Positions 1 through 51,138 of a stretch of DNA of 51,138 nucleotides are shown one piece after another. The translations under genes were made by a program, and so were the position numbers. The notes below the pieces were generated by a model. That model was not told the DNA's origin. It saw only the letters and a list, made by a program, of their open reading frames with translations, and searched no databases. Positions within the stretch are counted from its first letter, which is position 1, and every line of letters begins with the position of its first letter. Source of the DNA: Maribacter sp. (GTDB lineage Bacteria; Bacteroidota; Bacteroidia; Flavobacteriales; Flavobacteriaceae); the NCBI RefSeq assembly GCF_016744255.1, contig NZ_JADGES010000009.1, positions 1 to 51,138 of the forward strand, in the 5' to 3' direction.

Positions 1-2343
1 TTAGAATCGGAAGAAGGTTGCTCGGTTGCCATAGATGTTACAATCAACCAAGTGGTTTGTGATGCTTCTACTCTTAGGGCAGAATGGGCCATAAATGGTA
101 CTTACATAGAGGCTCCTGATAATCTTCCTGTAACTATCAGTCTTAACGAAGGCGATAATGTTCGTCTTAGTATGGTTCCTAACGGAATACCATTTACAAT
201 ATCTAAAGATGGCAACCAAGTCTATAGTGGCCAAGGAGATTACGTATTAGGTTTGGCAGACAATACAGATAATGGTTCTTATATTTTAACTGCACAAAAT
301 GGTTGCTCTACAGCCATTACACTTAATGTAATTGCTACGGTATGTGATGCTTTTACCATGAAAGCGGAATGGACCTTAGATGGTGGTACTACTTATAACG
401 AAGCGCTAGACGAACAAGCGGTTACCGTTCCATCTAGCACAGGGGATACTGTTTTTCTTAGTATGGTTCCTAATGAGGTAAATTTTACGATTACTTATAA
501 CGGAGCAGAAATATATAATGGTAGAGGAGATTATAGCTTGGGAGAGGTAACAACAGCTAATTCGGGCAGCTATACCATTAATGCTGTAAATGGTTGTTCT
601 ACAACCATAAATTTGACTGTAGCAGAAGAATTAGATCCTTGCTTACCCGAACGTTCTATTCCTGAATATAGAATAAATGGAGACTGGCAAAGTGGTTCAA
701 ATGAATTAAGTTTGGAGTTAGGAACGTCCTTAATGTTGAGTATGTTGCCTAATGATTTAAGTGTGTCCATTACATTACCTAATGGCGATATTGTTGGAGA
801 TAATTATAATTTGGGTAATATAGATTCTTCAGATTCTGGAGTTTATATCGTAACATCAGGCGAGGGTTGTTCTACAACAATAGATTTGACTGTAACGGGA
901 GAGTTAGATCCCTGTTTACCTGAACGTTCTATTCCTGAATATAGAATAAATGGAGACTGGCAAAGTGGTTCAAATGAATTGAATTTGGAGTTAGGAACGT
1001 CCTTAATGTTGAGCATGTTGCCTAATGATTTAAGTGTGTCCATTACATTACCTAATGGCGATATTGTTGGGGATAATTATAATTTGGGCAATATAGATTC
1101 TTCAGATTCTGGAGTTTATACTATAACATCAGGCGAAGGTTGTTCTACCACTATTACTTTAAATGCAGCAGGTCTTGTTTGCGATGCAACCACCATGAGA
1201 GCAGAATGGTCTTTAGATGGAGGAAGTGCTTATAGTACAGCGCCAGATAATTTACCTTTAGCGGTTAATGCATCAATAGGGGACAATGTATTCTTAGGTA
1301 TGCAACCAAACGGTATTGCTTTTTCCGTTTCGTATAATGGAATAGAAGTTTATACGGGAACAGGAGATTATGAACTAGGAAATGTAACGACAGCTAATTC
1401 TGGTGATTATATCATCAATGCTGTTAATGGTTGTTCTACCACTATTACCTTAAATGTTACTGATACTGGTAGTAATTGTTCGGAAACTAGCATTATTCCA
1501 GAATATAGAGTAGATGGGGTATGGGAAAGTGGATTAAACGATTTACAACTTACTAAAGGAACAGCATTAATGTTAAGTATGTTACCTAATGGGGTAGGGG
1601 TAAGTATAGAATTGCCCAATGGAGAAATTGTTGGAGATAATTATAATTTAGGAGGTATAGATGTATTGGATGAAGGGCTTTACGTATTAACATCTTCGGA
1701 AGGTTGTAGTACGACAATAAATTTGGTCGTTACTGATACTAGTAGTAATTGTTCGGAAACTAGCATTATTCCAGAATATAGAGTAGATGGGGCATGGGAA
1801 AGTGGATTAAACAATTTACAACTTACTAAAGGAACAGCATTAATGTTAAGTATGTTACCTAATGGGGTAGGGGTAAGTATAGAGTTGCCTAATGGAGAAA
1901 TTGTTGGAGATAATTATAATTTAGGAAGCATAGAAGCTTCGGATGGAGGGCTTTACGTATTAACATCTTCTGAAGGTTGTTCTACAACAATTACTTTAAA
2001 TGTTCTTGAAGAATTAACACTTAAATTAAATAGTACTACGTTTCAGAATGGCTTATCAATAGATTCGAGGCTGGACGATCAGACAGTAAATAGTAAAAAT
2101 GTATCTATTTACCCAAACCCAACTAAAGGAGAATTAAATTTAGATTTAAGGAATAAGCCTAATGAAGCTTTAGATGTAAGAGTGGTAAACGCAAGCGGAC
2201 AAGTAGTTTACTTTATAATGTATAACACGAACCATGAAGCTATAGAAAATATAGATTTAAGTGGTTTAACAGAAGGGATTTATCATATAGTCGTGGAAGG
2301 AGTTGATTTTAAAGTTTCTAAATCTGTAATTGTAAAGAAATAA
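1..2343 (+). CDS. T9SS-secreted repeat protein (5' end outside window)
   Basis: The reading frame is open from base 1, so this is the C-terminal part of a larger protein; the GTG at 52 is an internal valine, not a start. Visible are seven complete repeats of about 91-97 residues, in the order A-A-B-B-A-B-B (A at 58-342, 343-633 and 1180-1470; B at 634-906, 907-1179, 1471-1743 and 1744-2016), plus the tail of another at 1-57. Each has one Cys near its start and one in a closing G-C-S-T/V motif, which suggests an Ig-like beta-sandwich with a disulfide. A linker is followed by a type A T9SS sorting domain (YPNPTKGELNL near 2110, ending VSKSVIVKK). Inference: an exported, surface-attached or released adhesin. 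The ligand is unknown. Two B pairs are nearly identical at DNA level. Confidence 0.9.
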   Translation, partial: LESEEGCSVAIDVTINQVVCDASTLRAEWAINGTYIEAPDNLPVTISLNEGDNVRLSMVPNGIPFTISKDGNQVYSGQGDYVLGLADNTDNGSYILTAQNGCSTAITLNVIATVCDAFTMKAEWTLDGGTTYNEALDEQAVTVPSSTGDTVFLSMVPNEVNFTITYNGAEIYNGRGDYSLGEVTTANSGSYTINAVNGCSTTINLTVAEELDPCLPERSIPEYRINGDWQSGSNELSLELGTSLMLSMLPNDLSVSITLPNGDIVGDNYNLGNIDSSDSGVYIVTSGEGCSTTIDLTVTGELDPCLPERSIPEYRINGDWQSGSNELNLELGTSLMLSMLPNDLSVSITLPNGDIVGDNYNLGNIDSSDSGVYTITSGEGCSTTITLNAAGLVCDATTMRAEWSLDGGSAYSTAPDNLPLAVNASIGDNVFLGMQPNGIAFSVSYNGIEVYTGTGDYELGNVTTANSGDYIINAVNGCSTTITLNVTDTGSNCSETSIIPEYRVDGVWESGLNDLQLTKGTALMLSMLPNGVGVSIELPNGEIVGDNYNLGGIDVLDEGLYVLTSSEGCSTTINLVVTDTSSNCSETSIIPEYRVDGAWESGLNNLQLTKGTALMLSMLPNGVGVSIELPNGEIVGDNYNLGSIEASDGGLYVLTSSEGCSTTITLNVLEELTLKLNSTTFQNGLSIDSRLDDQTVNSKNVSIYPNPTKGELNLDLRNKPNEALDVRVVNASGQVVYFIMYNTNHEAIENIDLSGLTEGIYHIVVEGVDFKVSKSVIVKK
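58..2016 (+). repeat. Tandem intragenic repeats, 273-291 bp units
   Basis: Seven consecutive in-frame units encode the adhesin repeats. Type B units are exactly 273 bp. B1 (634) and B2 (907) differ at only a few bases over most of their length, as do B3 (1471) and B4 (1744). Type A units are 285-291 bp and more diverged. The pattern suggests recent whole-unit duplication by recombination. Confidence 0.9.
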
Positions 2344-2361
2344 ATCTTTTACATTTAATTT

Positions 2362-2405
2362 AAAAGCAAAACCCTTTCTAGAATTCTAGAAAGGGTTTTG
2401 CTTTT
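2362..2405. terminator. Perfect 44-bp palindrome, bidirectional terminator
   Basis: Two 22-bp arms meet with no spacer at the GAATTC centred between 2383 and 2384. Each arm carries A4 at its outer 5' side, so either strand ends in a U-run. It lies 19 bp after the adhesin stop codon and before lon. Confidence 0.8.
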
Positions 2406-2517
2406 AATCTAATTGGCACAACAATTGTCTTTATAAAAGGTATAGAATACGATGAGGATTGTAAAGCTAATAAATTCAGTGCTTTGCAAATTATTTTAAT
2501 AATTAGATAAAAAAGGA

Positions 2518-2539
2518 TTCTGTTACTTTAGTGACAGAA
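2518..2539. promoter_or_regulatory. Inverted repeat upstream of lon
   Basis: TTCTGTTAC, a 4-nt TTTA centre, then GTGACAGAA: 9-bp arms with one mismatch, ending 16 nt before the Lon start codon. It could be an operator or a 5'UTR hairpin. No sigma-32-like or CIRCE sequence is recognisable, so the role is inferred from position only. Confidence 0.4.
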
Positions 2540-2555
2540 TGACCGAAATAAGTAT

Positions 2556-5006
2556 ATGGGAGATTCCAAATTTTCAAATTTTGACAATATGTCTTTGCAT
2601 AGTATAGATGAGGATTCTGAGTTAATACCTTTATTAACGCCAGAAGATGAAGAAAAAATGAATAGCGAAGGCTTGCCAGAAACGTTACCAATATTGCCTT
2701 TACGTAATACGGTATTGTTTCCGGGCGTTGTTGTTCCAATTACAGCGGGTAGAGACAAATCTATTCAATTAATAAAAGATGCAAATAACGGCTCTAAAGT
2801 TATTGGGGTTGTTTCTCAAAAGAATGAGGAAACAGAAGACCCAGGAATTGATGATATTAATACGCTAGGTACTGTTGCGAAAATATTAAGAGTGCTAAAA
2901 ATGCCAGATGGTAATACTACTGTAATTATCCAAGGTAAAAAAAGATTCGAAATAGCAGAAGTGCTAACTAAAGAGCCTTATTTTACGGCTACTGTAAGAG
3001 AAACGAAAGAAGAAAGAGGAGATCAAGAAAGTTCAGAATTTTTAGCTATTATTGAGTCTATAAAAGAGTTGGCGCTTAAGATTATTAGAGATAATCCAAA
3101 TATTCCAAGCGAAGCTTCTTTTGCTATTAAAAATATTCAAAGCGATTCATTTTTAATCAATTTTGTTTCTTCAAATCTAAATTTAGATGTAAAAGCTAAA
3201 CAAGAATTATTAGAGATAGGTAATTTAAAGGAGAGAGCATTATCTACTTTAAAGTATATGAATGTTGAACTTCAAAAGTTGGAGTTAAAGAATGATATTC
3301 AGTCTAAAGTTCGCAACGATTTAGATAAACAGCAACGCGAGTATTTTTTACATCAACAAATGAAAACCATCCAAGAAGAATTAGGAGGAGTTTCTTATGA
3401 TGAAGAAATTCATGAAATGCGCGAGAAGGCAAAAACGAAGAAATGGAATAAAATAGTAGGGGAACATTTTGATAAGGAGTTGGCCAAAATGCAACGTATG
3501 AATCCGCAAGTGGCAGAATATTCCATTCAAAGAAATTATTTAGACTTGTTTTTGGATTTGCCTTGGGACGAATTTTCAAAAGATAAGTTCGATTTAAAAC
3601 GAGCTCAGAAAATTTTAGATCGGGATCATTATGGTTTAGAAGATGTTAAGAAAAGAATTATTGAATATCTAGCTGTTTTAAAGCTTAGAAACGATATGAA
3701 ATCTCCTATTCTTTGTCTTTATGGCCCTCCAGGTGTAGGTAAAACATCCTTAGGGAAGTCTGTTGCAGAAGCTTTAGGAAGAGAATATGTTAGGATTTCA
3801 TTAGGAGGATTGCGAGATGAAGCAGAAATAAGAGGACATAGAAAAACCTACATAGGTGCAATGCCTGGTAGAATTATTCAGAGTTTAAAAAAGGCAGGAA
3901 CTTCTAATCCTGTATTTATTTTAGATGAAATAGATAAATTATCTAATAGTAATCAAGGAGATCCGTCTTCTGCTATGTTAGAAGTTTTAGATCCTGAGCA
4001 GAATAGCGAGTTTTACGATAATTTTTTAGAAATGGGGTACGATCTTTCTAAAGTTATGTTTATTGCAACAGCAAATAATTTAGGGTCTATTCAGCCTGCT
4101 TTAAGGGATAGAATGGAGATTATTAATGTTACTGGCTATACTATAGAAGAGAAGGTAGAAATAGCAAAAAAACATTTGTTGCCTAAGCAATTAAAAGAGC
4201 ATGGTTTGTCCGATAAGCATTTAAAAATTGGAAAACCGCAATTAGAGAAAATTGTAGAAGGCTATACGCGTGAATCTGGAGTTCGTTCTTTAGAAAAGCA
4301 AATAGCCAAAATGGTGCGCTATGCAGCAAAAAATATTGCAACAGAGGAAGAGTATAATATTAAGATAGGGAATGATGATGTTGAAGAGGTATTAGGTATT
4401 CCTAGATTAGAAAGAGATAAATACGAGAATAATGATGTTGCTGGTGTAGTTACAGGTTTAGCTTGGACAAGCGTTGGGGGCGATATTTTATTTATAGAAT
4501 CTATTTTATCCAAAGGTAAAGGAACTTTAAATATTACAGGAAACTTAGGTAAGGTAATGAAGGAGTCTGCAACTATAGCTATGGAGTATATTAAATCTAA
4601 TGCAGATGTATTTGGGATAGATACAGATATTTTTGATAAATATAATGTGCATATACACGTACCAGAAGGTGCAACTCCAAAAGATGGTCCAAGTGCAGGT
4701 ATAACCATGTTAACTTCTTTGGTTTCTTTATTTACGCAACGTAAAGTAAAGAAGAGTCTAGCCATGACTGGTGAAATAACTTTAAGGGGTAAAGTTTTAC
4801 CTGTAGGCGGAATAAAAGAGAAAATTTTAGCAGCAAAAAGAGCGCGTATAAAAGAGATTATTTTATGCGAAGCTAATAAAAAAGATATTCTGGAAATTAA
4901 AGAAAGCTATCTAAAAGGATTAACTTTCCATTATGTTACAGATATGCATGAGGTTATAGAATTAGCGCTAACTAAAACTAAAGTTAAAAATGCTAAAAAA
5001 TTATAA
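2556..5006 (+). CDS. lon: ATP-dependent protease Lon
   Basis: Cytosolic AAA+ serine protease that degrades misfolded and regulatory proteins. The 816-residue length fits LonA. An N-terminal substrate-binding domain (about 45-250, with [14 protein letters not shown]) is followed by a coiled helical part, Walker A GPPGVGKT at 390-397, Walker B FILDEIDK near 453, and the protease domain with Ser713 in DGPSAG and Lys756 in GGIKEK, the Ser-Lys dyad. The start at 2556 gives an acidic leader ([19 protein letters not shown]) that I recall from flavobacterial Lon. An earlier ATG at 2539 is out of frame. cmk follows after 24 bp, so co-transcription is possible. Confidence 0.97.
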
Positions 5007-5030
5007 TGTTTCTCACTTAAAATATATGAA

Positions 5031-5738
5031 ATGATAAAGATTACCATTGCAATAGATGGTTATTCATCTACTGGGAAAAGTACTATAGCAAAGCAATTAG
5101 CTAAAGCTTTAGAGTATATATATGTAGACACTGGTGCTATGTATAGGGCTGTGACTTTATTTGCTATGCGTAAGGGTTTTGTTGGTGGTTTGGAAGAGGA
5201 TATTACTTCGCTCTGCGATGATTTATCGAAAATTGAGCTACGTTTTAAATACAATGAGGCTCTAGGATTTTCAGAAATGTATTTAAACAATGAGAATGTA
5301 GAAAAAGCTATTCGTACTTTAGAAGTCTCTAAAAATGTTAGTAGAGTTGCAGAGTTGCAAAAAGTAAGAGAAATGCTTGTGCAAATACAGCAAGAGATGG
5401 GTAAGAGTAAAGGAATTGTTATGGACGGCCGGGATATAGGTACTGTAGTTTTTCCAGATGCAGAGCTAAAGGTTTTTATGACAGCTTCTGCCGACAAAAG
5501 GGCCTATAGAAGATATAAGGAGCTGCTCGATAAAGGAGAAAAGGTTTCTTATGAAGAGGTTCTTAAAAATGTAGAAAGTAGAGATTATATAGATTCGCAC
5601 CGAGAACATTCTCCGTTACGAAAAGCAGAAGGAGCTATAGAGTTTGATAATAGTGATATGGGCTTAGAAGAACAGTTTGAACGAATGTATAATTTTGCAT
5701 TAAGGATAATAGATAAAAATAAAAAGGACGCTAATTAG
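5031..5738 (+). CDS. cmk: Cytidylate kinase
   Basis: Phosphorylates CMP/dCMP to the diphosphates in pyrimidine salvage and nucleotide supply. The P-loop GYSSTGKST lies at residues 10-18, followed by the typical YVDTGAMYRAVT near 31, a DGRDIGTVVFPDA motif near 132-144, and SADKRAYRRYKE in the LID region. The length of 235 is usual for Cmk. The last codons (DAN, then TAG) lie inside the left half of a terminator hairpin. Downstream is a convergent LysM gene. Confidence 0.95.
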   Translation: MIKITIAIDGYSSTGKSTIAKQLAKALEYIYVDTGAMYRAVTLFAMRKGFVGGLEEDITSLCDDLSKIELRFKYNEALGFSEMYLNNENVEKAIRTLEVSKNVSRVAELQKVREMLVQIQQEMGKSKGIVMDGRDIGTVVFPDAELKVFMTASADKRAYRRYKELLDKGEKVSYEEVLKNVESRDYIDSHREHSPLRKAEGAIEFDNSDMGLEEQFERMYNFALRIIDKNKKDAN

Positions 5739-5750
5739 CGTCCTTTTTTT
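5721..5750. terminator. Bidirectional terminator overlapping cmk 3' end
   Basis: Arms of 12 bp (A5-GGACGCT and AGCGTCC-T5) surround AATT, followed by a T7 run. The left arm encodes the last residues of Cmk, and the stop codon is in the loop and right arm. A and T runs on the two sides allow use by cmk and by the convergent LysM gene. Confidence 0.85.
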
Positions 5751-5770
5751 ATAAAAGTAATTTTACTTTA

Positions 5771-6151
5771 CTACAAGTTAGGAATTACTAATTCCTGGTC
5801 TGGATGAATAACATCAGGGTTTTTTAAAACACCAGTATTAGCGGCAAATATCTCTTTGTACTTCATTGCATCACCATAATAATGTTTTGCAATTTTACTT
5901 AAAGATTCTCCGCCTTTAACAGTATGTCTGTGGTAAACAGAGCTATCAGTAACAGAAATATTAGCTTTAATATCGCTAGCATTTTCACCACCTAATTCTT
6001 TAATTTTATCCCATAATAAGTTTTTCTCGTATGGAGTATTTGCTTCACCTTTTATCTTTAGGATGCCACCTTCTTCCGATACATCACCATTTTTAATTCC
6101 TAATTGCTCACCTAGGCTTAATACGCCTTGGTATTTTGCTTTAACACTCAT
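5771..6151 (-). CDS. BON-like/LysM protein, Kbp (YgaU) type
   Basis: A protein of 126 residues. The C-terminal LysM module (about 73-124) has HTVKGGESLSKIAKHYYGDAMKY and ends HPDQELVIPNL, closely resembling E. coli Kbp/YgaU. The N-terminal half contains a GGILKIKGEA...YEKNLLWDKI stretch that fits a BON-like domain. There is no signal peptide, as in Kbp. E. coli Kbp binds K+ in the cytoplasm; whether this one does is inference from similarity. It is a single gene, divergent from rpsA and convergent with cmk. Confidence 0.8.
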   Translation of the reverse strand: MSVKAKYQGVLSLGEQLGIKNGDVSEEGGILKIKGEANTPYEKNLLWDKIKELGGENASDIKANISVTDSSVYHRHTVKGGESLSKIAKHYYGDAMKYKEIFAANTGVLKNPDVIHPDQELVIPNL

Positions 6152-6263
6152 AATAATTTTTTTAAACGGTTAATATTTATAGCTCAATATACTAATAAAT
6201 AGCAGAAGAGAACCCATTAATAAACTTAATTCTGTATTAAATATTTTGTATATTATGAAAAGG

Positions 6264-6294
6264 TTGGTAAAATCGTAAATAAATAGTATTTTTG
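6264..6294 (+). promoter_or_regulatory. Bacteroidetes-type promoter for rpsA
   Basis: TTGG at 6264-6267, 19 nt, then TATTTTTG at 6287-6294, which fits TAnnTTTG. This leaves about 110 nt of 5'UTR before the rpsA ATG, room for the autoregulation by S1 known in other bacteria (not shown here). Confidence 0.6.
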
Positions 6295-6413
6295 CACACC
6301 TTTTTTACAAAGAAATAAGAGGAAAAGGGAATCGAATAAACATAAATATAACAGCTTCTGTGATAATTGTTTAACTCTTATTCTATTCATAGAATACAAA
6401 TTTAAATCTTCAA

Positions 6414-8243
6414 ATGGCTGAAGAAAAAGCAAACGTTCCTGCAGAAGAAACTGTAGTAGCACAAGAAACAAAGGTGGAAACACCAGTACAGGATCCTAAA
6501 GAATTTTTAGAAAATTTCAATTGGGAAAAGTACGAACAAGGAATAGAAAAAGTTGAAGACTCTAAATTAGAAGAGTTTGAAAAACTTGTTTCCGAAAATT
6601 TCGTTGATACTGCAGATGAAGAGGTTGTAGAGGGTACCGTAGTGTATTTGACCGATCGTGAAGCAATTATTGATATTAACGCCAAATCAGAAGGTGTCAT
6701 CTCTTTAAATGAATTTAGATACAATCCAGATTTAAAAGTAGGTGACAAGGTTGAAGTATTAATCGATATCCGTGAAGATAAAAGTGGTCAGTTAGTTCTT
6801 TCTCATAGAAAGGCAAGAACAATCATGGCTTGGGATAGAGTTAATGCTGCACATGATAATGAAGAAATCGTTAGTGGTTTTGTTAAGTGTAGAACTAAAG
6901 GTGGTATGATTGTAGATGTTTTCGGAATCGAAGCATTCTTACCAGGTTCTCAGATAGATGTTAAGCCAATCCGTGATTACGATCAGTATGTAAACAAAAC
7001 AATGGAATTCAAGGTGGTGAAAATTAACCATGAATTTAAAAACGTTGTAGTTTCTCATAAAGCGTTAATCGAGGCTGATATTGAAGAACAGAAAAAAGAA
7101 ATCATTGGTCAATTAGAAAAAGGACAAGTATTAGAAGGTGTTGTTAAAAACATTACTTCTTACGGTGTGTTTATTGATCTTGGTGGTGTTGATGGTTTAG
7201 TGCATATTACAGATCTTTCTTGGAGTAGAATTAATCATCCAAATGAGGTTGTAGAATTAGACCAAAAATTAAACGTTGTAATTTTAGACTTTGATGAAAA
7301 CAAATCTAGAATTCAATTAGGTCTTAAGCAATTAGAGAAGCACCCATGGGAAGCTTTATCTGATGAAATTAAGATTGGAGATAAAGTAAAAGGTAAAGTT
7401 GTTGTAATCGCTGATTACGGTGCATTTATCGAAGTTGTAGAAGGTGTTGAAGGATTAATTCACGTTTCAGAGATGTCATGGTCTACACACTTACGTTCTG
7501 CGCAAGATTTCGTAAAAGTTGGTGATGAAGTTGAAGCAGTTGTTTTAACTCTAGATAGAGATGATCGTAAGATGTCTCTTGGTATTAAGCAATTAACTCC
7601 AGATCCTTGGACAGATATTACTACTAAATATCCTGTAGGTTCTAAGCATAGTGGAATTGTAAGAAACTTTACAAACTTTGGTGTGTTTGTTGAATTAGAA
7701 GAAGGTATTGACGGACTTATTTATATTTCTGATTTATCTTGGACTAAGAAAATTAAGCACCCATCAGAATTTGTTACTGTAGGTGACAAATTAGAAGTGG
7801 AAGTATTAGAGTTAGATGTGGAAGGTCGTAAATTAAGTTTAGGGCACAAACAAACTACAGATAACCCTTGGGACAAGTATGAAGCTGAATTTGCTTTAGA
7901 TACAGTTCATAAGGCAACTATCGCTGATATTGTTGATAAAGGAGCTACAATAGAATTCAACGAAGATATCGTTGCTTTTGTACCGCAACGTCATTTAGAG
8001 AAAGAAGATGGTAAAAAATTAGGCAAAGGAGACGAGGCTGAATTTAAAATCATTGAATTCAATAAAGACTTTAAGCGCGTAGTTGCAAGTCACACTGCAA
8101 TCTTTAGAGAAGAAGAGAAACGTAATGTAAAAGCTGCTGTTAAGAGACAGTCTGCTGCTGCTGATGAAGCTAAACCAACTTTAGGGGATGCTAATGAGGC
8201 TTTACAAGCGTTAAAAGATAAAATGGAAGGTAAAACTAAATAG
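6414..8243 (+). CDS. rpsA: 30S ribosomal protein S1
   Basis: RNA-binding protein that brings mRNA to the 30S subunit. Its 609 residues hold a series of S1 OB-fold domains, seen as repeated G.V......G.F(I/V)(D/E)(L/V)....GL(I/V)(H/Y)(I/V)S patterns (for example SYGVFIDLGGVDGLVHITDLSW, DYGAFIEVVEGVEGLIHVSEMSW and NFGVFVELEEGIDGLIYISDLSW, shown here as separate domains), six in total by eye. The N-terminus is acidic and Ala/Glu/Val-rich; the C-terminus is Lys/Ala-rich. It is transcribed alone, from a promoter at 6264-6294 to a terminator at 8283. Confidence 0.95.
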   Translation: MAEEKANVPAEETVVAQETKVETPVQDPKEFLENFNWEKYEQGIEKVEDSKLEEFEKLVSENFVDTADEEVVEGTVVYLTDREAIIDINAKSEGVISLNEFRYNPDLKVGDKVEVLIDIREDKSGQLVLSHRKARTIMAWDRVNAAHDNEEIVSGFVKCRTKGGMIVDVFGIEAFLPGSQIDVKPIRDYDQYVNKTMEFKVVKINHEFKNVVVSHKALIEADIEEQKKEIIGQLEKGQVLEGVVKNITSYGVFIDLGGVDGLVHITDLSWSRINHPNEVVELDQKLNVVILDFDENKSRIQLGLKQLEKHPWEALSDEIKIGDKVKGKVVVIADYGAFIEVVEGVEGLIHVSEMSWSTHLRSAQDFVKVGDEVEAVVLTLDRDDRKMSLGIKQLTPDPWTDITTKYPVGSKHSGIVRNFTNFGVFVELEEGIDGLIYISDLSWTKKIKHPSEFVTVGDKLEVEVLELDVEGRKLSLGHKQTTDNPWDKYEAEFALDTVHKATIADIVDKGATIEFNEDIVAFVPQRHLEKEDGKKLGKGDEAEFKIIEFNKDFKRVVASHTAIFREEEKRNVKAAVKRQSAAADEAKPTLGDANEALQALKDKMEGKTK

Positions 8244-8282
8244 TAACTTTCTTAATATTCTTAATCTGCCTTGGTAGATTTT

Positions 8283-8313
8283 AAAAAGCCTGGACTTATG
8301 TTCAGGCTTTTTT
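8283..8313 (+). terminator. Terminator after rpsA
   Basis: AAAAAGCCTG, loop GACTTATGTT, CAGGCTTTTTT: a 10-bp GC-containing stem followed by T residues, 40 bp after the rpsA stop. Confidence 0.85.
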
Positions 8314-8388
8314 ATGTTTTAATTTTTTTTCTAGATAAATTCAAAACAGTAGCGGAATAAATATCTTTTTCTTTGATGATAATTCCCT

Positions 8389-8396
8389 ATTTTTGT
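8389..8396 (+). promoter_or_regulatory. Promoter -7 box for pyrR operon
   Basis: TATTTTTG matches TAnnTTTG. A T-rich CTTT lies 19 nt upstream instead of a clean TTTG. The predicted transcription start near 8403 leaves only about 20 nt before the pyrR ATG, so there is no room for a PyrR-type antiterminator leader. Confidence 0.5.
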
Positions 8397-8423
8397 AATT
8401 CAAAAGAGTATAGGATTTAATGC

Positions 8424-8963
8424 ATGAGTAAAAAAGTTCTACTTTCCTCAAAAGAAATAAATATCATCCTACATCGATTAGCTTGCCAGCTTCTTGAAAG
8501 TCATTTAGATTTTACAAATACCGTTTTAATAGGAATTCAGCCAAGAGGTAAATATTTGGCAGACCGACTTACTAAAATTCTCTGCGATGAATATGGGGTT
8601 AAGAAAATAGACTTGGGTTATTTAGATATAACATTCTATAGGGATGACTTTAGAAGGGGAGATAAAACCTTAGAGGCTACAAAAACTAAGATTGATTTTT
8701 TAATAGAAGATAAAAAAGTAGTTTTGATTGATGATGTTTTGTATACAGGAAGAAGTATAAGAGCAGCATTAACTGCTATTCAGAGTTTTGGTAGACCTTC
8801 AGAAATAGAATTACTAGCCCTAATTGATCGTAGATTTAGTAGACATTTGCCCATCCAACCTAATTATCGAGGAAGGCAAGTAGACGCTATTAATGATGAA
8901 AAAGTGCAAGTAATGTGGGAGGAAAACGACGGTAAAGACATTGTATATTTAATAAATAAATAA
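8424..8963 (+). CDS. pyrR: PyrR: pyrimidine regulator / uracil phosphoribosyltransferase
   Basis: Type I phosphoribosyltransferase fold, 179 residues, with the PRPP-binding signature VVLIDDVLYTGRSI at about 99-112 and an RGKYLADRL segment near 41. In Firmicutes PyrR binds pyr mRNA and attenuates the operon, and it has UPRTase activity. Here it is first in pyrR-pyrB, and the stop is 3 bp before the pyrB start. No RNA leader is seen, so its regulatory role in this organism is uncertain; the enzymatic role is the safer reading. Confidence 0.92.
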   Translation: MSKKVLLSSKEINIILHRLACQLLESHLDFTNTVLIGIQPRGKYLADRLTKILCDEYGVKKIDLGYLDITFYRDDFRRGDKTLEATKTKIDFLIEDKKVVLIDDVLYTGRSIRAALTAIQSFGRPSEIELLALIDRRFSRHLPIQPNYRGRQVDAINDEKVQVMWEENDGKDIVYLINK

Positions 8964-8966
8964 GAA

Positions 8967-9893
8967 ATGAGCGAATTAAGTGTAAATCACTTACTAGGAA
9001 TAAAATATCTAAAAGAAGAGGATATTCAACTCATTTTTGAAACTGCGGATCATTTTAAAGAAGTAATTAATAGATCTATAAAAAAAGTACCTTCTTTAAG
9101 AGATATAAATATTGCTAATGTATTTTTTGAGAACAGCACTAGAACAAAACTTTCTTTTGAGTTGGCAGAGAAAAGACTATCTGCAGATGTTATTAATTTC
9201 TCTGCAGGGCAATCTTCAGTAAAAAAAGGAGAAACGTTAATAGATACGGTGAACAATATTTTATCTATGAAAGTAGATATGGTTGTTATGCGCCATCCTA
9301 ATCCTGGAGCGGGAATCTTTTTGGCAAAACATGTAAAAGCAGCCATAATAAATGCTGGTGATGGAGCACATGAACACCCAACACAAGCTTTGTTAGACAC
9401 GTTTTCTATTCGAGAAAAATTTGGAGATGTTGCAGGGAAAAATGTAGTTATAGTTGGCGATATTTTGCACTCTAGGGTAGCGCTATCTAATATATTTGCT
9501 TTAAAGCTTCTTGGGGCAAACGTTAAGGTTTGTGGTCCTAAAACTTTGATTCCAAAACATATAGCGTCGTTAGGTGTAGAAGTAGAGACTAATCTAAGAA
9601 AAGCTCTAAATTGGTGCGATGTTGCCAATATGTTGCGTATTCAGAATGAAAGATTAGATATTAGCTATTTTCCGACTACAAGAGAATATACACAGCAATA
9701 TGGAGTTAATAAATCCCTATTGAATAGTTTAGATAAAGAAATAGTAATTATGCACCCTGGTCCAATTAATCGTGGCGTAGAAATAACTAGTGACGTAGCA
9801 GATTCTAAGCAATCTATAATTCTGAATCAAGTAGAGAATGGGGTAGCCATTCGTATGGCGGTAATTTACTTATTGGCTTCAAAAATAAAATAA
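8967..9893 (+). CDS. pyrB: Aspartate carbamoyltransferase catalytic subunit
   Basis: Condenses carbamoyl phosphate with aspartate, the first committed step of pyrimidine synthesis. Its 308 residues include the carbamoyl-phosphate motif FENSTRTK at 54-61, HPTQALLD at 136-143 in the aspartate-binding region, and MHPGPINRG near the C-terminus. It follows pyrR after 3 bp and precedes a small unknown gene by 2 bp. No pyrI regulatory subunit is nearby, so this may be an unregulated trimer. Confidence 0.96.
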   Translation: MSELSVNHLLGIKYLKEEDIQLIFETADHFKEVINRSIKKVPSLRDINIANVFFENSTRTKLSFELAEKRLSADVINFSAGQSSVKKGETLIDTVNNILSMKVDMVVMRHPNPGAGIFLAKHVKAAIINAGDGAHEHPTQALLDTFSIREKFGDVAGKNVVIVGDILHSRVALSNIFALKLLGANVKVCGPKTLIPKHIASLGVEVETNLRKALNWCDVANMLRIQNERLDISYFPTTREYTQQYGVNKSLLNSLDKEIVIMHPGPINRGVEITSDVADSKQSIILNQVENGVAIRMAVIYLLASKIK

Positions 9894-9895
9894 GC

Positions 9896-10228
9896 ATGAT
9901 ACTTACTAAAGAAGGAAATACAACCATTGTATTTCAAGAAAATATAGCACTCTCTGTGTTCTTAGATAATTTGAATAAAGAGTATTCCAAAATAGATAAG
10001 GATAACATTATTGTAAATCTTTTTTCGTTCGAAGAGTTAACGGCAAATGATATTTTAGAATTTATGCAATTGTCTAATGCACATAGAGCATCTAAAAAAT
10101 CTTTTGTTTTAGTTACGGCAAAAGTGTCTTATGATGATGCTCCAGAGGAACTATGTGTGGTTCCTACAATACAAGAAGCAAAAGATATTATTGAAATGGA
10201 AGAAATAGAAAGAGATCTTGATTTGTAG
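9896..10228 (+). CDS. Conserved small protein between pyrB and rnz, unknown
   Basis: A soluble protein of 110 residues without signal or membrane segment. The alternation of hydrophobic strands and helices (TIVFQENIALSVFLDNL; DNIIVNLFSFEEL; KKSFVLVTAKV; acidic tail EMEEIERDLDL) is reminiscent of a STAS-like fold, but this is a weak visual impression. It lies 2 bp after pyrB and 3 bp before rnz, so it is surely co-translated. A job linked to RNase Z or pyrimidine control is guesswork. Confidence 0.75.
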   Translation: MILTKEGNTTIVFQENIALSVFLDNLNKEYSKIDKDNIIVNLFSFEELTANDILEFMQLSNAHRASKKSFVLVTAKVSYDDAPEELCVVPTIQEAKDIIEMEEIERDLDL

Positions 10229-10231
10229 AAG

Positions 10232-11140
10232 ATGATAAAACTAACCATACTTGGTTGTTATGCGGCTACTCCTAGAACCTTAACAAATCCTACATCTCAA
10301 TTATTAGAGATTAAAAATCATATGTTTTTAATAGATTGTGGAGAGGGGACACAGGTGCAACTTAGAAAGCATAAGATTAAATTTTCTAGAATAAATCACA
10401 TTTTTATTTCTCACTTGCATGGAGATCATTTCTTTGGGTTACCAGGGTTAGTGTCTACTTTTAGGCTATTGGGACGCGAGAAAGAATTACATGTTCATGG
10501 TCCAAAGGGAATAAAAGAAGCAATAACACTACTTTTAAAGCTAGGAGATTCTTGGACAAATTACAATCTATATTTTCATGAAATTACATCGAAGGAGTCT
10601 GTTTTAATTTATGAAGATGATAAGGTTACTGTAAGCACAATTCCATTATCGCATAGAATATATACCAATGGTTTTTTGTTTCAAGAAAAAGTGGGGCTAC
10701 GAAAATTAAATGTAGAAGCTGTCGAAAAGTATAAGGTAGACAAAGCGTATTATCAAAATATAAAAAACGGAAAAGATGTTGTTTTAGATTCGGGAGAACG
10801 TATTCCAAATTCAGAGTTATCATTAGATCCGGCTGCTCCTAAAAGTTATGCTTTTTGTAGTGATACGGCATATAAGCCAGATATTGTTCCTATAATAAAA
10901 AATGCAACGGCTTTATACCATGAGTCTACCTTTTTAGATACGGAAGGGAGTTTAGCAGTTAAAACAAAACATTCTACAGCAAAGGAAGCTGCAGAAATTG
11001 CTAAAGCTGCAGCCGTTAAAACTCTTGTTTTGGGGCATTATTCTACACGTTATAAATCTATAGATTTGTTTAAAACGGAAGCCGAAGAAATTTTTGCTAA
11101 TGTTAAGTTGGCAAAGGACGGTAGAGTGTTCGAGTTTTAA
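10232..11140 (+). CDS. rnz: Ribonuclease Z (tRNA 3' processing)
   Basis: Zinc metallo-beta-lactamase-fold endonuclease that trims the 3' trailer of pre-tRNAs. This fits a genome where the tRNA genes at the right end do not encode CCA. Length is 302. The metal motif HLHGDH is at 61-66. Other ligands are seen in the SHR region (near 137), FCSDTAY (near 210) and LGHYSTRY near 268. DCGEGTQVQLRK at 35-46 is typical of RNase Z. Confidence 0.95.
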   Translation: MIKLTILGCYAATPRTLTNPTSQLLEIKNHMFLIDCGEGTQVQLRKHKIKFSRINHIFISHLHGDHFFGLPGLVSTFRLLGREKELHVHGPKGIKEAITLLLKLGDSWTNYNLYFHEITSKESVLIYEDDKVTVSTIPLSHRIYTNGFLFQEKVGLRKLNVEAVEKYKVDKAYYQNIKNGKDVVLDSGERIPNSELSLDPAAPKSYAFCSDTAYKPDIVPIIKNATALYHESTFLDTEGSLAVKTKHSTAKEAAEIAKAAAVKTLVLGHYSTRYKSIDLFKTEAEEIFANVKLAKDGRVFEF

Positions 11141-11218
11141 TATAAATATCAGTTCTAATTTTTTCATTGTCCTATCTTTTGTAGACCTTTGTGTATCTTG
11201 TAAAAAGATTAAATAACT

Positions 11219-11866
11219 ATGCAAAAAGACTTAGGTAATTATAGAAAATCATACGAAAAGAGTGCACTTGAGGAGGGTTCTATTTCAGATAATCCGATGG
11301 AGGTTTTTCAGAAATGGTTTTATGAAGTAGAAGAATCTAAAGGAGTTGATGAGGCTAATGCAATGACAGTATCAACTGTTGGGTTTGATGGTTACCCGAA
11401 AAATAGAGTGGTACTTTTAAAAAAGTATACGTATGAGGGTTTTATTTTTTATACCAATTACAATAGTGAAAAAGGGAAAGCAATCTCTAATAACCCTAAT
11501 GTGTGTTTATCTTTCTTTTGGCCTAATTTAGAACGTCAAATAATTATTAAAGGCAAGGCAGAAAAGATAGCAGAAAACTTATCGGATGGTTATTTTGAGT
11601 CTCGCCCAGACGGTAGTAAGTTGGGAGCTATTGTATCAGAACAAAGTAGTGTTATTGCTTCTAGAGAAGTGTTAGAAAATGATTTAAAAAATCTAGAGGA
11701 AGAATATAAAAACAAAGAAATTAATCGCCCGGAACATTGGGGTGGCTATATAGTTAAACCAGTTTCCATGGAATTTTGGCAAGGAAGGCCTAATAGGCTA
11801 CACGACAGAATACGTTTTGAGTTGCAAGAAGATTTTAATTGGAAAATAGACCGCCTAGCTCCATAA
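11219..11866 (+). CDS. pdxH: Pyridoxamine 5'-phosphate oxidase
   Basis: FMN flavoprotein making pyridoxal 5'-phosphate from PNP/PMP. It has 215 residues, the usual length. Family motifs visible are PKNRVVLLKKY near 59, FYTNYNSEKGK near 76, VSEQSSVI near 140, and the C-terminal signature EFWQGRPNRLHDRI near 187. It stands alone, 78 bp after rnz and before the polyphosphate genes. Confidence 0.95.
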   Translation: MQKDLGNYRKSYEKSALEEGSISDNPMEVFQKWFYEVEESKGVDEANAMTVSTVGFDGYPKNRVVLLKKYTYEGFIFYTNYNSEKGKAISNNPNVCLSFFWPNLERQIIIKGKAEKIAENLSDGYFESRPDGSKLGAIVSEQSSVIASREVLENDLKNLEEEYKNKEINRPEHWGGYIVKPVSMEFWQGRPNRLHDRIRFELQEDFNWKIDRLAP

Positions 11867-11942
11867 TAGATTTAGAAAAGGTTTTGTGTATTTTATATGT
11901 TGTCCAGTGATATTTTCAGAATCCAAATAAATATATCTATAG

Positions 11943-12431
11943 ATGAAGCATCTTATTTTAGTTAGACACGGAAAATCTTCTTGGGAATATTCTGTAAATG
12001 ATATCGATAGGCCATTGAAGGAGAGAGGTGTTAATGATGCTTTTTTGGTGAGCGATATGCTGAGTAAGCAGAATCTAGAAATAGATTTTAGTTTTTCTAG
12101 CCCAGCGAATAGAGCTTTGCATACGGGAATGATTTTTCTAAGGCAATTAGGGATTGGTTTTTCTAAATTTCAGATAACCAATGATTTGTATGATTTTTCT
12201 GGAGAAAGCACAATATCATTCATTAAAAACCTAGATAATAAATTAAATACGGTATTAATTTTTGGGCATAATTATGCCTTTACGCATATTGCTAATTCTT
12301 TAGGAAATACCTATATTGATAACGTTCCAACGAGTGGGTTGGTACATTTAAGTTTTAATGAAGATAGTTGGTCTTGTATAACAAAAGGGCTAACAAAACA
12401 AATTTTTTCCCCAAAGCAATTAAAAGTATGA
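11943..12431 (+). CDS. sixA: SixA-type histidine phosphatase
   Basis: Small branch-1 histidine phosphatase, 162 residues. The catalytic RHG motif is at 8-10 (LVRHGKSSW), with a second His in FGHNYAF near 103. E. coli SixA dephosphorylates histidine phosphotransfer or PTS proteins; the substrate here is unknown. The TGA stop overlaps the ppk1 ATG in ATGA, implying translational coupling and a link with polyphosphate metabolism (inference). Confidence 0.85.
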   Translation: MKHLILVRHGKSSWEYSVNDIDRPLKERGVNDAFLVSDMLSKQNLEIDFSFSSPANRALHTGMIFLRQLGIGFSKFQITNDLYDFSGESTISFIKNLDNKLNTVLIFGHNYAFTHIANSLGNTYIDNVPTSGLVHLSFNEDSWSCITKGLTKQIFSPKQLKV

Positions 12432-14494
12432 TAAAAAATAAGAATCAATATATAAATAGAGAAATTAGTTGGTTGTTATTTAATGAGCGTGTGTTGCAAG
12501 AAAGTGCAGACCCTAAGGTTCCATTAATTGAAAGAATGCGATTTTTAGGTATTTTTTCTAATAACTTAGACGAATTTTTTAAAGTAAGATACGCAACCGT
12601 TAAGAGAATTTTTGAAGCAGGTAAAAAAGGAAAAAGTGTTCTTGGTGGACAAATAGCCAAAGATTTATTAGAAGAGATAACCAAGACAGTTATTTACCAG
12701 CAAACTAAAAGCCTTGGTATTCTTAAAAAGGTACAGGAAGAATTAGAAAAGCAGCATATTTTTGTTTTAAAGGAAACGGAGCTTAATGATAACCAAAAAG
12801 AGTTCGCTAAGGAATACTTTGTTCAAAAGGTTAGCCCGCAATTAATGACTATCATTTTAAGTGATGCTAATAAGTTTCCTACATTAAAAGATACAGCTGC
12901 TTATTTGGCGGTGAAAATGTTACTTAAAGAAGAAGATGGCGTTAAAATAAAAAGATTTGCTTTAATAGAGATCCCTAAAGGAATAGATCGTTTTGTAGTG
13001 CTCCCGAAAGAAGGAGAAAATGATTATATCATCATATTAGATGATTTAATTAGGTTCTGTTTAGATAGTATTTTTACCATGTTCGATTATGAGGCAATTT
13101 CGGCTCACATGATTAAGATAACAAGAGATGCGGAGTTAGATATTGATAATGACTTAAGTAAAAGTTTTATAGAGAAAATATCTTCTAGCGTAGAGCATCG
13201 AAAAATTAGTGATCCTGTACGTTTCGTTTATGATAAAAGTATAGGAGATGATACGTTGTCTTACTTAAAAGAAAAGATGGAAGTAGAAGACACAGATAGT
13301 GTTATTCCAGGAGGCCGTTATCATAATAGAAGAGATTATATGGGTTTTCCTAGTTTAGGAAGACAAGATTTACTTTACGATAAAATTACACCATTACCAA
13401 TAAAAGGGCTTAATACAGAGGGAAGCATATTAGATTCCATTGCTAAAAAAGACTATTTACAATATACGCCTTACCATACTTTTTCTTATATCATTAAATT
13501 TTTAAGAGAAGCAGCGCTAGATCCAAAAGTAAAATCCATAAAGATTACAGTGTATAGATTGGCTAGCAATTCTCAAGTAGCAGCTTCTTTAATTAATGCG
13601 GTAAAAAATGGAAAACAAGTTACGGTTCAGATAGAGTTGCAAGCTCGTTTTGATGAGCAAGCAAACATTGAATATGCGGAGCAATTACAAGCAGAAGGAG
13701 TGAAATTAATTTTTGGTGTTCCTGGGTTAAAAGTGCACAGTAAAATATGTCTTGTAGAACGCGAAGAAGAGGAAGGAATAAAGCGCTATGGATTTATTAG
13801 TACGGGTAATTTTAATGAATCTACGGCCAAAATCTATACAGATTATACATTGTTCACGGCACACGATGGTATTTTAAAAGAACTAAATAAAGTTTTCGAT
13901 TTTTTTGAAACTACCTATAAAATAAATAAGTACAAGCATTTAATAGTGTCCCCTCATTATACAAAGAGTACATTTTTAAAACTTATTGATGAAGAAATAG
14001 GGCATGCCAAATTGGGTAAAGATGCTTATATTAAAATAAAGATGAACAGTTTTACCTCTTATAAAATGATAGATAAGTTGTACGAGGCGAGTAACGCAGG
14101 AGTAAAAATACAGCTTATTATTAGGGGGATATGTTGTCTTATTCCAGGAGTTAAAGGAATGAGTGAAAATATAGAGGCTATAAGTGTAGTAGATAAATTT
14201 TTAGAGCATGCTAGGGTATTCGTTTTTGGTAACAATGGCGATTCTAAAGTGTATATATCTTCTGCAGATTGGATGACTCGTAATCTAGATAATAGAGTAG
14301 AAGTGGGCTGCCCTATTTATGATGAGGAAATTAAAAAAGAGATATTAGATACTTTTGATATTTCTTGGAATGATAGTGCGAAAGCACGCTTGTTTTCAGA
14401 TAAGCAAGATAATGCATATAAGGTAAATAGTGATGAGTCTAGTCGGTCTCAATTTGCTAGTTATACTTATTATTTAGATAAGTTGAATTCTTAA
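12428..14494 (+). CDS. ppk1: Polyphosphate kinase 1
   Basis: Makes polyphosphate reversibly from ATP. I chose the ATG at 12428, which overlaps the sixA stop (ATGA), instead of an in-frame ATG at 12368 inside sixA. This gives 688 residues, normal for PPK1, beginning MIKNKNQYINREISWLLFNE. The autophosphorylated His is His437 in LKVHSKICL, and FISTGNFNESTAKIYTDY follows. The second phospholipase-D-like domain includes LIIRGICCLIPG. ppx follows after 11 bp. Confidence 0.95.
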   Translation: MIKNKNQYINREISWLLFNERVLQESADPKVPLIERMRFLGIFSNNLDEFFKVRYATVKRIFEAGKKGKSVLGGQIAKDLLEEITKTVIYQQTKSLGILKKVQEELEKQHIFVLKETELNDNQKEFAKEYFVQKVSPQLMTIILSDANKFPTLKDTAAYLAVKMLLKEEDGVKIKRFALIEIPKGIDRFVVLPKEGENDYIIILDDLIRFCLDSIFTMFDYEAISAHMIKITRDAELDIDNDLSKSFIEKISSSVEHRKISDPVRFVYDKSIGDDTLSYLKEKMEVEDTDSVIPGGRYHNRRDYMGFPSLGRQDLLYDKITPLPIKGLNTEGSILDSIAKKDYLQYTPYHTFSYIIKFLREAALDPKVKSIKITVYRLASNSQVAASLINAVKNGKQVTVQIELQARFDEQANIEYAEQLQAEGVKLIFGVPGLKVHSKICLVEREEEEGIKRYGFISTGNFNESTAKIYTDYTLFTAHDGILKELNKVFDFFETTYKINKYKHLIVSPHYTKSTFLKLIDEEIGHAKLGKDAYIKIKMNSFTSYKMIDKLYEASNAGVKIQLIIRGICCLIPGVKGMSENIEAISVVDKFLEHARVFVFGNNGDSKVYISSADWMTRNLDNRVEVGCPIYDEEIKKEILDTFDISWNDSAKARLFSDKQDNAYKVNSDESSRSQFASYTYYLDKLNS

Positions 14495-14505
14495 AAAGAG
14501 AAAGA

Positions 14506-15399
14506 TTGAAGGTTAGAAAATTTGCAGCAATAGATATAGGTTCTAATGCTATTCGTTTGTTAACTCATAATGTTATTGAGGAAAAAGGAAAAAAAACGCA
14601 GTTTAGAAAGAGTGCGCTGATTCGTGTTGCGGTTCGTTTAGGTGAGGATTCTTTTACTTTAGGGCAAATTTCAGAAAAGAATGTAGATAGAATGGTGAAA
14701 TCCATGAAAGCTTTTAAGTTGTTAATGGAAGTTGCTGGTGTAGAAGAGTATAGAGCCTGTGCTACTTCTGCTATGCGAGAAGCTAAAAATGGGCAAGAAA
14801 TAATAAATAAGATTAAAAAAGAAGCCAATATATCTATAGACTTAATAGATGGTAAAGAGGAAGCTAAGATAATAGCTTCGACAGATTTAAAAGATGTAAT
14901 TAAAGAGGATCAGTCGTATTTGTACATAGATGTTGGTGGTGGTAGTACCGAGTTCACCATATTTACAAAAGGTAAAATTAAAATTTCTAAATCTTTTAAA
15001 TTAGGTACGGTACGTTTGCTTAACGATATGGTTGGTGAAGATTTGTGGAATGATTTGCAGTCTTGGATTAAAACAAATACAGAAGGCTTATCTAAACTTT
15101 CTATAATAGGTTCCGGCGGGAATATAAACAAGTTGCATAAAATGTCTGGAAGAAAAGAAGGGCAGGCACTTTCTTGTATATGGCTGAATGCACAATATCA
15201 TTTTCTAGATAGTTTATGTTATGATGATCGTATATCAGAGTTGGGTTTAAACCCAGATAGGGCAGATGTAATTATACCAGCCACACGTATCTTTCTTTCC
15301 GCTGCAAAATGGAGTGGCGCTAAGAAAATATACGTACCTAAAATAGGACTATCAGATGGTATTATAAAAACTTTGTATAATTCTAAGAAGAAAAGGTAA
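14506..15399 (+). CDS. ppx: Exopolyphosphatase, Ppx/GppA family
   Basis: ASKHA-fold phosphatase that releases phosphate from polyphosphate or converts pppGpp to ppGpp. Its 297 residues make it a short, catalytic-core form without the C-terminal HD-like domain of E. coli Ppx. Motifs: AAIDIGSNAIRLL at 7-19, DVGGGSTEF near 144-152, and IGSGGNINKL near 201. The start is TTG at 14506; no in-frame ATG exists before the conserved DIGSN. It sits 11 bp after ppk1, so synthesis and breakdown are in one unit. Confidence 0.9.
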   Translation: MKVRKFAAIDIGSNAIRLLTHNVIEEKGKKTQFRKSALIRVAVRLGEDSFTLGQISEKNVDRMVKSMKAFKLLMEVAGVEEYRACATSAMREAKNGQEIINKIKKEANISIDLIDGKEEAKIIASTDLKDVIKEDQSYLYIDVGGGSTEFTIFTKGKIKISKSFKLGTVRLLNDMVGEDLWNDLQSWIKTNTEGLSKLSIIGSGGNINKLHKMSGRKEGQALSCIWLNAQYHFLDSLCYDDRISELGLNPDRADVIIPATRIFLSAAKWSGAKKIYVPKIGLSDGIIKTLYNSKKKR

Positions 15400-15406
15400 G
15401 GGTGTA

Positions 15407-15988
15407 TTACCCATGAACCGTTTCTTTTGTGCCTAGATTTTTCATTATTTCGGCTTCATAAATAAGTAGGTCTTCCCATTTTTTATTTACTTCTTCGGTT
15501 TCCCCATATTGTCTTGCGAACTTTAGGAACATGGTATAGTGTCCTGCTTCACTTACCATTAATTTATGGTAAAATTCGGCCAGTTCTTTATCTTCTAATT
15601 CTTCCGATAAAAGTCTAAAACGTTCGCAGCTTCTGGCTTCAATTAAAGCAGCGTATAGTAGTCTGTGTACTAATTGTGTAGTACGGCTGCCTCCTTTTGG
15701 GAAAAACTTTATCAAAGCTAGAACGTATTGATCCTTGCGGTCTCTTCCTAGTGTTTTTCCGCGAGCAATAATACGGTCGTGTACCATTTTAAAGTGACCC
15801 ATTTCTTCTCTAGAAAGAGCAATCATTTCTTTTATTAGTTCGGTATATTCAGGGAAAGAAACGATTAAAGATATAGCGGTGCTTGCTGCTTTTTGCTCAC
15901 AATAAGCATGGTCGGTTAATATCTCGTCAATATTTTTTTCTACTATATTAACCCATCTTGGGTCTGTTGGTAATTTTAGTCCTAGCAT
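15407..15988 (-). CDS. miaE: tRNA-(ms2io6A)-hydroxylase MiaE-like
   Basis: Di-iron ferritin-like monooxygenase that hydroxylates ms2i6A37 in tRNA. The start is ATG at 15988 (MLGLKLPTDPRWV); an upstream TTG would add two residues. The resulting 193 residues carry ferritin-like iron ligands: HAYCEQKAAS near 31, REEMGHFKMVHDR near 68-80, EARSCERFRLL near 120 and SEAGHYTMFLKFAR near 151. It converges with ppx, with only 7 bp between the stop codons. Confidence 0.9.
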   Translation of the reverse strand: MLGLKLPTDPRWVNIVEKNIDEILTDHAYCEQKAASTAISLIVSFPEYTELIKEMIALSREEMGHFKMVHDRIIARGKTLGRDRKDQYVLALIKFFPKGGSRTTQLVHRLLYAALIEARSCERFRLLSEELEDKELAEFYHKLMVSEAGHYTMFLKFARQYGETEEVNKKWEDLLIYEAEIMKNLGTKETVHG

Positions 15989-16066
15989 AATCAATAATGG
16001 TATTTAATAAATGTACAGGAAAAGACTCTATTTTAAAACTGTAAAGTTACTTTTAGAATAATATGG

Positions 16067-17869
16067 TTAGTTAATATCCATATCAAATTCTTGACGTAAA
16101 AAGTCAACTACAGGGTTTTTTTGCCTTAATTTTTCGTATTTCTCTGCTGGGGTAAATGCAAATTTTGTTTCTGTAGTTTCGTTAACCGTAATCTTTAATT
16201 CAATGAAGTAATTATTTAATCTCTTTTTTAGATGCTCCATGAGTTCGTATTGCTCGCGCTCTACTTCTTTTTTCATTGTATCATTCGGCAACTCAATCCA
16301 GATGGTGGTTTCGTTTCTTAGTTTAGGAGTGTCTGCATTTAAATTGGAGGCTAATATTTTTTGTCCTTTTGCATCAATTACTTCTACGAATTCTGCCCAT
16401 AGTTTTTGCATTTTTTCTTCCGGAAAAATATCTCTAGGTAATTCTGCCTCATCAATTGTATTATCCTTTCTATTTAGCTCATGCTCTTTTTTGGCTTTAA
16501 GGCTAGAAATGGATAAACCAGAAACTCTTTTTATAGGATTTTTTAAGTCTAATTTTTTATTTACAGTAGGAGTATTTACTTTAGGAATATGCTCTTCTGC
16601 TGCGTTAGTTACATTAGGAGTAATTGCTGTTTCTTTTGGGGTAACATTAGTCTCTGTAGGAGTTGTTTTTTCTTCCTCTAATTCAGAGGTTATCTCACTT
16701 TTTACTGTTTTAGGAGAAGAACCATTACTTTTAGCACGAAAAAAGGAAGCAGGAGCAATAAACTCGATGGTTTTATTGTGTAATGCTACGGATTCAGGAT
16801 TTTTTTTTTCTCCATCAAAATTGATAGAGGATAATTTCATTAGAGTAAGTTCTACTAGTAACCGCTGATTTTTACTGGTTTTATACTTTAAATCACAATC
16901 ATTAGCAATATCTAATGCTTGTAGTAAAAAGGAACTCGATGCCTTTTGCGATTGCTCTAGGTACTTCTTTTTAGTAACTTCCCCTACTTCTAACAAGGCA
17001 ATAGTTTGTTGGTGTTGACAGACCATTAAATCTCTAAAATGTGAAGCTAAACCACTTATAAAATGATGGCCATCAAAACCTAAAGCTAGTGTTTTGTTAA
17101 ACAAAACAAGGGTTTGCGGAATGTTGTGTTCTAATATATAATCGGTAGCAGAAAAGTAGGTGTCGTAATCTAATACGTTTAAATTTTCTGTAACGGCCTT
17201 TCTTGTTAATGTGTTTCCAGAGAAACTTACTACACGATCAAATATAGAAAGAGCATCTCTCATGGCTCCATCAGCTTTCTGAGCAATTATATGTAGCGCT
17301 TCTTCTTCTGCAGTAATACCTTGGTTTTCGGCTATATATTTTAAATATTCAGCAGCATCTTTAACGGTAATGCGTTTAAAATCGAATATTTGGCAACGAG
17401 ACAAAATCGTTGGTATTATTTTGTGTTTTTCGGTAGTTGCTAGAATAAAAATAGCATGCTTGGGTGGCTCTTCTAGAGTTTTAAGAAAAGCATTAAACGC
17501 AGATTGCGAAAGCATGTGTACTTCATCAATAATATAAACTTTATATTTTCCAACCTGTGGAGGGATACGTACTTGGTCAATAAGGCTACGTATATCATCA
17601 ACAGAGTTGTTAGATGCTGCATCTAGTTCAAAAATATTAAAAGCAAAATCTTCATCTGCTTTTTGGTTGTCGTCTTGGTTAATTTGTTTGGCTAATATTC
17701 TAGCACAAGTAGTTTTACCAACACCTCTAGGTCCGCAAAAAAGTAAAGCTTGGGCTAGATGGTTACTTTCTATAGCATGCAGCAAAGTATTGGTTATAGC
17801 TTGCTGGCCCACTACATCTTTAAATGTTTTAGGTCTATACTTACGTGCTGATACTATAAAGGGTTCCAA
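16067..17869 (-). CDS. dnaX: DNA polymerase III subunit gamma/tau
   Basis: Clamp-loader ATPase. Its 600 residues include Walker A GPRGVGKT at 46-53, IIDEVHML near 113-120, LEEPP at 132-136 and the ATTEKHKI sensor region, then a Thr/Glu-rich hinge and a C-terminal tau-like domain. The Cys4 zinc module normally found between Walker A and ELDAASNN is replaced by the short acidic stretch QDDNQKADEDFAFNIF with no cysteine. The gene is divergent from rnpB. I see no clear frameshift slippery site for making a separate gamma. Confidence 0.94.
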   Translation of the reverse strand: MEPFIVSARKYRPKTFKDVVGQQAITNTLLHAIESNHLAQALLFCGPRGVGKTTCARILAKQINQDDNQKADEDFAFNIFELDAASNNSVDDIRSLIDQVRIPPQVGKYKVYIIDEVHMLSQSAFNAFLKTLEEPPKHAIFILATTEKHKIIPTILSRCQIFDFKRITVKDAAEYLKYIAENQGITAEEEALHIIAQKADGAMRDALSIFDRVVSFSGNTLTRKAVTENLNVLDYDTYFSATDYILEHNIPQTLVLFNKTLALGFDGHHFISGLASHFRDLMVCQHQQTIALLEVGEVTKKKYLEQSQKASSSFLLQALDIANDCDLKYKTSKNQRLLVELTLMKLSSINFDGEKKNPESVALHNKTIEFIAPASFFRAKSNGSSPKTVKSEITSELEEEKTTPTETNVTPKETAITPNVTNAAEEHIPKVNTPTVNKKLDLKNPIKRVSGLSISSLKAKKEHELNRKDNTIDEAELPRDIFPEEKMQKLWAEFVEVIDAKGQKILASNLNADTPKLRNETTIWIELPNDTMKKEVEREQYELMEHLKKRLNNYFIELKITVNETTETKFAFTPAEKYEKLRQKNPVVDFLRQEFDMDIN

Positions 17870-17988
17870 ATACTATTTTTTATTAAATTATGCTACTCTA
17901 TCAAAGTGCGAATTACAAATATAAAAATAGCTGTAGATTTTGTGCTTCATTTAAGTAATAATAGCAACATATTTATCAACAATTGAGT

Positions 17989-17996
17989 TACATTTG
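17989..17996 (+). promoter_or_regulatory. Promoter -7 box for rnpB
   Basis: TACATTTG matches TAnnTTTG and ends 5 bp before the predicted RNA 5' end at 18002. No TTTG is present at the -33 spacing. Confidence 0.55.
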
Positions 17997-18001
17997 TCCC
18001 C

Positions 18002-18309
18002 AAGCAGGTCTCCTTATCGCTGTTCGCCTTGTGTGAAGAGAGGAAAGTCCGGACACCATAGTGCAGTATAGCGGGTAACACCCGTCTCCCAATTTATTGG
18101 GACGGACAAGTGCAACAGAAAGTATGTACAGGTAATGCTGTAGTGAAACCAGGTAAACTCTATACGGTGAAACGTCACGTAAATCAGTGTTCGAGGGCAG
18201 CACGTCCGAGCTGAAGGGTAGGCGGTTAGAGCCTTTGGGTAACCACTGGCCTAGATAAATGATAAGGATTTGTTTTATACAAAGACAGAATCCGGCTTAT
18301 GACCTGCTT
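18002..18309 (+). ncRNA. rnpB: RNase P RNA (bacterial class A)
   Basis: Catalytic RNA of RNase P, which cleaves the 5' leader of pre-tRNAs. Signatures are the P4 strand GAGGAAAGTCCGGACACC at 18040-18057, AGTGCAACAGAAAG near 18109, the GGTGAAACG region near 18166, and the 3' part GGCCTAGATAAATGA then ACAGAATCCGGCTTATGACC. The outer helix P1 is AAGCAGGTC (18002-18010) with GACCTGCTT (18301-18309), followed by a T-run that ends transcription. The length of about 308 nt is slightly below E. coli. The 3' end lies only 2 bp from the stop codon of the oppositely oriented cytochrome gene. Confidence 0.95.
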
Positions 18310-18311
18310 TT

Positions 18312-20525
18312 TTATAATCTAGAATTTATATTATCTAACAACTGTTTGTAAGCAGGGTTGTCGGGAAATGATTCTAGTAAAAAAAGAGTGGTGTTTTTTG
18401 CTCCTTGCGTATTGTTCGTATTAATTTGATTAATAACTTTTAAATATAAAAGACGCTCACTGTTGGGAACTTCTTTTAACCCCTTTTCAATTACTGTCCT
18501 TGCGTCCTTATATTTCTGTTGTTCTTGTAGTTTTATACCGTAATTATAGAACGCATTAATTAGGATAGGCTTTTTTTCTGTAGCTAATTTTAAGTATTGT
18601 ATAGATTTTTGTGGTTGGTTAATTTCATTGTATAATAAGCCTAGCATAAAATGTGGATAACTCGAATGTGGCTCTTGAGAAGCCACCTTTAAGTAAAGCT
18701 CTTCAGCTTCTTTCGTTTTTCCTTGATTATATACAATTAAAGCTAAATTTAATCTTGAAAGATTGTAATAATTGTCAATGAAAATTGCGTTTCTATAGGC
18801 TTTTTCTGCAGCTGTTATGTCTCCTTTTGCGGCATGTAATAACCCAATTTTATGTTGTCCTGAGGGGAATTCGGAATTATTTTCTAATGAATTTTTAAGT
18901 TCTTTATTTGCTTTTTTGTATTCTCTATTTTGTGGTAAAGGAATGTTATTTGCCGCATAGAATTGGGCTGCAGATATTCTAACAGATCGTATGGAATCTA
19001 ATAATAAGGGTTGAATATAATTATTGGTATACTCGTTTGCATTTATTTTTTCTAATACAGCCACCGCTTCTTTTCTTACTAAAGGAGAACTGTCATTTAT
19101 AAAATGTAATATGTTGTTAATGTCTTGTTCAGATAAGTTTTGGTTTGCGTAATTGTAAAGAGCTGTGGCTCTAATTATTTCTGGGTAATTAGAGTTTTTT
19201 AGGATGGAGTGATAAGCATCAAAATTGCCATTAGTTCCTTCTAATAATAAATTGGAATAATGATTTTGGTCTGGTTCTCCAAATTTCAATTTTAAGAAGT
19301 TACTTGCCCAAACAGGACTTTTGTCTGTGTGGCACTTGTTGCATGCATTGGGTGTGTCGTATTTTATGCTTTGGTCTGGCCTTGGTACTCTAAAGCTATG
19401 GTCTCTTCGATAATCATTACCCATGTACGTTTTTCCATCCATATGGCAGTTTATGCATAAAGAAGCAGGAGTATCTTTTTTATGAAAATGATGCTCGGGT
19501 TCGTTGTAGGTAGGGACATGACAGCTTAAGCATAAATCGTTCCCCTGTTTTTTTAACTTTAAGGAGTGTACATCATGGCAATCTTTACAAGACACATTGT
19601 TGTGGTACATTTTGCTTTGTACAAAAGAGCCGTATACATATACTTCATCTTTTATCTGGCCGTCTAATTCATACAGAGGGTCAATGATTAAAGAAGGTGC
19701 GTAATGATCTAGATAGTGCCCTGTATAATCAAAATAGTCGGTATGTTGTGTGCGCCTAGAATGGCATCTTGCGCATTTCTGCACCACTTCTTTACTATCC
19801 ATGTTTTTTGTCATGTATAACTCGGGAGGCACCGTACTTTTAGATTTATTTTTGTAAAACTCTACATGTTTACTAGCTGGGCCATGGCAGGCCTCACAAC
19901 TTACATTTATAATACTATACGTTGTTTCGTAGCTTTGGGTGTTAGAATCGTATTTTTTTTGAAGATTAGTAGAGTGGCAATCTGCACACATGGAATTCCA
20001 TGACATACTTCCGCCACTCCAATGCATCCATTCATTGTGTTCAATTACTAAATTTGGTTGCAGATTAAACCATATGTTCTTATTGCTATCCCAAGCAACC
20101 ATTAGGCATTGGTAGCTCCCGTTAGGGAAGGCGATTAAATATTGTTGTAAAGGAAAAACTCCAAAAGTATATTTTATTTTAAAATCTTGGTATTTGCCAT
20201 TTCCTCCTTCTGTATTTACGTAAAAATTATTCCCTTTTTTTGTAAAAAGATAGTTTACGCCTTTGCTTTTAAAAGTAGTAGTATTAAAATCACCAAGAAC
20301 AGTTGTAGAATCGGCAATTTGCATGGCTAAATCATGGTCTGAGTTTTCCCAACGTGCATGTTCGTCATTGTGGCAAGATATGCAGGTCTCTGTGCCTGCA
20401 AAATGAGGAGTTATTTTTGTAGTGCTTTTTTCTTTAATTGGTACATATCCTTTGTCTTTGCAAGAAGTATTAAAGATGGCAAAAAGTGCAATAATTAATA
20501 GAGGTAGAATATTGTTTTTTGCCAT
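18312..20525 (-). CDS. Octaheme c-type cytochrome lipoprotein with HEAT/TPR repeats
   Basis: A protein of 737 residues. A lipoprotein signal peptide (hydrophobic 7-19, Cys22 in FNTSCKDKG) predicts export and lipid anchoring. Eight CxxCH heme motifs are present, in order CISCH (48-52), CADCH, CEACH, CARCH, CKDCH, CLSCH, CINCH and CNKCH, all in roughly the first 400 residues. The arrangement resembles cytochrome c554/NrfA-like multiheme electron carriers. A HEAT-like segment (PEIIRATALYNYA; SPLVRKEAVAVLEKI) and about five TPRs follow. Substrate or electron partner is unknown; no other respiratory gene is nearby. It is followed by rnpB on the other strand. Confidence 0.88.
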   Translation of the reverse strand: MAKNNILPLLIIALFAIFNTSCKDKGYVPIKEKSTTKITPHFAGTETCISCHNDEHARWENSDHDLAMQIADSTTVLGDFNTTTFKSKGVNYLFTKKGNNFYVNTEGGNGKYQDFKIKYTFGVFPLQQYLIAFPNGSYQCLMVAWDSNKNIWFNLQPNLVIEHNEWMHWSGGSMSWNSMCADCHSTNLQKKYDSNTQSYETTYSIINVSCEACHGPASKHVEFYKNKSKSTVPPELYMTKNMDSKEVVQKCARCHSRRTQHTDYFDYTGHYLDHYAPSLIIDPLYELDGQIKDEVYVYGSFVQSKMYHNNVSCKDCHDVHSLKLKKQGNDLCLSCHVPTYNEPEHHFHKKDTPASLCINCHMDGKTYMGNDYRRDHSFRVPRPDQSIKYDTPNACNKCHTDKSPVWASNFLKLKFGEPDQNHYSNLLLEGTNGNFDAYHSILKNSNYPEIIRATALYNYANQNLSEQDINNILHFINDSSPLVRKEAVAVLEKINANEYTNNYIQPLLLDSIRSVRISAAQFYAANNIPLPQNREYKKANKELKNSLENNSEFPSGQHKIGLLHAAKGDITAAEKAYRNAIFIDNYYNLSRLNLALIVYNQGKTKEAEELYLKVASQEPHSSYPHFMLGLLYNEINQPQKSIQYLKLATEKKPILINAFYNYGIKLQEQQKYKDARTVIEKGLKEVPNSERLLYLKVINQINTNNTQGAKNTTLFLLESFPDNPAYKQLLDNINSRL

Positions 20526-20724
20526 TAGAATAGCCTTTGTGTAAGTAATTACCTGAAAAATATTTTATCTAAAAAGGGTAAACAAAACAAAGAATAAAAG
20601 TACGCTTATATAGTGAAATAATAGAAAAGTATTACTGCTTTTTTCTATAAAAAGAATAGTGTATCTATTCGGAAAAAATAGGAAGTAATATAGGTAGTAT
20701 ATTTTTTAAGAATGTTTTTTTTAG

Positions 20725-21204
20725 CTAAAAATCCTCTTTAATAGTAATATTACAATTGTGCTTAATTTTAAAATTACAAGAATTAGCAATAAAACACATT
20801 TTGTTAGCTTCCTCGTGTAATTCTAGAGCTTTCGTTTTTTTTTGATTATTAGTTATAGTAATGGTAGGGTTTAAGGTTACGCTCGTAAATTGTCCACTGC
20901 CATTCGGTTTTTCTTCCATTATTCCTGTGGCATTATCGTAATAAGAAGTGATAATTATATTGTGAGCAGAACATAAATGGAGATACCAAAGCATATGGCA
21001 AGAAGAGATGGAGGATAAGAATAAATCTTCAGGATTGTAACGTGTTTTATCTCCTAAGAAGGAGGGGTCAGAAGAGCCATCTATTTCCGAAGATTTATGA
21101 TCTCCAGATATACTATGGTTTCTATTGTATGTTTTGTAGTTTTTTGTTCCAGAACCTTCGTTGCCAGTCCACTCAATTTTAATTTTGTAATTGTGTTTTT
21201 TCAT
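20725..21204 (-). CDS. OsmC/Ohr family protein
   Basis: A protein of 159 residues. The OsmC/Ohr family consists of cytosolic thiol peroxidases acting on organic hydroperoxides. The family pattern is visible: NPEDLFLSSISSCHMLWYLHLC with Cys69 (and Cys78), and a second pair in MCFIANSCNF (Cys137, Cys143). N-terminal WTGNEGSGT and ETxN-like YKTYNRNHSI are typical. Which cysteines form the catalytic pair is uncertain. It sits 23 bp downstream of rsmD on the same strand. Confidence 0.85.
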   Translation of the reverse strand: MKKHNYKIKIEWTGNEGSGTKNYKTYNRNHSISGDHKSSEIDGSSDPSFLGDKTRYNPEDLFLSSISSCHMLWYLHLCSAHNIIITSYYDNATGIMEEKPNGSGQFTSVTLNPTITITNNQKKTKALELHEEANKMCFIANSCNFKIKHNCNITIKEDF

Positions 21205-21227
21205 AACAAAGAATGTAGGTTAGTTTT

Positions 21228-21782
21228 TTATTGGTCAGTACCTTTTTTAAAAAAACTAAAAACACTACCACCATATCTTCTTTCGTTATTAAAATTATCT
21301 AAGGAAGATAAGTCGGTGTGTTTGGAGTGTTCTATAATTAGCAAACTGTCATCGTCATCAACAAGTAATTCGTTAGTAAAAACTAACTCCGGTAACTTCG
21401 CAAAGTCTTCGAAGGGTAGGTCGTAAGGAGGGTCAGCAAATATTATAGTGCTTTTTTGTTTTACATTTTTTAAAAAGGAAAATACGTCGCTCTTAATAGT
21501 GTTAATATTAAAATCTAATTCCTCAGAAATTTTATCAATATACTTTACGCATCCGTGATTAGCATCTACTGCAGTTAGTTGTGTTGTTCCTCTCGATGCA
21601 AATTCAAAGCTGATATTTCCAGTTCCAGCAAATAAATCTAGTAGAATAACATCTTCTAAGTAGTAGGTGTTGTTTAAAATATTAAACAGAGCTTCTTTTG
21701 CCATGTCCGTGGTGGGTCTAACAGGTAATTTTTTGGGAGCTTGTAAATATCTTCCTTTGTGTTTTCCAGAAATTATGCGCAT
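21228..21782 (-). CDS. rsmD: 16S rRNA (guanine966-N2)-methyltransferase RsmD
   Basis: SAM-dependent Rossmann methyltransferase modifying G966 of 16S rRNA. Of 184 residues, MRIISGKHKGRYL at the N-terminus, RPTTDMAKEALFNIL at 22-36, the SAM loop LDLFAGTGN at 48-56, and catalytic DPPY at 117-120 are all canonical. The start ATG overlaps the stop of the upstream gene by 1 nt (TAATG), indicating coupling. Confidence 0.95.
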   Translation of the reverse strand: MRIISGKHKGRYLQAPKKLPVRPTTDMAKEALFNILNNTYYLEDVILLDLFAGTGNISFEFASRGTTQLTAVDANHGCVKYIDKISEELDFNINTIKSDVFSFLKNVKQKSTIIFADPPYDLPFEDFAKLPELVFTNELLVDDDDSLLIIEHSKHTDLSSLDNFNNERRYGGSVFSFFKKGTDQ

Positions 21783-22615
21783 TATAGGGCGTTTATAACA
21801 GTGAAATCTATAGACTCAGTGTTAGATTCTTCAATAGGATGGTATGGGTTGTTTGGAATAAAAAGAGTTATATTTTTTATGTATTTGTAGCAAATATTAT
21901 ACAGAGCATCTTCTTCTTCAATAGAGCCAAAAAGTTTTAAAAGGATAGTTTCAGGATCTAAATGTAGTTGCTCTAAAGTAAAAAGAACATAGTATATAAA
22001 ATCTTCTTTGGTGTTGTAGTCGAAACAGTTATGTAATTTTAATTTTTTATTAGTAACAACGGTAATGTCCATTTGTTGTTCGGAAACATGAATATAGCAT
22101 GTTTCTTCTTTTTGAGAGTGTAAATTATTTAAAAGAGTGTGCACCATTACAGTACTGTGGTGTTTATATGTAAATTCACCAAAGAGGTCATATATATAGT
22201 TGTTTATGTTCATAAAAGGGACATAAACCGTAACTATTTCCTGGTTGTCTATTTCGTCGTAGGCTAATAAATCGTTTTCTAAAATTTTGGTGTTATAAGC
22301 TAAGTAGCTTTCTAATTCATTAGAATTAAATAGGGGGCTTGGAACCAAACTAAAAAGCGAGTTTTTATGTATAACAATTACTTCTGAGAATTCTTGGGAG
22401 TGTATTTTGTTCTTTTCTAGAATAGGTTGTAATTCTTGAAGTAAGCTATATGGATTTAATTCGTTATTAAATAATACATTTTTCGATTGTAGTATCTTAT
22501 TATTTATTGTGTCTATAACACAAAAAGAAAGTCCATTCAAGCTAACTTGAATGGACAATTTCTTAAAATTTTTATTACCTGTGATGATTCTATTATTTGT
22601 TTTTCTTTTTGTCAT
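21782..22615 (-). CDS. DUF3822-type protein
   Basis: Start chosen at ATG 22615 (MTKRKTNNRIITGNKNFKKLSIQ), giving 277 residues and a 23-nt overlap with the upstream gene; the longer frame to 22696 would overlap it by 104 nt. The protein resembles the Bacteroidetes DUF3822 family, which looks actin/ASKHA-like: repeated short beta strands (LSIQVSLNGLSFCVID near the start; TCYIHVSEQQMDITVVTNKKL in the middle). No function is known. Its constant position before rsmD is something I recall from flavobacteria. The stop overlaps the rsmD start. Confidence 0.78.
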   Translation of the reverse strand: MTKRKTNNRIITGNKNFKKLSIQVSLNGLSFCVIDTINNKILQSKNVLFNNELNPYSLLQELQPILEKNKIHSQEFSEVIVIHKNSLFSLVPSPLFNSNELESYLAYNTKILENDLLAYDEIDNQEIVTVYVPFMNINNYIYDLFGEFTYKHHSTVMVHTLLNNLHSQKEETCYIHVSEQQMDITVVTNKKLKLHNCFDYNTKEDFIYYVLFTLEQLHLDPETILLKLFGSIEEEDALYNICYKYIKNITLFIPNNPYHPIEESNTESIDFTVINAL

Positions 22616-23243
22616 AGATAGGAGGCCAGTTTCCACTAGTGCTAACTTCGTCCAAAGATCCAACTTTAATAGAAGAACCGTTAACTTCTTCAACACTCAT
22701 TTGACCATTTTCGCGATCAAGAAGTGTTTTAGGTTGATCAGATAAAACTATACTTTTTTCCACTTTCGCTTCAAAAACAGGGGCTTTGTACCCGCTTTTT
22801 TCAATTACCGCAGATTTCATAGTGAATTTCTCCCCTTTTGTTGCTCCAGGTACATTCATCATAGTCTTGTAGCGGTCATCTTTTTTGAATAAAGAATCGC
22901 GAACACCAACAAAGCCTAATGTGTCTATTATTTTTACTTCTTTTAAAACATCAATTTTATAGGTTTCATCAAATTCCATATAAGAAGAATCCCTCTGTTG
23001 TGTTATAGTGTATTTACCATTTTCAACAAATTTAATAAGACTATTGAAGTCATTTGCATATTTTCCTGTAACAGTTTTATAAGCTTCTTGCGAATTTCTA
23101 ATGTCTTTTAAATTAGAAATAACTTTAGCAAAACGTTCTTGTTTTACTTTTTTAAATTCGATTGGTCCTGTAACTGATTGATAAATAGCGTATCCTAATC
23201 CGATACAAGCAATCCAAAGTACAATTTGTATTATGGTCTTCAT
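22593..23243 (-). CDS. Membrane-anchored unknown protein, pseudopilin-like N-terminus
   Basis: A protein of 216 residues. One N-terminal membrane segment (IIQIVLWIACIGLGYAIYQSV, about 3-23) is followed by a long amphipathic helix (FKKVKQERFAKVISNLKDIRNSQEAYK) and a YANDFNSLIKFVENGKY stretch, an arrangement like type II pseudopilins but without a prepilin peptidase motif. The rest is a Lys/Asp/Val-rich extracytoplasmic domain ending Asn-Trp-Pro-Pro. It is first in a unit with the DUF3822-type gene and rsmD. Function is unknown. Confidence 0.75.
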   Translation of the reverse strand: MKTIIQIVLWIACIGLGYAIYQSVTGPIEFKKVKQERFAKVISNLKDIRNSQEAYKTVTGKYANDFNSLIKFVENGKYTITQQRDSSYMEFDETYKIDVLKEVKIIDTLGFVGVRDSLFKKDDRYKTMMNVPGATKGEKFTMKSAVIEKSGYKAPVFEAKVEKSIVLSDQPKTLLDRENGQMSVEEVNGSSIKVGSLDEVSTSGNWPPIYDKKKNK

Positions 23244-23344
23244 TCTGTAAGTGTTAATTATAATTCGTGGTTCTCACAAATCTACAATTTTTTTTTATTA
23301 GCAAAAGGTTTTCTCGAAAAAATCCTGATTATATTTGATGTTAT

Positions 23345-24778
23345 ATGAAATCTATGACCGATGCTTCTTTTTTCGCTTTACTAAAGTCGAAATTCCCACA
23401 TGAGCCAACTTTAAAACAAATTGTAGCATTGCAAAAGCTTGCTTCTTATGTTCTATCTAAGGAGAAAAATGAAGTTTTTTTATTGCGTGGTTTTGCCGGA
23501 ACAGGAAAAACAACTTTAATTGGAACTATGGTTAATAGCTTATGGGAAACAGCCATGAAAGCTGTTTTAATGGCTCCAACAGGTAGAGCGGCTAAGGTAA
23601 TGTCTAACTATTCCAAAACAAAAGCTTTTACTATTCATAGAAAAATTTACTTCCCCAAAAAGCAAAGTGGAGGTGGTGTACAGTTTGTAATGGCTCCTAA
23701 TAAACATAGAAATACTATTTTTATCGTAGATGAAGCTTCTATGATTCCTGATACACCTGCAGATTCTAAATTGTTTGAAAACGGTTCTTTATTAGACGAT
23801 TTAATTCAATTTGTTTATTCGGGACATAATTGTAAGCTTATTTTAATAGGAGATACAGCGCAGTTGCCTCCAGTACATTTAAGCTTAAGTCCTGCTTTGG
23901 ATCCGGATAAATTATCCTTAAACTATAATAAGGAGGTGGTAAAGTTAGAGCTAGATGAAGTAGTGAGACAAGCCGAAGATTCTGGCATCTTAGTGAATGC
24001 CACTTTGTTAAGAGAAGCATTAGAAGGTTCTTTTTACGATACGTTTAAGTTTAATTTACAATCGTTTGCAGATATTGTAAGACTACAGGATGGTTATGAA
24101 ATACAAGAGGCTATAGATACTTCTTATTCCGAAAACGGCAAAGAAGAAACTGCCTTTATAGTTCGTTCTAACAAAAGGGCAAACTTGTATAATGAGAATA
24201 TTCGGAGCAGAATTTTGTTTCTAGAAAATGAATTAGCTGTTGGGGATTATATGATGGTAGTTAAAAATAACTATTACTGGCTTAAGCCAGAATCTGAAGC
24301 TGGTTTTATAGCGAATGGTGATATTATAGAGATTTTAGAAATTTTTAGGTTTAAAGAAATTTATGGATTCAAATTTGCTGAAGTTAAAGTAGTTATGGTA
24401 GATTACCCTAATCAAAAACCTTTTGAAACAGTATTGTTGTTAGATACCATTAGTGCGGAGACTCCTTCATTATCCTATGAAGATGGTAATCGATTATACC
24501 AAGAAGTGATGAAAGATTTTGAGCATGAGACATCAAAATACAAGAAATTTTTAGGGGTTAAAAACAACAAGTTTTTTAATGCTTTACAGGTGAAGTTTTC
24601 TTATGCTATTACCTGTCATAAATCCCAAGGAGGGCAGTGGAATACTGTGTTTGTAGAGCAGCCTTATTTGCCAAATGGTATAGATAAGGAGTATTTAAGG
24701 TGGTTGTATACTGCGGTAACAAGAGCTAAAAAACAATTGTATTTAATTGGTTTTAAGAATGATTTTTTTGAAGAATAA
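23345..24778 (+). CDS. RecD/Dda-like superfamily 1B DNA helicase
   Basis: ATP-driven 5'-3' helicase of 477 residues. Motif I GFAGTGKTT is at 49-57, Ia LMAPTGRAAKVM near 75, II IVDEASMI near 122, III LIGDTAQLPPV near 165, and V/VI TCHKSQGGQWNTVFV and YTAVTRAKKQLYLIG near the C-terminus. The length and lack of N-terminal RecD domains fit stand-alone Dda/RecD-like helicases, not the RecBCD subunit. No recB or recC is nearby. It is divergent from the membrane-anchored unknown gene. Confidence 0.9.
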   Translation: MKSMTDASFFALLKSKFPHEPTLKQIVALQKLASYVLSKEKNEVFLLRGFAGTGKTTLIGTMVNSLWETAMKAVLMAPTGRAAKVMSNYSKTKAFTIHRKIYFPKKQSGGGVQFVMAPNKHRNTIFIVDEASMIPDTPADSKLFENGSLLDDLIQFVYSGHNCKLILIGDTAQLPPVHLSLSPALDPDKLSLNYNKEVVKLELDEVVRQAEDSGILVNATLLREALEGSFYDTFKFNLQSFADIVRLQDGYEIQEAIDTSYSENGKEETAFIVRSNKRANLYNENIRSRILFLENELAVGDYMMVVKNNYYWLKPESEAGFIANGDIIEILEIFRFKEIYGFKFAEVKVVMVDYPNQKPFETVLLLDTISAETPSLSYEDGNRLYQEVMKDFEHETSKYKKFLGVKNNKFFNALQVKFSYAITCHKSQGGQWNTVFVEQPYLPNGIDKEYLRWLYTAVTRAKKQLYLIGFKNDFFEE

Positions 24779-24807
24779 GTATTCCTTAAATTTAGAATAG
24801 AAATAGT

Positions 24808-25374
24808 ATGACAACAGAAACAATCTTAAGTATTTTTTTAGGAGTAGGTTTAGCTGCCTCTGTAGGTTTTAGAGTGTTCTTGCCTCTATTTGCATTGAGT
24901 TTGGCCTCTTATTTTAATGTATGGGAGCTTAATGAAAGTTGGGAATGGATAGGCAGTTTGGCAGCGGTAGTTACTCTGGGAGCAGCAACATTAATAGAGA
25001 TATTTGCATATTTTATTCCATGGGTAGATAACCTCTTAGATAGTTTTGCAGTACCTTTGGCAGCTATAGCTGGTACAGCGGTAATGGTGTCTACTGTGGC
25101 CAATTTGGATCCCGTGGTAACTTGGTCTCTTGCTATAATTGCAGGAGGAGGAACAGCAACTGCTATTAAAGGAGCAGGTGCAACAACAAGGTTGGCGTCA
25201 ACAGCAAGTACGGGTGGTTTGGCAAATCCAGTAGTAGCCACTGTAGAAACAGGAACAGCCATAGCAGTGACTGCAGCATCTATTTTTGCGCCTTATTTGG
25301 CAGCAGTATTGGTGATACTAATTTTAATAATCATATTCCGAATTTATAGAAAGATAAGACCTCGGAAGAGCTAA
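24808..25374 (+). CDS. DUF4126-like membrane protein
   Basis: A protein of 188 residues, very hydrophobic, with about four to five membrane segments (ILSIFLGVGLAASVGFRVFLPLF; IGSLAAVVTLGAATLIEIFAYF; an Ala/Gly-rich stretch 95-155; YLAAVLVILILIIIFRIY at the end) and a basic C-terminus. It matches what I know of DUF4126 proteins (GFRVFLPLFALSLA, PWVDNLLDSFAVPLAAIAG). Function is unknown. It is 29 bp after the helicase gene and 18 bp before kdsB. Confidence 0.82.
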   Translation: MTTETILSIFLGVGLAASVGFRVFLPLFALSLASYFNVWELNESWEWIGSLAAVVTLGAATLIEIFAYFIPWVDNLLDSFAVPLAAIAGTAVMVSTVANLDPVVTWSLAIIAGGGTATAIKGAGATTRLASTASTGGLANPVVATVETGTAIAVTAASIFAPYLAAVLVILILIIIFRIYRKIRPRKS

Positions 25375-25392
25375 TTTAATACCCAATTAAAA

Positions 25393-26121
25393 GTGAAAAT
25401 AATAGCAATGATTCCCGCACGTTATGCTGCATCTAGATTTCCGGCAAAACTAATGCAAGATTTAGCGGGTAAACCAGTAATAGTACGGACCTATGAAGCT
25501 GCGATAAATACACAATTGTTTGATGAAGTTTATGTAGTAACAGATAGCGATATAATCTATGAAACTATAGAAAAAGCAGGGGGCAAAGTTCTTAAAAGTA
25601 TCGAAGAGCACGATTGTGGAAGTGATCGTATTGCAGAGGCTGTAACCGATTTGGACGTAGATATTATTGTAAATGTACAAGGTGATGAGCCTTTTACAGA
25701 TAAAGAGAGTTTGGTAAGTGTTTTAGATGTGTTTAAAAAGGATCCAAAAAAAGAAATAGATTTAGCATCCTTGATGGTAAGGATTACCGATTTAGAGGAA
25801 ATAAATAATCCAAACACTGTAAAAGTAATAGTAGATAATAACAATAGAGCATTATATTTTTCGCGTTCGCCAATTCCGTATCCAAGAGATAAAGAAGTGG
25901 AAAGTGTGTATTTTAAACATAAAGGAATTTATGCCTTTAGAAAAAGTGCGCTTATGGACTTTCAACGCCTACCCATGTTAATGTTAGAGGCGGTAGAGAA
26001 GATAGAGGCTATTCGTTATTTAGAGTATGGTAAAACCATTAAAATGGTAGAAACTACAGTGAGTGGTATAGAAATAGATACCCCGGAAGATTTAAAAAGA
26101 GCAAGAGCGGAATGGAAGTAG
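25393..26121 (+). CDS. kdsB: 3-deoxy-manno-octulosonate cytidylyltransferase
   Basis: Activates Kdo as CMP-Kdo for lipid A/LPS inner core. It has 242 residues. [15 protein letters not shown] at 7-21 is the nucleotide-binding loop; NVQGDEPF near 96 and the HKGIYAF / [14 protein letters not shown] segments complete the signature. The start is GTG at 25393 ([11 protein letters not shown]). The stop overlaps the next gene by 10 nt. It lies two genes upstream of a Kdo-modifying oxidase. Confidence 0.96.
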
Positions 26122-26810
26122 ATTATGGAAATATAAAAGTTATTGGTTTTGATGCAGATGATACTCTTTGGGTGAATGAAACTTATTTTAGAGACGCAGA
26201 AGAAGAATTTGCAGCTTTATTAGAAGGGTATGAAACCAAAAATAAGATAGATCAGGAGCTTTTTAAAGTGGAAATTAAAAACTTAGAACTATATGGTTAT
26301 GGTGTTAAAGGTTTTATGTTATCTATGGTAGAAGCAGCTATGGAACTTTCGAATAATAAAGTTTCGCAAAAAACAATATCTAAAATACTAGAGATAGGTA
26401 AAAGAATGATTTCGCACCCTGTGGAATTGTTAGATGGAGTAGAAGAGGTATTACAAACGTTACAATCTAAATATAGATTAATTGTTTTAACGAAAGGCGA
26501 TTTATTAGATCAGGAGAGAAAGTTAGAGCGTTCTGGACTATCTAAATATTTTCATCATGTAGAGGTATTGAGTGATAAAAAGGAAAAAAACTATTCTAAC
26601 TTACTAGAACATTTAGAAATTGAAGTGTCCGAGTTTTTAATGATAGGAAACTCTTTAAAGTCAGATGTTTTGCCACTGGTTAATATAGGAGCAAAAGCTG
26701 TTCACGTTCCTTTCCATACCACATGGCAGCATGAGCAGGTAGAAGAAGTGGATGATGAGGCTGAGTTTTTAACATTGCATAGTTTAGCTGAAATAACGCC
26801 ATATTTGTAA
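26112..26810 (+). CDS. HAD-superfamily phosphatase
   Basis: A protein of 232 residues. HAD motif [10 protein letters not shown] (about 12-20), a helical cap, motif [10 protein letters not shown] near 121, Lys in the KKEKNY region and motif [12 protein letters not shown] near 180. YjjG-like architecture. It overlaps kdsB by 10 nt and precedes kdnB by 7 bp, so a substrate in the Kdo pathway (for example a sugar phosphate) is possible but unproven; broad-specificity nucleotide phosphatase is the alternative. Confidence 0.88.
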
Positions 26811-26817
26811 GATTATA

Positions 26818-27945
26818 ATGGAAATTAAAAAAGAAGTAAGAGTGAAAAATTCTGGACGTAATAATCCTGTAGAATATAAGAACTTTCCAATGGTTCCTAG
26901 AGTTGTCTTTGGTAAAGGTAGTTTTGCTCAATTGAGTAAAATATTAATGCCTAAAAGAAAACATTCCGAAGCTCCATTTATTTTTTTAGTCGATGATGTT
27001 TTTGAAAATCAGGAGTTAGCAGCTAACATACCTTGTATTTTTAATGATAAAATTATTTTTATATCTGCAGAGGAAGAACCTAAGACACACCAAGTAGATG
27101 CTATTGTAGATTTAATTCGTTCCGAGTTTTCAGAGGAACCATCAGGAATAGTTGGTATTGGTGGAGGAACGCTTTTAGATTTATCAAAAGCAGTAGCAAT
27201 TATGTTAACTAATGAAGGAGGTTCCGCAAACTATCAAGGGTGGGATTTGGTCACAAAACCAGCACTATATCATGTAGGAATCCCAACCATTAGTGGAACA
27301 GGGGCAGAAGTGTCTAGAACAACCGTATTATTAGGGCCAGAGAAGAAGTTAGGAATTAATTCAGATTTCACCACTTTTGACCAAGTTTTATTGGATCCAG
27401 ATGTAACTAAAGGAGTGCCAAAAGAACAATGGTTTTATACCGGAATGGATTGTTATATTCATTGTATAGAATCTTTAACGGGAACATATTTAAATGCCTT
27501 TAGCCAGAGTTATGGTGAAAAATCCTTAGATCTTTGTAAAGAGGTTTTTTTAGAGGATTTAAATGAGGAAGAGTCTAGGGATAAATTAATGATGGCCTCT
27601 TGGCACGGAGGAATGAGTATAGCTTATTCTCAAGTAGGAGTAGCACATGCTATGAGCTATGGTTTGTCTTATTTGTTAGGTGTAAAACATGGAATAGGTA
27701 ATTGTTTGGTATTTCAATATTTAGAAGAATTCTATCCAGATGGAGTTGCGTTGTTTTATAAAATGATGGATAAACATAATATTATTTTGCCTACAGGAAT
27801 TTGTAAGGATTTGTCCGATGAACAATACAGTACCATGATAAAAGTAGCTATGGGTATGACTCCTTTATGGGAAAACGCTTTAGGAGAGAATTGGAGAGAT
27901 ACTATTACAGAACAAAAATTGAGGTCTATATATGAAAAAATATAA
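26818..27945 (+). CDS. kdnB: KdnB-like 3-deoxy-manno-octulosonate 8-oxidase
   Basis: Iron-type alcohol dehydrogenase family, 375 residues. In Shewanella KdnB oxidises C8 of Kdo so that KdnA can aminate it to 8-amino-Kdo. Points of close resemblance recalled from that protein: FPMVPRVVFGKGSF, FLVDDVF, GGGTLLDLSKAVAIMLTN (NAD loop), IPTISGTGAEVSRT, EQWFYTGMDCYIHC and the metal-binding HAMSYGLSYLLGVKHGIGN. It follows kdsB and the HAD gene in one unit. The aminotransferase kdnA is not in this window. A different sugar-alcohol dehydrogenase role cannot be excluded. Confidence 0.85.
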   Translation: MEIKKEVRVKNSGRNNPVEYKNFPMVPRVVFGKGSFAQLSKILMPKRKHSEAPFIFLVDDVFENQELAANIPCIFNDKIIFISAEEEPKTHQVDAIVDLIRSEFSEEPSGIVGIGGGTLLDLSKAVAIMLTNEGGSANYQGWDLVTKPALYHVGIPTISGTGAEVSRTTVLLGPEKKLGINSDFTTFDQVLLDPDVTKGVPKEQWFYTGMDCYIHCIESLTGTYLNAFSQSYGEKSLDLCKEVFLEDLNEEESRDKLMMASWHGGMSIAYSQVGVAHAMSYGLSYLLGVKHGIGNCLVFQYLEEFYPDGVALFYKMMDKHNIILPTGICKDLSDEQYSTMIKVAMGMTPLWENALGENWRDTITEQKLRSIYEKI

Positions 27946-27997
27946 TAGCTTTTCTCGATACCATAATGGAGGTTTAACCTCTATTTTATTTATTTAG

Positions 27998-28540
27998 ATG
28001 CATAAAATAGCAAAATTTATTTATTTTAAATTATTAGGATGGAAGACCGTTGGCGATTTTCCTCAGGTAAATAAATGTGTTATTGCAGTAGTGCCGCATA
28101 CCAGTTGGATAGATTTTTTTCTAGGACTACTTATTCGCAAGGTTTGGAATGAAGAGATTAATTATGTTGGAAAAAAAAGTCTGTTTAAGCCTCCTTTTGG
28201 TTGGTTTTTTAAATGGACAGGCGGTGCACCGGTAGATAGAGCCAAAAATAATAATATGGTTAGCTCCACAGCTGAGGTATTTAAAACGCGTGAAAAATTT
28301 AGATTAACATTAGCTCCAGAAGGAACTCGTGAGAAGGTAAGTAAATGGAAAACAGGGTTTTATTATATAGCGATAGAAGCAAAAGTTCCAATTGTTTTAA
28401 TAGCTTTTGATTTTGGAAAAAAACAGGTAAAGGTATCTCAGCCATATACACCTACAGGTGATAAGGAAGAAGATTTTAAATCCTATGAGCTATTTTTTAA
28501 AGGAGTTAAAGGAAAGATAGAGGAGAATAGTTATAGCTAA
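27998..28540 (+). CDS. 1-acyl-glycerol-3-phosphate acyltransferase-like protein
   Basis: PlsC-type acyltransferase, 180 residues, short form. The catalytic HX4D motif is HTSWID near 33-38; the substrate motif is APEGTREK near 109, with GGAPVDRAK near 76. The N-terminal part has a weak amphipathic or hydrophobic segment and no clear signal. It may acylate lysophosphatidate or a lipid-linked substrate. It is 52 bp after kdnB in a group handling LPS sugars; a role in LPS lipid assembly is inference. Confidence 0.88.
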   Translation: MHKIAKFIYFKLLGWKTVGDFPQVNKCVIAVVPHTSWIDFFLGLLIRKVWNEEINYVGKKSLFKPPFGWFFKWTGGAPVDRAKNNNMVSSTAEVFKTREKFRLTLAPEGTREKVSKWKTGFYYIAIEAKVPIVLIAFDFGKKQVKVSQPYTPTGDKEEDFKSYELFFKGVKGKIEENSYS

Positions 28541-28561
28541 AAAAATAGAGTATTAAAAAGA

Positions 28562-28593
28562 AAAAGATTTTAACAATTAAGTTAAAATCTTTT
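28562..28593. terminator. Bidirectional terminator between acyltransferase and yebC
   Basis: 13-bp perfect arms AAAAGATTTTAAC and GTTAAAATCTTTT around a 6-nt AATTAA loop. The stem is AT-rich and serves two convergent genes. Confidence 0.65.
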
Positions 28594-28615
28594 GTATATA
28601 TACACCTAAATTAGG

Positions 28616-29326
28616 TTATTCTTGCATGGTATGATACACATTCTGTACGTCATCATCTTCCTCTATTTTTTCTAGTAGTTTTTCTACGTCAGCAGCTTGT
28701 TCTTCGGTAAGTTGTTTTGTTACTTGCGGAATACGCTCAAAACCAGAAGATAAAATTTCAAGCCCTCTAGATTCTAATTCTTTTTGAATAGAGCCAAAAT
28801 TTTCAAAAGGAGCATAAATTAAAATACCATCTTCATCTACGAAAACCTCTTCTGCACCAAAATCTATTAATTCTAGTTCTAGCTCTTCTGGGTCTAATCC
28901 TTCTGCAGGAATTCTAAAGTTACAAGTATGGTCGAACATAAACTCTACAGAGCCAGAAGTCCCCATGTTACCATTACATTTATTAAAGTAGCTACGTACA
29001 TTAGCAACCGTTCTAGTATTGTTATCTGTGGCAGTTTCTACTAATATGGCAATACCATGTGGAGCATACCCTTCGAACAAAACAACTTTAAAATCTCCAA
29101 GATTTTTGTCGCTTGCTCTTTTAATGGCTCGCTCTACATTATCCTTGGGCATGTTTACAGATTTTGCATTCTGTATAACTGCTCTTAATTTTGCATTTGA
29201 GTCTGGATCTGGACCTCCTTCTTTAACAGCCATTACAATGTCTTTACCAATACGTGTAAAGGCTTTAGACATAGCAGACCATCTTTTCATTTTACGTGCT
29301 TTTCTAAATTCAAAAGCTCTTCCCAT
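28616..29326 (-). CDS. yebC: YebC/PmpR family protein
   Basis: TACO1/YebC family, 236 residues, described as a transcription regulator and more recently as a translation factor for proline stretches. N-terminal GRAFEFRKARKMKRWSAMSKAFTRIGKDIVMA and PDPDSNAKLRAVIQNAKS, central PKDNVERAIKRA and GYAPHGIAILVE, and a C-terminal acidic EDDDVQNVYHTM are diagnostic. It is convergent with the acyltransferase gene; pterin dehydratase lies upstream on the same strand. Confidence 0.95.
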   Translation of the reverse strand: MGRAFEFRKARKMKRWSAMSKAFTRIGKDIVMAVKEGGPDPDSNAKLRAVIQNAKSVNMPKDNVERAIKRASDKNLGDFKVVLFEGYAPHGIAILVETATDNNTRTVANVRSYFNKCNGNMGTSGSVEFMFDHTCNFRIPAEGLDPEELELELIDFGAEEVFVDEDGILIYAPFENFGSIQKELESRGLEILSSGFERIPQVTKQLTEEQAADVEKLLEKIEEDDDVQNVYHTMQE

Positions 29327-29401
29327 GGTATTTTTGTTTAAAAGGTGTATTTACAAATTTAATAAATTTTATTGCTGCTGCAAGGGCTAAAGGGTATAGG
29401 T

Positions 29402-29689
29402 TTACTCACTGGTAATTATTTCTTCTATAGTGTGCGCTAATGTAATATCATTTTCTGTAATGCCATTTGCGTCATGTGTGTTAAGACGAATATTGAGTTT
29501 ATTGTACACATTGCTCCAATCTGGATGGTGATTTTGTTTTTCACATTCAAACGCTATACGGGTCATTACGGAAAAAGCATCTTTAAAATCTTTAAACTCA
29601 AAAGTGGTTTCAATGGCGCCATCTATGTATTCCCATCCATCTAATTGTTTCAGGTTCTCTTGTATTTGGGCGTCTGTTAATTTTTGCAT
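29402..29689 (-). CDS. 4a-hydroxytetrahydrobiopterin dehydratase
   Basis: Pterin-4a-carbinolamine dehydratase (PCD/DCoH) recycling oxidised biopterin cofactor, 95 residues. The family motif is present: FECEKQNHHPDWSNVYNKLNIRLNTHDANGIT (His pair and Asp-Trp, then the dimer strand), with WEYIDGAIETTFEFKDF before it. No aromatic amino acid hydroxylase is in the window. It lies 17 bp downstream of the epimerase gene. Confidence 0.93.
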   Translation of the reverse strand: MQKLTDAQIQENLKQLDGWEYIDGAIETTFEFKDFKDAFSVMTRIAFECEKQNHHPDWSNVYNKLNIRLNTHDANGITENDITLAHTIEEIITSE

Positions 29690-29706
29690 TTTTGTTTTTC
29701 TTAAAG

Positions 29707-30528
29707 TTAGATAATAAAATGGTGGTCTATAATATCTTGATAGGTAAATTGAAGGTTTTTAGGCAGTTTATTTGTTTTAGGTAAAACAGCCATATAACGT
29801 TCATTGTTAGTGGTAAAATTTCTTTTATAAATGGGGTTAAATGTTCCTATTCGGTCAATAACCTCTTTTATAAAATCTTCATGGTGTACTAGGTCTTTAC
29901 ATCCTAAATGAAAAATACCGCTTTTATTTCTGTTGATTAAATAGTGTATTTGTTGGGTTAATTTGTCATCATTGGTAACATTCATAACAAGGTTAGGGAA
30001 AACATCAATAGATTCGTTGTTTAAGATACTATTTTTAATGTCTTTAACTCTAGTAGAAGTATTACCAAAAACCATAGGAACTCTTAGGATAGCCATTTTT
30101 TCTGGAGGCAATCTCAATAGCATATTTTCAATACGTATTTTTAGACGACCATAAATACTTTCGGATAGAGTTTTGTCATTCTCATAAGACGGGTACTTAC
30201 TATACGCGTCAAAAACATTGGCGGATGATATAAAAAGAAGCCTACAGTTATTTTCTTCTAGATATTCAACAATATGCTGGTGTGCTTGTATTTGAGCAGC
30301 AAAATTACCTCTAACCGCAGAAATAATTATTTGGGGTTTTATGTTTTCAAGGATGTTGTAAATATCATCCTCTTCCATATTATATTTTATAAATTGTTGG
30401 TTTTTTTCGGAAGACCTTCTGGCAGAATTATAGGTAGCGTAGGTTTTAAAGTAGGGGCAAAGTTCCTTATAAATAGCGTTGCCTATAAATCCACTTCCAC
30501 CAAGGATTAAAATTTTTTTTACTTTCAA
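29707..30528 (-). CDS. NAD-dependent epimerase/dTDP-4-dehydrorhamnose reductase-like protein
   Basis: Extended short-chain dehydrogenase/RmlD-type protein, 273 residues. The NAD loop is LILGGSGFIGNAIY at about 7-20; FISSANVFDAYSKYPSYEND near 100 holds the Ser of the active site, and SIYGRLKIR holds the YxxxK pair. Substrate cannot be read. The start is TTG at 30528 because no in-frame ATG precedes the Rossmann strand. The gene follows glsA after 3 bp, so it is probably in a gcvT-glsA-epimerase unit, with no obvious pathway link. Confidence 0.85.
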   Translation of the reverse strand: MKVKKILILGGSGFIGNAIYKELCPYFKTYATYNSARRSSEKNQQFIKYNMEEDDIYNILENIKPQIIISAVRGNFAAQIQAHQHIVEYLEENNCRLLFISSANVFDAYSKYPSYENDKTLSESIYGRLKIRIENMLLRLPPEKMAILRVPMVFGNTSTRVKDIKNSILNNESIDVFPNLVMNVTNDDKLTQQIHYLINRNKSGIFHLGCKDLVHHEDFIKEVIDRIGTFNPIYKRNFTTNNERYMAVLPKTNKLPKNLQFTYQDIIDHHFII

Positions 30529-30531
30529 CTT

Positions 30532-31446
30532 TTAAAAAATGGATTGCTTTGTTTTGGTTGTTAATTCCTCTAGAGCAGCCATTCCTAATTTAGAGTTTCC
30601 TTTAGGATTTAAACCAGGAGACCACGTAGCTACGCAATATGTATTTGGTAATAACGCTACGATACCACCACCAACTCCACTTTTGCCAGGGAGGCCAACT
30701 TCAAAAGCAAATTCACCTGCTTCGTCATAAAACCCGCAAGTTAGCATTAGAGCATTTATCCGTTTTACCTGATTTATGTTTAAGTAACTTTTTCCTCTTT
30801 GGCATTTTCCGTGATTCATAAAAATAAAAAATGCATTAGCCAATTGTTTACAGTTCATTTCTAGCGAACATTGATGAAAATAAAAGTCGAGCACCGTATC
30901 TACATCATTATGCAAATTACCGTACGATTTAAGTAGGTTTGCGGCAGCATAATTTCTAAAACCAGTATTTTTTTCGGATAGTGCTACTTTTTCGTTGTAT
31001 TGAATAGTAGTATCATTCGTTAGTTCTTGTATAAAATTTAAAAAATCTTCTTTTGGGTTTTTTAAATGAGAAACCAATATGTCTGCTATAACAATAGCTC
31101 CGGCATTTATAAAAGGATTTCTAGGTATTCCGTTTTCAAATTCTAAAAGCGATAAATGATTAAACGGGTCACCAGAAGGTTCTACATCTATTCTTTTCCA
31201 TAAGTCATCGCCTACTAAACTAAAAGAGAGGGCAAGTGTTAGTACTTTGGAAATACTTTGAATAGAAAAACTATCCAAAGCATCTCCTGTACTATAATTA
31301 TTGTTATTTGCATCTACTAGGTGAATACCAAATTTATCAATGTTATTTACAGCAAGTTCAGGAATATAAGAGGCAACTACACCTTTGTTAGCAACTTTTC
31401 TTGAAGTTTTTGCTATATCATCAATTATGCTTTGGTACGCGATCAT
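30532..31446 (-). CDS. glsA: Glutaminase A
   Basis: Beta-lactamase-fold glutaminase, hydrolysing glutamine to glutamate and ammonia. It has 304 residues. The SxxK catalytic pair is Ser64/Lys67 in SIQSISK; IPRNPFINAGAI near 106-117 and the C-terminal GLPGKSGVGGGIVALLPN near 254 are family signatures. Its ATG overlaps the last base of the gcvT stop codon (TAATG). Confidence 0.96.
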   Translation of the reverse strand: MIAYQSIIDDIAKTSRKVANKGVVASYIPELAVNNIDKFGIHLVDANNNNYSTGDALDSFSIQSISKVLTLALSFSLVGDDLWKRIDVEPSGDPFNHLSLLEFENGIPRNPFINAGAIVIADILVSHLKNPKEDFLNFIQELTNDTTIQYNEKVALSEKNTGFRNYAAANLLKSYGNLHNDVDTVLDFYFHQCSLEMNCKQLANAFFIFMNHGKCQRGKSYLNINQVKRINALMLTCGFYDEAGEFAFEVGLPGKSGVGGGIVALLPNTYCVATWSPGLNPKGNSKLGMAALEELTTKTKQSIF

Positions 31447-32531
31447 TACACTTTATAAAAAGGTAGCTTAACTACAGTTGCGGGAATAGATTTTTTACGA
31501 ACTTGGATGTTTATTTTAGAGCCAACTTCTGATAAAATTTTAGGAACATACCCCAAACCAATACCTTTCCCTAAAGAAGGAGACATGGTACCGGATGTTA
31601 CAATACCAATAATGTTTCCTTGTCCGTCTACTATATCGTAATCGTGTCTAGGGATTCCTCTTTCATCCAATTCAAAAGCAATCAATTTTCTTTCAAGACC
31701 ATGTTTCTTTTCTTCAGCAAGAGCTTCACTATTCACAAATTCTTTGGTGAATTTAGTAATCCAGCTCAAACCTGCTTCGAACGGTGAAGTGGTATCGTTG
31801 ATATCATTGCCGTAAAGGCAGTAACCCATTTCTAATCTTAAAGTATCTCTTGCGGCTAACCCAATAGGTTTAATCCCAAAATCTGCCCCAGCTTTAAAAA
31901 CGGTATCCCATATTTGTTTTACGTCTTCATTTTTGCAGTAAATTTCAAAACCTCCAGAACCAGTATATCCTGTTGCAGATATAATTACATTCTCAACCCC
32001 AGCAAAATCTGCAACTTCAAAATTGTAGAATTTTATTTGTGATAAATCAATACTGGTTATGCTTTGCATAGCTTCGACCGCTTTAGGTCCTTGAATAGCA
32101 AGTAAAGAATAGTCCTCCGAAATATTACGCATTTCTGCATTAAATGCAGTGTTGTATTTAGATATGTGGGTCCAGTCTTTGTCAATGTTAGATGCGTTTA
32201 CAACTAGTAAATATTGCTCTTCTTTTAATTGATATACAATTAAATCGTCTACAATTCCGCCAGTTTCATTAGGCAAACAACTATACTGAGCTTTGCCTAT
32301 TGTAAGTTTAGAGGCATCATTAGAAGTTACTTTCTGGATTAAAGCCAATGCATTTGGTCCAGAAATTAAAAACTCTCCCATATGCGAAACATCAAAAACA
32401 CCAACGTCTTTTCGAACGGTTTCATGTTCTATGTTAATCCCTTCATAAGAAACGGGCATGTTATATCCGGCAAAAGGAACCATTTTTGCTCCAAGAGCTT
32501 CGTGAGTAGTAGTTAAAGCAGTATTTTTCAT
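31446..32531 (-). CDS. gcvT: Glycine cleavage system T protein (aminomethyltransferase)
   Basis: Transfers the methylene group from the H-protein aminomethyl arm to tetrahydrofolate, releasing ammonia. It has 361 residues, typical length. N-terminal [40 protein letters not shown] near 43-53, [14 protein letters not shown] near 190 and [19 protein letters not shown] near 226 are diagnostic. No gcvH or gcvP is in the window and no glycine riboswitch is visible upstream. It starts a unit with glsA. Confidence 0.96.
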
Positions 32532-32552
32532 TATTTAATTATTTTAGTCGTA

Positions 32553-32560
32553 CAAATCTA
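32553..32560 (-). promoter_or_regulatory. Promoter -7 box for gcvT
   Basis: On the minus strand TAGATTTG matches TAnnTTTG, 21 nt upstream of the gcvT ATG. The -33 element is not clear. Confidence 0.45.
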
Positions 32561-33212
32561 TTCAAAATAAATCATATGGAGTTGTTTAAATGCAATGGTT
32601 TTTTAGTGCTTTTAGACAGTTTTTTTAAATTAACCAGTATATTTTTAGAAGTAAAAAATGCTGTATATCTTAAATTAATAAAAAAAAATTATCAGAGTTT
32701 ATTGTGTTTACGCTAAAGGGATTAACCAATTTAGTGTGCCCGTGTTTAATAAATTAATTATTCTATGAGAGTAGGTTTTAATGTTTTCTGATTGCAAGCT
32801 AAATAGTTGCTTGTTCGTGAGCAAATACAGACCATGAAGATGGTATTTGAGACATTAAATGTACTTATATTATGGCTTATTGTGCATGTAAGATGCTTAA
32901 AAGTAGAAAGCGTATGGATGGCTTACTTTGTTTTAGGCAAACACGCGAACCTTTTTAGAGTATTGCTTTTAATGGTTATAGGAAAGATGTTGATGATATT
33001 GTGAGATTGTAATTTAGAGGAGATTATAATCAGAAAAAAGGCAACTTTGGTTGTCTATATAGACGGAGAAATGGTTTTAAGAGAAAATTAAATATGAACT
33101 ATTTAAAAGTTGCATTTAGGATTGTAAAAGAAGGAATATGCCATAGTGTATTCTTTTGGTTAGGTAGTTACTAGTAAAATGAAAGTTGCAATAGCTAAAA
33201 TAACAACCTTGA
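32561..33212. other. Long gene-poor gap between thrC and gcvT
   Basis: No convincing gene in about 650 bp. A 65-codon plus-strand frame at 32807-33004 has no family resemblance. Adjacent frames carry short protein-like stretches broken by stops (for example MLKSRKRMDGLLCFRQTREPF, positions about 32890-32955), so this could be a decayed gene. Small inverted repeats occur near 32804-32850 (TTGCT and AGCAA; ACCAT and ATGGT). Nothing matches a known RNA. Confidence 0.4.
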
Positions 33213-33258
33213 AATACAACAAAGCCTCTTACGTTATGTTAAGAGGCTTTGTTGTATT
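33213..33258. terminator. Terminator hairpin after thrC
   Basis: 18-bp perfect arms (33213-33230 and 33241-33258) with a 10-nt loop, located 18 bp beyond the thrC stop. There is only a weak U-tract on the minus-strand transcript, so efficiency is uncertain. Confidence 0.7.
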
Positions 33259-33276
33259 CCTAATTCTATTCTTTTA

Positions 33277-34572
33277 TTAGCGTTTTAATAAATGTCTTTT
33301 TAGCTCGTCATAGGTAGCTATTTTATGAGATATTTTCTCTTTATCTATTACTTTTAATATTTGAGAAGGGATGTCGATTTTAACATCCATAGTATCTTCC
33401 ACAATATCTAAAAACTTTACAGGATGCGCGGTTTCTAAGAAAATTCCATACGTATCAGGGGTATTTTTTCGATACTTTTTAAGACCTAAATATCCAACGG
33501 CACCATGAGGGTCGGTAATGTATTTAGAGTCTTTATATATTTCGAGCATAGCTTTTTTTGTTTCTTCATCTGTAAAAGAATACGAAGAAAGATTTTTGGC
33601 TAAGTCTGTAAAATTATCTTTAAATAAATGACGAATTCGGATAAAATTACTTGGGTCGCCAACATCCATAGCGTTAGATATAGTTGCTGAGGATGGTTTA
33701 GGGGAGTATTCTTGCGTTCTCATAAATTCAGGTACGGTGTCATTAACATTAGTTGCTGCAACAAATTGTTTTACAGGCATACCTAAGCGTTGTGCCATTA
33801 AACCTGCGCAAATATTACCAAAATTACCACTAGGAACTGAAAATACAATCTCTTTATCTTTAGATTTTGCTTGTTTATAAGCAAATAGAAAGTAAAATAA
33901 CTGCGGTAACCAGCGCGCAACATTGATTGAGTTTGCAGATGTTAACTGCATATTATTTAATAATTCACTGTCTAGAAATGCATTTTTAACCATAGCTTGG
34001 CAATCGTCGAAAGTACCACTTACTTCTAATGCAGTAATGTTTTGGCCTAGCGTTGTAAGTTGTCTTTCTTGTATATCACTAACTTTTCCGCTCGGGTATA
34101 GAATAACCACTTTAACGCCTTTTACTCCTAAAAACCCATTAGCAACGGCACCTCCTGTATCTCCAGATGTAGCGACTAAAACAGTAACTTCATTATCTTC
34201 TCCTTCCGAAAAATAGCCTAAACAATTAGCCATAAAACGGGCGCCAACATCTTTAAAAGCCATAGTAGGACCATGAAATAATTCTAATGTGGCAGTATTT
34301 TCGCTTATTTCAACTATAGGAAAATCAAAATCTAAAACATTAGATAGTATTTCTTTTAATCTATCTTCTGGAATTTCTGAAGAAACAAACTGCTTTATTG
34401 CTTGGAACGCTATCTCTGTGTTAGATAACGATTCTATGTTTTCAAAAAACGAAGCTGGTAAAGGTGTTATACTTTCAGGAAAATACAATCCTTTGTCTGG
34501 GGCAATACCTTTAATTACGGCATCTTTAAAAGATACCTTTGGCGCTTTTTTATTTAGGCTGTAAAAGTTCAT
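33277..34572 (-). CDS. thrC: Threonine synthase
   Basis: PLP enzyme converting O-phosphohomoserine to threonine. It has 431 residues, the longer E. coli-type length. MNFYSLNKKAPKVSFKDAVIKG at the N-terminus, the PLP-lysine motif HGPTMAFKDVGARF near 100-113, ATSGDTGGAVANG near 133, and SGNFGNICAG near 247 are visible. It is last in thrA-thrB-thrC, 3 bp after the thrB stop. Confidence 0.96.
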   Translation of the reverse strand: MNFYSLNKKAPKVSFKDAVIKGIAPDKGLYFPESITPLPASFFENIESLSNTEIAFQAIKQFVSSEIPEDRLKEILSNVLDFDFPIVEISENTATLELFHGPTMAFKDVGARFMANCLGYFSEGEDNEVTVLVATSGDTGGAVANGFLGVKGVKVVILYPSGKVSDIQERQLTTLGQNITALEVSGTFDDCQAMVKNAFLDSELLNNMQLTSANSINVARWLPQLFYFLFAYKQAKSKDKEIVFSVPSGNFGNICAGLMAQRLGMPVKQFVAATNVNDTVPEFMRTQEYSPKPSSATISNAMDVGDPSNFIRIRHLFKDNFTDLAKNLSSYSFTDEETKKAMLEIYKDSKYITDPHGAVGYLGLKKYRKNTPDTYGIFLETAHPVKFLDIVEDTMDVKIDIPSQILKVIDKEKISHKIATYDELKRHLLKR

Positions 34573-34575
34573 TCT

Positions 34576-35499
34576 TTAATCTATTATTTTTATTCCTTGG
34601 GTGTTAATTTTTGATACATGTATATCGAAATCAATGCCAATATTTTTATATACTTCTCTCATAGCTTTTGCAACTTTGTTTGCAGTTTCTTCGCCTTTAC
34701 TAAACGTGAATATAGAAGGTCCAGAACCAGATATTCCACATCCTAGTGCTCCAGCATTTAAAGTTTCTTTTTTTATATTATCGAAACCTGGAATTAAAAT
34801 GGAGCGTATAGGTTCTATGATATGGTCTTCTAGAGATCTACCAATTAAATTATAATCTTCCATAAACAAGCCAGCAACTAATCCACCAACATTTCCCCAT
34901 TGTTTAATGCCATTTTCTAGAGAAATAGTTGTCTTTAGAATTTTTCTAGAATCGGCAGTTTTAACTTCAATTTGTGGGTGAATAACTGTAGCGTATAATT
35001 CTGGCGGACTTTTTATAGGGATGATGTCTAGCGGCGTGTAGCTACGAACCAAAGTAAATGCTCCAAATAGGGCAGGAGCAACATTGTCTGCATGCGCTAC
35101 ACCACTTGCTAAACGCTCTCCTTCCATTGCAAACCTAACTAATTCGGTTTTAGAAAACGGACATCCTAATAAATGGTTCATTGCCCAAACGGCTCCTGTA
35201 GAGCTTGCTGCGCTACTGCCTATGCCGCTACCAGCTTTAATTTTTTTATAAATTTCTATCTCAAAACCACCATTATAATCGGCTTTTTCTAATAATGCTA
35301 CACCTGCTACACCAGCAACATTTTTTTTCGTTTCGAGAGGTAAATTTTGCCCTTCTAGTTTAGTGATTTTAATGCCGGCTTCTTTTGTTTTACGAACTAC
35401 CATTTCGTCGCCAACAGAATCTAAAGCAACTCCGAGTACATCAAAACCACAGGAGATGTTTGCTATTGTAGCCGGACAAAAAACTTTTATTTCTTCCAT
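34576..35499 (-). CDS. thrB: Homoserine kinase
   Basis: GHMP-family kinase phosphorylating homoserine. It has 307 residues. N-terminal VFCPATIANISCGFDVLGVALD, the glycine-rich phosphate loop KAGSGIGSSAASSTGAVWAMN (about 89-109, mentioned as a single loop), AHADNVAPALFGAF near 136 and the C-terminal GCGISGSGPSIF are GHMP motifs 1-3. It follows thrA with a 2-bp gap and precedes thrC by 3 bp. Confidence 0.96.
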   Translation of the reverse strand: MEEIKVFCPATIANISCGFDVLGVALDSVGDEMVVRKTKEAGIKITKLEGQNLPLETKKNVAGVAGVALLEKADYNGGFEIEIYKKIKAGSGIGSSAASSTGAVWAMNHLLGCPFSKTELVRFAMEGERLASGVAHADNVAPALFGAFTLVRSYTPLDIIPIKSPPELYATVIHPQIEVKTADSRKILKTTISLENGIKQWGNVGGLVAGLFMEDYNLIGRSLEDHIIEPIRSILIPGFDNIKKETLNAGALGCGISGSGPSIFTFSKGEETANKVAKAMREVYKNIGIDFDIHVSKINTQGIKIID

Positions 35500-35501
35500 G
35501 C

Positions 35502-37946
35502 TTAAAAATTACCTATTCTAATAATATCAGCAAAAATTCCCGAAGCAGTAACATCTGCACCAGCACCAGCACCTTTTATAATCATTGGTTGGTTAGGGTA
35601 CCTTTCTGTGTAAAACAAAACAATATTGTCGCTACCTTCTAGATTGTAAAAATCGTGTCCTTTGGGTATTTCTTGTAACCCAACACTAGCTTTACCATCT
35701 TCATATTGAGCAACGTATTTTAGCTTGCTGTCTGCATCTTTCGCTTTTTTATAAATAGCTTGGAAAGAATCTTCATGTTTAATTAAAGAAGTAAAAAAGT
35801 CCTCATTGTTTGTTGTGTCTAAACTTTCTTGTGGTAAAAATGGGTTGTTGACTATGTCATCAATCTCTAACTGATTACCACTTTCTCTTGCTAAAATTAA
35901 AATTTTACGCATTACATCAACCCCACTTAAATCAATCTTTGGGTCTGGTTCTGTGTAACCCTCTTCTTGTGCTTGTTTTACAATGTTATGGAAGGTGGTT
36001 TCATCATTAAAATAATTGAAAACAAAATTTAAACTACCAGAAAGAACAGCTTGTATTTTTAATATTTTATCGCCAGAAGCAATTAAATGTTTTAGTGTAT
36101 CTATGATAGGTAAGCCTGCACCTACATTAGTTTCGAATAAGAAAGGAGCGTTATATTCTCTAGCTAATCTTTTTAGTTCTTTATAATTGTCAAATTTAGA
36201 AGAACATGCAATTTTGTTACATGTAACAACAGAAATGCTGTTTCCTAAATATGTGTTATAGGTTTCAGATACTTCTGCACTAGCAGTGTTATCAACAAAA
36301 ATGCTGTTTCTGTAATTAAGAGTGTTAACTTTCTCAAAGAATTTTTGCTTATCGGCTTTTTCTCCTTTTACTAGTGAATTTTCCCAGTTATTTAGGTTAA
36401 TTCCATTCTCATCAAAAAGCATGGTTCTGGAGTTCGAAATTCCAATAACTCTTATGTTTAGTTTTAAATTTTCTTTTAAATAGTCTCTTTGCTGTAAAAC
36501 TTGCTTTAAAAATTTAGCCCCAACATTACCAACTCCCATTACAAATAGGTTGAGTTGCTTTACGTTTTCTTCAAAAAACTCTTCATGTAAGGTGTTTAAT
36601 GCTTTTTTTACATCTTCTTTTTTAATAACAGTAGATATGTTTCTTTCCGAAGCTCCTTGCGCAATTGCTCTAATATTGACATTGTTTTTTCCAAGAGTAC
36701 TAAACATTTTTCCGCTAAGACCTTGGTGACTTTTCATGTTGTCACCAACTAAAGCAACAATGGCCAAATCTTTCTCAGGGATTACGGGGTTTATTTTACC
36801 TCTTTCAATTTCATATTCAAAAGCACTATTTACAATTTCAACAGCTTTTTCAATATCATCTGCCGAAATACCAACACATATAGAATGCTCGGAAGATGCT
36901 TGTGTGATTAATACTACGCTAATATCTGCTTGCGATAGAACTTCGAAAAATCGTTTAGAAATACCAGGAATACCTACCATTCCAGAACCTTCTAAAGATA
37001 GTAATGCAATATTTTCAACACTACTAATACCACGAACAGTTTTTCCCTTTTCGTTTTTCGTTTTTGTAATTAAGGTACCTTCATTATCTGGTTCAAAAGT
37101 ATTTTTTATGCAAATAGATATTCCTTCAGCTAATACAGGTTGTATTGTTGGTGGGTATAGTACTTTAGCTCCAAAATGAGAAAGCTCCATTGCTTCTTCG
37201 TAAGAAATATGAGGAATAGCTTTTGCTTGGTGAACCAATCTGGGGTTAGCGGTGTACATACCACTTACGTCTGTGTAAATTTCTAGAATATCGGCTTTTA
37301 CAGCAGCAGCATAAATAGCTGCGGTATAGTCAGAACCTCCGCGGCCTAAGGTCGTAGAATTTCCGTTTTCCGATGATGCAATAAATCCAGGAGTTACAAC
37401 GACTGTACTTTTTGTATTGGTAAAGAAATGAAGGCTGTTTTTATAAGTTAGATTAAAATTAACAACTGCTTTTCCGTTTAAGTCGTTTGTTTTTATAAGC
37501 TCTCTACTGTCTTTGTATTCCGCATTTAAGCCTTCTTGTTTAAAATACTCACTAATAAGATAGGAAGATAATAACTCACCATAACTCACAATTTTATCAG
37601 ATAGTTTTGGGGTTATTTCCCCTATTAAGAAAGCGCCCTCTAGTAAGGTCTCTAAAGTGTTAAGTTCACTTTTTACTTTACTTAGAATAGAGCTTTGGTT
37701 TTTTACGTCTATAAGCTCTTTGACAGTAGATAGGTGTCTTTCTTCAATATCAGTAATAACTTGCTTGTAGGTTGCATCCTGGCTGGCTGCTAAATCGGCT
37801 GATTTTAGAAGTAAATCTGTTACCCCTCCAAAAGCAGAAACAACAACAATGTTTTTTTTGCTTTTACTATTATTAATTATGTTTTTTACTAGATCTATAT
37901 TATTTGCGTTGGCTACGGAAGTACCGCCAAATTTTAAAACTTTCAT
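35502..37946 (-). CDS. thrA: Bifunctional aspartokinase / homoserine dehydrogenase I
   Basis: Catalyses the first and third steps from aspartate to threonine. It has 814 residues. N-terminal kinase (KFGGTSVANA at 4-13; GRGGSDYTAAIYA near 201-213), two ACT regulatory modules (about 310-455; LLSLEGSGMVGIPGI and IVALVGDNMKSHQGLSGKMF), then the dehydrogenase domain with NAD loop FVMGVGNVGAKFL near 465, NKIACS near 571 and VLSGSLNFVFNYF / GYTEPDPKIDLSGVDVMRK near 640-680. ACT modules imply allosteric threonine feedback. A Thr-rich leader peptide lies 75 bp upstream. Confidence 0.97.
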   Translation of the reverse strand: MKVLKFGGTSVANANNIDLVKNIINNSKSKKNIVVVSAFGGVTDLLLKSADLAASQDATYKQVITDIEERHLSTVKELIDVKNQSSILSKVKSELNTLETLLEGAFLIGEITPKLSDKIVSYGELLSSYLISEYFKQEGLNAEYKDSRELIKTNDLNGKAVVNFNLTYKNSLHFFTNTKSTVVVTPGFIASSENGNSTTLGRGGSDYTAAIYAAAVKADILEIYTDVSGMYTANPRLVHQAKAIPHISYEEAMELSHFGAKVLYPPTIQPVLAEGISICIKNTFEPDNEGTLITKTKNEKGKTVRGISSVENIALLSLEGSGMVGIPGISKRFFEVLSQADISVVLITQASSEHSICVGISADDIEKAVEIVNSAFEYEIERGKINPVIPEKDLAIVALVGDNMKSHQGLSGKMFSTLGKNNVNIRAIAQGASERNISTVIKKEDVKKALNTLHEEFFEENVKQLNLFVMGVGNVGAKFLKQVLQQRDYLKENLKLNIRVIGISNSRTMLFDENGINLNNWENSLVKGEKADKQKFFEKVNTLNYRNSIFVDNTASAEVSETYNTYLGNSISVVTCNKIACSSKFDNYKELKRLAREYNAPFLFETNVGAGLPIIDTLKHLIASGDKILKIQAVLSGSLNFVFNYFNDETTFHNIVKQAQEEGYTEPDPKIDLSGVDVMRKILILARESGNQLEIDDIVNNPFLPQESLDTTNNEDFFTSLIKHEDSFQAIYKKAKDADSKLKYVAQYEDGKASVGLQEIPKGHDFYNLEGSDNIVLFYTERYPNQPMIIKGAGAGADVTASGIFADIIRIGNF

Positions 37947-38021
37947 TATGTAATGGGATTAACTTGTACTGAATAAGTGAGTTGCGTGTAAAACGCGTAA
38001 AATGGACGTATATGTAGTAGC

Positions 38022-38038
38022 TTACCCCAATGGGGTAA
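38022..38038 (-). promoter_or_regulatory. Leader hairpin overlapping the thr leader peptide stop
   Basis: On the transcript TTACCCC-ATT-GGGGTAA forms a 7-bp stem with a 3-nt loop whose 3' end is the leader stop codon. An upstream stretch ACCAATGG (38066-38059) can pair with CCATTGG inside it, so two mutually exclusive folds exist. A second hairpin, ACCAAT with ATTGGT (38066-38043), spans the Thr codons. No U-run follows, so it is not a classic terminator. Confidence 0.6.
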
Positions 38039-38105
38039 TTGTACCAATTGTAGTTGTACCATTGGTCAATGAAGAAAATAATATGTCCGTTATTTTGTCG
38101 TACAT
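38022..38105 (-). CDS. Threonine-rich thr operon leader peptide
   Basis: A 27-codon frame that starts ATG at 38105 and ends TAA at 38022. It reads MYDKITDILFSSLTNG then TTTIGTITPLG. Seven of 27 residues are Thr and four Ile; residues 14-24 hold six Thr in eleven. This parallels E. coli thrL, where ribosome stalling at Thr/Ile codons controls the thr operon. It lies between a good promoter and thrA (start 37946), and its Thr codons overlap hairpins with alternative pairing. Family similarity cannot be tested by eye; the composition, position and RNA folds together are the evidence. The absence of a U-tract leaves the mechanism (translational, Rho-dependent or other) open. Confidence 0.72.
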   Translation of the reverse strand: MYDKITDILFSSLTNGTTTIGTITPLG

Positions 38106-38121
38106 GATTCTTTGTGTGTCT

Positions 38122-38152
38122 CAAAAGTAGTACATTTGGTTTGCTAATCAAA
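38122..38152 (-). promoter_or_regulatory. Promoter of the thr operon
   Basis: On the minus strand: TTTG (38152-38149), exactly 19 nt, then TACTTTTG (38129-38122), a full match to the Bacteroidetes consensus. It lies 17 bp upstream of the leader peptide ATG. Confidence 0.75.
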
Positions 38153-38205
38153 TGTTTCTAGTGATTTTTGCGAAATCCTCACTATTTGCTTAATAATTGT
38201 ATTGA

Positions 38206-39747
38206 ATGAAACTTTTTACTGCTCAGCAAATATATGCTGCTGATAAATTCACAATAAATAAACAAGAAATTGCTAGTGAGGCTTTAATGGAGCGTGCTGC
38301 AACTCAGATTTTTAATTGGATGCATCTGCGTATGCAAGGTGCTCCTGTAAAAATTCATCTCTTTTGTGGAATTGGTAATAATGGAGGTGATGGAATGGCA
38401 TTAGCTCGTCATTTGCAAGAGCATGGTTATAATATAGAGGTGTATGTTATCAATTATAGTGAAAAGCGCTCTAAGGATTTTTTAATCAATTTAGATAGGT
38501 TAAAGGACCGTAAAATATGGCCTAATTTTATGGATTCGGATTGCGAATTTCCAGAGATTGGTAAAGATGATATTATTGTAGATGCTATTTTTGGTATTGG
38601 ACTAAATAGAGAGCCAGATGGTTGGGTGGTGAATTTAATAGAACATTTACATAAGTCGGAGGCTTTTGTACTTTCTGTAGATATTCCTTCGGGACTGTAT
38701 ACAGATAAGACTCCTTCTAATGAAAAAGCAGTCGTAAAGGCTAATTATGTGTTAAGTTTTCAAGCGCCGAAACTAGTTTTTTTCTTGCCTGATACAGGGG
38801 TTTATGTAGGGCAATGGGAAGTTTTAGATATTGGTTTGGATCCAGAGTACTTAGTTGAAACGGAAGTAGAGTATGAAATTATTGGAAAGAATGAAGTTTT
38901 ACCGTTGTATAAGCCACGGGAAAAATTTTCGCATAAAGGAACGTATGGTCACTCTTTAATAATCGGAGGGAGTTATGGGAAGATAGGAGCCCCAATTTTA
39001 GCAACAAATGCTGCTTTAAAAATTGGTAGTGGATTAGCAACTGCATATCTGCCAAAATGTGGGTATATACCAATGCAAACTGCTCTTCCAGAAGCTATGG
39101 TATTGACAAATTCGGAGCAGATTATTGAAGATATTAGTTTTGATATAGAGCCATCAGTGATTGGTATTGGTGTTGGTTTAGGAACGGAAAAAGAAACAGT
39201 AGTTGCTTTCACTAAATTTATAGAAGCGAATAAGTTTCCGTTGGTTATAGATGCAGATGCTTTAAATATTTTATCGGATAATAAAGAGTTATTAAAGAAA
39301 CTACCAAAGAATTCGATTCTTACGCCTCATCCTAAAGAATTAGAACGATTAATAGGGGAATGGAAAGGAGATTTTGATAAGCTTAAGAAAGCAAAGGCTT
39401 TTTCAGAAAAGTATGCCTGTGTTCTTGTTATAAAAGGAGCAAATACAATTGTTTTGTTTAAAGGTAAGGGCTATGTAAATACTACAGGTAATCCGGGTAT
39501 GGCAACAGCAGGAAGTGGCGATGTATTGACGGGTATAATAACAGGGTTGTTAGCTCAGGGTTATGACGCTCTGGGTGCGTCTATCTTCGGTGTTTATTTG
39601 CATGGTAGAGCAGGAGATATAGTTGTAGAGCAAGTGGGGTACCAGTCTTTAATGGCAAGTGATATTGTAGCGGCTCTTGGAGACGCTTATATAGATTTGT
39701 TTAAAGTTCCCGAGCAACCACAACCACAACAGGAGGGAGAAGAATAG
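38206..39747 (+). CDS. nnr: Bifunctional NAD(P)H-hydrate epimerase / dehydratase
   Basis: Repairs hydrated NAD(P)H. It has 513 residues. The N-terminal YjeF_N epimerase domain (about 1-210) has GNNGGDGMALARHL at 57-70 and VDIPSG near 160; the C-terminal kinase-fold ADP-dependent dehydratase has KGTYGHSLIIGGS near 245, LTPHPKELERL near 370 and GNPGMATAGSGDVLTGI near 428-444, where the Asp is catalytic. A Gln/Pro-rich tail ends the protein. It is divergent from thrA. Confidence 0.96.
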   Translation: MKLFTAQQIYAADKFTINKQEIASEALMERAATQIFNWMHLRMQGAPVKIHLFCGIGNNGGDGMALARHLQEHGYNIEVYVINYSEKRSKDFLINLDRLKDRKIWPNFMDSDCEFPEIGKDDIIVDAIFGIGLNREPDGWVVNLIEHLHKSEAFVLSVDIPSGLYTDKTPSNEKAVVKANYVLSFQAPKLVFFLPDTGVYVGQWEVLDIGLDPEYLVETEVEYEIIGKNEVLPLYKPREKFSHKGTYGHSLIIGGSYGKIGAPILATNAALKIGSGLATAYLPKCGYIPMQTALPEAMVLTNSEQIIEDISFDIEPSVIGIGVGLGTEKETVVAFTKFIEANKFPLVIDADALNILSDNKELLKKLPKNSILTPHPKELERLIGEWKGDFDKLKKAKAFSEKYACVLVIKGANTIVLFKGKGYVNTTGNPGMATAGSGDVLTGIITGLLAQGYDALGASIFGVYLHGRAGDIVVEQVGYQSLMASDIVAALGDAYIDLFKVPEQPQPQQEGEE

Positions 39748-39754
39748 CAATAAT

Positions 39755-40156
39755 TTATTTTGCTTTTATTCTTTTTTTTACCCATACTAAGGCATTGTCA
39801 TATTCTATGTAAAACTTCATAGCTTTTTTATAGAAAAGTTTTTCTATGTTAAAGTTATGCATGTCTATTTCTTTAACAGATACTATAGCAAATGCTTTTA
39901 GGTTTTCTAGCTCTCGTATATAGCTATATATAGTTGGGTCTATAGCATATGAGTTTTTGCGATAGCTAATGTATCCAAAGTTTTTGTTTCTAAAGTGAAT
40001 TTCGGAAATACCTATAATTTGATACGCTTTTTCTAGTGTAAGTGTGGCGCCTTCATCAAAAATAGAAACCATATAGTTGTCATATACTTGAACTTTTCCT
40101 ATCTCTAGCTGGTATTCTTTTACTACAATTTTTTTCTTCGCCAAATCCACTTTCAT
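39755..40156 (-). CDS. Small unknown protein
   Basis: A soluble protein of 133 residues, rich in Lys, Ile and Tyr, without signal or membrane helix. The alternation of strands and helices (KKIVVKEYQLEIGKVQVYDNYMVSIFDEG; AYQIIGISEIHFRNKNFGYISYRKNSYAIDPTIY) and the phrase AFAIVSVKE resemble STAS/SpoIIAA-like proteins of Bacteroidetes, but I would not assign a function. It is convergent with nnr, with 7 bp between stops, and separated from clpC by a terminator. Confidence 0.75.
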   Translation of the reverse strand: MKVDLAKKKIVVKEYQLEIGKVQVYDNYMVSIFDEGATLTLEKAYQIIGISEIHFRNKNFGYISYRKNSYAIDPTIYSYIRELENLKAFAIVSVKEIDMHNFNIEKLFYKKAMKFYIEYDNALVWVKKRIKAK

Positions 40157-40280
40157 GTATTATATATTACAATATTCTAAGCGAATGTACTGGTAACTCA
40201 AGGCTTATGGTAATAAATTAGACTAAAGGCTTAAATTTCGTTTATACTGCTTTTGGTGGTAGTTGAAAATATATTTACAT

Positions 40281-40316
40281 AAAAAAAGGAGCTACAACTT
40301 GTAGCTCCTTTTTTTT
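40281..40316. terminator. Bidirectional terminator after clpC
   Basis: Arms A7-GGAGCTACAA and TTGTAGCTCC-T7, nearly a perfect palindrome, 23 bp beyond the clpC stop and upstream of the small unknown gene. Confidence 0.85.
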
Positions 40317-40338
40317 AAATATTTGTACGATGTAATAT

Positions 40339-42888
40339 TTATGCTTCCGAAGATTTTTTTGCTTTTTTAATTTTAATAGTAAGCTCTTCTTTTTTCTTGT
40401 CTAAATCCATAAATATACTATCGCCTTCTTCTAGTTTAGAATTTACAATTTCTTCAGCTAGGGTATCTTCAATATACTTTTGTATGGCTCTTTTTAAAGG
40501 TCGTGCACCGTACTGTTTGTCGAAACCTTTTTCTGCGATATAATCTTTAGCCTCATCTGTTAGGTCCAGGTGGTATCCTATATCTTTGATTCTAGCGTAT
40601 AATTTACGTAGTTCAATATCAATAATTTTATGAATATCTGCTCTTTCTAATGCGTTGAAAACAACTACGTCGTCTATTCTATTTAGAAATTCTGGGGCAA
40701 AAGCTTTCTTTAAAGCATTTTCGATAACACCTTTTTGGTGTGTATCTGCTTGCGATTTTTTAGCCGCAGTACCAAAACCAACGCCTTGTCCAAAGTCTTT
40801 TAGTTGACGGGCTCCAATGTTAGAGGTCATTATTATAATTGTATTTCTAAAATCAATTTTTCTACCTAAACTATCGGTTAAGAACCCATCATCTAATACT
40901 TGTAGCATCATATTAAACACATCAGGGTGTGCTTTTTCAACTTCATCTAATAATACAACGGAGTAAGGTTTTCTTCTAACTTTTTCTGTCAATTGACCAC
41001 CTTCCTCGTATCCTACATATCCTGGAGGTGCGCCAACCAATCTAGATATAGCGAATTTTTCCATGTATTCACTCATATCAATTCGGATAAGAGCTTCTTC
41101 AGAATCAAACAATTCTTTGGCTAAAACTTTAGCTAATTGTGTTTTACCAACACCAGTCTGACCTAGGAAAATAAAGGAGCCTATTGGTTTGTTAGGGTCT
41201 TTAAGTCCGGCTCTGTTTCTTTGAATTGCTTTAGCAACTTTAGCAACAGCTTCGTCTTGTCCAATTACGTTCGACTTAATTAACTCTGGTAATTCTGCTA
41301 ATTTATTACTTTCTGTTTGTGCAATTCTATTAACAGGTATACCGCTCATCATAGAAACTACATCTGCTACATTATCTTCAGATACCGTTTCTTTGTGGAG
41401 CTTGCTGTCATCTTCCCATTTTTCTTGGGCAACAGCTAGGTCTTTTTCTATTCTTTTTTCGTCGTCGCGTAGTTTGGCAGCTTCTTCATATTTCTGCTTT
41501 TTTACAACGCTGTTTTTTAATATTTTAACATCTTCTAGTTGCTTTTCTAGCTCTAAAATTTGTTTAGGAACATCCATATTTACGATATGTACTCTTGATC
41601 CCGCTTCATCCAAAGCATCAATGGCTTTGTCTGGAAGAAAACGGTCTGTCATATACCTATTAGTTAGCTTAGCGCAAGCTATGATTGCTTCATCGGTGTA
41701 AGTTACATTATGGTGGTCCTCGTATTTCGATTTAATGTTTTGTAGAATTTCAATTGTTTCTTCAACAGTTGTAGGTTCTACAATCACTTTTTGAAAACGT
41801 CTTTCTAGGGCGCCATCTTTTTCAATATACTGTCTGTATTCATCTAGTGTTGTGGCTCCAATACATTGAATTTCACCTCTTGCTAAAGCAGGTTTAAACA
41901 TGTTAGAAGCATCTAAACTCCCGGTAGCGCCACCAGCACCAACAATGGTGTGTATTTCGTCAATAAAAAGAATAACATCATCATTTTTTTCTAGCTCGTT
42001 CATAACGGCTTTCATGCGTTCTTCAAATTGCCCACGGTACTTTGTTCCGGCAACTAAAGAAGCTAAATCTAATGTTACAACTCTTTTATTGTATAGTATT
42101 CTAGAAACTTTTTTATCGATAATTCTTAAAGCTAATCCTTCGGCAATGGCACTTTTGCCAACGCCAGGCTCTCCAATTAAAAGAGGATTATTCTTTTTTC
42201 TTCGACTTAAAATTTGAGAAACACGTTCTATTTCTTTTTCTCTACCAACAACAGGGTCTAATTTGTCTTCTTCTGCCATTTGTGTTAAATCGCGTCCGAA
42301 ATTATCTAAAACTGGTGTTTTAGATTTTTTATTTCCTTTAGGGGTAGATGTATTTCCGAAGGAGCTTTCTTTACCTTCATTAGTATCTTCGGAATCACTT
42401 GGGAATGATTCTGAGGTAGGAGAGTCTACAATATCATCATCACTAGTAATCATAAATTTAAATTGTTCTTTAACCCCATCATAGTCTACTTTTAATTTTT
42501 GAAGTAATTTGGTTGTTGGGTCATTCTCATTTCTTAAAATGCAAAGTAATAAATGAGCTGTATTTATAGAAGAACTCTGAAATAGCTTAGCTTCTAAAAA
42601 AGTAGTTTTTAGAGCACGTTCTGCCTGTCTTGTCAGGTGTAAGTTCTTTTTGTCTTTTTGTATACCACTAGGGTTTGGGTTAGATGGGCTTAGAATTTCA
42701 ACCTTTCTTCTTAAATGATCTAAATCTACATCTAAAGCATCCAAAATATTAATTGCTTTTCCATTTCCGTCTCGTAATAATCCAAGCATAAGATGTTCTG
42801 TTCCAATGAAATCATGGCCCAGCCTTAATGCTTCTTCTTTACTGAAGGCTATTACATCTTTTACTCGTGGTGAAAAATTATCATCCAT
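40339..42888 (-). CDS. clpC: ATP-dependent Clp protease ATP-binding subunit ClpC
   Basis: Hsp100 unfoldase that feeds ClpP. It has 849 residues: Clp N-domain repeats (1-150, with GTEHLMLGLLRDG and NTAHLLLCILRN), a linker of acidic and Ser residues, AAA-1 (Walker A GEPGVGKSAIAEG near 242), a UVR motif (KQKYEEAAKLRDDEKRIEKDL, about 460-480), AAA-2 (GQTGVGKTQLAK near 575) and a C-terminal D2-small domain. The UVR motif marks ClpC rather than ClpB or ClpA. No McsA/McsB genes are nearby. It is divergent from gyrA. Confidence 0.96.
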   Translation of the reverse strand: MDDNFSPRVKDVIAFSKEEALRLGHDFIGTEHLMLGLLRDGNGKAINILDALDVDLDHLRRKVEILSPSNPNPSGIQKDKKNLHLTRQAERALKTTFLEAKLFQSSSINTAHLLLCILRNENDPTTKLLQKLKVDYDGVKEQFKFMITSDDDIVDSPTSESFPSDSEDTNEGKESSFGNTSTPKGNKKSKTPVLDNFGRDLTQMAEEDKLDPVVGREKEIERVSQILSRRKKNNPLLIGEPGVGKSAIAEGLALRIIDKKVSRILYNKRVVTLDLASLVAGTKYRGQFEERMKAVMNELEKNDDVILFIDEIHTIVGAGGATGSLDASNMFKPALARGEIQCIGATTLDEYRQYIEKDGALERRFQKVIVEPTTVEETIEILQNIKSKYEDHHNVTYTDEAIIACAKLTNRYMTDRFLPDKAIDALDEAGSRVHIVNMDVPKQILELEKQLEDVKILKNSVVKKQKYEEAAKLRDDEKRIEKDLAVAQEKWEDDSKLHKETVSEDNVADVVSMMSGIPVNRIAQTESNKLAELPELIKSNVIGQDEAVAKVAKAIQRNRAGLKDPNKPIGSFIFLGQTGVGKTQLAKVLAKELFDSEEALIRIDMSEYMEKFAISRLVGAPPGYVGYEEGGQLTEKVRRKPYSVVLLDEVEKAHPDVFNMMLQVLDDGFLTDSLGRKIDFRNTIIIMTSNIGARQLKDFGQGVGFGTAAKKSQADTHQKGVIENALKKAFAPEFLNRIDDVVVFNALERADIHKIIDIELRKLYARIKDIGYHLDLTDEAKDYIAEKGFDKQYGARPLKRAIQKYIEDTLAEEIVNSKLEEGDSIFMDLDKKKEELTIKIKKAKKSSEA

Positions 42889-43149
42889 ATAATTATTGTA
42901 TCAGCTATAAAATTACTAAATCTAGCTTAAACATAAGCAATTACTGTACCTATATTCGTTAAACTATATCTAAATGACGAAAAAAGTATGGAATAGCAAA
43001 ATTATTGCATATCAAATTATTAACTGTTGGCGGGTGTTAAAGTGTTAATAAATTCTTTAATAAAGTCTCTGTTAAATGCTTTGTTGACTTCGATTTTGAG
43101 TATATTGGCATGCTTTTTTAACCCTAATTAAAAACAACTAGATTCTAAG

Positions 43150-45684
43150 ATGGCAGACGGAGAAAAATTGATTCCTATTAATATTGAAGATGAAATGAAA
43201 TCGGCTTACATTGATTATTCAATGTCGGTCATTGTGTCACGTGCCCTTCCAGATGTAAGAGATGGGCTAAAACCTGTGCACAGAAGGGTTTTGTTTGGGA
43301 TGTATGAATTAGGAGTGCGGTCCAGTAGTGCGCATAAGAAATCTGCCCGTATCGTCGGGGAGGTTTTAGGTAAGTATCACCCACACGGAGATACTTCTGT
43401 ATATGATTCTATGGTGCGTATGGCTCAGGAGTGGAGTTTGCGTTATATGTTAGTAGATGGCCAGGGTAACTTTGGTTCTATTGATGGAGATAGCCCTGCT
43501 GCAATGCGTTATACGGAGGCCCGTATGCGTAAGATGGCAGATGATATGCTAGCAGATATAGATAAAGATACTGTGGATCATCAGTTAAATTTTGATGACT
43601 CTCTTAAGGAGCCTACCGTATTACCGACAAGAATTCCAAACTTATTAGTAAATGGAGCGTCTGGTATTGCAGTGGGTATGGCAACAAATATGCCGCCTCA
43701 TAATTTATCGGAAGTCGTAGATGGTACCATAGCTTATATTGAGAATAATGATATAGAGATTGAAGAGTTAATTACACATATAAAAGCTCCAGATTTTCCG
43801 ACAGGGGGGATTATATATGGATACGAAGGTGTAAAAGAAGCTTTTCATACAGGTCGTGGTAGGGTTGTAATGCGTGCCAAAGCTGTAATAGAGGAAGTGC
43901 AAGGAAGGGAATGTATTATTGTTACTGAAATTCCTTACCAAGTGAATAAAGCGGATATGATTAAGAAGACCGCAGACTTGGTGAATGATAAGAAAATAGA
44001 AGGTATTTCTACGATTCGCGATGAATCGGATAGAAAAGGTATGCGTGTCGTTTATATTCTTAAGAGAGATGCGGTTCCGAATATAGTATTAAACATGCTT
44101 TATAAATACACTGCGTTACAATCGTCGTTCAGTGTAAATAACATTGCTTTAGTTAACGGTAGGCCAAGGTTACTTAATGTTAAGGAGATGATTCACTATT
44201 TTGTGGAGCATAGACACGAGGTAGTTGTAAGGCGAACAGAATTTGAATTAAAGAAAGCAGAAGATAGAGCTCATATCTTAGAAGGTTTAATTATAGCGTC
44301 AGATAATATTGATGAGGTAATAGCTATTATTAGAGCATCTTCAAATGCAGAGGAAGCTAGAGTGAAATTGATGGAGCGTTTTAAGCTTTCGGAAATTCAA
44401 TCTAAAGCTATCGTGGAGATGAGATTGCGTCAATTAACTGGACTGGAGCAAGATAAGCTTCGTGCAGAGTATGATGAAATTTTAAAAACTATCGCGGACT
44501 TAAAAGATATTTTAGCAAATAAGGAGCGTAGGATGCAAATTATTAAAGATGAGCTCCAAGAGGTTAAAGATAAGTATGGTGATGAGCGTAGATCAGAAAT
44601 TAATTATGCTGGCGGAGATTTAAGCATGGAAGATATGATTCCTAATGAGCAAGTAGTAATAACTATTTCTCATGCGGGTTATATTAAGAGAACACCTCTT
44701 TCTGAATATAAAACTCAAAATAGAGGAGGAGTTGGTCAAAAAGCTTCTTCAACAAGAAACGAAGATTTCTTAGAGCATTTATTTGTTGGTACTAACCACC
44801 AGTATATGTTATTCTTTACGCAAAAAGGAAAATGTTTCTGGATGCGGGTTTATGAAATCCCGGAAGGAAGTAGAACATCAAAAGGTAGAGCAATTCAGAA
44901 TCTTATAAATATTGAACAAGACGATAAAGTGAAAGCATTTATCTGTACGCAAGATTTAAAAGATGAAGAGTATGTAAATAGTCATTATGTTATTATGGCT
45001 ACTAAGAAAGGTGTAGTTAAGAAAACATCTTTAGAACAATATTCTCGTCCTCGTCAAAATGGTATTAATGCTATTGGAGTAAGAGAAGGGGATGAATTGT
45101 TAGAGGCTAAATTAACAACAGGAACTAGTCAAGTTTTCTTAGGATTAAAATCTGGTAAAGCAATTCGTTTCGAGGAGAGTAAAACTAGACCGATGGGTAG
45201 AAATGCTTCTGGTGTACGTGGTATTACATTAGCTCATGATACGGATGAGGTAATAGGTATGGTTACGATACATGATTTTGAAGATGAACTTTTAGTGGTT
45301 TCTGAAAATGGTTATGGTAAACGTTCTAGTATAGACGATTATAGAGTTACTAACCGTGGAGGTAAAGGAGTTAAAACTATATCTATAACAGAAAAAACAG
45401 GGGGATTAGTTGCTATTAAGAATGTTACAGATTCCGATGATTTAATGATTATCAATAAATCGGGTATTGCTATTCGTATGGCGGTAGAAGACTTAAGGGT
45501 TATGGGTAGAGCTACACAAGGAGTGAAGTTAATTAACATAAAAGGAAATGACTCTATTGCGGCTGTAGCAAAAGTAATGAAGGATGAAGATGAAATTGAT
45601 GAAGGGGAAACATCTGATATAGAGGTAGATGCAGAAGGTGGCACGGCAATTGATAAGGATAGCACAGAAGAAACAGAAGAGTAA
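43150..45684 (+). CDS. gyrA: DNA gyrase subunit A
   Basis: Breakage-reunion subunit of gyrase. It has 844 residues. The catalytic Tyr is Tyr121 in [10 protein letters not shown]; the quinolone-resistance region has [15 protein letters not shown] with Ser at the usual position 83-equivalent (DTSVYDS). The C-terminal beta-pinwheel has the GyrA-box [11 protein letters not shown] near 525. The acidic tail ([19 protein letters not shown]) is family-typical. A TPR gene follows after 36 bp. The ATG at 43150 fits [28 protein letters not shown]. Confidence 0.97.
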
Positions 45685-45720
45685 ATAATAAACAAAAACT
45701 AATATTTTAATAGAGTAAAA

Positions 45721-46983
45721 ATGAAAACGAAAGTTATATTATTGGCAGCAATGTCCTTTACCATGGTAGGGTTTGCCCAGAAGAGTGAATTAAAAGCAGC
45801 AGATAAAGCTTTAAAAGGAGGAGATTCTATGTCTGCAAAAGCATCTTTAGAAGCTGCTTCGGGGTTAGTTGCTAATGCAGAAGCAAAAGTAAAAGCGCAA
45901 TATGAATTTTTAAGAGGAAAAACATATGCAGACCTTGCTAAAAAAGGCGATAATGGAGCTTTTAAAGAGGCAGTTGCTTCTTTTCAAAAGGTTTTAAAAA
46001 TTGAAGAAGAAAGCGGTAAAGCCAAATATTCTTCAGATACTAAGCAACAGATGGCTGCTATAACTTCCGATTTAGTCAATTCAGCTGTAGCGGATAACGG
46101 GGCTAAAAAATTCAAAGAAGCTGCAGAAAAGCTATATCTAAGTTATAATTTAAGTCCACAGGACACCACTTATTTGTATTATGCAGCGAGTAGTGCAGTA
46201 AATGGGGGGCATTATGAGGATGCTTTAAAATATTATAATGAATTACAAGAAGTTGGTTACGATGGTAGCGCAATAGTATATAAAGCTACTAATATTGCTT
46301 CAGGAGAGAGTGAAGAAATGGATAAAGTACAAAGAGATTTAATGGTTAAATCTGGTACATATAAGGATCCTGTAGATGATAAAATACCTTCTAAAAAAGC
46401 TGAAATTGTAAAGAATACAGCTTTAATATATACGCAATTGGGTCAAGACGATAAGGCTTTAGAGGCTTATAAAGCAGCAAGAGTAAATGATCCAAAAGAT
46501 GTAAATTTAATTCTAAATCAAGCTAATCTTTATTTTAAATTAGGAGATAAAGAAAAATTTAAAGAATTAATGGCGGAGGCTGTTGATGTGGCGCCAGATA
46601 ATCCAGATTTGCATTATAATATTGGTGTAATTAATATGGAGCAGGGGAATATTGCAGAAGCAAGAGCTGCTTATAAAAGAACATTAGAAGTTGATCCAGG
46701 GTATACTAATGCGCAATTAAACCTTTCTACAACATATGTAAATGAAGGTAATGGATTAATCGATGAAATGAATTCTTTAGGAAACTCAAGAGCGGATATT
46801 GCTCGTTATGATGAGTTAAAGCAACAAAAAGATGATTTATTTAAAGAAGGAGCTGGTGTTTTAGAGGAAGCTTTAAAGACAAATCCAGATAACCAAGGTA
46901 TATTAACTCAGTTAAAAAATATCTATGGCGCAATGGGGGATAATGAAAACTTCATGAGATTAAAGAAGTTGTTAGGAGAGTAA
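45721..46983 (+). CDS. Exported TPR-repeat protein
   Basis: A protein of 420 residues. A signal peptide (KVILLAAMSFTMVGFAQ, cleavage after Gln20) sends it to the periplasm. Several tetratricopeptide repeats follow, clearest at DKALEAYKAARVNDPKDVNLILNQANLYFKLGD and NPDLHYNIGVINMEQGNIAEARAAYKRTLEVDP. It is likely a scaffold. It comes 36 bp after gyrA and ends at a strong terminator, so it may be co-transcribed with gyrA. Function unknown. Confidence 0.85.
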   Translation: MKTKVILLAAMSFTMVGFAQKSELKAADKALKGGDSMSAKASLEAASGLVANAEAKVKAQYEFLRGKTYADLAKKGDNGAFKEAVASFQKVLKIEEESGKAKYSSDTKQQMAAITSDLVNSAVADNGAKKFKEAAEKLYLSYNLSPQDTTYLYYAASSAVNGGHYEDALKYYNELQEVGYDGSAIVYKATNIASGESEEMDKVQRDLMVKSGTYKDPVDDKIPSKKAEIVKNTALIYTQLGQDDKALEAYKAARVNDPKDVNLILNQANLYFKLGDKEKFKELMAEAVDVAPDNPDLHYNIGVINMEQGNIAEARAAYKRTLEVDPGYTNAQLNLSTTYVNEGNGLIDEMNSLGNSRADIARYDELKQQKDDLFKEGAGVLEEALKTNPDNQGILTQLKNIYGAMGDNENFMRLKKLLGE

Positions 46984-47003
46984 TCCTTTTGTTCAATACT
47001 ATT

Positions 47004-47040
47004 AAAAAGGGTCTTTCACTTGGTGGAAGACCCTTTTTTT
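47004..47040. terminator. Bidirectional terminator between TPR gene and thiolase
   Basis: AAAAAGGGTCTTTCAC, short loop TTG, then GTGGAAGACCC and T7; one G-U wobble. It lies 21 bp after the TPR stop and 19 bp before the thiolase stop. Confidence 0.85.
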
Positions 47041-47058
47041 AATACTTTAGGTATTTAA

Positions 47059-48234
47059 TTAGCTTCTTTCTATAACTATAGCAGAAGCACCACCACCGCC
47101 GTTACATATAGCAGCGGCACCTGTTTTAGCATTTTTTTGTTCCAAAACGTTTATTAAGGTAACTAATATTCTAGCACCAGAACATCCAAGGGGGTGTCCT
47201 AAGGAAACGGCGCCACCGTTAATGTTTACATTAGAATCGTTTAATCCTAATATTTTCATATTAGCAAGCCCAACTACAGAAAAAGCTTCGTTAAATTCAA
47301 AATAATCTACATCTGAAATAGAAATATTAGCCTTTTCTAATGCTTTTGGTAATGCTTTAGCAGGAGCTGTAGTAAACCATTCTGGTTCGTGAGCAGCGTC
47401 AGCGTAACTTTTAATTGTAGCAATAGGTTTTATGTTTAACTCTTTAGCTTTTTCTTCACTCATTAGAATTAAAGCAGCGGCTCCGTCATTTATGGTAGAT
47501 GCATTCGCTGCTGTAACGGTGCCTTCTTTAGTAAATGCAGGGCGTAATGAAGGAATTTTTTCTAACCTTACATTTTTATATTCCTCGTCTTCAGTAATAA
47601 GTACAGGTTCTCCTCTTCGTTGAGGTACCTCTACAGGAACTACCTCATTTGTAAAAAGCCCATTTTTCCATGCATCTTCTGATCTTTTGTAAGATTGTAT
47701 GGCAAAATTATCTTGATCTTCTCTAGAGAATTTATATTCTGCGGCACAAGCATCTGCGCAAACGCCCATAGCATTTTCGTCATACGCATCTACTAAGCCG
47801 TCTTTTTGCATGCCATCTATCATGGAAGCAGGGCCAAATTTAACCCCTTTTCTCATGTGTATATAATGAGGAATAAGACTCATGTTTTCCATTCCACCTG
47901 CAACAACAATAGAAGCGTCTCCTAGTGCAATAGCTTGCGCTGCTTGCATTACTGCTTTCATTCCAGAAGCGCATACTTTGTTAATAGCAGTACAAGGAAC
48001 AGTATTGGGAATTCCGGCGTATATAGCCGCTTGCCTAGCCGGAGCTTGTCCTGTGCCAGCTTGTATTACATTCCCCATTATTACTTCTTCAATTTTATCG
48101 GGACTCAATCTTATTTTATCTAAAGCGCCTTTAATGGCTATAGCGCCTAATTTGGGGGCTGGGATGCTAGATAATGCACCCATAAAACTACCAATAGGAG
48201 TTCTTACGGCGGATACTATTACTACTTTTTTCAT
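47059..48234 (-). CDS. Acetyl-CoA C-acetyltransferase (thiolase)
   Basis: Thiolase, 391 residues, making acetoacetyl-CoA or cleaving 3-ketoacyl-CoA. Catalytic Cys88 in NKVCASGMK, His in GHPLGCSGAR near 347 and the second Cys in AICNGGGGASA near 377 are all present. The sequence looks like the biosynthetic acetoacetyl-CoA type, but FadA-like use cannot be excluded. It is convergent with the TPR gene and divergent from the 7TM-HD gene. Confidence 0.93.
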   Translation of the reverse strand: MKKVVIVSAVRTPIGSFMGALSSIPAPKLGAIAIKGALDKIRLSPDKIEEVIMGNVIQAGTGQAPARQAAIYAGIPNTVPCTAINKVCASGMKAVMQAAQAIALGDASIVVAGGMENMSLIPHYIHMRKGVKFGPASMIDGMQKDGLVDAYDENAMGVCADACAAEYKFSREDQDNFAIQSYKRSEDAWKNGLFTNEVVPVEVPQRRGEPVLITEDEEYKNVRLEKIPSLRPAFTKEGTVTAANASTINDGAAALILMSEEKAKELNIKPIATIKSYADAAHEPEWFTTAPAKALPKALEKANISISDVDYFEFNEAFSVVGLANMKILGLNDSNVNINGGAVSLGHPLGCSGARILVTLINVLEQKNAKTGAAAICNGGGGASAIVIERS

Positions 48235-48330
48235 GAATTTAGTCTGCTTAAACGTTTTCGTAAATTTAATAAATTAAACTTCATAGAAAATGGTTCTACC
48301 TATAATTGGTTGTTTAATGTTATTATTTTC

Positions 48331-48338
48331 TATTTTTG
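48331..48338 (+). promoter_or_regulatory. Promoter -7 box for the 7TM-HD gene
   Basis: TATTTTTG matches TAnnTTTG. A TTG motif (48310-48312) lies at about the expected distance. The start codon is 20 nt downstream of the box. Confidence 0.55.
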
Positions 48339-48357
48339 AGACTAGATACTATTACTT

Positions 48358-50409
48358 ATGCGAAAATCTTTGGACAATATTTATAAAAATCAGTCCCATA
48401 TCTACAAATACGGTTTATATATAGTATCTATTTGTTTTATTGTTTTCTTTTTCCCTAAAGGAGGTAAGTTTAAGTATGAGTACAAAAAAGGAAAACCGTG
48501 GCAGTTCGAAAACTTGTATGCTCCTTTTGATTTTTCGGTAAATAAAACAGATTCAGAAATAGCGCTTGAAAAGAAGAATATTGTCGAAAGCCAAATTCCT
48601 TATTATCGCGCAAGAAAGGCAATCGAAAAAAGTGTTTCTAAGGAGTATGTAAATAATTTTTTAACGATTTTTGATAAAGAGACGTATTCCAGAGAACAGC
48701 GTATAACATTGGATGAGGCAGGAAGGGAGATTCTAAAGGTGTTGTATAGTAAAGGGTTAAGTTCTGGTGAGGATATTAAAGAAACTTCTAGTTTAATTTA
48801 TATAGTCAAGAATAATTCGGCCCAACAAGTTGAAGTAGTAGATTTGCCCAATGTACCGCATTTAAATAAATACATAAGTGAAATTCTTTCACAAAAAGGA
48901 TTATCTAATTTTGAGAGCTTTTATAATACTCTCTTTAAAAAAATCGTAAAACCGAATATTTTTTATAACAAAGAGCTGTCTGACAAATCTTTGGAAGATG
49001 CTTTGTCTAAAATATCATATACAAGAGGGGCAATAGAAGAAGGGGATGTTATAATAACAAAAGGAGAAGTTGTTAAAGCTGATAAAATTAAGGTATTAGA
49101 TTCTTTAAAGGCTCAATACGAATCAGAACTATGGTCAGAATATAATTTTTATTATATAATTATTGGGTATACGGTATTAGTGGCTCTTGTGTTAATGATG
49201 CTTTTGTTATTTATTAGAAAATATAGAAGCTCCATTTTTGAAAATAATACCAAGGTTACTTTTATATTTTTTAATATACTTTTATTTGTTTTTGTAACAA
49301 CGCTCATGTTGCAATATGAGGAGGCTTACGTGTTTGTAATTCCGTTGTGTATTTTACCTTTAATATTAAAAACCTTTTTTGATTCTAGGTTAGCTTTAAT
49401 AGTGCACGTATTAACGGTTTTATTATTAGGTTTTATTGTTCCAAATAGTTTTGAGTACATTTTTTTACAGATTATCGCTGGTGTTGTAACTATACTTACT
49501 ATTTCAGAATTATATAAGAGAGCAAATTTATTTATCTCTATAGGTCAGATTACATTTATATATATAATTGGTTACTTGGCTTTTCATGTAATTCATGAGG
49601 GTAATCTAAATAATTTAGATTGGATAACGTTGAGTTTATTTTTGCTAAACGGAATGATTACTACCGTTTTTGTGCAACCTTTAATTTATATTTATGAGAA
49701 AGTATTTGGTCTGGTGTCTGATGTTTCTTTGTTGGAGTTATCAGACACAAATTCTAAGCTACTAAAAGAGCTCTCTAATAAAGCTCCAGGAACGTTTCAT
49801 CATTCTTTACAAGTATCTAATTTGGCAGAAGCAGCAGCTAATGAAATAGGTGCTAATGCTATGTTGGTTAGAGTAGGGGCGTTATATCATGATATAGGAA
49901 AAATGGCCAATCCTACTTTTTTTACAGAAAACCAAGTTACCAATGCGAACCCACATGATGAATTAGAGCCCAAAGACAGCGCCAAAATTATTATTGATCA
50001 TGTTATTAATGGTATTGAAATAGCAAGAAAAAATAAATTACCAGATAGAGTTATAGATTTTATTCGGTCCCATCATGGAGTAACTTTGGTGTATTATTTT
50101 TATAAAAAACATTTGGATTTGCATGGAGAGGTAGATGAAAAAGATTTTAGATATCCAGGACCTTTACCTTTTTCTAAAGAAACAGCAATTTTAATGATGG
50201 CAGATTCCGTAGAAGCGGCTTCAAAAAGTTTAAAAAACCCAACTTATGTAATAATTGATGAGTTTGTAGATAAAATTATAGCAGGCCAGGTAAATGCAAA
50301 TCAATTTTTAAATGCCAATATTACCTTCAAAGAGATAGAAATTATTAAAAAAGTGATGAAACAGAAGCTTAGAAATATTTATCATTTGAGGGTAGAATAT
50401 CCAGAATGA
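48358..50409 (+). CDS. 7TM-HD (PgpH-type) cyclic dinucleotide phosphodiesterase
   Basis: A membrane protein of 683 residues. One N-terminal membrane helix (LYIVSICFIVFFF), a periplasmic 7TMR-HDED domain (about 35-255), then about seven membrane helices (260-460), and a cytosolic HD domain: HHSLQVSNLAEAAANEIGANAMLVRVGALYHDIGK (His481-His482 and His511-Asp512) plus IRSHHG and ADSVEAASKS motifs. In Firmicutes PgpH degrades c-di-AMP. That substrate here is inferred by family; no cyclase is in the window. Confidence 0.92.
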   Translation: MRKSLDNIYKNQSHIYKYGLYIVSICFIVFFFPKGGKFKYEYKKGKPWQFENLYAPFDFSVNKTDSEIALEKKNIVESQIPYYRARKAIEKSVSKEYVNNFLTIFDKETYSREQRITLDEAGREILKVLYSKGLSSGEDIKETSSLIYIVKNNSAQQVEVVDLPNVPHLNKYISEILSQKGLSNFESFYNTLFKKIVKPNIFYNKELSDKSLEDALSKISYTRGAIEEGDVIITKGEVVKADKIKVLDSLKAQYESELWSEYNFYYIIIGYTVLVALVLMMLLLFIRKYRSSIFENNTKVTFIFFNILLFVFVTTLMLQYEEAYVFVIPLCILPLILKTFFDSRLALIVHVLTVLLLGFIVPNSFEYIFLQIIAGVVTILTISELYKRANLFISIGQITFIYIIGYLAFHVIHEGNLNNLDWITLSLFLLNGMITTVFVQPLIYIYEKVFGLVSDVSLLELSDTNSKLLKELSNKAPGTFHHSLQVSNLAEAAANEIGANAMLVRVGALYHDIGKMANPTFFTENQVTNANPHDELEPKDSAKIIIDHVINGIEIARKNKLPDRVIDFIRSHHGVTLVYYFYKKHLDLHGEVDEKDFRYPGPLPFSKETAILMMADSVEAASKSLKNPTYVIIDEFVDKIIAGQVNANQFLNANITFKEIEIIKKVMKQKLRNIYHLRVEYPE

Positions 50410-50449
50410 GATAGTTACATAAAAAGGGATAAAAAAAGTAAAAAAAATG

Positions 50450-50480
50450 TTGGATTATAGTATATGAAAATATACATTTG
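50450..50480 (+). promoter_or_regulatory. Promoter of the tRNA pair
   Basis: TTGG at 50450-50453, 19 nt, TACATTTG at 50473-50480, a match to TAnnTTTG. It has the same spacing and -33 box as the rpsA promoter. Confidence 0.65.
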
Positions 50481-50519
50481 CATCCGCGTTTAGATACGCA
50501 CGTTCTTATAGAGAAATTT

Positions 50520-50608
50520 GGAGAGGTGCCTGAGTGGCCGAAAGGAACGGTTTGCTAAATCGTCGTACTTAGAAATAGGTACCCAGGGTTCGAATCCCTG
50601 TCTCTCCG
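50520..50608 (+). tRNA. tRNA-Ser (GCU)
   Basis: 89-nt cloverleaf. Acceptor GGAGAGG pairs with TCTCTCC (one G-T wobble), discriminator G. The anticodon stem-loop around GCT at 50553-50555 reads AGC/AGT codons. A long variable arm (class II) and T-arm GGTTCGAATCC are present. No encoded CCA. Confidence 0.96.
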
Positions 50609-50666
50609 CAAATTGCGAGAGTAGAAAAAAATTTCTAATAATATTGCAATTATAAGATAACCAATT

Positions 50667-50741
50667 CGGGGTGTAGCGTAGCCCGGTTATCGCGCCTCGT
50701 TTGGGACGAGGAGGTCGCAGGTTCGAATCCTGCCACCCCGA
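50667..50741 (+). tRNA. tRNA-Pro (UGG)
   Basis: 75-nt cloverleaf. Acceptor CGGGGTG pairs with CACCCCG, discriminator A. Anticodon stem CCTCG/CGAGG surrounds loop TTTGGGA with anticodon TGG. T-arm GCAGGTTCGAATCCTGC. No encoded CCA. It follows tRNA-Ser after 58 bp. The next gene downstream is an integrase stub. Confidence 0.96.
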
Positions 50742-50765
50742 CAAATTATAGTATCAATCTATACC

Positions 50766-50799
50766 AAAAACCTGTTAATCGTATGATTAACAGGTTTTT
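50766..50799 (+). terminator. Terminator of the tRNA operon
   Basis: 15-bp perfect arms (AAAAACCTGTTAATC and GATTAACAGGTTTTT) with a GTAT loop, 24 bp after tRNA-Pro. Confidence 0.9.
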
Positions 50800-50950
50800 C
50801 TGGTTTTAAGAATATCATAAGAATTGATATGTTTTGATTAAAAACGTCAACAAATCGGATAACAAATCAAAAAACCAAAAAGTGTTGACCAGATTTACAG
50901 CCAACAGTCTGTGAAACAATAAATAAATGTATCTTTATAAGTGATTTGAC

Positions 50951-50992
50951 TTTCGTCTGATAACAACGAATTATTGTTAATTAAAGACGAAA
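50951..50992. repeat. Nested inverted repeat before the integrase start
   Basis: Outer arms TTTCGTCT (50951-50958) and AGACGAAA (50985-50992), inner arms TAACAA (50961-50966) and TTGTTA (50974-50979). It ends 2 bp before the ATG at 50995. It could be a recombinase-binding or autoregulatory site, or an mRNA hairpin near the start codon. Confidence 0.55.
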
Positions 50993-50994
50993 TA

Positions 50995-51066
50995 ATGAAA
51001 ACATCTTCCACCTTCAGTATTTTGTTCTGGGCTGACTTCGGGTCAAGTATAATTTTAGGGGACTAG
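50995..51066 (+). pseudogene. Truncated tyrosine recombinase (integrase) N-terminus
   Basis: The frame begins MKTSSTFSILFWADF, which matches what I know of the N-terminus of Bacteroidetes phage-type integrases (arm-binding domain; usually continuing with a S-R-A-K-N-like sequence and about 400 residues). After TTC at 51039 the sequence no longer reads like the family: GSSIILGD, then a TAG at 51064. Only about 15 codons are native. It is on the tRNA-Pro strand, 253 bp downstream, the classic place for an element's integrase. The break near 51040 may be an insertion or deletion junction. The remaining bases (51067-51138) hold a small inverted repeat (TAGAGGA and TCCTCTA near 51097-51130) and no gene. 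Confidence 0.65.
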
Positions 51067-51138
51067 TAAGATTTATGCATAAATTTTAGATAGTCTGTAG
51101 AGGAAAAATGTAATTTCTCTGACTCCTCTAAACTGTGC

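Follow-up and report, generated by a model that had tools for sequence, protein, structure and literature searches.

A threonine-rich leader peptide with a stop-codon hairpin upstream of thrABC in Maribacter and other Bacteroidota, and its possible Rho-dependent readout

The leader and the thr genes

The window, by which we mean the whole stretch of 51,138 nucleotides of Maribacter DNA analysed here, carries on its minus strand a short threonine-rich reading frame directly 5′ of the threonine biosynthesis genes, with a promoter motif 5′ of the frame. thrA, thrB and thrC stand in one row 3′ of this leader, and the thrABC identity proposed in a first-pass annotation was borne out by NCBIfam models.

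38149..38152, minus strand: −33 promoter element TTTG, read from the sequence
38122..38129, minus strand: −7 promoter element TACTTTTG, of the TAHHTTTG type, read from the sequence
38022..38105, minus strand: 27-codon Thr-rich leader peptide frame, ATG at 38105, TAA at 38022
35502..37946, minus strand: thrA, bifunctional aspartate kinase/homoserine dehydrogenase I (NF006959, 1052.7 bits for a cut-off of 726)
34576..35499, minus strand: thrB, homoserine kinase (TIGR00191, above cut-off)
33277..34572, minus strand: thrC, threonine synthase (TIGR00260, above cut-off)

The promoter postulated just ahead of the leader consists of Bacteroidota-type elements, TTTG (38152-38149) being followed after 19 nt by TACTTTTG (38129-38122) and, after another 16 nt, by the leader ATG. 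According to PMC6847099, TAHHTTTG is the −7 element in F. johnsoniae. Transcription would start near 38117. The 27-codon frame (38105-38022) encodes MYDKITDILFSSLTNGTTTIGTITPLG, with Thr at residues 14, 17, 18, 19, 22 and 24, that is, the six Thr within residues 14-24 counted earlier, and Ile is present besides Thr. Leaders of such length escape ordinary gene calling. The divergent neighbour of the leader and thr genes is an NAD(P)H-hydrate epimerase/dehydratase gene.

A riboswitch or another Rfam element was considered for the leader and dropped, no family reaching its gathering score there. A permissive Rfam search of positions 37900-38205 returned far-below-threshold matches only, with RF00506 absent among them, and the phage collection searched gave no match.

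Conservation of the leader among relatives

thrA was searched in 299 genomes of the window’s family, 237 of which gave a match at E 1e-200 or better, and 116 upstream regions were taken from the best-scoring of these 237 matches, some being skipped. Eight of the 116 belong to the window’s own genus and the set is mostly not thinned; because of this relatedness among the genomes, part of which share a single genus, the p and z values given below overstate independence. The thrA start was recognised in 115 of 116 upstream regions, the exception (L089) being found by a looser rule.

In 110/115 regions a stop codon, the nearest of three frames, is found no more than 10 nt from a hairpin of the form A-CCC(C)-loop-(G)GGG-U; taken alone, this count is little evidence. 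Between hairpin and stop, offsets of −1 (49 loci) and +3 (25 loci) predominate. Five of the 115 loci have no hairpin by the stop, and 11 of the 110 hairpin loci have no ATG in the open frame. The leader frame was picked by its stop near the hairpin, Thr content not being used; in the 18-codon stretch ending two codons before the leader stop, Thr amounts to 28.8% in this frame and to 1.9% and 1.6% in the other two (108 loci). L044 and L103 were excluded from the Thr counts, as from the C>G counts below, the first hairpin found there not being the leader’s own. Many genera resembling the window have leaders ending in TTPLG before the stop (type A) and another large group has TTLWGC (type B), while across the family the N-terminal half varies widely and the Thr tail and the hairpin persist.

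The promoter motif and the position of the leader before thrA are likewise conserved across the family. Of 99 leaders beginning with ATG, 84 have TAHHTTTG close to the assigned start, 69 of them 16-22 nt upstream of it. A conserved frame, Thr confined to that frame and a promoter motif kept directly upstream argue, at the level of sequence comparison, that the leader is real and conserved in the window’s family and that its Thr run is very probably selected. The recurrence of frame, Thr run and hairpin across the family goes beyond chance. Thus the conserved ATG-to-stop frame and Thr enrichment for which the first-pass annotation had proposed to look in relatives were both found.

In eight relatives (L048, L058, L060, L061, L081, L085, L092 and L118) the assigned leader stop lies 132-277 nt from thrA, so tight spacing between leader and thrA is not essential. 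Three Pricia loci (L170, L175, L180), whose thrA is 78-80% identical to that of the window, yield no stop-codon hairpin under the pattern and distance criteria applied.

For other families, called here after one of their genomes, the analysis covered the 30 best loci of each, out of 49, 42, 36 and 34 genomes with a match. Among loci with a start, Thr/Ile-rich leaders were recognised at 102/116 in the window’s family (f1), 23/30 in that of G306 (f3), 20/29 in that of G351 (f8), 9/29 in that of G378 (f21) and 16/29 in that of G335 (f4). Twenty upstream regions of other families were read by eye, one of them without a thrA start.

Intrinsic terminators in thr, his and ilv leaders

Terminators were called as a hairpin of −7 kcal/mol or better with a U-rich tract. 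None was called in the thr leader of the window, and no U-tract follows the leader, in agreement with the earlier remark that a terminator-type attenuator is not evident; hence this is not the textbook terminator attenuator. In the window’s family only 6/102 Thr/Ile-rich thr leaders gave a call, with best energies from −7.3 to −13.2. Four of the six calls rest on the stop-codon hairpin or its neighbours (L050, L091, L107, L125); the energy is −13.2 in L091 and −11.4 in L125, and both L107 and L125 show five U’s. An intrinsic terminator is therefore possible, judging by these calls, in a few members of the family such as L091 and L125.

The thr leaders of the G306 family, another family of the same bacterial class, behave differently, with terminators in 20/23 at −15.1 to −25.3 and stems such as GCGCCTTCCTCC...GGGGAAGGCGC. 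Loci of this type (L216-L218, L260-L284) have GGAAGG/CCTTCC terminators, and GGAGGAA, seen by eye near the leader end in some of them, could be an antiterminator partner. The remaining families gave 2/20 (G351), 0/9 (G378) and 2/16 (G335) calls.

Two other amino-acid leaders of the window’s family were compared, hisG and ilvD, with the 30 best loci taken for each gene out of 66 and 58, one ilvD locus (L423) having no start. A terminator was found in all 30 sampled hisG leaders, which are His-rich, and in 12/13 ilvD leaders. In the window’s own genome the hisG upstream region (L435) is a textbook his attenuator, with the leader MKNTNTHHHFHTGSQAR before its stop, a terminator and a U-tract, and the ilvD upstream region is equally textbook, with an Ile-rich leader, a terminator and a U-tract. 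Classic attenuation is therefore used elsewhere in these bacteria, and the thr leader is, on the sequences at hand, the exception among the three leaders compared. The own-genome ilv leader (L405, 1164 and around) also has a CCC...GGG hairpin ending at the stop codon, its textbook terminator lying further on. Since both occur together there, hairpins of this kind need not be tied to Rho.

Helices in the leader RNA

The following elements were placed on the leader RNA, in order of transcription.

38082..38090, minus strand: P1 helix, 5′ strand (ACGGACATA, codons 6-8), by locus-specific complementarity to the 3′ strand
38061..38066, minus strand: H1 hairpin, 5′ arm ACCAAT, z −4.7 for the stretch against the Thr codons
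38043..38048, minus strand: H1 hairpin, 3′ arm ATTGGT, by predicted fold and permutation scan
38022..38038, minus strand: H2, stop-codon hairpin UUACCCC-AUU-GGGGUAA, with a hairpin by the stop in 110/115 family members
38002..38011, minus strand: P1 helix, 3′ strand (ATACGTCCAT), GGAC/GUCC pairs in the predicted fold
37984..37996, minus strand: H3 hairpin GCGU-UUUAC-ACGC, by predicted fold and by the type-A and type-B permutation scans

The ACCAAT/ATTGGT (38066-38061 with 38048-38043) and TTACCCC/GGGGTAA (38038-38022) hairpins already noted in the sequence are present, and both H1 and H2 form in the predicted fold of the window’s leader, although 9 of 200 shuffled sequences folded equally well or better (z −1.93). 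Applied to MAFFT alignments of the relatives, RNAalifold recovered H2 alone. Because spacing differs between genera, we turned to a permutation test of duplex energies, in which stretches paired within one locus are compared with the same stretches paired across loci.

The type-A scan started from 80 loci, of which 4 dropped out, 1 for lacking a start and 3 for lacking H2; the remaining 76 were joined with 41 type-A sequences and the resulting 117 thinned to 62. Over 1711 pairs of scanning windows in these 62 leaders, the blind scan returned H3 (z −9.4), H1 (z −4.7) and P1 (z −4.7), the most positive value being +3.56. In 30 type-B leaders the top pairs were H3 (z −8.7), H1 (z −5.9), the outer part of H1 (z −4.8) and an analogue of P1 (z −4.5). 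There the H3 pairing holds in 184/213 cells against 67-90 cells for slid versions, and changes on both sides are seen at 6 of its 8 pairs. H3 forms in 25 of the 30 type-B leaders and not in 5; it is AU-rich in this group, at −4 to −8.2 kcal/mol in 22/30.

H2 is near-invariant within the family, and little covariation is therefore available there. Between families its stem is swapped: ACGGG-GUAAU-CCCGU, ACCCC-UUA-GGGGGU and CAACCC-GUUAA-GGGUUG occur, each holding the stop codon. A stop-codon hairpin was found in 17/20, 8/9 and 15/16 recognised thr leaders of the G351, G378 and G335 families; in the first of these, 15 of 17 are of the ACGGG type, and L292 and L294 are doubtful. The same method gave 1/23 thr leaders in the G306 family, 4/30 hisG leaders and 65/108 thr leaders in the window’s family, where many other hairpins end a few bases before the stop. 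By eye, a motif around CATAT-N-(G)TCC (about 38014-38002 in the window) stands at a similar distance 3′ of the stop hairpin in several families.

Switching between these helices was considered in two forms. The competition of H1 and H2 through ACCAATGG proposed by the first-pass annotation is possible in the window sequence but comparatively weak (z −1.7 to −2.2, below P1, H1 and H3) and was not retained. The last Thr codons pair with the 5′ arm of H3 in 154/210 cells of type-B leaders, with z −2.76 in type B, −0.66 in type A and +0.10 in the remaining group; this complementarity being found in type B only, it was dropped as a general switch.

A C-rich, G-poor stretch before thrA

37947..38021, minus strand: stretch rich in C and poor in G between the leader stop and thrA, candidate site of Rho loading, by base composition

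The stretch between leader and thrA has more C than G in 99/99 family loci, against 59/115 controls, which are upstream regions from 20 genomes of the same family. The C/G ratio is 2.46 for thr and 0.99 for the controls (Mann-Whitney p 3.6e-26). Nine loci with a hairpin start more than 130 nt from thrA are excluded from this set; with these distant leaders retained, C exceeds G in 108/108. The corresponding ratios in the window’s family are 1.02 for hisG and 0.72 for ilvD, the latter less comparable because ilvD stretches run up to 285 nt. For thr in other families we obtained 1.02 (G306), 1.79 (G351), 1.58 (G378) and 1.26 (G335), C exceeding G in 12/16 loci of the last, where the bias is weak despite few terminator calls. 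The first 12 leader codons already have a C/G of 1.58, and part of the bias may thus belong to the strand.

Rho loading signals were sought with the RUT-site part of RhoTermPredict, without its pause-site part, a rule based on E. coli (PMC6407284). RUT-like windows were found in 26/101 thr regions of the window’s family (a set retaining L044 and L103), against 3/115 controls, 1/30 hisG regions and 0/20 thr regions of the G306 family, so that 75/101 thr regions fail this E. coli-based rule. The other thr families gave 7/18 (G351), 2/9 (G378) and 3/16 (G335). The window itself passes: 78-nt windows of spaced C start inside the end of the leader and reach into the 37947..38021 stretch. A rho gene is present in the genome (644 bits).

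Possible readouts of the leader

That the leader acts as a threonine sensor read by the ribosome is well supported by these comparisons. We would give slightly better than even chances to the whole reading that we favour, namely an attenuator of the thr operon in which the Thr-rich leader senses charged Thr-tRNA and the readout is Rho-dependent instead of intrinsic. Of the two readouts suggested in the first-pass annotation, the Rho-linked one is thus somewhat favoured over the translational one, the thrA start not being sequestered in predicted folds.

When threonine is sufficient, the ribosome would reach the leader stop codon and depart; H2, H1 and P1 could then fold, and Rho would load on the C-rich, G-poor stretch that stays untranslated ahead of thrA and end transcription. 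When threonine is scarce, the ribosome would stall on the Thr codons adjoining H2 and keep H2, and partly P1, open, so that RNA polymerase would continue into thrABC. A ribosome stalled upstream would have to protect the Rho site downstream. In type-B leaders H3 might form when the last Thr codons are occupied, because these codons can otherwise pair with its 5′ arm, and may then hinder Rho. We infer Rho as the effector, as well as ribosome stalling, the direction of the response and the part of each helix.

The best surviving alternative, though an unlikely one, is translational attenuation: a leader folded in the absence of ribosomes would keep thrA from being initiated, and a ribosome halted at the Thr codons would open that leader. 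The scarcity of terminator calls in thr leaders of the family and the several conserved leader helices would suit this mechanism. According to PMC6847099, mRNAs of these bacteria lack Shine-Dalgarno sequences, and in Bacteroidota the mRNA structure around the start tunes initiation. Yet sequestration of the thrA start in the ribosome-free leader was not found in predicted folds, where the start is slightly more unpaired than in controls (0.518 against 0.487, n 101 and 115, the former set again with L044 and L103); an accessible start speaks against a translational lock. Moreover, the stretch that follows H2 and the start of thrA pair less well within a locus than across loci (z +3.84; 93 loci, three groups), and in some members 132-277 nt separate the leader stop and thrA.

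Still less probable, in our view, is an intrinsic terminator that lacks a recognisable U-tract and acts at H2 or H3, possibly with the help of Nus factors. In its favour are the GC-rich, near-invariant H2, the strong support for H3 as a hairpin and the fact that most of the few family calls fall on H2 or its neighbours. Against it, hisG, ilvD and G306-family thr leaders give far stronger terminators when searched in the same way, and the type-B H3 is AU-rich with the weak energies given above. Marginally behind it comes an action on pausing or on mRNA cleavage and decay, H2 being then a pause hairpin before the CATAT-N-TCC motif or a processing site. The similar distance of this motif from H2 in several families, seen by eye, speaks for such a role, which alone would not explain the C>G bias. 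Finally, that the frame arose by chance or is an ordinary gene for a small protein, conceivable for a leader below 60 codons, is very improbable given Thr enrichment in one frame only, a variable N-terminal half beside a persistent Thr tail and hairpin, and a conserved promoter motif and position before thrA.

Extending the Rho-dependent reading beyond the window’s family, we tentatively suggest a class of threonine attenuator, common to several Bacteroidota families, from which the intrinsic terminator was lost or in which it was never present. In this class the stop-codon hairpin would detect the departure of the ribosome, Rho would act on a dedicated G-poor stretch and H3 would be anti-Rho when the Thr codons are occupied. 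This extension is well short of an even chance.

Relation to known systems

Attenuation of amino-acid operons with intrinsic terminators is textbook knowledge. In the E. coli thrL attenuator (Rfam RF00506, Thr_leader), a Thr-rich leader precedes thrABC and hairpins overlap the regulatory codons. The thrL-like logic attributed to the Maribacter leader holds in that a conserved Thr leader and conserved structure lie ahead of the thr genes, with hairpins overlapping regulatory codons in both systems. It differs in that here the intrinsic terminator and U-tract are missing and the stop codon lies within or next to a hairpin, and the window leader does not match RF00506 at gathering score. The thr leaders of the G306 family share the Thr/Ile-rich peptide and its place before an orthologous thrA, but have the strong terminator with U-rich tract (20/23), hardly any stop hairpin (1/23) and a balanced C/G (1.02).

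The E. coli tnaC leader is Rho-dependent, its ribosome stalling at the leader end on excess tryptophan. Both tnaC and the present leader have a candidate Rho site just after the leader stop and no intrinsic terminator, whereas the present leader would stall its ribosome for want of threonine and has several extra helices. The tna operon is named in PMC1262725, a paper on mycobacterial cys leaders. Those leaders are amino-acid-rich and without conserved terminator hairpins, and Rho was guessed from pyrimidine-rich motifs, a prediction that the authors call weak since the motifs are not conserved (PMC1262725). In the thr leaders studied here, by contrast, the C>G bias is found in 99/99 loci and RNA helices are conserved.

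Closer to the window, strong indications of attenuation by leader peptides ahead of amino-acid operons have been described in Flavobacterium psychrophilum, a member of the same bacterial family, in a work treating regulated transcriptional elongation in general (PMC9723704). thrA is absent from its main text and may stand in its Table S7. Titles and abstract openings among the literature matches listed mention no Bacteroidota thr leader with a stop-codon hairpin or without a terminator. Leader-peptide attenuation in flavobacteria and terminator-less leaders with a Rho guess are thus already known, and the stop-hairpin form of the thr leader in Bacteroidota appears to be new.

Within one phylum, then, thr attenuation would come in a terminator form, in one family, and in a stop-hairpin form with few or no terminators, in several, while the his and ilv leaders of the window’s family keep the terminator that the thr leader does not. 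This resembles a natural experiment in which the readout of an attenuator changes while the sensor stays, and it provides concrete candidates for regulated Rho termination in Bacteroidota.

Other features

A second frame, +1 relative to the leader, runs from an ATGG within it to the thrA start (38062-37946, minus strand), and a +1 frame ending on the thrA start also occurs in several relatives. Of 34 type-A loci, 15 have an open +1 frame and 10 an open +2 frame, where shuffling predicts 9.9 and 10.0; distances between leader and thrA spread over 41, 40 and 29 of 110 loci modulo 3 (two with the wrong hairpin). As the excess over chance is not clear-cut, the frame was dropped. Elsewhere, the window carries an RNase P RNA of class A (18001-18314, plus strand) and two tRNA genes (50520-50608 and 50667-50741, both plus strand).
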